From: a virus
Virus record (IMG/VR): IMGVR_UViG_3300030109_000415
Location: 1 to 25,353 of that record
Length of the DNA: 25,353 nucleotides
Reading direction: 5' to 3' (one strand)
The translations under genes and the position numbers were made by a program. Each line of letters opens with the position of its first letter. The stretch's first letter is position 1. Below, piece by piece: positions 1-25,353 of this stretch. Below the pieces are notes generated by a model. The model had not been told where the DNA came from. It saw only the letters and a program-made list of their open reading frames with translations, and did no database searches.

Positions 1-107
1 TTAAAGCAAGAGTGGAGAAGATTGGTGGTTATGCAACAGACGAAAAGGTATTTGAATTTGCCGTAATTGAAACTTTAAATATTCCAGAAGAATGTTTGGG
101 AGTATAG
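1..107 (+). CDS. C-terminal end of an unknown phage protein (5' partial)
   Basis: The frame is open from the left edge to a TAG at 105-107 and encodes about 34 residues ending in IPEECLGV. The start lies outside the window. I do not recognise a family from this fragment. Its position just before the terminase genes suggests a small accessory gene at the end of the preceding operon. The next gene starts inside it at position 92, a translational-coupling arrangement that supports the frame being real. No function can be assigned. Confidence 0.55.
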   Translation, partial: KARVEKIGGYATDEKVFEFAVIETLNIPEECLGV

Positions 108-274
108 TTTTATTCTTTATTGGTTTAGTGATTGGTATGTATATAGTATCTCAAATCAAAAATCACATAAATAATAATAATAATAAGTTGCTTGAAAATT
201 TAGATAAATGGGAGAGCAGCCACAAAGTGAATTATCAATGGCGAGAGGACGAAAAAAGAAACCAACCAAAATAA
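92..274 (+). CDS. Small single-pass membrane protein, function unknown
   Basis: This 60-residue protein begins with a strongly hydrophobic segment at about residues 3-22. An Asn-rich stretch (residues 27-31) and a charged, presumably cytoplasmic tail follow. It overlaps the preceding frame by 16 nt, and its 3' end runs 37 nt into the small terminase gene. A single N-terminal anchor with a polar tail resembles Rz/spanin-like or host-interaction proteins of phages. There is no lipobox or coiled coil that would let me call it a spanin. The gene is accepted for its coherent membrane topology and tight packing. The function is unknown. Confidence 0.55.
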   Translation: MFGSIVLFFIGLVIGMYIVSQIKNHINNNNNKLLENLDKWESSHKVNYQWREDEKRNQPK

Positions 275-714
275 AAGAGTTACAAGGCACTTTAAAGGCT
301 GAACGGGTGTTAGATAACGAAATGCAAGTTGCTCTTGTTAGAGAGCTTCCAAATGCTCCTCAATGGCTTACAGATATAGGTAAAGAAGAATGGAATAAGG
401 TTTGTGTAGAATTATTTAATAAAAATATGTTACATCAAATTGATTTGCGTTTAATTGAGGCTTATTGTAATGCTATTGCTTTACATATTGAAACAGAAAT
501 AATGTTGAGAGAAAAAGGAAGAATACAAGTATTTAAAAATCCAGATGGAACTATTAAACATACTCAATCCGTTCCTTTTCAAAAAATTGCAAATGACGCA
601 TTAGATAGGGCTTTAAAGATTGCTACGCAATTTGGTTTTACACCATCGGCAAGAAGCTCAATTTCTCAACCTACTTTAATACAACAAAATAATGAGTACA
701 ACTTCTTCGACTAA
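238..714 (+). CDS. terS: Terminase small subunit, P27 family
   Basis: The 158-residue protein starts MARGRKKKPTKIKELQGT, the basic N-terminus typical of P27-family small terminases. An upstream in-frame ATG at 208 would add ten residues, but 238 gives the family-typical start. After the basic tail comes an alpha-helical middle with a PNAPQWL element followed by EEWNKV, also characteristic of the family. The family's role is to recognise the packaging site, form an oligomeric ring and hand DNA to the large subunit. The large subunit gene starts 22 nt before this gene ends, in the usual TerS-TerL order. The assignment is by motif and synteny and is firm for the family. The DNA site recognised cannot be seen. 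Confidence 0.88.
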   Translation: MARGRKKKPTKIKELQGTLKAERVLDNEMQVALVRELPNAPQWLTDIGKEEWNKVCVELFNKNMLHQIDLRLIEAYCNAIALHIETEIMLREKGRIQVFKNPDGTIKHTQSVPFQKIANDALDRALKIATQFGFTPSARSSISQPTLIQQNNEYNFFD

Positions 715-2263
715 ATATTTCTTTGATGAGAAAGAAGCAGACAGGGCTGTTGCTTTTATTGAAACAATGATTAGACATTGTAAAGGAGATTTGACAGGTA
801 AATTATTAAAGTTAGAAGAATGGCAAAAAGAAGATATTATCAGACCACTCTTTGGAACTAAAAATAAAGAAACAGGATTAAGAAGATATAGGACTTGTTA
901 TGTTGAGATACCACGAAAGAACGGGAAATCAACTTTAGGAGCTGCAATTGCATTATATATTTTATTTGCAGACAATGAAAGAGGAGCAGAAGTATTCTCT
1001 TGTGCTGGAGATAGAAACCAAGCCGGTATTATATTTAATATTGCAAAGTCAATGATTGAAATGTCTCCTCAATTATCAAACTACTCACAATTATATAGAA
1101 ATAGTATTATCAATCCATCAAAAGGAAATACTTATAAAGTATTGAGTTCAGATGCCAAATTACAACATGGACATAATGCTCACGCGGTATTATTTGACGA
1201 ATTACATACTCAACCTAACAGAGAGTTATGGGATACTATGATGACATCAACAGGAGCTAGGTCTCAACCAATAATAATGGCAATCACTACAGCTGGAAGC
1301 TCTAAAACTGATGGTAATATCTGTTGGGAGATACACGATTACGCAGATAAAGTAGAAAAAGGGATAATTGAAGATGATACTTTCTTGCCTGTGATATATG
1401 CGGCAGACGAAGAAGATGATTTTACGCAAGAATCTACTTGGATTAAAGCAAACCCTAACTATGGAAAGAGTATTCGTAAAGAATATATGATAAATGAAGC
1501 TAAAAAAGCAACAGAAATAGTCAGTTATGAGAATAGTTTCAAGCGTTTGCATCTGAATATATGGACTTCTAGTGTAACTAAATGGATTTCTGACGCAAAA
1601 TGGATGGAAAATAACAAGAAATTTGATAGAAATAAGCTGAAAAACATGCCTTGTTGGGCTGGATTAGACCTTGCTTCTACTAGAGATTTGTCTAGTTTTG
1701 TGTTATTATTCCCTATTGATGACGAATTTGTGATAATTCCTTACTTCTTTTGCCCTATTGAATCAGTATATACTAGGACTATGAGGGATAAAATACCGTA
1801 TAATCAGTGGGAAAAAGAGGGATATTTGATTACAACACCGGGAGATGTGCAAGATTATGACTTTATAAGAGAGAAAATAAACGAGTTAGGAGGGCAATAT
1901 AACATAAAAAGCATTGCATTTGACCGTTGGAATAGCTCACAACTAGTGATAAACCTAACATCTGACGGAGCAAATATGTCTCCATTCGGACAGGGGTATG
2001 CTAGTATGTCTGCACCCACAAAAGAATTTGAAAAACTGGTATTAAAGAAAGCTCTAATACACTACGATAACCCTGTTTTAAGATGGCAATTACAAAATGT
2101 ATCATTAAGAACAGACCCAGCCGAAAACATTAAAGTAGACAAGGCAAAATCAACAGAGAAAGTTGACGGAATAGTTGCTACTATAATGGCTCTTGGAGAA
2201 TTTATGACAGATGAGTCGCCAGGAGATTCGATTTATAACGATAGAGGATTAATAATTTTATAA
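692..2263 (+). CDS. terL: Terminase large subunit (packaging ATPase and nuclease)
   Basis: This 523-residue protein powers DNA translocation into the prohead and cuts the concatemer. The N-terminal ATPase shows a Walker A motif, PRKNGKST, at residues 74-81 and a Walker B motif, AVLFDE, at 165-170. The RNase H-like C-terminal nuclease shows its acidic residues in GLDLAS (Asp326), AFDRW (Asp411) and VDGIVAT (Asp492). Length and motifs fit the HK97/YmfN-like terminase_1 group often paired with P27 small subunits. That pairing usually goes with cos or pac packaging of HK97-type heads. It overlaps terS by 22 nt and is followed after 1 nt by a small gene. No sign of truncation is visible. Confidence 0.95.
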   Translation: MSTTSSTKYFFDEKEADRAVAFIETMIRHCKGDLTGKLLKLEEWQKEDIIRPLFGTKNKETGLRRYRTCYVEIPRKNGKSTLGAAIALYILFADNERGAEVFSCAGDRNQAGIIFNIAKSMIEMSPQLSNYSQLYRNSIINPSKGNTYKVLSSDAKLQHGHNAHAVLFDELHTQPNRELWDTMMTSTGARSQPIIMAITTAGSSKTDGNICWEIHDYADKVEKGIIEDDTFLPVIYAADEEDDFTQESTWIKANPNYGKSIRKEYMINEAKKATEIVSYENSFKRLHLNIWTSSVTKWISDAKWMENNKKFDRNKLKNMPCWAGLDLASTRDLSSFVLLFPIDDEFVIIPYFFCPIESVYTRTMRDKIPYNQWEKEGYLITTPGDVQDYDFIREKINELGGQYNIKSIAFDRWNSSQLVINLTSDGANMSPFGQGYASMSAPTKEFEKLVLKKALIHYDNPVLRWQLQNVSLRTDPAENIKVDKAKSTEKVDGIVATIMALGEFMTDESPGDSIYNDRGLIIL

Positions 2264-2264
2264 A

Positions 2265-2483
2265 ATGACAATACCATTAGAAATATTAGTCTTGTTAAGT
2301 CCTAGAGGATTTGAGGAGAGATTTCATAAGCATTGTAAGGATACAAACACTTATGTTGAGGCATACGAAAGGACAGAGCAAGAGTATACAGATTACTTTG
2401 GAAAGACTCGCTATGCTAGTTACGATAGCTTTCGTGTAGTGATGCAAAGAAAAATGAAACAAAGTTCCAAGTTTAAAAAATAA
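2265..2483 (+). CDS. Small conserved-type phage protein between terminase and portal, function unknown
   Basis: A 72-residue, charge-rich protein begins one base after the terL stop, so it is almost certainly co-translated with the packaging genes. It is Lys/Arg-rich at the C-terminus and has an acidic/aromatic centre (EQEYTDYFGKTRYASYDSF). No transmembrane segment or zinc motif is visible. Small genes in this position occur in several flavobacterial phages, but I know no demonstrated function. It is a real gene by spacing and by the promoter that follows its stop. Its role is unassigned. Confidence 0.7.
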   Translation: MTIPLEILVLLSPRGFEERFHKHCKDTNTYVEAYERTEQEYTDYFGKTRYASYDSFRVVMQRKMKQSSKFKK

Positions 2484-2490
2484 TTTTTTT

Positions 2491-2498
2491 TACTTTTG
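2491..2498 (+). promoter_or_regulatory. Candidate Bacteroidota -7 element upstream of the portal gene
   Basis: TACTTTTG matches the Bacteroidota TAnnTTTG -7 box exactly. It sits in a 44-nt gene-free AT-rich gap, 29 nt before the portal ATG at 2528. No good TTG -33 element is seen at the usual distance. The upstream run is T-rich, which may compensate. It would give the portal-protease-capsid genes an extra transcript separate from the terminase genes. Confidence 0.45.
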
Positions 2499-2527
2499 TA
2501 AAAATCTAATTAGAAAGCACATAATTT

Positions 2528-3796
2528 ATGGGAGTATTTGATGCACTTCGTAATATCTTTACGAATACAGAGAAAAGGACTGGTAGTTATATTGACCCAA
2601 ACACTTTTCTTCCATCTAGCGGAAGCGGAATAAATATTACTCAAGAATCTGCAGTCACTTTTACAGCTGTATGGGCAGCGATAAGGATGTTATCCGAATC
2701 TGTTGCTCAACTCCCTATACAAATAATTGAAAGGCTAGAAAACGGAGACAAAATACAAAGGTCAAATCATATGTTATACGATATGATTCATACAAGACCG
2801 AATGAGTATATGACGCAATTTAATTTCATTCAAAAATGTATGTATGATTTATGCGTTGCAGGAAACTCTTATGTATTTATAAAAAGGAATGGAGCTGGAA
2901 GACCAATTGAATTAATACCTTTAGATGTAAACAAAATAGAAGTTAGAGAATTTGAAGAGACTTATTATTACTACAATCAAGATACAAATGAAATGCTGGA
3001 TTACTATGATATGCTTCATTTCAAAATAGTGAGTGCTGACGGAATGCTTGGACAGAGTCCTATTGATGTTTGTGCAAATTCAATTTCGTGGGGTTTAGGA
3101 TTAGAAAGATACGGAAATTCTTATTTTTCTAACGGGGCAAAAGTATCTGGAGTTTTACAAACAGACAGAGCATTATCTACAGAAGCAATTGAAAGGTTAA
3201 GAAATTCTTTTGACCAAAATTATTCAAAAATAGGAGATGCAAACAAAACCTTAATTTTAGAAGAGGGATTAAAATTTAACACAATAAGCCTATCAAATGA
3301 AGCTAGTCAATTTCTACTTTCTAGACAATTTTCTATTGAAGAAATTGCTAGAATATTTAATATACCTCCACATCTACTTCGTGATTTAAGTAAGTCAAGT
3401 TTTAACAATATACAGGAGCAGTCAAGAGAATTTGTTCAGTATACTTTAATGCCTTACTTAACAATGTTTGAAGCAGAAATGACAGGTAAGTTATTTAAGA
3501 AAAGTGAGAAGAAAAAATTAAAAATAGAATTTAATACTAACGCCTTATTACGAGGCAATCCAAAGGAAAGAGCAGATTATTACAGAACAATGTTGAATAT
3601 TGGAGCAATGACTATTAACGAGGTTAGACAAAAAGAAAATCTTAATGTTGTTGAAAATGGAGACGATTTATTTATGCAATTAAATATGGCTACGGTGGAT
3701 AATATAGTAGCAGGAGGCACATTAAATAAATTTGATGAAGAAGAAATTGTAGTAAAAGATGAGGATGAAAAAACAGACGAAAATGCCGATTCCTAA
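2528..3796 (+). CDS. Portal protein, HK97 family
   Basis: This 422-residue protein forms the dodecameric ring at the unique capsid vertex through which DNA enters and leaves. The N-terminal stretch with AVTFTAVWAAIRMLSESVAQLP is the hallmark start of phage_portal family proteins. It is followed by a segment reading IPLDVNKIEV, a GMLGQSPID element and, near residues 275-290, IARIFNIPPHLLRDLS, which is also family-typical. Length is normal. The C-terminus is acidic (EEEIVVKDEDEKTDENADS). The next gene starts 14 nt before its stop. Position between terminase and protease is canonical. Confidence 0.94.
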   Translation: MGVFDALRNIFTNTEKRTGSYIDPNTFLPSSGSGINITQESAVTFTAVWAAIRMLSESVAQLPIQIIERLENGDKIQRSNHMLYDMIHTRPNEYMTQFNFIQKCMYDLCVAGNSYVFIKRNGAGRPIELIPLDVNKIEVREFEETYYYYNQDTNEMLDYYDMLHFKIVSADGMLGQSPIDVCANSISWGLGLERYGNSYFSNGAKVSGVLQTDRALSTEAIERLRNSFDQNYSKIGDANKTLILEEGLKFNTISLSNEASQFLLSRQFSIEEIARIFNIPPHLLRDLSKSSFNNIQEQSREFVQYTLMPYLTMFEAEMTGKLFKKSEKKKLKIEFNTNALLRGNPKERADYYRTMLNIGAMTINEVRQKENLNVVENGDDLFMQLNMATVDNIVAGGTLNKFDEEEIVVKDEDEKTDENADS

Positions 3797-4958
3797 ACCA
3801 CAAATAAATGAGAGTGAAAGTGAATTTATGGATAGGTGTATGTCTGATGAAACAATGAAATCAGAATATGACGATAAACAAAGATTTGCAATTTGTAAAA
3901 CAAAATTAGAAAATAATAGCATTATGAAAAAAGACGAAAAAAGGCATGTAAAAGAAATAATTGAGGATGAAGAAACAATCACAATTGTATATAACAAAAA
4001 TGAAGAATTTGAAGGTATCAAACTTAAAGACTCCGATATTCCAGACGAGGGAGACGAAGAGACAATTGGTGAGGATACTGAAGAGGCTGATTCTCACTAC
4101 GATGAAGAAGACGAAGTGGTGGAAGAGGAAGAAGAAGTGGCTGATGAAGAAATGGAAGAAGATGAGGATGAGGATGATGTAGAAGAAGATGAAGAAGAGG
4201 AAGAAGATAGGGATGAGCATGAAGAAGATGAGTTAGAAGACGAAGAGGAAGAGGCTGACGAAGAGATGGAGGAAGACGAGGAAGAAGAAGATGAAGAAGA
4301 AGATGAGGACGAGGAAGAAGATGAAGATGAAGAAAAGAAAAAAAGAAGTGTTTGGGACTTGAAAGATGATACAGAAAAAAGATTCTTTTCAGTTGAAACA
4401 AGAGTAACTAAAAAAGGTAAAAGAAACATCGTAGAGGGTCACGCAGCTGTTTATAATGAGTTGAGTGAGGATTTAGGTGGATTCAGAGAAATGATTAAGC
4501 CTGGAGCATTTGACGATGTATTAGGAAATGATGTAAGAGCATTTTTTAACCACGACCCTAATTTTTTACTTGCCAGAACTTCAAGTGGTACGCTTAAACT
4601 ATCAACAGACAAAAAAGGATTAAAATATTCTTTTGATGTACCAGATACAACAGCCGGTAGAGATTTATTAGTTTCTATGAAGCGAGGAGATATAACACAA
4701 AGCTCTTTTGCCTTTAGAGTAGAAAGCGATTCTTGGGATGAAAGAGATGGAAGAGATATAAGAACAATTGAAAAAGTGGCTAGGTTATTTGATGTAAGTC
4801 CAGTTTCAATTCCTGCTTATCCAGATGCAAATGATTTAGCAATTGCAAAAAGAAGCAGAATGATTCACAAAGATAAAACAAAAATGAAAAGCGAAAATGA
4901 TTATGAGTATAGAACGAGTTTACTTGGATTAAAAATTAATATAATTAAAAGAAAATAA
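3783..4958 (+). CDS. Prohead maturation protease (HK97 type) with an N-terminal cysteine motif and a long acidic insert
   Basis: Residues 195-350 form an HK97-type serine protease. They include GHAAVYNELSEDLGGFRE, a probable catalytic His257 in FFNHDP and Ser307/Ser308 in QSSFAF. It cleaves the capsid delta domain during head maturation. Two parts precede this domain. Residues 1-45 begin MPIPKP and carry RCMSDETMKSEY...RFAIC, a motif seen at the N-terminus of some phage maturation proteins. Residues 108-184 are almost entirely Glu and Asp and contain a duplicated ADEEMEEDE unit. The start at 3783 gives the familiar MPIPKP beginning. An ATG at 3759 would add eight residues. The gene overlaps the portal gene by 14 nt. 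The acidic part may act as a scaffold, which is inference. Confidence 0.88.
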   Translation: MPIPKPQINESESEFMDRCMSDETMKSEYDDKQRFAICKTKLENNSIMKKDEKRHVKEIIEDEETITIVYNKNEEFEGIKLKDSDIPDEGDEETIGEDTEEADSHYDEEDEVVEEEEEVADEEMEEDEDEDDVEEDEEEEEDRDEHEEDELEDEEEEADEEMEEDEEEEDEEEDEDEEEDEDEEKKKRSVWDLKDDTEKRFFSVETRVTKKGKRNIVEGHAAVYNELSEDLGGFREMIKPGAFDDVLGNDVRAFFNHDPNFLLARTSSGTLKLSTDKKGLKYSFDVPDTTAGRDLLVSMKRGDITQSSFAFRVESDSWDERDGRDIRTIEKVARLFDVSPVSIPAYPDANDLAIAKRSRMIHKDKTKMKSENDYEYRTSLLGLKINIIKRK

Positions 4959-4959
4959 A

Positions 4960-6201
4960 ATGAAAAAGAGTTTAGACCTTAAAGAGACTCGTTCTGATTT
5001 AGTTTCAAAATTAGAAGATGTGCATGGATTGGCTACTTCTGAAAAAAGAGAACTATCAAAAAGCGAGGCGAAAAAAGTTGATACTATGATTTCTAAAATT
5101 GATAATTTAGATGTAAATATCAAGAGAGCAGAAAAAATAGAATCAGAAATGAGAAATGCTGCAGCAGTGTCTGGAGCTAAAGTATCACAGCCAAAAGCTG
5201 ACCAAAGATACTCAATTCAAAAAGCTGTACAAGGATTTATCAATAATGACCTTTCTGGTATTGAAAAAGAATACCACCAAGAAGCTCAAAGAAATAATTC
5301 TATTACAGGATTAGGAATACCTACAATGGTATTTGGAGCAGAGCAAAGATTGAATCCACAAAAAGTTTCTAACGCTGGAGGATTAATTCCTACTGAAGTT
5401 GGTGACTGGGCAGGTACATTACAAAATAAAACTGTACTTGGAGACCTTGCTACTTGGATGTATGGATTATCTGGAAATATGAAAATTCCTACTTTAAGCG
5501 GAACGACTGCTGGATGGGGTGGAGAAGTTGCTGATGCAACTGATGCTGCAACCGTAGTTAATAGTACTTCATTATCTCCAAACAAATTATCTGCTTACAT
5601 GGATATTTCAAAAATGTTATTAGCTCAAACTAATGGCTCTGTTGAAGGTATAATCCGTGACGATATGACTAACGCAATTGCATCTGTATTAGAGGCAGCT
5701 GTTTTAGGTAACGCAGATGGAACGGGGAATGTTCCTCAAGGTGTTTTTGATGCTGGAACTACTATCACAGCTGGTACTGTAGATTACGCTTCTATTTTAG
5801 CAATGGAAGAAGCTCTACAAACTGCTAACGCTGACTTTGGAAGAGTAGCATACTTAACTACTCCAAAAGGTAGAAAACTTCTTAAAGAGCATGTTGGTCA
5901 ACCGGGAATCACTGGTACGGAAACAGGATATGGTGAGCCTATTTGGAAAGATGATTTAGTTGATGGATACATGGCAAGAAGCACAGGTAATGTTTATGCT
6001 GCAGGCTCTGGTACTCACAAAGAGGGATTAGTTTTAGGTCGTTGGGATGATTTAGTAATTGGTCAATTTGGTAACGCACTTGATGTTGTTGTAGACCCTT
6101 ACTCAAAGTCACTTTCTGGTGAAGTAAGATTGGTAGTAATATCATTCTGGGACACTGTATTTAGAAGAGCAACTAGCTTCCAAACACAGTTAATATCTTA
6201 A
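4960..6201 (+). CDS. Major capsid protein, HK97 fold
   Basis: This 413-residue protein builds the icosahedral shell. Residues 1-70 are highly charged and helical, matching the delta domain that acts as scaffold and is removed by the protease. The body begins near residues 140-150 with NAGGLIPTEVGDWAG, where HK97-like proteins have their N-arm/A-domain entry. It ends with DVVVDPYSKSLSGEVRLVV, the typical C-terminal P/A-domain strand region. It starts 1 nt after the protease gene and is followed by a G6/C6 hairpin terminator. That fits a need for many capsid copies relative to distal genes. No insertion domain or truncation is apparent. Confidence 0.93.
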   Translation: MKKSLDLKETRSDLVSKLEDVHGLATSEKRELSKSEAKKVDTMISKIDNLDVNIKRAEKIESEMRNAAAVSGAKVSQPKADQRYSIQKAVQGFINNDLSGIEKEYHQEAQRNNSITGLGIPTMVFGAEQRLNPQKVSNAGGLIPTEVGDWAGTLQNKTVLGDLATWMYGLSGNMKIPTLSGTTAGWGGEVADATDAATVVNSTSLSPNKLSAYMDISKMLLAQTNGSVEGIIRDDMTNAIASVLEAAVLGNADGTGNVPQGVFDAGTTITAGTVDYASILAMEEALQTANADFGRVAYLTTPKGRKLLKEHVGQPGITGTETGYGEPIWKDDLVDGYMARSTGNVYAAGSGTHKEGLVLGRWDDLVIGQFGNALDVVVDPYSKSLSGEVRLVVISFWDTVFRRATSFQTQLIS

Positions 6202-6217
6202 TAATTTTTACAGGATT

Positions 6218-6239
6218 TTGGGGGGTAATATCCCCCCGA
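6218..6239 (+). terminator. Hairpin terminator after the capsid gene
   Basis: A run of six G (6220-6225) and a run of six C (6232-6237) pair around the loop TAATAT. Two flanking pairs extend the stem to about 8 bp. The downstream sequence, GATTTCTTGTATTT, is T-rich but interrupted, so termination may be partial. It lies 16 nt after the capsid stop, the usual place for a terminator that raises capsid output relative to the neck genes. Confidence 0.65.
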
Positions 6240-6280
6240 TTTCTTGTATTTATAGAAAACACTAAAATCGCGTATAAGCC

Positions 6281-6358
6281 CGTTTTTAAGCGATTTAAGA
6301 GAGTTTACTAGGTTAGTGATATATTACTATGCAAAAGAAAAGTTCGTTGATTTGCTAG
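6281..6358 (+). repeat. Intergenic repeat copy A (about 78 nt; related copy at 23332)
   Basis: The first 26 nt match positions 23332-23357 at 23 of 26 bases, centred on AAGCGATTTAA. The block TACTATG then recurs at the same offset (44 nt) in both copies. TTCGTT recurs nearby (offset 62 here, 65 there), and CTAG recurs at offset 74 in both. The middle is not conserved. In this copy, AAATCGC (6265-6271) and GCGATTT (6290-6296) form a 7-bp inverted repeat. The rest of 6241-6433 is AT-rich, with an A-rich leader just before the next gene and no credible ORF. Confidence 0.6.
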
Positions 6359-6433
6359 GACTGACAAAAATCCATAAAAAATATTATGGTAAATAAATAA
6401 AACGGCAAAAAAAGGTAAAAAAAAGACTAAAAA

Positions 6434-7045
6434 ATGGCTAGAAATTCACACATAAAATCTCCCCGAACAGCAAGTGCATTAACACTAGCTCAAGCCAAAA
6501 ATCACTTAAGAATACCAACAACAATTACAGAAGAAGATGACTACATTCAAGGCTTAATTGACACAGCAACTGATGTAGCAGATATATATTGTAACATCTC
6601 AATAATACAACAAACATATGTTCAGTATGCTGATAAGTGGGAAGATACAATAGAATTATTTCATTCTCCAATTCGCGGAACTGGACAAGCTGATATGGTA
6701 AAGGTGGAGTATATAGCAACAGGCGGAGGTAGTACTTATTCTACTTGGGCTATAACAAATTATAAGTTTGACAAATATTCTTCTCCTTTAAGATTAGTTC
6801 ATGAAAATGGAAAAAATTATCCAAATACGGAAGATATTATTAATGCAATAAAAATAGAATATAAAGTAGGTGGACCTGCAGCTGATGTTCCTGCAGCAAT
6901 CAAACAAGCCTTACTTATTATGGTAGGTCAATGGTATGAAAATAGACAAGAAGCAATAGTAGGTAGAAGCGTTGGAACAATTCCAATGACTGCTACTTAT
7001 TTACTAGACAGATATAAGGTGCAAACATTTGGAATCCCTAATTAA
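6434..7045 (+). CDS. Head-tail connector protein, gp6-like (phiE125 gp8 type)
   Basis: This 203-residue protein is expected to form the ring that docks under the portal. Residues 15-45 read ALTLAQAKNHLRIP...EDDYIQGLIDTATDVADIYCN. This is the signature of gp6-like connectors, in which two helices near the start pack into a ring. The C-terminal VPAAIKQALLIMVGQWYENRQEAIVG is also family-typical. It is the first gene after the intergenic repeat region and starts the neck block of four tightly packed genes. The start is preceded by a long A-rich stretch, as is common in Bacteroidota. Length agrees with the family. The assignment rests on motif and synteny. Confidence 0.87.
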   Translation: MARNSHIKSPRTASALTLAQAKNHLRIPTTITEEDDYIQGLIDTATDVADIYCNISIIQQTYVQYADKWEDTIELFHSPIRGTGQADMVKVEYIATGGGSTYSTWAITNYKFDKYSSPLRLVHENGKNYPNTEDIINAIKIEYKVGGPAADVPAAIKQALLIMVGQWYENRQEAIVGRSVGTIPMTATYLLDRYKVQTFGIPN

Positions 7046-7050
7046 AGAGT

Positions 7051-7443
7051 ATGAGTTATCACATTGGCACTTTTAATGAGAAAATAAATATTCAAAAATC
7101 TTCAGAGGTTATTGATGCAATGGGTGGAATGCGTTTGACTTGGTCAGACTATTGTGATGCGTGGGCTTCAATTGAATATAAAGAGGGAGGAACTGATGTT
7201 TCAGATATGAGAATGAATTCTCCTCAATACGCAGAAATGACTTTTAGAAATATAGGAGAAAATTTACAAAAGGTAACAGGTAAGCAATTATTTAGAGTTA
7301 TAGTTCCTAATGAAACAGGGGCTGCAACAGATACGAGAAGATACTGGAATATTAATAGTTATACAATTCATGGAGAAAAATATAATAGATACAAAACTAT
7401 ATTTTGCTCTAGCGAATCAGTAGACGATATAAGAAATTTATAG
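7051..7443 (+). CDS. Head closure / head-tail adaptor protein (SPP1 gp16-like)
   Basis: The 130-residue protein begins IGTFNEKINIQKSSEVIDAMGG and has WSDYCDAWASIEYKEG, a clear match to the Phage_H_T_join pattern of a beta-barrel stopper. It plugs the connector after packaging and provides the tail attachment surface. It lies 5 nt after the connector gene and abuts the next start exactly. Length is slightly above the typical 100-115 residues. I place it confidently in the family. The exact position in the neck stack is inferred from gene order. Confidence 0.85.
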   Translation: MSYHIGTFNEKINIQKSSEVIDAMGGMRLTWSDYCDAWASIEYKEGGTDVSDMRMNSPQYAEMTFRNIGENLQKVTGKQLFRVIVPNETGAATDTRRYWNINSYTIHGEKYNRYKTIFCSSESVDDIRNL

Positions 7444-7980
7444 ATGATTAATATTACACTAGAGGGAGACAAAACATTACAAGCGAAAATGGATAAGTTT
7501 ATTGATAATGTCAATAATAAAAAAAAGATTATTCGTGAAGTGATGACTCCAGCTGCAAAAATAGTAACAAAAGTAATGAGAAGTAAAGCTCCAGTATTAA
7601 GAGGAGGTACTTTTGATGTGTATAGGACTCCAAAGATGAAATCTGGAAAAGCTCCAAAAGGTATGGGTAAGATTTATGTTAAAATTAAACCAAATCAATT
7701 AAAAAAATCAATCTTTCATTTTCATACTAGAGCAACAAGAAAGGCAGGAGCAATCAATATAGGACCTCGTTATAAAAGTGGAGTTTGGAAAAAGCCAGAA
7801 AAAGGAGGTTGGTATATGCATATGGTACAATTTGGAACAGATTTGGTAAAGGCACAGCCATTTGTTAAACAAGCATTAATTGCTTCAAGCAAAGGGGTGG
7901 GTAATATGATGAAAAAAGGTTATTTGAAATTAATGAAAGACGCTGCAAAACAATCGTCAGGATATATACAAGTTAAATAA
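7444..7980 (+). CDS. HK97 gp10-like neck/tail completion protein
   Basis: The 178-residue basic protein begins with ITLEGDKTLQAKMDKF and has MTPAAKIVTKVMRSKAPVLRGG. It later shows YMHMVQFGTD followed by QPFVKQAL, the order seen in HK97 gp10-family proteins (FxExGT...PFxxPA type). The family acts at the tail end joining the neck. It starts directly after the preceding stop, and its last base is the first base of the next gene. No anomalies are visible. The molecular role within the family is not well defined. Confidence 0.85.
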   Translation: MINITLEGDKTLQAKMDKFIDNVNNKKKIIREVMTPAAKIVTKVMRSKAPVLRGGTFDVYRTPKMKSGKAPKGMGKIYVKIKPNQLKKSIFHFHTRATRKAGAINIGPRYKSGVWKKPEKGGWYMHMVQFGTDLVKAQPFVKQALIASSKGVGNMMKKGYLKLMKDAAKQSSGYIQVK

Positions 7981-8411
7981 TGGTAGAATCAGCAATACAA
8001 GCAATATTAACAGGACCTCCAACGGTAGTAGCATTAACTGATGTTGCTATATATATGGGAGTTAATCCAAATGCTGGAGATTCAAATCCTAATACTAAAA
8101 AATGGCTTGTTCATTTTAGAGATACCACAGAGCCACACGATACTAAAAGTGGTAGGTCTACATTAGACACCGTAGCTTACCAAATAAATTTATTTGCTTA
8201 TGACGCAGTTTCTTTAAGAACTATGGCAACAGGAGTAAGAAAATTATTAGACAGAAAAACAGGAACTTACGGAAGTTATGATGTGAATATTCAGAGCATT
8301 CAATTTACTAATCAATTATCGTTATTTGAATTTAATGATACTTACAATAATAGGGGGGTTTACCAAGTTACGCAATATTATGATATAAGGGTACAACCAC
8401 AATATGTATAA
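7980..8411 (+). CDS. Tail completion / tail-to-head joining protein, DUF3168-like (gp17 type)
   Basis: The 143-residue protein begins MVESAIQAILTGPPTVVALT. It contains a YQINLFAYDAVSLRTMATGVRKLLD segment in which a helix follows a beta strand, the typical DUF3168 core. It ends with a strand, VYQVTQYYDIRV. DUF3168 proteins cap the tail tube end that binds the neck. A G6 run (8353-8358) lies in the coding region near the C-terminus. The gene overlaps the stop of the upstream gene by one base. Family and synteny agree. Confidence 0.83.
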   Translation: MVESAIQAILTGPPTVVALTDVAIYMGVNPNAGDSNPNTKKWLVHFRDTTEPHDTKSGRSTLDTVAYQINLFAYDAVSLRTMATGVRKLLDRKTGTYGSYDVNIQSIQFTNQLSLFEFNDTYNNRGVYQVTQYYDIRVQPQYV

Positions 8412-8426
8412 ATAAAAAATAAAAAA

Positions 8427-8606
8427 ATGGCATACTTAACAAAAATCTTAATTAAAAAACATAATGGTAGTCCAAAAGGGTCTAGTGTAAGAATACACGC
8501 ACATCAATTACCTTACTTTATAGAAAATGGATTAATTGAAGGAAAAATAAAAAAAACAAAAACAAAGGCTAAAGTAGAAGCAGATATTGACACAAATGAA
8601 AATTAA
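8427..8606 (+). CDS. Small basic protein between neck and tail tube genes, function unknown
   Basis: A 59-residue frame starts MAYLTKILIKKHNGSPKGS and ends with a Lys-rich then acidic tail. An A-rich leader precedes the ATG at 8427. The spacing to both neighbours (15 and 26 nt) is normal, and no other frame fills this gap. The VRIHAHQLPYFIENGLIEG segment looks like a small folded unit in which a turn leads into a short helix, as in small phage proteins that read 'position within a ring'. I do not recognise a named family. It is probably a minor neck or tail component. Confidence 0.65.
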   Translation: MAYLTKILIKKHNGSPKGSSVRIHAHQLPYFIENGLIEGKIKKTKTKAKVEADIDTNEN

Positions 8607-8632
8607 TTAATTAATAAAAAAATAGAAAAAAA

Positions 8633-9076
8633 ATGGCAACAGGAAATGTAATTAACGGTACTTTGGCAGTTCTTAAAACAGGAGCAGACCATGCAGGTGC
8701 AACAGCATTCGCGTTCTCTACTTCTGCGTCACTTTCTTTATCTATGGAAACAAGAGACATTTCTAACAAAGGTAGTGCAGGTTGGAGAGAGTTATTAGAA
8801 GCTCAAATGTCTTGGAGTGCTTCTTTAGAGGGATTGTACGCAATGTTTGAGGCTGACGGAACTACCGCTGCAAAGAACTATGATGATTTGTATACTCTTT
8901 TAACAGGTAGAGCAAATACTTATTTAGAAATTGAAACTGGAGTTTCTGGAGACTTTTATTACTCTGGACAAGTTTATTTAACTTCATTAGAGCAATCTGC
9001 TCCACTTGAAGATAATATGACTTTTTCAGCTAGTTTTGAGGGGACAGGTGTATTATCAAAGACTACGGTAGCATAA
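8633..9076 (+). CDS. Major tail tube protein
   Basis: This 147-residue protein forms the stacked hexamers of the tail tube. It begins MATGNVINGTLAVLKTGAD and has alternating beta strands, with SLSLSMETRDISNKGSAGWRE and SWSASLEGLY. A late strand, NMTFSASFEGTGVLS, follows. This is the TP901-1/phage_tail_2-like pattern of tail tube subunits. Size and position just before the tail chaperones and tape measure are canonical. There is no added Ig-like domain. The 83-nt gap after it contains a candidate pseudoknot that may set the expression of the following chaperones relative to this abundant protein. Confidence 0.87.
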   Translation: MATGNVINGTLAVLKTGADHAGATAFAFSTSASLSLSMETRDISNKGSAGWRELLEAQMSWSASLEGLYAMFEADGTTAAKNYDDLYTLLTGRANTYLEIETGVSGDFYYSGQVYLTSLEQSAPLEDNMTFSASFEGTGVLSKTTVA

Positions 9077-9094
9077 TTTAATAATTTAGGAGGC

Positions 9095-9157
9095 GGTTTA
9101 GAGTATTACTACCTTTCGTGGTTTTACTCTTTACCAAATCCTTTTAAACACGAAAGG
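9095..9157 (+). promoter_or_regulatory. Candidate RNA pseudoknot at the start of the tail chaperone gene
   Basis: Two stems interleave. In the first, 9095-9105 pairs with 9125-9135, where AGAGTA/TACTCT gives 6 bp and GGT/ACC another 3 bp across two T-T mismatches. In the second, CCTTTCGTG (9112-9120) pairs perfectly over 9 bp with CACGAAAGG (9149-9157). Because the order is a-b-a'-b', both can form only as an H-type pseudoknot; otherwise they compete. The second stem ends 2 nt before the ATG at 9160 and covers the AAAGGA that would serve as the ribosome site. This suggests translational control of the chaperone genes. Confidence 0.5.
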
Positions 9158-9159
9158 AA

Positions 9160-9507
9160 ATGTATGAATTTGTAAAAATAGGGGATAAAACCTACCCTGT
9201 AAAATTTGGGTTTAATGCTTTAAGACATTTTAGTAAAATGACCGGGATAGCAATACAAGATTTTAGTAAGATTGGAGTTAATATGACTTTTGATACTGCT
9301 TTAACCTTGATTTATGTTGGTTTAATGGATGGCTCAAGAGCAGCAAAAGAAGAATTTCACTTAACTATTGATGATTTAGCAGATTTGTTAGATACTGATA
9401 TGGAGGCAATTGAAAGATGTATGGTATTATTTACAGAAATGATGACTCCAAAACAAAACAAAGCTCTAAAATCTCAATCAAAAGGAAAGGGAAAGGGAAA
9501 AAAGTAA
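9160..9507 (+). CDS. Tail assembly chaperone, upstream (G-like) frame
   Basis: The 115-residue protein begins MYEFVKIGDKTYPVKFGFNA, with a helical middle ALTLIYVGLMDGSR and DLADLLDTDMEAIERC. This is the pattern of gpG-type chaperones that coat the tape measure before tube polymerisation. It ends in a Lys/Gly-rich tail encoded by overlapping slippery heptamers directly before the TAA. A -1 frameshift there would fuse it to the following frame. Position between tail tube and tape measure is diagnostic. A candidate pseudoknot covers its ribosome-binding region. Confidence 0.85.
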   Translation: MYEFVKIGDKTYPVKFGFNALRHFSKMTGIAIQDFSKIGVNMTFDTALTLIYVGLMDGSRAAKEEFHLTIDDLADLLDTDMEAIERCMVLFTEMMTPKQNKALKSQSKGKGKGKK

Positions 9508-9860
9508 CATGGAGTTGGGATGACATTGAACAGATAGGGATTGGTCAGTTAGGTATGACTTATTCTGACTTATACGACTTAACTCCAAGAGCATATTGGA
9601 ATGCTGTTGATGGTTTTTACGAGATGGTTGAAAATAACGACCGCAGGGAATGGGTAAGAACTAGGTGGAGTACTTGTTGCTTAATCAATATGCAATTACC
9701 GAAAGGTAAACAATTGTCTCCTCAAAAACTTTTACGGTTTAATTGGGAGAAAAAAGAAAAAGAAAATTTGAGTAGCTACGAAAAAACATTAGAGGCTTAC
9801 GAAAAATTTAAAAAGAAAAGTAAATTGATGACTAAAACAACTAAAGTTGATAAAATATGA
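9417..9860 (+). CDS. Tail assembly chaperone, downstream (T-like) frame, made by -1 frameshift
   Basis: The open frame runs from an ATG at 9417, but the residues before the slippery site look like an out-of-frame shadow of the upstream gene. Meaningful sequence begins at about 9504 with VTWSWDDIEQIGIGQLGMTYSDLYDLTPRAYWN, a typical T-domain of tail chaperones. The predicted product is a fusion of 233 residues joining 9160-9504 to 9504-9860. As in lambda gpGT, the T part would contact tail tube subunits while G coats the tape measure. The frame ends in ATGA, overlapping the tape measure start by 4 nt. Frameshifting itself is inferred. Confidence 0.82.
   Translation: MYGIIYRNDDSKTKQSSKISIKRKGKGKKVTWSWDDIEQIGIGQLGMTYSDLYDLTPRAYWNAVDGFYEMVENNDRREWVRTRWSTCCLINMQLPKGKQLSPQKLLRFNWEKKEKENLSSYEKTLEAYEKFKKKSKLMTKTTKVDKI
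9489..9504 (+). promoter_or_regulatory. Overlapping -1 ribosomal frameshift heptamers
   Basis: In the zero frame of the upstream chaperone, three X_XXY_YYZ heptamers follow one another. They are GGGAAAG (9489-9495, the lambda G/T slip sequence), GGGAAAA (9495-9501) and AAAAAAG (9498-9504). The stop TAA begins at 9505. Slipping by -1 continues in the 9417-9860 frame as KVTWSWDD. Using a run of heptamers rather than one would keep efficiency up even without a strong downstream stimulator. Confidence 0.82.
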
Positions 9861-12541
9861 GTGATGCGGCAATGAATGTCCGTTTAGGGGCAAAAACAGA
9901 AAAATTCAATAAAGCAATGATGGGTGCGTCTAAACGATTAAAGAAATTTGGTCGTAGCGTTCAAGCTGTAGGCTCTAGTATGTCAACAATGATTACCTTA
10001 CCTTTAGTTGCAGCAGGTGGGGCTTCAATAAAAATGTCTTTAGACTTTCAAAAGTCAATGACTAAAATCCAAACTCTTGTTGGAAAAACTGATGTAGAAA
10101 TAAAAGGAATGACAGATGACATACTTGCTATGTCTGGAGATGTTGCAAAGAGTCCTGTTGAATTAGCCGAAGGGCTTTATTTCCTTGAGTCTGCTGGATT
10201 AAGAGCAGAAAATGCAATGGAGACATTAGAAGCTGTCGCAAAAGGCTCTGCTAGTGGTTTAGGAGAAATGGAATCATTATCTGTTGTTGCTGCTGCCGCA
10301 CAAAATGCTTATGGAGAAGAAACTTTATCTGCTGCCGACGCATTAGATAAGTTTGGAGTAATGGTAAGAACTGGTATGTTTGATGCCGAAGAGCTTTCAA
10401 ATGTATTGGGTAGACAATTAGGTCTTGCTTCAAATCTCGGAATTTCTTTTGATGAAGTAGGGGCTTTAATATCAACTTATACAGCTACAACAGGAGACGC
10501 AACTGCCGCTTCAAATGGATTATCTGCAATAATGATGACATTTGCAAAATTAGATGCAGAGCCAACAAAACAACAAGCGGAGGCTCTTGCTCAAATTGGA
10601 ATGTCTGCTGAAGATGTTAAAGAAATGATGGGTAGTAAAGGTTTAATGGGTACTCTACAGCATCTACAAACTAACTTTAATGCTAATGGTGTTTCAATGG
10701 CTTCATTCTTTAGTAAGTCACAAGCCTTAAAAGGAGTGCTTGGTGTATTGGGTACTCAAACAGAAACTTATACAACAAATCTTGCTGCAATGGCAGATTC
10801 GCAAAACTTTGTAAGTGATGCTTTTGACCAAACTGCTAATACTGATGCTTTTGCAATGGAACAGGCTATGAATAATTTAACCGTAGCCGGCACACAATTA
10901 GGTCAAGCACTTGCTCCAGTCGTTCAAGTTATTTCTGATAAAATAATGGCATTAACTCAATGGTGGGGTGGATTGAGTGAGGAAACAAGAGCTTCATACG
11001 CAGAATGGGCAATATGGATTGCAACAGCTGGACCTGCATTGGTTATATTAGGAAAGACAATAGGCTTTGTTGGAACGATTATTGGATTAATGAAGAAATG
11101 GAATGTCGTAACAAAAATAGTAGCAGGTGCTCAAAAACTTCTTAACCTTATAATGACGGCAAATCCAGTAGGTTTAATAATAACAGCAATAGGAGCCGTT
11201 ATTGCAGCGTTTGTCTATTTTGGTACATCTACATCGAATCTTGCAATTAAGGTGCGTAACGGCTTTAAAAGTATGATGAACGGGGTTATTAGGTCAATTA
11301 ACTCTGTGATAAAAGGAATTAACAAATATTCTAAACATTTGGGCTTTACATTGGGAACAATTAAAGAGTTTGAAATGGAGAATCTAAAATCTACTGAAGC
11401 TGTAGACGAGAATGCTGATGCGGTAAATAATTTAGCAGATAATTTAGAAAAAATTCCAACTAATGTAACTCCAAAAGTAGATATTGACTTTGGAGATGAT
11501 GCTCCAGATACAAGTGGTGGGGATGATGGACAAGCCGAAAAAGATAAAAAAGAAGCCGAAAGATTAGCAAAAGAAAAAGAGCAAATAGTTAAAAGGTCTG
11601 AAGAAAATATTAATAGACTAAAACAGCAGTTTAATGTATTAAATGCAAAAGACCAACAAGAGTCTGAATTAATTGCTTTAGAAAATTCAAGAAAAAATGC
11701 TCTTGCAAATGTAAAAGATTCAGAGAAAGCAGAAGAAGAAAAACAGGCTATTGCAGACTTATACGATTTGAAGAAGAAAAAGCTATTAGATAAACATGCA
11801 GAAGATAATAAAAAGGCAGCCGAAAAAACGAAATCAGAATGGGAAAAGACTTATGATTCTTTGAAAGCAGGATGGGATGCTGTTGCAAATGTTGCTAATC
11901 AAATAATGGGAGGTATTTCAGCTACTTTAGATGCTATCAATGAAAAAGAAACCATTGAAATGGAAAATAAACACGCGAGAGAAAATGAAGATTACGAGCT
12001 GTGGTATGAAAGAGAATTACAAAAGATTGAAGATACAAAATTAAATGAGGAGGAAAAAAATAAAGCAATAGAAGAACTAGACAAAACAGCTTCAGATAAA
12101 AAGGTAGATTTAGAAAAAAAGCAGGAAGGGGAAATGGGTAAAATAAAAAGAAAGAAAGCGAAACAAGATAAGGCAATGAATATAATGTCGGCTGTAATGG
12201 GAACGGCTGCCGCAATAGTTTCAGCTTTAGCAGTTGCTCCACCATTAGGTTTTGTATTAGCAGGTATTGTTGGAGCTTTAGGTGCAGCTCAAATTGCAAC
12301 AATCGCCTCAACACCAATACCAGCTCTTGCAGAGGGGGGTATTGCATTTGGACCTACTACTGCTTTAGTTGGAGAGTATCAAGGTGCTCAAGCAAATCCA
12401 GAAGTAATAGCTCCATTGAATAAATTGAAAGGATTACTAAAAGCAGATAAGCAAAAAGTTGAGGTATTTGGAGTATTAAAAGGAAATGATATTTTCTTAA
12501 CAAATGAAATAGCAAATACTAACAGATTAAGATTTACATAG
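9857..12541 (+). CDS. Tail tape measure protein (TP901 type)
   Basis: This 894-residue protein sets tail length and is ejected ahead of DNA. Residues 55-330 form the conserved TP901 core (SLDFQKSMTKIQTLVG, ESAGLRAENAMETL and TATTGDATAASNGLSA). Hydrophobic stretches at about 383-413 and 433-455 could insert in the host membrane. Charged coiled-coil segments lie at about 563-660 and 693-770. A third hydrophobic Ala/Gly segment covers about 775-818, followed by ALAEGGIAFGPTTALVGEYQG, a common tape measure ending. At about 0.15 nm per residue the tail would be roughly 130 nm, an inference from the usual scaling. No lysozyme or peptidase domain is visible. Confidence 0.93.
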   Translation: MSDAAMNVRLGAKTEKFNKAMMGASKRLKKFGRSVQAVGSSMSTMITLPLVAAGGASIKMSLDFQKSMTKIQTLVGKTDVEIKGMTDDILAMSGDVAKSPVELAEGLYFLESAGLRAENAMETLEAVAKGSASGLGEMESLSVVAAAAQNAYGEETLSAADALDKFGVMVRTGMFDAEELSNVLGRQLGLASNLGISFDEVGALISTYTATTGDATAASNGLSAIMMTFAKLDAEPTKQQAEALAQIGMSAEDVKEMMGSKGLMGTLQHLQTNFNANGVSMASFFSKSQALKGVLGVLGTQTETYTTNLAAMADSQNFVSDAFDQTANTDAFAMEQAMNNLTVAGTQLGQALAPVVQVISDKIMALTQWWGGLSEETRASYAEWAIWIATAGPALVILGKTIGFVGTIIGLMKKWNVVTKIVAGAQKLLNLIMTANPVGLIITAIGAVIAAFVYFGTSTSNLAIKVRNGFKSMMNGVIRSINSVIKGINKYSKHLGFTLGTIKEFEMENLKSTEAVDENADAVNNLADNLEKIPTNVTPKVDIDFGDDAPDTSGGDDGQAEKDKKEAERLAKEKEQIVKRSEENINRLKQQFNVLNAKDQQESELIALENSRKNALANVKDSEKAEEEKQAIADLYDLKKKKLLDKHAEDNKKAAEKTKSEWEKTYDSLKAGWDAVANVANQIMGGISATLDAINEKETIEMENKHARENEDYELWYERELQKIEDTKLNEEEKNKAIEELDKTASDKKVDLEKKQEGEMGKIKRKKAKQDKAMNIMSAVMGTAAAIVSALAVAPPLGFVLAGIVGALGAAQIATIASTPIPALAEGGIAFGPTTALVGEYQGAQANPEVIAPLNKLKGLLKADKQKVEVFGVLKGNDIFLTNEIANTNRLRFT

Positions 12542-12544
12542 AAT

Positions 12545-15500
12545 ATGCCAGGAGTAAGATATAGAAGTAATTTTCGTTCTTTAAACGGAACAGCATACAG
12601 ATTAGACATTTGGGATAAAAACCACAGCGGAAGCGTTACAGATTTTAACATCACTTTAGATTCTTTAGAATTAAATTATGATACCGCAAGTGAAGAAAAA
12701 TTAACAGAATTAATTTGCTCAAATATGTCTTTTGAATTTCTCGTAGAAGATGCTGGGCAACAAACTTTTATTGATTATTTAAGAGCAGATACTACAGAAG
12801 AGAAAGATGTTTACATATATCTATTTAATGCGACTACGGGAACTAATTTGATAGAATGGGGGGGATATTTGCTTTTAGATTTAGGAGAGAAAGTAGATGA
12901 GGGAGAGCCTTACGGAGTGACTTTGAATGCAGTTGATGGTTTAGCCTTATTAAAGGATATTGATTTTGTGCCAGACCACGCAACAAATACTCCTCCCTAT
13001 GCTTACAATGATACTTATATCAAACCATCTAATACACCTAGTAATAGTCGTTATGCAAATTACTTACAATGGATAGTTGAAATTCTAAATAAAGCAGATT
13101 TAGCAGGGGGGCAGTCAAATGATGGAGTTCCATCCCATAAAATTTCAACATCTGTAAATTGGTATAATGAAAAACATAGTGCTTTATCTGGCACATTGAC
13201 AAATCACGACCCATTAAGAAATACAGCTTGTAACGGAGAGCAATTTTATAAGCAACAAGGGGCTTCAAATACAGGTATTTTATATTACAAACCAATTAGT
13301 GCTTACGATGCATTAGTAAATATTTGTAGAGCTTGGGGAATGAGGTGTATTATATATGAAAATGTAGTTTATTTCATTCAAATCGGAGAGTATAAAAAAG
13401 AAGAAACAGGTACGGTTTCAGCTCCATTAAATATTAGGACATTTTTATACAATAATCTTGGAACTTCTTGGGTAATTAATGAATTTTTAGGAAATAATTG
13501 TGCCGCAAGATATTTGCAAGAAATTGAGGATAATACGACAGATGGAGGATTAAAGAAATTAGCCGGAACTACTTGGGGAGAATACCCTGTAATCAAAAAA
13601 GTAGCAACAAATTTTCCTAGTATATCAAATTTTAATAGTTTTACCTCTTTCCCTTTACAATATGGTCAGACAAATTCTCCAAGGACTTGGCCGGCATTTG
13701 GAACTCCATCGTCTCCGGGTGGTCAGTGGGCAGAAATGACTACATCTTTAGGCACTTATAATGATGCATATTTACTTGATGGATTTTATATGATGTGCTC
13801 TTTAACTTTTATGAATACTCATGTTGGAAATGTTGAATATCAGCTAGGTTGGACGGTAAGAGCAAAACCTTCTTCAAGCTCTACTTGGAGCAATACAGAT
13901 GCATTAGTCGCTACGGTTTCAGAGAATGGTGCTGGCTCTGGAAATTACCAATTATATTGGGAGCCGTTAATGGAATTAAATGATTTAAACACAGGATTAG
14001 GAGGTACTCCAGAATTAGACGGAAGATTTATTAATTCAGATACTTGGACTTCAACATTAGGAGGGCAAGTTGATGACCAAAGTTTTTTTAAAAATATAAC
14101 AATACCAAACGGGGCTTCTGTTGTTGATATTATTTCAAATACAGCTGTAGGAAATAATGGAAATTTATTACCTCCACATCCTAATATGCAAGGAGATTGG
14201 GATTTTGAATTTGTTACTTTAAGTAGAGGGGGTAGTTATAACTATGGAGCTTGGTTTATTGATTTTCATGGAGCAATAATTAAACAGCCTATAACACCAC
14301 CATTCGCAGGGGTAATACCTTGGAGTAATTATCAGACAATGACTGACCCTTACAATTCTCCTCCTGTACCTTATTATAATGGATTCGGTACTCCAATAAA
14401 TGTTTGGTATAATAATATTGCAAATGGTCAAGGATTAAATATGTTTTCTCCTGTAACGAATGGAGCTGTAGGCTCTTCAACTTACAATACTCAATACTTT
14501 ACAAATACTTCGGATAGTTATATCCTTGACATTAAAGATACTTTGTGGGGAGATACTGATGTTCAAGATGTTCCCGGTTCGTTAAAGGTTTATAACGGCT
14601 CTAGCTGGGTTTACACAGACTATCTTGGAAAATGGGGGGTAGGGGTAACAACAGGCTCAAACTCGTTTACAGAGCAATTATGTTCAGATGCTTTAAACAT
14701 GCAAAATATATATACCGAAAAAGGAAATTACACTATTGCTCGGTCTACTATTAATCCTAATTTAAGTGGTAATCAATTATACCCAAAATATGTGAATCCA
14801 ATTGGAAAAATTTATGATAAAATAAATGAGCATTATTACTTTCCAATAAAGCAAACAATCAATATTACAAGAGATGAGGTTTCTGGTATGTGGAGTCAAT
14901 TCAAATGGAATGCTATTACAGGAACAGCTACAACTCATCCGTCAGATGATGGGGGTGGACCTGTAGATGATGATGATGGAGGAGTTGGAAGTGCTGGATT
15001 TACTAATTTAGGTCTTTTACCAGCTTCAAGCCTATCAACAGCACAGGCAAGATTAGGAAATACTAATCAAATTTTAGCAATAAAAGATTTTAAAGTAAGA
15101 GGCACTTCTTTTACTTCTTTAAAAGTAAATAATCAAGGTATCACAAATGGTCAAAGTCTAAAGTCTGGAGACATAGTTTTATTAGAAACAAATGGTCAAA
15201 CAAAAGCATTAACATTAACTGCAGATTTTGTAACAGCAGGAGAAGAAACAAGTGAGACTATTTCGTTTAGTAGTGTTAATTTGAATTTCAATGTAAATAC
15301 TAATTCAAAACTATATGTTGACCAACAAGACTGGTACAATCAATCAATGCGTAAGACAAGAGGGCAAGTAGCAGGTTTTGATGTAAGTGCATCAGGATTG
15401 ACAAAAGCAGGAATTACGATAGATGGATTTCTTGACGCAGATGATATGACAGGGGCTTCAGCTACAAAAATTCCAACATCGGAATCAATAAAAACATATG

Positions 15501-16447
15501 TAGATAACGAAATAGTATCAGCAGGAACGGGTAAGCTTCCGAAGAGTGGGGGTACAATGACTGGTAATCTTGTAATGGATGAGGGAGAGCCTAACAATGA
15601 TTCTCCAAAAATAAAATTTACAGGTAGAGATGTTGATGAAACTACCCTTTACAATGGTGCAATTTATATGACCAAAACTGGAGAATGGAGATTTTTATTT
15701 GGAGGCACTACAAAATTCTTATATACTACTGATGGTAAGTTTAGATTCAAGACAGATTTAGCAGTTGATGGTACGGTTGATGGGGTTGATATTGCGGCAT
15801 TAAATACTACGGTAGCAGGGAAACAAGATACTATAAGTTTAACGACAGAGGGGACTTCTGGAGCAGCATCTTTTGCAGATAATACATTAAATATACCTCA
15901 ATATTCTGGAGGGGGTGGTATTGATATAAAAGCATTATCAGTAGGCACGACTACTGCTACGGTTATTTCTTCTGGAGGTACGGTAGGCTCAAAATCAAGT
16001 TACACTTTAGTTAATTTAAACACAGCTTTAGGAGGAACATCTGCTGCAGCTCCATATACCTTGTCAAGTGGCTACTTAAGAATAGCTCAAAACGGAACTT
16101 ATATGATAACATTCTCATTAGCAACTACGGTATCTGCAACAGCAAACAGAGTTTTAGCAGGGGGTATGTTATATAAAACCGTAGGAGAAGAAGAATATGC
16201 TTTGACTGGAACGCAGGTATTTAACTATGACAGAGGGACAGAAACTAGCTCCGGTGCTTCAACTTGGGGAAGTGTCTTTAAAGGGGCAGGTAGTGGTAGT
16301 TATATTTTAAAAGTAACAGAAATAACAGCTGAATTATTATACATAACTATTAATATGGGATTCTGGATTGAAGGTAGGTCAAGTTCAGCTTCTGGAATAA
16401 CTGTAGAAAAAGACGGAACAATTTTAACAATAATGAAAATAGCATAA
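12545..16447 (+). CDS. Large tail tip / fibre protein (probable receptor-binding protein)
   Basis: This 1300-residue protein follows the tape measure directly, where distal tail and tail-tip proteins belong. Residues 1-140 (YRLDIWDKNHSGSVTDFNI...LIEWGGYLLLDLGEK) look like the tube-capping start. Residues 140-795 are beta-rich and aromatic. An Asp/Gly-rich linker at about 798-818 divides the protein. Beyond it lie fibre-like segments, including LPKSGGTMTGNLVM near residue 1000 (the phage tail-collar fibre repeat motif). The C-terminal 170 residues form a beta-sandwich-like domain resembling C1q/TNF-type receptor-binding heads. Two G runs of six or seven lie in its first half. Function by position and motif; the receptor is unknown. 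Confidence 0.8.
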   Translation: MPGVRYRSNFRSLNGTAYRLDIWDKNHSGSVTDFNITLDSLELNYDTASEEKLTELICSNMSFEFLVEDAGQQTFIDYLRADTTEEKDVYIYLFNATTGTNLIEWGGYLLLDLGEKVDEGEPYGVTLNAVDGLALLKDIDFVPDHATNTPPYAYNDTYIKPSNTPSNSRYANYLQWIVEILNKADLAGGQSNDGVPSHKISTSVNWYNEKHSALSGTLTNHDPLRNTACNGEQFYKQQGASNTGILYYKPISAYDALVNICRAWGMRCIIYENVVYFIQIGEYKKEETGTVSAPLNIRTFLYNNLGTSWVINEFLGNNCAARYLQEIEDNTTDGGLKKLAGTTWGEYPVIKKVATNFPSISNFNSFTSFPLQYGQTNSPRTWPAFGTPSSPGGQWAEMTTSLGTYNDAYLLDGFYMMCSLTFMNTHVGNVEYQLGWTVRAKPSSSSTWSNTDALVATVSENGAGSGNYQLYWEPLMELNDLNTGLGGTPELDGRFINSDTWTSTLGGQVDDQSFFKNITIPNGASVVDIISNTAVGNNGNLLPPHPNMQGDWDFEFVTLSRGGSYNYGAWFIDFHGAIIKQPITPPFAGVIPWSNYQTMTDPYNSPPVPYYNGFGTPINVWYNNIANGQGLNMFSPVTNGAVGSSTYNTQYFTNTSDSYILDIKDTLWGDTDVQDVPGSLKVYNGSSWVYTDYLGKWGVGVTTGSNSFTEQLCSDALNMQNIYTEKGNYTIARSTINPNLSGNQLYPKYVNPIGKIYDKINEHYYFPIKQTINITRDEVSGMWSQFKWNAITGTATTHPSDDGGGPVDDDDGGVGSAGFTNLGLLPASSLSTAQARLGNTNQILAIKDFKVRGTSFTSLKVNNQGITNGQSLKSGDIVLLETNGQTKALTLTADFVTAGEETSETISFSSVNLNFNVNTNSKLYVDQQDWYNQSMRKTRGQVAGFDVSASGLTKAGITIDGFLDADDMTGASATKIPTSESIKTYVDNEIVSAGTGKLPKSGGTMTGNLVMDEGEPNNDSPKIKFTGRDVDETTLYNGAIYMTKTGEWRFLFGGTTKFLYTTDGKFRFKTDLAVDGTVDGVDIAALNTTVAGKQDTISLTTEGTSGAASFADNTLNIPQYSGGGGIDIKALSVGTTTATVISSGGTVGSKSSYTLVNLNTALGGTSAAAPYTLSSGYLRIAQNGTYMITFSLATTVSATANRVLAGGMLYKTVGEEEYALTGTQVFNYDRGTETSSGASTWGSVFKGAGSGSYILKVTEITAELLYITINMGFWIEGRSSSASGITVEKDGTILTIMKIA

Positions 16448-16448
16448 A

Positions 16449-16625
16449 ATGAAAAACGAGATTAAAGACTCAATGGAATTTATTGGAGTTAATGCAACAG
16501 GGATAGTGATGAGTTTAACGGAGATAGACGCGTTATTGAGGACTTTAATCTTGGTATCTACATTAGTATACTCAATACTAAAAATAACGCGTTACATCAA
16601 AGAAAACGAAAATAAAAAAAAATGA
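16449..16625 (+). CDS. Small membrane protein, probable holin
   Basis: A 58-residue frame starts MKNEIKDSMEFIGVNATG. It has one hydrophobic helix at about residues 28-46 (ALLRTLILVSTLVYSILKI) and a strongly basic C-terminal tail ending ENENKKK. It begins 1 nt after the fibre gene and overlaps the M15 peptidase start by 4 nt (ATGA). Small membrane proteins translationally coupled to an endolysin are usually holins in phages. A single-helix, charged-tail layout fits a class III or pinholin-like type. Part of the gene encodes a perfect 10-bp inverted repeat. Holin function is inferred from context. Confidence 0.62.
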   Translation: MKNEIKDSMEFIGVNATGIVMSLTEIDALLRTLILVSTLVYSILKITRYIKENENKKK

Positions 16626-17029
16626 GTGATAAGGACAGAAATTATCCTGTGTTAAAATATTTTAAAAGAAGTGAGTTTGCTTGCCCAACAGATGCCGATT
16701 CTGGAGAGAATATGGATGCGGCATTTTTACAGCGATTAGATAAGGCTAGAAGCAAGGCAAATACTCCTTTCAAGATAAACTCTGGATATAGGTCTCCAGC
16801 TCATAATACAGCAGTAGGAGGGGTTAAAAATTCTTCACATATGAATATACCTTGTAATGCAGCAGATATAGCTGTAAAAGATAGTAGACAAAGATTTATT
16901 ATATTAGTTGCATTAATGAGTGTTGGATTCACTCGTTTTGGAATAGGTAAAAACTTCATTCATGTTGATTCTGACGATAAGAAAAACGGGGGTGATAAAA
17001 GTCCAAATGTTATTTGGCATTATTATTAA
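16622..17029 (+). CDS. Endolysin: M15 zinc D,D-/L,D-peptidase
   Basis: The 135-residue protein matches the Peptidase_M15_3 family. It begins LKYFKRSEFACP, then NSGYRSPAHNTAVGG, then the zinc motif with His73 in SSHMNIPCNAADI (Asp82) and His114-Val-Asp116 in FIHVD. It would cut peptidoglycan cross-links or stem peptides during lysis. There is no signal peptide, so it needs a holin for export; the neighbouring small membrane proteins fit that need. The CNAAD stretch replaces the more usual GxAxD, a small variation. Length is normal for a single-domain endolysin. Confidence 0.88.
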   Translation: MSDKDRNYPVLKYFKRSEFACPTDADSGENMDAAFLQRLDKARSKANTPFKINSGYRSPAHNTAVGGVKNSSHMNIPCNAADIAVKDSRQRFIILVALMSVGFTRFGIGKNFIHVDSDDKKNGGDKSPNVIWHYY

Positions 17030-17044
17030 TTAAAAATAAAAAAA

Positions 17045-17251
17045 ATGAAAAATTGGTTTCAAGCATTATTTGTAAAACAAATATTACAATCAAAGAAATT
17101 TTGGTACGCAATATCATCTGTAATTGTTCCAGCTTTAATGAGCAGTTTAGGTGTAGATGAGCAAACGGCTACTAATCTCTTTATAGCATTATTATCATTA
17201 GCAGGATTTCAAGGTCTTGCAGATTTCGGAAAACACGCAAAGAAAAAATAG
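17045..17251 (+). CDS. Second small membrane protein of the lysis region (holin-like)
   Basis: The 68-residue protein has a basic start (MKNWFQALFVKQILQSKKF), hydrophobic helices at about residues 20-35 and 44-59, and a basic end (KHAKKK). A short acidic turn (GVDEQT) joins the helices. Two helices with both ends basic is a class II-type holin layout. It follows the endolysin by 15 nt, and its stop overlaps the GTG of the phosphoesterase by one base. It could be the main holin, with the upstream single-helix protein as antiholin, or the reverse. The assignment is by topology and context only. Confidence 0.6.
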   Translation: MKNWFQALFVKQILQSKKFWYAISSVIVPALMSSLGVDEQTATNLFIALLSLAGFQGLADFGKHAKKK

Positions 17252-18036
17252 TGAAGCAATTCAGACCACGATTGTCTGAATATGAGAATCGTTTAATTAA
17301 TGACTTTCGTAATTCTAAAAATGTGGGTATCATTGGAGACACACATCTCCCATATTGCATAAGAGAAACTAAAGAACATCTTTCTTATTTGCAATTTTGT
17401 TATGAAACCTTTAATAGATTTGGTTGCTCTGAAATAGTGCATATAGGAGACGAGTGCGACAATGCAGCATTATCATATCATCAAGGAGAAGTTGAAATGC
17501 CAAACATAATAAGTGAGGCAGAGCAGGCTCAAGAACAATTAGAAGAGTGGTTTAAGACCTTTCCAGATGTAAAGGTTTGCGTGGGTAATCACTCGGCTCT
17601 TCCCTTTAGACAGGCGACCACAGCAGGTATACCAAAAAGGTTTATGAAAACTTATGAGGAGATTTGGAAAGCTCCAAAGGGTTGGAAATGGGAATTACAA
17701 TGGGAAATAGATGGGGTATTATACGAACATGGCACAGGAACTTCTGGGCAGAATGGAGCTAGAAACAGAGCAATTGCAAATAGGCAATCCACAGTAATAG
17801 GGCATTCACATTCTTTCGGGGGGGTTTCATATATGGCTAGTCGTAACGATATTATTTACGGGCTTAATGTTGGCTGTGGAATATCAGTCAATCACATGGC
17901 TTTTGCCTACGGGAAGCATTTTCCAAAGAAGCCAACTATTGGATGTGGTATTGTTTTAGATAAGGGCAAAACTGGATTATTTATTCCAATGGATTTAGGC
18001 TCAAAAGTTATTAGAAAAAATTTGTTAATAAAATAA
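17251..18036 (+). CDS. Calcineurin-like metallophosphoesterase
   Basis: The 261-residue protein has the ordered metal-binding motifs of the family: GDTH (Asp30, His32), GDECDN (Asp67), GNH (Asn113, His114) and GHSH (184-187), with a further His160 in between. It starts at GTG (17251), sharing one base with the previous stop, so it belongs to the late transcript. The family hydrolyses phosphomono- or diesters of nucleotides, nucleic acids or proteins. Specificity cannot be read here. Phage versions may act on host nucleotide signals, DNA ends or nucleotides during lysis, which is inference. A G7 run (17818-17824) encodes FGGV right after the last motif. No signal peptide is visible. Confidence 0.85.
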   Translation: MKQFRPRLSEYENRLINDFRNSKNVGIIGDTHLPYCIRETKEHLSYLQFCYETFNRFGCSEIVHIGDECDNAALSYHQGEVEMPNIISEAEQAQEQLEEWFKTFPDVKVCVGNHSALPFRQATTAGIPKRFMKTYEEIWKAPKGWKWELQWEIDGVLYEHGTGTSGQNGARNRAIANRQSTVIGHSHSFGGVSYMASRNDIIYGLNVGCGISVNHMAFAYGKHFPKKPTIGCGIVLDKGKTGLFIPMDLGSKVIRKNLLIK

Positions 18037-18039
18037 TTG

Positions 18040-18047
18040 TATCTTTG
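18040..18047 (+). promoter_or_regulatory. Candidate Bacteroidota -7 promoter element after the late genes
   Basis: TATCTTTG matches TAnnTTTG and lies 4 nt after the phosphoesterase stop. A TTTG at 18021-18024 lies 15 nt upstream, slightly closer than the usual spacing. A second exact match, TACTTTTG, lies at 18070-18077. Transcription from the first box would begin near 18053 and run about 110 nt to the terminator at 18132, with no useful ORF between. This is the basis for the candidate small RNA. Confidence 0.4.
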
Positions 18048-18052
18048 GCGGT

Positions 18053-18162
18053 GTTTATCATTTTGAAATTACTTTTGTAATGAATACGTTTTGTATTTGA
18101 ATCTACATCGTAGTTTCAGTTTTTGTTTGAGAGCCTCCTTTAATTAGGGGGCTTTCTTTTTT
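18053..18162 (+). ncRNA. Candidate phage small RNA with three tandem hairpins
   Basis: Three hairpins stand in a row. They are ATTAC-TTTT-GTAAT (18068-18081), AATAC-GTTTT-GTATT (18083-18097) and CTAC-ATC-GTAG (18103-18113). The segment TGAA (18064-18067) can pair with TTCA (18115-18118) to close them into a four-way junction. All three hairpins share TAC/GTA next to the loop. An intrinsic terminator ends the unit, and a -7 element precedes it. The only ORF is six codons. The 5' end is an estimate. In AT-rich DNA short hairpins are common, so this is a candidate only. Confidence 0.35.
18132..18162 (+). terminator. Intrinsic terminator of the late region
   Basis: AGCCTCC (18132-18138) pairs with GGGGGCT (18147-18153), with one G-T wobble, around an 8-nt loop TTTAATTA. 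TTCTTTTTT follows. Stem, loop and T tract all fit a Rho-independent terminator, the clearest one in the window. It separates the late genes from the amidoligase region. Confidence 0.78.
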
Positions 18163-18270
18163 ACAATTATCCAATCACTTAACCGAAAAATCACCGAAAT
18201 TTCTAGCCACTTTTAGAAACAAAAATCAAAAAAAGTGCTGTCTTATCTAGTAAATTACTTTAAAATAAAG

Positions 18271-18311
18271 GTTAATAACTCTTGGTTATCAACTAACAAA
18301 GCGTATATTTG
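18271..18311 (+). promoter_or_regulatory. Promoter with overlapping dyad operator before the amidoligase gene
   Basis: TTG (18282-18284) and TATATTTG (18304-18311), 19 nt apart, match the Bacteroidota TTG...TAnnTTTG promoter. GTTAATAAC (18271-18279) and GTTATCAAC (18285-18293) form an inverted repeat, matching 8 of 9 positions, around the 5-nt spacer TCTTG. That spacer contains the -33 TTG, so a dimeric repressor or activator bound here would cover it. No regulator gene lies in the window. Upstream in the same gap are two ACCGAAA direct repeats (18182-18199), a TTTCTA/TAGAAA dyad (18200-18219) and AGTAAATTACT (18249-18259). Confidence 0.65.
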
Positions 18312-18348
18312 AGCATCAATAATGATAAAAACAAAAACAAAAACTAAA

Positions 18349-19422
18349 ATGAAAACAATTATCAAATCAAACAGAACATTCGGAGTAGAGATAGAATTCG
18401 CGTCTACAGTTAATCAAACAGAAATAGCATCAAGATTAAAGAGAAAATTTAGAAGCATAGAATTTGAAGGAGAATCTTGGAATACATCAACAAGAAATTA
18501 TTTTAAAATCATTACAGACTCTTCAATTGATTCAGCAGGGGGGTATGGATTAGAATTAGTGACTCCTATATTAAAGGGAAAAAAAGGATTAAATGATTTA
18601 AGAAAAGTATTAGATGTATTAGATTCTTTTGAAGAAGTATCTGTAAATAAGTCTTGTGGAATCCATGTTCATGTAGATGTGAATGATTCTGATATTAATG
18701 GTATTGGAAGAATTTTAAAATTATATTCTAAACAATCTAAATTTATTGACAGAATATTAGCTCCATCAAGAAGAAGAGAGGGAGGAAAGGGAAAGAGATG
18801 GGCAATGAATTTAGAATATGCTTCTCGCTCAAATGATTCAAGAGAATTATTTAATAAAATTGATTCTACAATTGATAGCACAGCAGACCATTATACAATG
18901 AATGATAAAGTTACTTGTATTAAAGATTTATTTAGAAATAATCCGTCTGGAGTTAATGCGAGATATTGTGCAGTTAATTTAGATGCATACAGAAAATATG
19001 GTACGGTTGAATTTAGACAACATCACGCAAGTACTGATTCTGAAAAAATTTCTAATTGGGTAGTATTTGTTACTAATCTTGTTGACAGAGCTGTTAAAGC
19101 AAAGAAAGTATTTGTTGGAGAGACTACATTTGAAAGAACTTTTAAAGCCTCTAAACAGCTTTTAAAATTTGCTTCGGATAGAGCAGTAGGTTTTGGTTTT
19201 GAAGAGCATAGACTTGAGGAGAATATCGTTAGAGTGGATGGTAAAGATTTAGCAGAAGGAGTTGAATTAGTAAAATTATCAAATGGAGCTTTTCAATTAT
19301 TTGCTAATGGAAATTTATTAGATAATACAATGAGTCATTTTAAGCAATTTGCAGAGCAATTAGGAATTGATTTTACAGGAATGAATACGAGAAGATTAGG
19401 ACAGGCTTTATTGTCTGCCTAG
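18349..19422 (+). CDS. Phage amidoligase (Amidoligase_2 family, glutamine-synthetase-like fold)
   Basis: The 357-residue protein shows the family's ordered motifs. They are FGVEIEF (11-17), DSS (57-59), GLELVTPIL (67-75), CGIHVHVD (103-110), RYCAVNL (205-211) and GTVEFRQH (218-225), with Trp237. The acidic and His residues correspond to the metal/ATP-binding set of the glutamine-synthetase fold. The family is predicted to join carboxylates to amines with ATP, making amide or isopeptide bonds. I prefer the start at 18349: one at 18322 would leave almost no leader after the promoter box at 18304-18311. It is the first gene of its operon. A stand-alone glutamine amidotransferase follows, and a cyclotransferase lies 5 kb downstream. 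The substrate is unknown. Confidence 0.85.
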   Translation: MKTIIKSNRTFGVEIEFASTVNQTEIASRLKRKFRSIEFEGESWNTSTRNYFKIITDSSIDSAGGYGLELVTPILKGKKGLNDLRKVLDVLDSFEEVSVNKSCGIHVHVDVNDSDINGIGRILKLYSKQSKFIDRILAPSRRREGGKGKRWAMNLEYASRSNDSRELFNKIDSTIDSTADHYTMNDKVTCIKDLFRNNPSGVNARYCAVNLDAYRKYGTVEFRQHHASTDSEKISNWVVFVTNLVDRAVKAKKVFVGETTFERTFKASKQLLKFASDRAVGFGFEEHRLEENIVRVDGKDLAEGVELVKLSNGAFQLFANGNLLDNTMSHFKQFAEQLGIDFTGMNTRRLGQALLSA

Positions 19423-19453
19423 TCTTATTTAATAATAAACAAAAATTGAAATT

Positions 19454-19597
19454 ATGAAATTAAGAAAATTAACAAAAGATGATGAGTTTCTAAAATTAGA
19501 TTCTCTCATTAATGACCCTCAAGTAAACAAAGCTATTGAGGACAGAGCAAAAGAATTAGTAAAAGAATATAATAATAACAAAAACAAAAATAAATAA
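19454..19597 (+). CDS. Small charged protein between amidoligase and amidotransferase
   Basis: A 47-residue frame begins MKLRKLTKDDEFLKLDSLIND and ends in an Asn/Lys-rich tail. The acidic/basic helix DPQVNKAIEDRAKELVKEYN is clearly amphipathic. An A-rich leader precedes the ATG at 19454, and the stop lies 2 nt before the amidotransferase ATG, so coupling is likely. Nothing identifies a family. A small protein in this position could be an acceptor or regulatory subunit of the amidoligase pair, which is speculation. The gene itself is likely real from spacing. Confidence 0.5.
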   Translation: MKLRKLTKDDEFLKLDSLINDPQVNKAIEDRAKELVKEYNNNKNKNK

Positions 19598-19599
19598 TT

Positions 19600-20469
19600 A
19601 TGTGTGGATTAATAGGTTATACAAGTAATGGGGTAAAAGCAGACCCCTATATATTAAGAAAATTAATGAAAGCAAATGATAGTCGTGGAGGTCATTCTAC
19701 GGGCTTTTATGATGGTAGTGGATTCAATAAAGTAATAGGTAAGAGCAATTCTTTAGCAATGCCAAAGAGATGTGATATGTTTATTGGTCATACAAGATAT
19801 GCTACTCATGGAAAAAAGACGGTAGAAAATCAACATCCTTTTAAATATGGAAATGTTATCGGTGCTCATAATGGAGTCGTTCATAATTATAGAGAAGTAG
19901 GAGAGCAATTTGGATTAAAAAAGACTGCTGTAGATTCTCAAATGATTTTTAAGGTAATGAATAAAGAGAATGGAGAATTAAATATATTAGGTAAATTCTC
20001 TGGAGCTTTAGCAACTCTCTTTACTATAGGAGATGGGAGATTATATACATACAGAAAGACGAATCCTTTATGGGTAGGTAGAGATAATAAAGGGGGGGTG
20101 TATTTTTCTTCTTTGCGTGATATAATGCTTGAGTGTAATTTGAATAATATATTTCAGCTGAAAGAGGGTAGAGTTTATGTGTGGGAAGATGGAGTTGTAA
20201 AATATAAGATTGATATTGAACACGACCCTATTGAATCAAAATACTCAAAAGTAAAAAAGCAATGGTGGGAATATGGATTATCAAATGAAAGAGAATCATT
20301 CTGGACTCCAAAGAAATCTGCTTATAGTGGAATCACAGACCAATACGATAAGCTGGATGAAATAGATATTACAGACTATGAATTAAGTGATAATCAAGAC
20401 CAGCTCCAATTGTTTGATAATAAATGTGATTGTCAAGGAGACAATAATTTTTGCTTTTGTATATCATAA
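19600..20469 (+). CDS. Stand-alone class II glutamine amidotransferase
   Basis: The 289-residue Ntn-hydrolase has the nucleophile Cys2 directly after the start Met. It also has RGGHSTGFY (29-37), GHTRYATHG (63-71, with the glutamine-carboxylate Arg66), AHNGVVHN (89-96, with the oxyanion Asn91-Gly92) and Asp112 in DSQ. All class II residues are present, so it should hydrolyse glutamine and release ammonia. There is no synthetase, sugar isomerase or QueC domain attached. It presumably works with the amidoligase just upstream or modifies glutamine itself. The last 17 residues (DNKCDCQGD...FCFCIS) are Cys-rich with two CxC pairs, an unusual tail. A G7 run lies at 20092-20098. Confidence 0.88.
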   Translation: MCGLIGYTSNGVKADPYILRKLMKANDSRGGHSTGFYDGSGFNKVIGKSNSLAMPKRCDMFIGHTRYATHGKKTVENQHPFKYGNVIGAHNGVVHNYREVGEQFGLKKTAVDSQMIFKVMNKENGELNILGKFSGALATLFTIGDGRLYTYRKTNPLWVGRDNKGGVYFSSLRDIMLECNLNNIFQLKEGRVYVWEDGVVKYKIDIEHDPIESKYSKVKKQWWEYGLSNERESFWTPKKSAYSGITDQYDKLDEIDITDYELSDNQDQLQLFDNKCDCQGDNNFCFCIS

Positions 20470-20750
20470 TGAAATTAAAAACGACATATAAATGGGAGTG
20501 CGTTTATAAAATGGACGGGGAAATGTTTGTAGCTGATTCTTATTCTAATTTAGTTAAACAAATGAGAGAAATAGTTTACTCACAGCCTCGTTCAAATTCA
20601 GAGCATAGGAGAGACACTAAAAAAAGATTTTATAAATGGGATAGAACTATAATTGATGACTCAAGTGATAAAACCTTTGTCCTTGATTTAATTAATTGTG
20701 GGTATCTTAAGGTATTGTCCTGTAATAGAAAAGCTCTTAAAACGCTTTAA
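20469..20750 (+). CDS. Unknown small protein downstream of the amidotransferase
   Basis: A 93-residue protein begins MKLKTTYKWECVYKMDGEMF. The start at 20469 shares one base with the amidotransferase stop (TAATG), a coupled arrangement. An ATG at 20451 would add six residues but overlaps further. The sequence is basic and mixed, with YSNLVKQMREIVYSQPR suggesting a short helix; no motif is recognised. It is probably translated with the amidotransferase and may serve the same pathway. That link rests only on adjacency. Confidence 0.62.
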   Translation: MKLKTTYKWECVYKMDGEMFVADSYSNLVKQMREIVYSQPRSNSEHRRDTKKRFYKWDRTIIDDSSDKTFVLDLINCGYLKVLSCNRKALKTL

Positions 20751-20780
20751 AATGAGTAATAACATTAAAATAATAATAAA

Positions 20781-21074
20781 ATGAAACTAGACAAAAACGG
20801 AAATTTTGAAGTCCAAGAAATTAAAACAACAATAAAAGAATATAACGCAAATGATTTACCTGCATATTTTAAATGGGATTGTGGTAGTCATCCGTGGTAT
20901 TTTAGAGTTAGAAATGTGGAGGGGTGTATTGTAGCTGACCAATTAAAAAAGACTTACGAGGGTATTGAGTATCAATTCTCAACAATAACATCAGCATTCA
21001 GTACTACAAATAAACCAATCGGAGAAGATGAGTGGAGAAATGTGATGCATAATTTTATAAAACAAATGAGATGA
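20781..21074 (+). CDS. Unknown small protein
   Basis: The 97-residue protein begins MKLDKNGNFEVQEIKTT and contains KWDCGSHPWYFRVRNVEGC, where strand-like aromatic segments alternate with Cys residues. It ends DEWRNVMHNFIKQMR. Its ending overlaps the next ORF start by 4 nt (ATGA), so the two are coupled. The preceding ATG-poor gap (20751-20780) is A-rich and serves as leader. I recognise no family. The protein could be a small beta-rich binding domain. No function is assigned. Confidence 0.62.
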   Translation: MKLDKNGNFEVQEIKTTIKEYNANDLPAYFKWDCGSHPWYFRVRNVEGCIVADQLKKTYEGIEYQFSTITSAFSTTNKPIGEDEWRNVMHNFIKQMR

Positions 21075-21367
21075 ATTACGACCAATGGAAATTAAGTAAT
21101 CCAATTGATGATGGTGTTGGTTATGATATGGTTTCAAGATGTTGTGGAGCTGAAATTGTAGACTCTGAAAAGAGTGATTGTTGTGATGCTAAAATGGATT
21201 GCGATAGGATGTTGTGTTTTAAATGTAAAGACCATTGTGATACATACCAAGTCTGCTCTGATTGTGGAGATGAAGCAGAAGAGATTGAAGATTATGAATA
21301 TGAAGAATTACAGAAAGAATCGTGGGCTGAAATGAAAGCCGATGGAGAAAGAGACGAGAGGGGATAG
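21071..21367 (+). CDS. Cysteine-rich protein, probably zinc-binding
   Basis: The 98-residue protein has 11 Cys within residues 24-65: CC (24-25), CC (37-38), Cys44, CFKC (49-52), Cys56 and CSDC (62-65). The CFKC...CSDC arrangement makes a four-Cys zinc ribbon, and the paired CC sites may form a second. The N-terminal MVSRCCGAE motif recurs in many phage hypothetical proteins. The C-terminus is acidic (DEAEEIEDYEYEEL). It overlaps the preceding gene by 4 nt. Its 3' end carries one arm of a terminator-like stem. A role in nucleic acid or protein binding is likely but unproven. Confidence 0.7.
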   Translation: MNYDQWKLSNPIDDGVGYDMVSRCCGAEIVDSEKSDCCDAKMDCDRMLCFKCKDHCDTYQVCSDCGDEAEEIEDYEYEELQKESWAEMKADGERDERG

Positions 21368-21424
21368 TACCTACGGAGGCAACAAACATTGACGAATGTT
21401 ATAATATTAATCTCCTCTCTTTTT
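21356..21424 (+). terminator. Terminator-like stem with an internally folded loop
   Basis: GAGAGGGGA (21356-21364) pairs over 9 bp, with one G-T wobble, with TCTCCTCTC (21411-21419). TTTTT follows. The 46-nt loop contains a perfect AACATT-GACG-AATGTT hairpin (21385-21400) and a small CCT-ACGG-AGG stem. The 5' arm overlaps the last codons of the Cys-rich gene. It ends the amidoligase-to-Cys-rich unit before the replication genes, but the branched loop is unusual for a plain terminator. The following 21425-21483 holds an A-rich leader and no ORF. Confidence 0.6.
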
Positions 21425-21483
21425 ATAAAGGGTAAGCCGAAAACCTTAAATAGAGTAGGCATTAAATTTCTAAAAAATAAATT

Positions 21484-22080
21484 ATGAAAGGAATTGAAAT
21501 TAGTGCAGAAAGCACAACAGATACTAGAGAAATAGTATCAGCAGGAACTCACATAGCAATATGTTATTCAGCTATTCACATAGGGTGGGTAGAATGGGAA
21601 TATCAAGGAGAATCCAAAAGGAGTAATAAAATAAGATTAACTTTTGAATTACCAAATGAAATGAGGGATTTCGGTGGAGAGATGAAACCAATGGTTATAT
21701 CAAAAGAATATACTTTATCACTTCACGAAAAAAGTAATCTACGAAAAGATTTAGAATCTTGGAGGGGGGTGGCTTTTAGTGGTAGCCCTAATTTTGACAT
21801 AACAGATATGTTAGGAAAACCTTGTATGTTATCTATCATTCACAAGACAGGAAAGAATGGAAATATGTATTCTACAATACAGGGGGTATCATCTTTAGTA
21901 AGTGGAATGGAAGCTCCAGAGCAGTTTAATCCAAATTTTATTTTTAACTATCACGATAATTTTAATGAAGAGTGGTTAGATGAACAACCAATGTGGGTGC
22001 AAGAGCAAATCAAGAATACAGAAGACTATAAGTCTAAAAAGAATTATCAAAAGTATTCTAATCATACGAGAGTAGAGTAA
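21484..22080 (+). CDS. NGO0469-like phage replication-associated protein (probable OB-fold ssDNA-binding)
   Basis: The 198-residue protein begins MKGIEISAESTTDTREIVSAG. It contains VISKEYTLSLHEKSNLRKDLESWRG and LLGKPCML-like DMLGKPCMLSIIHK, a signature of phage proteins labelled NGO0469-family replication initiation proteins. The alternating strands and the KEYTLSLHEKS...LRKDLESWRG core suggest an OB-like fold that could bind single-stranded DNA. The gene opens a block of four coupled replication-type genes, each overlapping the next by one to four bases. The C-terminus is polar. A G6 run (21764-21769) encodes WRGV. Family and context agree; biochemical activity is inferred. Confidence 0.72.
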   Translation: MKGIEISAESTTDTREIVSAGTHIAICYSAIHIGWVEWEYQGESKRSNKIRLTFELPNEMRDFGGEMKPMVISKEYTLSLHEKSNLRKDLESWRGVAFSGSPNFDITDMLGKPCMLSIIHKTGKNGNMYSTIQGVSSLVSGMEAPEQFNPNFIFNYHDNFNEEWLDEQPMWVQEQIKNTEDYKSKKNYQKYSNHTRVE

Positions 22081-22469
22081 TGGATGAAATAGTATTGCGA
22101 GCCAAATTAATTCTGTCACATCTTTTTTCTTTTGATACCGTTCATTTTGAAAGGCATACAACAAGGACAAGAGATATTATGGAGGGAAGAAGATTTCTAA
22201 TGTATTTTTTACGAGAAGATATTGGAATGACTTTTTTTCAAATTAAAAAGTATATACCAGCTCTAACTAATCACGCTACAATAATTCATCATTGTAGAAA
22301 GATGAGGGAGCTACTGGATGTTGAAAAATCTTTAAAGAGAAGATATAATTTATTCAAGAGCCAAATGCTAGACGGAGAGAGGTATGTAATTGAGACAGAG
22401 ATTATAAAGAAAACCGAACAGAGAAAAAAAATTAATAACGAACTTTATAAATTAAAAAAATTATTATGA
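22080..22469 (+). CDS. DnaA domain IV-like DNA-binding protein
   Basis: The 129-residue protein has MYFLREDIGMTFFQIKKYIPALTNHATIIHHCRKM (about residues 41-75). This mirrors the DnaA C-terminal helix-turn-helix and signature loop (usually RDHTTVLHA...KI), with NHATIIHHC in the same place. Only this domain is present. There is no AAA+ ATPase part, so it likely recognises DNA, possibly the phage origin, without loading helicase itself. Its start overlaps the previous stop by one base (TAATG), and it is coupled to the next gene by 4 nt. The C-terminal half is a Lys/Glu-rich helix. Confident for domain, moderate for role. Confidence 0.78.
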   Translation: MDEIVLRAKLILSHLFSFDTVHFERHTTRTRDIMEGRRFLMYFLREDIGMTFFQIKKYIPALTNHATIIHHCRKMRELLDVEKSLKRRYNLFKSQMLDGERYVIETEIIKKTEQRKKINNELYKLKKLL

Positions 22470-22735
22470 TTACAATTGAAGGGCAAAAATGTAAGACCCA
22501 AACCGATGCAGTTTTAGTACATCTAAAATCTGGAAAACAATTAACACAAGAAGATGCTTACGAGCTAGTGGGAACACAAAGACTTGGAGCTATTATATTC
22601 AACTTACGAAAGATGGGGTATGATATTTATTCTATTAATGTAAAAGGATTTAATAGATTTGGAAATTCTACTAACTTTGTAAAGTATCATTTGATGAGTA
22701 CAAAAGAACAATGTGAATATATTGAAAGAAAATGA
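22466..22735 (+). CDS. Helix-turn-helix protein (HTH_39 type)
   Basis: The 89-residue protein begins MITIEGQKCKTQTDAVLVHLKSGKQLTQEDAYELVGTQRLGAIIFNLRKMGYDI-like sequence. This closely follows the HTH_39 pattern (Q..aVl.hL..G..lT..dA.el.G..RL.a.I..LR..G..I). It should bind DNA as a small winged helix. It sits between the DnaA-like protein and the winged-helix replication protein, overlapping both by 4 nt. That suggests a role in replication or local regulation. It could be a regulator of this operon; the dyad at 18271 is one possible target, which is speculation. Confidence 0.75.
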   Translation: MITIEGQKCKTQTDAVLVHLKSGKQLTQEDAYELVGTQRLGAIIFNLRKMGYDIYSINVKGFNRFGNSTNFVKYHLMSTKEQCEYIERK

Positions 22736-23208
22736 GGGCTAATTATTATGCAATAATTCCTGCAGGGGTAAGGTATTCGGATATTAAACCGAATGCCAAA
22801 CTCTTGTACGGAGAGCTTACAGCATTAGCTTATAAAGAGGGTTATTGTTTTGCTAGTAATAATTATTTTGCAGAATTATATAATGTATCTAAAAATACAA
22901 TTTCATTATGGATAAAAGAATTACTTACAGCTGGATTCATAGAATGTGAAATGATTTACAAGGGTAAGCAGATAATAGAACGGAGATTATATATACTTCC
23001 AATTATTGAGACTATCACTAAAAATGATGAGGGGGGTGTCATTAAAAAGGAGGAGGATAATAATATTAATTCTAATACTATAAATAAAATAACATATCGT
23101 AAATTAAAATTTGAGGAGATTGTTTTTCAATGCACTGATATTAGCAAAGATGTTTTAAAAGAATTTTGTGATTATTGGACAGAGCAGAATTTGAAAGGAA
23201 CAAAATAA
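22732..23208 (+). CDS. Winged-helix replication protein (3' end probably truncated)
   Basis: The 158-residue protein begins MRANYYAIIPAGVRYSDIKPNAKLLYGEL. It shows ASNNYFAELYNVSKNTISLWIKELLTAGFIE, a winged helix of the HTH_36 type found in phage replication initiators. Residues 100-120 are a Glu/Asn-rich linker. The C-terminal part reaches FCDYWTEQNLKGTK and stops. Related proteins usually continue after this FCDYWTE...GTK block, and matching sequence does appear after the stop in another frame (23204-23317). The gene therefore seems shortened by a frameshift or deletion. It overlaps the HTH_39 gene by 4 nt and closes the replication block. Confidence 0.72.
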   Translation: MRANYYAIIPAGVRYSDIKPNAKLLYGELTALAYKEGYCFASNNYFAELYNVSKNTISLWIKELLTAGFIECEMIYKGKQIIERRLYILPIIETITKNDEGGVIKKEEDNNINSNTINKITYRKLKFEEIVFQCTDISKDVLKEFCDYWTEQNLKGTK

Positions 23209-23317
23209 TTCAAATTGGAATAAAGCTACACCAAAAAGTAAGATACATCAATCAATTAATGCACATCAAAAAGCTCGTGAAATGATTAAAAAAATGAATA
23301 GTAATGGTAATATGTAA
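23204..23317 (+). pseudogene. Out-of-frame remnant of the replication protein's C-terminus
   Basis: Read one base out of frame from the upstream stop, this stretch encodes NNSNWNKATPKSK followed by IHQSINAHQKAREMIKKMN, ending at TAA 23315-23317. It has the amino acid make-up of the normal end of such proteins and no start codon of its own near the beginning. The shift could be one base lost or gained near the A-run at 23202-23205, or a larger internal deletion, since the usual MRFE...ARW block is also missing. A programmed shift is possible but no slip signal is obvious. Confidence 0.5.
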
Positions 23318-23331
23318 AATGCTCGGAGACT

Positions 23332-23409
23332 CGTTTTAAAGCGATTTAACAGATTTTCTCTATTCTCTAATAGGATACTATGAATTAAAGGAGAACTTCG
23401 TTTTACTAG
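23332..23409 (+). repeat. Intergenic repeat copy B
   Basis: This is the counterpart of 6281-6358: 23 of 26 bases identical at the start (around AAGCGATTTAA), with TACTATG and CTAG at the same offsets and TTCGTT within 3 nt. The unconserved middle here holds a CTATT-CTCT-AATAG hairpin (23360-23373). It fills the gap between the damaged replication gene and the next gene, ending 12 nt before its ATG. Confidence 0.6.
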
Positions 23410-23421
23410 ATATAAGACAAA

Positions 23422-23802
23422 ATGAAAATTAAAGAAATAGAAATAGAAGAATTAAGGACAAAATGCGTAGATTTGCTGTCAAGAACATTCTTACAATTAA
23501 GACAAAATCCAACTGAAGATGATATTGTAATGCTTGCAGTTATTTTAGCTGAAGACTTAAAAGAAGATTTTGAGAAATTAGAATTTCGTGATATTGAGCA
23601 GGCGTTTAGATTAGGCATAAGAAACACAGACGATTTTGTAGTTGGTGTTAAAACTTGGTACAGATGGATAAAAAGACACCGGCAGGTAATTTGGGATAAT
23701 GAAGACAAAGAGCCAGAAAGAGTAGACAAAAGATTGAGGTATCGTTCTAAAAAAGGAACAGGATTAAAAAAATTAAGTAATCAATTAAAATATTTAAAAT
23801 GA
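23422..23802 (+). CDS. Unknown phage protein of the replication region
   Basis: The 126-residue protein is helical and charged. It has VMLAVILAEDLKEDFEKLEFRDIEQAFRLGIRN followed by VVGVKTWYRWIKRHRQVIW. This general outline, a short helical bundle with an 'F..L...ei..AF..G' block and a Trp-rich end, recurs in small proteins of Bacteroidota phage replication regions. I know no established function. A helicase-loading or primosomal accessory role would fit the context. It starts 12 nt after the repeat copy B, and its stop overlaps the next small gene by 4 nt. Confidence 0.68.
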   Translation: MKIKEIEIEELRTKCVDLLSRTFLQLRQNPTEDDIVMLAVILAEDLKEDFEKLEFRDIEQAFRLGIRNTDDFVVGVKTWYRWIKRHRQVIWDNEDKEPERVDKRLRYRSKKGTGLKKLSNQLKYLK

Positions 23803-23954
23803 AACAGCCAGACCCACAGCTCCACCAACAAATTAGTTTTATGAAATCAACTATAAGAATAGCTGGATACTTTTGTTTACTATTTTCAGTAGGGTGGGGA
23901 GTAGCTTTTTTAGTGATAAGTGAATTTCTGGGGATAATGGAAGAAACGGTATAG
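23799..23954 (+). CDS. Small single-pass membrane protein
   Basis: A 51-residue frame starts at 23799, overlapping the previous stop by 4 nt (ATGA). It reads MKQPDPQLHQQISFMKST, then a hydrophobic segment at about residues 22-45 (AGYFCLLFSVGWGVAFLVI), then an acidic end, IMEETV. It is too short to classify. Coupled starts and a clean membrane helix make it a likely real gene. A superinfection-exclusion or membrane-docking role is possible but unsupported. Confidence 0.58.
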   Translation: MKQPDPQLHQQISFMKSTIRIAGYFCLLFSVGWGVAFLVISEFLGIMEETV

Positions 23955-23958
23955 GTTT

Positions 23959-24036
23959 GAGGGGGTTAGTAATTTAATTAAATTAACAGAGCGGTTATAT
24001 TTTGTGACTATTACAATTCCTCCTCATTCCTTTTTT
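23959..24036 (+). terminator. Terminator-like long stem with palindromic loop
   Basis: GAGGGGG (23959-23965) pairs with CCTCCTC (24019-24025), with one wobble. GTAAT (23969-23973) pairs with ATTAC (24010-24014) further in, and ATTCCTTTTTT follows. The loop contains a perfect 16-nt palindrome, TAATTTAATTAAATTA (23970-23985). Both its shape and its edges (GGGG, then TAGTA) resemble the element at 21356. It separates the small membrane gene from the cyclotransferase gene. Confidence 0.5.
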
Positions 24037-24049
24037 AAAAATAAAAACT

Positions 24050-24409
24050 ATGAATAAGATATTTGTATACGGAACATTAAAAAGTGGTTATCATAATGAC
24101 GGCTTTCTAGCAAAAGCTAGATTTTTAGGAGAAGCAATGACAATGAAAGATTTTACTTTATTAACTAATCATTATACAGGATTACCATATGTAATAAAAG
24201 AAGCTAGTTATCCAATTGAAGGAGAGTTATATGAAGTTGATGAATGGACTTTTATGACAATAGATAATTTAGAAGGGCATCCACATTTTTATTGTAGAGA
24301 ATTAGTAGATTTAGAAGTAAACAATAAAAAAGAAAGGGGGTGGCTGTATTTTTTAATGCAAGACTACGATAATAGGGATGTAAGAAAAAATCCAACAGGT
24401 AGATGGTAA
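24050..24409 (+). CDS. Gamma-glutamylcyclotransferase-like protein (AIG2/GGCT fold)
   Basis: The 119-residue protein has the glycine-loop motif VYGTLKSG (6-13), a GLPYVI strand and GELYEVDEWTF...DNLEGHPHFYCR. In the last of these, Glu75 aligns with the catalytic acid of the family. The fold converts gamma-glutamyl amines or dipeptides into 5-oxoproline and the free amine. Length is typical for a minimal GGCT. It is preceded by an A-rich leader, and its stop overlaps the next start. With the amidoligase and amidotransferase 4-6 kb upstream on the same strand, it may reverse or trim the amide product. The physical link is looser than for those two. Confidence 0.85.
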   Translation: MNKIFVYGTLKSGYHNDGFLAKARFLGEAMTMKDFTLLTNHYTGLPYVIKEASYPIEGELYEVDEWTFMTIDNLEGHPHFYCRELVDLEVNNKKERGWLYFLMQDYDNRDVRKNPTGRW

Positions 24410-24600
24410 AAAAAAGAGATAGATTTCAAAATCCATTAAAAGAAAAACTTAATGATTACAGAGGACATCTTTTGACTTTGGATGAGATATTGGATTACAT
24501 ATATTCTATTGACCCAAAGTTTAAAAATAAAATCTTAAGTTTGCAGAATGAAAAGCTACAAAGGAATAAAAAAAATACTAAAACAGCAGATAAAAAATAA
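24403..24600 (+). CDS. Small basic protein, function unknown
   Basis: The 65-residue protein starts at 24403, inside the cyclotransferase stop (ATGGTAA), so it is probably coupled. It is rich in Lys and Asp, with a helical centre, LTLDEILDYIYSIDPKFKNKILSL, and a Lys/Asn-rich tail. No motif is recognised. The following ORF overlaps it by 53 nt. The tail of this frame may be non-essential, or one of the two frames may start later than annotated. It is plausible as a gene, and its function is open. Confidence 0.5.
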   Translation: MVKKRDRFQNPLKEKLNDYRGHLLTLDEILDYIYSIDPKFKNKILSLQNEKLQRNKKNTKTADKK

Positions 24601-24745
24601 TTCATCTTTGAAATGGGCTTGGAAAAGATGTGAGCAAGAAGAAGAATTTGTCTGCGTATTTATTAATATACCATCTTGGAGCAAAGAATTATACACAGCA
24701 AGTCAGCTCCTTGCAAAAATAGATGAAAGCACTAATACAATTTGA
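24548..24745 (+). CDS. Small protein, function unknown
   Basis: The 65-residue frame begins MKSYKGIKKILKQQIKNN, a basic amphipathic helix, and continues SSLKWAWKRCEQEEEFVCVFINIPSW. Its 53-nt overlap with the previous gene is long, and no later ATG exists, so the true start could be a TTG at about 24608. It overlaps the next gene by 23 nt. Residue composition looks protein-like (Trp, Cys and Phe spread in a plausible fold). I have no family for it. Confidence is moderate that it is translated. Confidence 0.45.
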   Translation: MKSYKGIKKILKQQIKNNSSLKWAWKRCEQEEEFVCVFINIPSWSKELYTASQLLAKIDESTNTI

Positions 24746-24935
24746 AATAAAAGACGAAAAAGGTATTTCGGATGATGAATTAAAGCAAAAATTAGTTCAA
24801 GTGATTGCAGATATAATGGAAGACTGGTTAAAAGGCGATGGAGTATTAATGATTGATTTTATACACACTTATAATAATGAGGATACTAAAAAAGACGATT
24901 TATTTAGTTTTTATATTGACGAAACTATACATTGA
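24723..24935 (+). CDS. Small acidic protein, function unknown
   Basis: The 70-residue protein begins MKALIQFEIKDEKGISDDEL. It has an alpha/beta layout: a first strand, a helix (LKQKLVQVIADIMEDWLKG) and a second strand (VLMIDFIHTYN). It ends in an acidic stretch, DDLFSFYIDETIH. This resembles a small ferredoxin-like fold. Its 3' part overlaps a 50-residue membrane protein frame by 59 nt. No enzyme motif is seen. It is likely real from the coherent fold pattern and tandem packing. Confidence 0.55.
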   Translation: MKALIQFEIKDEKGISDDELKQKLVQVIADIMEDWLKGDGVLMIDFIHTYNNEDTKKDDLFSFYIDETIH

Positions 24936-25029
24936 ATTATTAGGGGGCGTGATTACAATATTATTTTTAATTTTATTTGTATTACCTCTAAATTTCCTGT
25001 ATGAAAGAGCAAAATCCCTATTTAATTAA
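24877..25029 (+). CDS. Small membrane protein, function unknown
   Basis: A 50-residue frame starts MRILKKTIYLVFILTKLYIE. It has hydrophobic stretches at about 8-15 and 23-38 (GGVITILFLILFVLPLNFL) and a basic end, YERAKSLFN. It begins inside the previous gene (59-nt overlap) but continues 94 nt beyond its stop with a clear membrane segment, which a shadow frame would be unlikely to give. TTG at 24916 is an alternative start. Small Lys-start membrane proteins of this kind are common at phage operon ends. Confidence 0.5.
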   Translation: MRILKKTIYLVFILTKLYIELLGGVITILFLILFVLPLNFLYERAKSLFN

Positions 25030-25040
25030 AAAATACGGCT

Positions 25041-25060
25041 ATTTTAACGCGATTTAAGAG
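25041..25060 (+). repeat. Intergenic repeat copy C (short core only)
   Basis: TTTTAACGCGATTTAAGAG repeats the core of copies A and B. GCGATTTAAGAG is identical to copy A over 12 nt. The downstream TACTATG/TTCGTT blocks are not kept. Just after it, TTTGAG (25064-25069) and CTCAAA (25088-25093) form a dyad. The repeat lies between the small membrane gene and the promoter of the VRR-NUC gene. Nothing else is visible in 25030-25142. Confidence 0.5.
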
Positions 25061-25107
25061 CATTTTGAGATTTTTACATAGTAGAGGCTCAAATTCATAA
25101 TTTTTTA

Positions 25108-25115
25108 TATCTTTG
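25108..25115 (+). promoter_or_regulatory. Candidate -7 promoter element before the VRR-NUC gene
   Basis: TATCTTTG matches TAnnTTTG and lies 27 nt before the ATG at 25143. It is identical to the box at 18040, and TGGCG follows it much as GGCGG follows that one. No clear TTG lies 17-23 nt upstream. It suggests that the nuclease gene opens a new transcript. Confidence 0.42.
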
Positions 25116-25142
25116 TGGCGTATTCATAATGATACTCCTAGT

Positions 25143-25353
25143 ATGTCGGAAGCCAATTTACAAGCAAATGTCGTAAAATACCTAAAACTCCAATATCCAC
25201 AAGTAATTTATTGTGCCTCATTAGGTGGTCAATATCAGCGTTATATTTCACAAAGAAATAAAGCGAAATCTACTGGCTATGTAAAGGGGTTTCCCGACCT
25301 AGGAGTTTATGAAGCTAAAGGAGGGTATCACGGACTATTTCTTGAGATAAAAA
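25143..25353 (+). CDS. VRR-NUC domain nuclease (3' partial)
   Basis: The first 70 residues read MSEANLQANVVKYLKLQYPQ, then GYVKGFPDLGVYEAKGGYHGLFLEIK. The PD (51-52) and E-x-K (68-70) residues form the PD-(D/E)xK active site of VRR-NUC proteins, with the usual GG before GLFLEIK. The family cleaves branched DNA structures, such as Holliday junctions or flaps, in recombination and replication restart. Stand-alone phage versions of 100-160 residues are common, so much of the gene lies beyond the window. The ATG at 25143 is the only in-frame start after the promoter box. Confidence 0.87.
   Translation, partial: MSEANLQANVVKYLKLQYPQVIYCASLGGQYQRYISQRNKAKSTGYVKGFPDLGVYEAKGGYHGLFLEIK

Follow-up and report, generated by a model that had tools for sequence, protein, structure and literature searches.

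We read the window (the whole stretch of DNA analysed, 25,353 nucleotides of viral record IMGVR_UViG_3300030109_000415) as carrying a phage module that writes and erases an amide bond, with a probability of roughly 0.55. The best reading is of an ATP-dependent amide writer, probably a gamma-glutamyl one, working with dedicated partners, of which at least one is an eraser. The analysis shows directly which protein families are present and that their active sites are intact, that the genes recur side by side and can be fused, what fold the ligase is predicted to take and that a small protein, S93, is conserved. The linkage of amidoligase, class II amidotransferase (GAT-II) and gamma-glutamyl cyclotransferase (GGCT), which the preliminary description of this DNA pointed out, is already predicted as a phage 'peptidoglycan modification cassette' in PMC5498523 and PMC11945000, and the prediction of a phage amidoligase cassette goes back, according to PMC10580990, to Iyer et al. 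in 2009. The three-enzyme set is thus a published prediction, to which tight conservation and the S93 partner are newly added. The features of the window are:

18282–18311, plus strand: Bacteroidota-type promoter-like site, TTG-N19-TATATTTG, a pattern match just 5′ of the amidoligase
18349–19422, plus strand: Amidoligase_2, GS/GCS-type carboxylate-amine ligase (PF12224, E 4.6e-34); the ORF possibly starts at 18322
19454–19597, plus strand: charged ORF of 47 residues, an optional accessory with same-slot homologues in two related loci (L016 and L021)
19600–20469, plus strand: class II glutamine amidotransferase, Ntn-type with Cys2 and a C-terminal CxC...CxC motif (GATase_6, E 4.4e-13)
20469–20750, plus strand: S93, a 93-residue protein conserved beside phage amidoligases, its ATG overlapping the amidotransferase stop codon (TAATG)
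24050–24409, plus strand: gamma-glutamyl(amine) cyclotransferase of the AIG2/GGACT type (PF06094, E 7.3e-22)

In a Pfam profile search the amidoligase scored 118.8 bits against PF12224 (cut-off 22). The motifs FGVEIEF, CGIHVHVD and GTVEFRQH are all found in its sequence, and residues E23, E25, H115, H117, R214, N219, E230 and R232 are invariant across 10 diverse homologues. Its AlphaFold2 (AF2) model (pLDDT 85.8, pTM 0.79) is predicted to adopt the glutamine synthetase/GCS-type fold, with YbdK (Foldseek E 6e-6) and glutamine synthetases/GmaS (Z 12.1, rmsd 5.1 across 224 aligned residues for glutamine synthetase) as the nearest structures, all of them enzymes that use glutamate carboxylates. 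With the conserved acidic and His/Arg residues intact, the protein is predicted to form amide bonds at the expense of ATP, and the fold and the partners together suggest glutamate as its substrate.

The amidotransferase exceeds the Pfam cut-off for GATase_6 (49.8 bits against 27) and its profile matches the GlmS glutaminase domain (E 1.7e-24). Cys2, GHTRYATHG and AHNG are all present, and the glutamine site (C2, R66, N91, G92 and D112) is invariant in seven homologues. The protein has no synthase domain, leaving the amidoligase as a possible partner for ammonia. The cyclotransferase matches the GGACT profile at 78.6 bits (Pfam cut-off 22.8) and carries the YGTL motif and Glu75, with Y7, G8, L10 and E75 invariant in eight homologues; in the alignment E75 falls on the catalytic Glu position of GGACT, which is occupied by Glu in the human enzyme (3jub) and by Gln in a variant chain (3jud). 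Judged by its sequence, the protein belongs with the gamma-glutamylamine cyclotransferases and not with the ChaC type. The ORFs and motifs are therefore as the preliminary description gave them for all three enzymes, and its expectation that homologues would keep their active-site residues was borne out.

The same description had picked the 47-residue ORF as the small partner and passed over S93. The 47-residue ORF is, from its homologues, a real gene and an optional one: they occur in the same slot in two related loci only (L016, 68%, E 7e-11; L021, 54%, E 1e-7), and none was found in three others (L010, L012 and L013). The S93 family, in contrast, adjoins the amidoligase in viral and genome loci alike. 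Its AF2 model is confident (pLDDT 90.4; one phage-record row, Porphyromonas, was left out of the alignment used for structure prediction), and no PDB structure was significantly similar to the model (Foldseek E 1.4 at best; the top Z, 4.3, was to AcrIIA15). The family has almost no invariant residues. S93 probably has no catalytic activity of its own but binds to the ligase or regulates it. The length of the amidoligase tail is complementary to the presence of S93. We rejected S93 as the origin of the C-terminal tail of long amidoligases where that tail is missing, there being no sequence homology (hhalign probability 0.2).

The neighbourhood survey covered the best 80 of at least 535 viral amidoligases, counting non-redundant loci with at least 1.5 kb downstream of the gene. 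Because the S93 alignment and the broad cyclotransferase alignment diverged too far to be scanned in back-translated form, narrower ones were used instead. S93, a cyclotransferase or an amidotransferase lay between −400 and +2500 bp of the amidoligase in 48 of these 49 loci, while elsewhere in 755 kb no S93, no amidotransferase and five cyclotransferase matches turned up. The amidoligase stood with at least one of the three in 51 of 62 loci from genomes, which were prophages wherever this was checked, and scanning outwards from the cyclotransferase recovered an amidoligase or amidotransferase in 72 of 80 loci (an amidoligase in 63 of 80, divergent ones counted). This recurrent adjacency rejects chance co-location, and the association of the three families proposed in the preliminary description is real: its absence, or the loss of active sites, was looked for and neither was found.

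In 37 viral loci the amidotransferase and cyclotransferase form one fused protein. None of 40 records of the fusion phages passed the PF12224 cut-off, yet they do not lack a ligase: the adjacent unannotated ORF is a divergent amidoligase. An amidoligase is encoded in 31 of the 37 loci, including every one whose upstream sequence exceeds 2 kb (the other six have less), and 26 of these ligases belong to a divergent family. The comparison thereby adds one small protein family, S93, and one divergent ligase family, neither of which was caught by Pfam or PHROGs. It also defines minimal testable units of two genes each, the amidoligase–S93 pair and the amidoligase with the fused amidotransferase–cyclotransferase, both much simpler than the cassettes of LUZ24-like phages, which run to five genes.

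The slot after the amidoligase is filled alternately by S93, a short amidotransferase and two distinct types of cyclotransferase, of which the type not found in the window resembles glutathione-degrading enzymes; sometimes all partners coexist at one locus, as in the window. On an amidoligase tree of 121 rows each partner needs 11–13 changes, from which we conclude that the sets were reassembled repeatedly. At a little under even odds, the writer and its interchangeable partners (S93, short amidotransferases, both cyclotransferase kinds and the fusions) may control one reversible amide modification, with S93 as a new class of dedicated partner (adaptor or regulator) and the large divergent amidoligase family belonging to the same systems.

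From the families present we infer gamma-glutamyl chemistry and the direction of each reaction. With ATP the amidoligase would activate a carboxylate, for which the gamma-carboxyl group of glutamate or of a glutamyl peptide is the likeliest candidate, and then couple it to an amine; the cyclotransferase would undo gamma-glutamyl-amine bonds with release of 5-oxoproline; and S93 would act on the ligase. The amidotransferase would bind gamma-glutamyl groups through its N-terminal cysteine, the same chemistry as that of the ligase, and could either feed ammonia to the ligase or hydrolyse or transfer such groups. The latter role is suggested by its fusion in phages to the cyclotransferase, fusion to the ligase not having been seen. 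Class II amidotransferase-fold proteins can also remove gamma-glutamyl groups: in the ergothioneine (EgtA/EgtC) and butirosin (BtrJ/BtrG) systems a ligase adds a gamma-glutamyl group that EgtC (GAT-II-type) or BtrG (AIG2-type) removes. To the window these are analogies only, and the match of its amidotransferase to EgtC is weak (E 4.7e-6, far below the cut-off). The ammonia source named in the preliminary description thus stands as one option that the enzyme need not follow. In many loci the ligase has a single partner, S93 or a short amidotransferase, and hence not every locus has a cyclotransferase to erase the bond or a source of ammonia. In the window the cyclotransferase, 3.3 kb from S93, may or may not be transcribed together with it. 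The literature searched yielded no biochemistry on any module member. The likeliest substrate is a host cell-wall peptide or a host or phage small molecule.

The first of these substrates leads to an alternative that is possible, though we lean against it: amidation of the cell wall, serving to exclude superinfecting phages or to control lysis, in which the amidotransferase gives ammonia, the amidoligase amidates or cross-links peptidoglycan stem carboxylates and the cyclotransferase trims gamma-glutamyl (D-Glu) bonds. Action on host peptidoglycan, with writer and degrader roles, is predicted in the cassette papers for PSA-HP1, RIO-1, phiEco32 and LUZ24/PaP3/tf-like phages (PMC5498523, PMC3890496, PMC11945000), which share with the window all three enzymes among replication-side genes. 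Gamma-linked glutamate does occur in peptidoglycan stems. However, the set spans phages of Arthrobacter, Bacillus and probable Bacteroidota hosts as well as marine contigs, and such hosts differ in their wall chemistry. An ATP-grasp enzyme and a second COOH-NH2 ligase are further parts of related cassettes; neither was detected in this incomplete record, so the make-and-erase logic of the preliminary description is supported by the comparison but its 'complete' set is not. Searches for PF14398 and PF08443, in which the positive controls scored, gave no match in the window or in eight related records, all of them incomplete, although the annotated ATP-grasp of MW202615 itself fell under the cut-off; PF14395 had no match in the window, in a search without a working positive control. 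S93, conversely, has no description in the available portions of the cassette accounts. Arthrobacter phages Salgado, Laroye and Ottawa resemble the window in encoding the three enzymes as neighbours (PMC5513430), but in the order GGCT–amidoligase–GAT and without S93, the window amidoligase being ~30% identical.

Auxiliary small-molecule metabolism, glutathione-like or of amino nitrogen, was proposed for Phage-ZRK32 (PMC10945688) and would suit the predicted YbdK-like fold and the glutathione-degrading likeness of the other cyclotransferase type. We consider it unlikely: the window has no cysteine or glycine ligation partner, its own cyclotransferase is not of the ChaC type, and many loci hold only ligase and S93. 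It is quite improbable that the amidoligase writes something harmful or controlling, which its neighbour (S93, short amidotransferase or cyclotransferase) restrains by binding or removal, as in enzymatic toxin–antitoxin systems. Two-gene pairs with interchangeable partners do occur in prophages, an amidotransferase-paired clade (15 rows, SH-aLRT 100) lies inside an S93-paired group (enclosing branch SH-aLRT 93), and the scarcity of invariant residues in S93 is expected of a binding partner; yet the amidoligase is the first gene of the pair, the partners can coexist, and PADLOC defence models gave no match. Least credible by far is DNA hypermodification, the amidoligase placing an amine or amino acid on a modified base: the genes lie on the replication side, near a replication initiation protein, but no base-modification genes were recognised among the proteins scanned in this incomplete record.

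A host call from the terminase was dropped as uninformative (~46% to Firmicutes phages). The Bacteroidota-type promoter pattern occurs four times in the window against 0.74 expected, and the −7 element TATATTTG also lies 5′ of the amidoligase in loci L010, L012 and L013. As this element ends at 18311, an amidoligase start at 18349 is likelier than one at 18322.

The 25,353-base window encodes small and large terminase subunits, a portal, a major head protein, a tape measure and an endolysin-like peptidase, together with three intact enzyme genes and two small ORFs:

18349–19422, + strand, amidoligase
19454–19597, 47-residue ORF
19600–20469, + strand, amidotransferase
20469–20750, small protein, here termed S93
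24050–24409, + strand, cyclotransferase

The preliminary description had recognised the three enzymes from their signature residues, and homologue alignments bear this out. Amidoligase residues E23, E25, H115, H117, R214, N219, E230 and R232 are invariant across ten homologues (26–63% identity), while the amidotransferase retains C2, R66, N91, G92 and D112, and the cyclotransferase YGTL and E75, aligned with a residue that human GGACT has as Glu (3jub) and its variant as Gln (3jud). The predicted amidoligase model (pLDDT 85.8) structurally matches YbdK and glutamine synthetases. A CxC...CxC motif at the amidotransferase C-terminus (CDCQGDNNFCFC, 20380–20466) is kept in relatives, and the fusion proteins of other phages described below likewise have a cysteine-rich, zinc-ribbon-like C-terminal end.

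Upstream of the amidoligase is a TTG-N19-TATATTTG element, the -7 half of which is kept in three relatives and ends at 18311, making the originally proposed start at 18349 likelier than 18322. This element and the scarcity of Shine-Dalgarno-like 4-mers (upstream of 1 of 32 genes, against 15% at random positions) point to a Bacteroidota-type host. Directly 5′ of the promoter lies a metallophosphoesterase gene (17251–18036; 76–92% identity in four relatives); OM43 phages likewise list this enzyme alongside amidoligase and amidotransferase (PMC10580990).

Four IMG/VR loci (L010–L013, the first two near-identical) share the order and spacing of the three enzyme genes. All four also keep an ORF at 20451–20750 that the earlier gene list omitted, better read from ATG 20469, where its start overlaps the amidotransferase stop (TAATG). 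The 47-residue ORF, listed from the outset, has same-slot homologues in L016 and L021 only.

When a profile built from five S93 sequences was run against about 10,000 ORFs, every match (E up to 0.03) fell in a locus whose amidoligase lies just upstream. With profiles trained on the viral loci, S93 turned up beside amidoligases in 27 of 69 non-redundant genome loci, and nowhere else in about 1 Mb. An amidoligase also lies just upstream in 15/15 loci retrieved by S93 queries, although this says little about whether S93 can occur without one, as the queries were narrow and the loci overlap earlier ones. Across 30 S93 sequences a single Phe is invariant and conservation is otherwise sparse, a pattern that speaks against catalysis or a fixed acceptor residue. 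The predicted model (pLDDT 90.4, beta-beta-alpha-alpha-alpha-beta) lacks a significant match in the PDB, though unnamed viral relatives exist, and S93 falls outside every Pfam and PHROGs family. Binding to the ligase is its probable role.

The viral survey took 49 non-redundant loci with 1.5 kb or more of downstream sequence, drawn from the best 80 loci of the scan, and counted partners from -400 to +2500 bp relative to the amidoligase stop codon; IMG/VR contigs are fragments, and a simple k-mer rule served to discard redundant loci. All but one locus (48/49) have a partner.

Partners of amidoligases in viral loci (n=49)
cyclotransferase only, 19
cyclotransferase and S93, 14
S93 only, 6
amidotransferase and S93, 5
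all three, 3
amidotransferase only, 1
none, 1

The cyclotransferase of the window lineage lies beyond this range. The virally iterated profiles were validated on the genome loci, which are mainly Bacteroidota and, where tested, prophages; there S93 alone (25/62) or a short amidotransferase alone (19/62) is the usual state. The ligase C-terminal tail has a median length of 123 residues without S93 and 39.5 with it; the window lineage is an exception, having both a long tail and S93. Clostridial and other loci (L162, L163, L168, L171, L172) form a separate clade in which a ChaC-like cyclotransferase comes after a distant amidoligase.

On a 121-row amidoligase tree, a quick tree with many weak forks, S93, amidotransferase and cyclotransferase labels change 13, 11 and 13 times, where shuffling gives means of 40, 28 and 39, so partners are inherited in blocks but repeatedly reassembled. 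A 15-row amidotransferase clade (SH-aLRT 100) is nested in an S93-bearing group (enclosing branch SH-aLRT 93), where one partner thus appears to have replaced the other.

In a cyclotransferase-centred scan (best 80 loci), 72 have an amidoligase or amidotransferase nearby, and in 37 amidotransferase and cyclotransferase are fused in one ORF. Pfam confirms the fusion in one of these loci and in phage C75C1, and detects no Amidoligase_2 in the fusion records. The upstream ORF encodes a divergent amidoligase (hhalign probability 97.5–98.4, E about 7e-12) whose motifs TIGFEIEK, CGGHITI and EFR follow the same order as FGVEIEF, CGIHVHV and EFRQH; the family has no match in Pfam or PHROGs.

Divergent amidoligases adjoining fusion genes
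L206:5732–6658
L196:3868–4794
L217:5458–6330
L238:3678–4634
L261:4659–5654
L265:3218–4939

Twenty-six of the 37 fusion loci carry the divergent and five the standard amidoligase; in the remaining six, which have neither, the upstream sequence is shorter than 2 kb. MW202828, a complete phage genome, has this divergent ligase beside its fusion gene, as a 574-residue 'hypothetical' protein.

The gene set itself is already in print as a predicted peptidoglycan modification cassette, in which the ligases would be the writers, and cyclotransferase and amidotransferase the degraders (PMC5498523; PMC11945000; PMC3890496), and is known from Arthrobacter phages (PMC5513430), OM43 phages (PMC10580990) and Phage-ZRK32 (PMC10945688); the accessible parts of these accounts report no biochemical test. 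Compared with that cassette the window version is reduced, with neither ATP-grasp nor second ligase (PF14395) detected in this incomplete record, PF14395 lacking a positive control. The literature searched does not mention S93, the common fusion or the divergent ligase family, which is not proof of novelty.

The analysis shows the enzyme families, conserved active sites, adjacency, fusion and a predicted ligase fold; the mechanism that follows is a proposal. The ligase would form an amide bond, gamma-glutamyl or otherwise, and gamma-glutamyl groups would be released by the cyclotransferase as 5-oxoproline; the literature's guess at the target is cell-wall peptides. The amidotransferase may feed ammonia, as first suggested, or process gamma-glutamyl groups; processing is slightly favoured, since the domain is fused to the cyclotransferase and alternates with other partners.

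Elsewhere in the window, the portal and major head protein genes flank a 399-residue ORF (3759–4958) with a very long low-complexity region, rich in Glu and Asp, at about codons 90–190. A short protein at 22080–22469, encoded next to a replication initiation protein gene, contains a domain resembling the DnaA C-terminal helix-turn-helix (E 2.2e-5, below cut-off), and in the fusion-type phage MW202828 a gene annotated dnaA lies a few kb away from the module.
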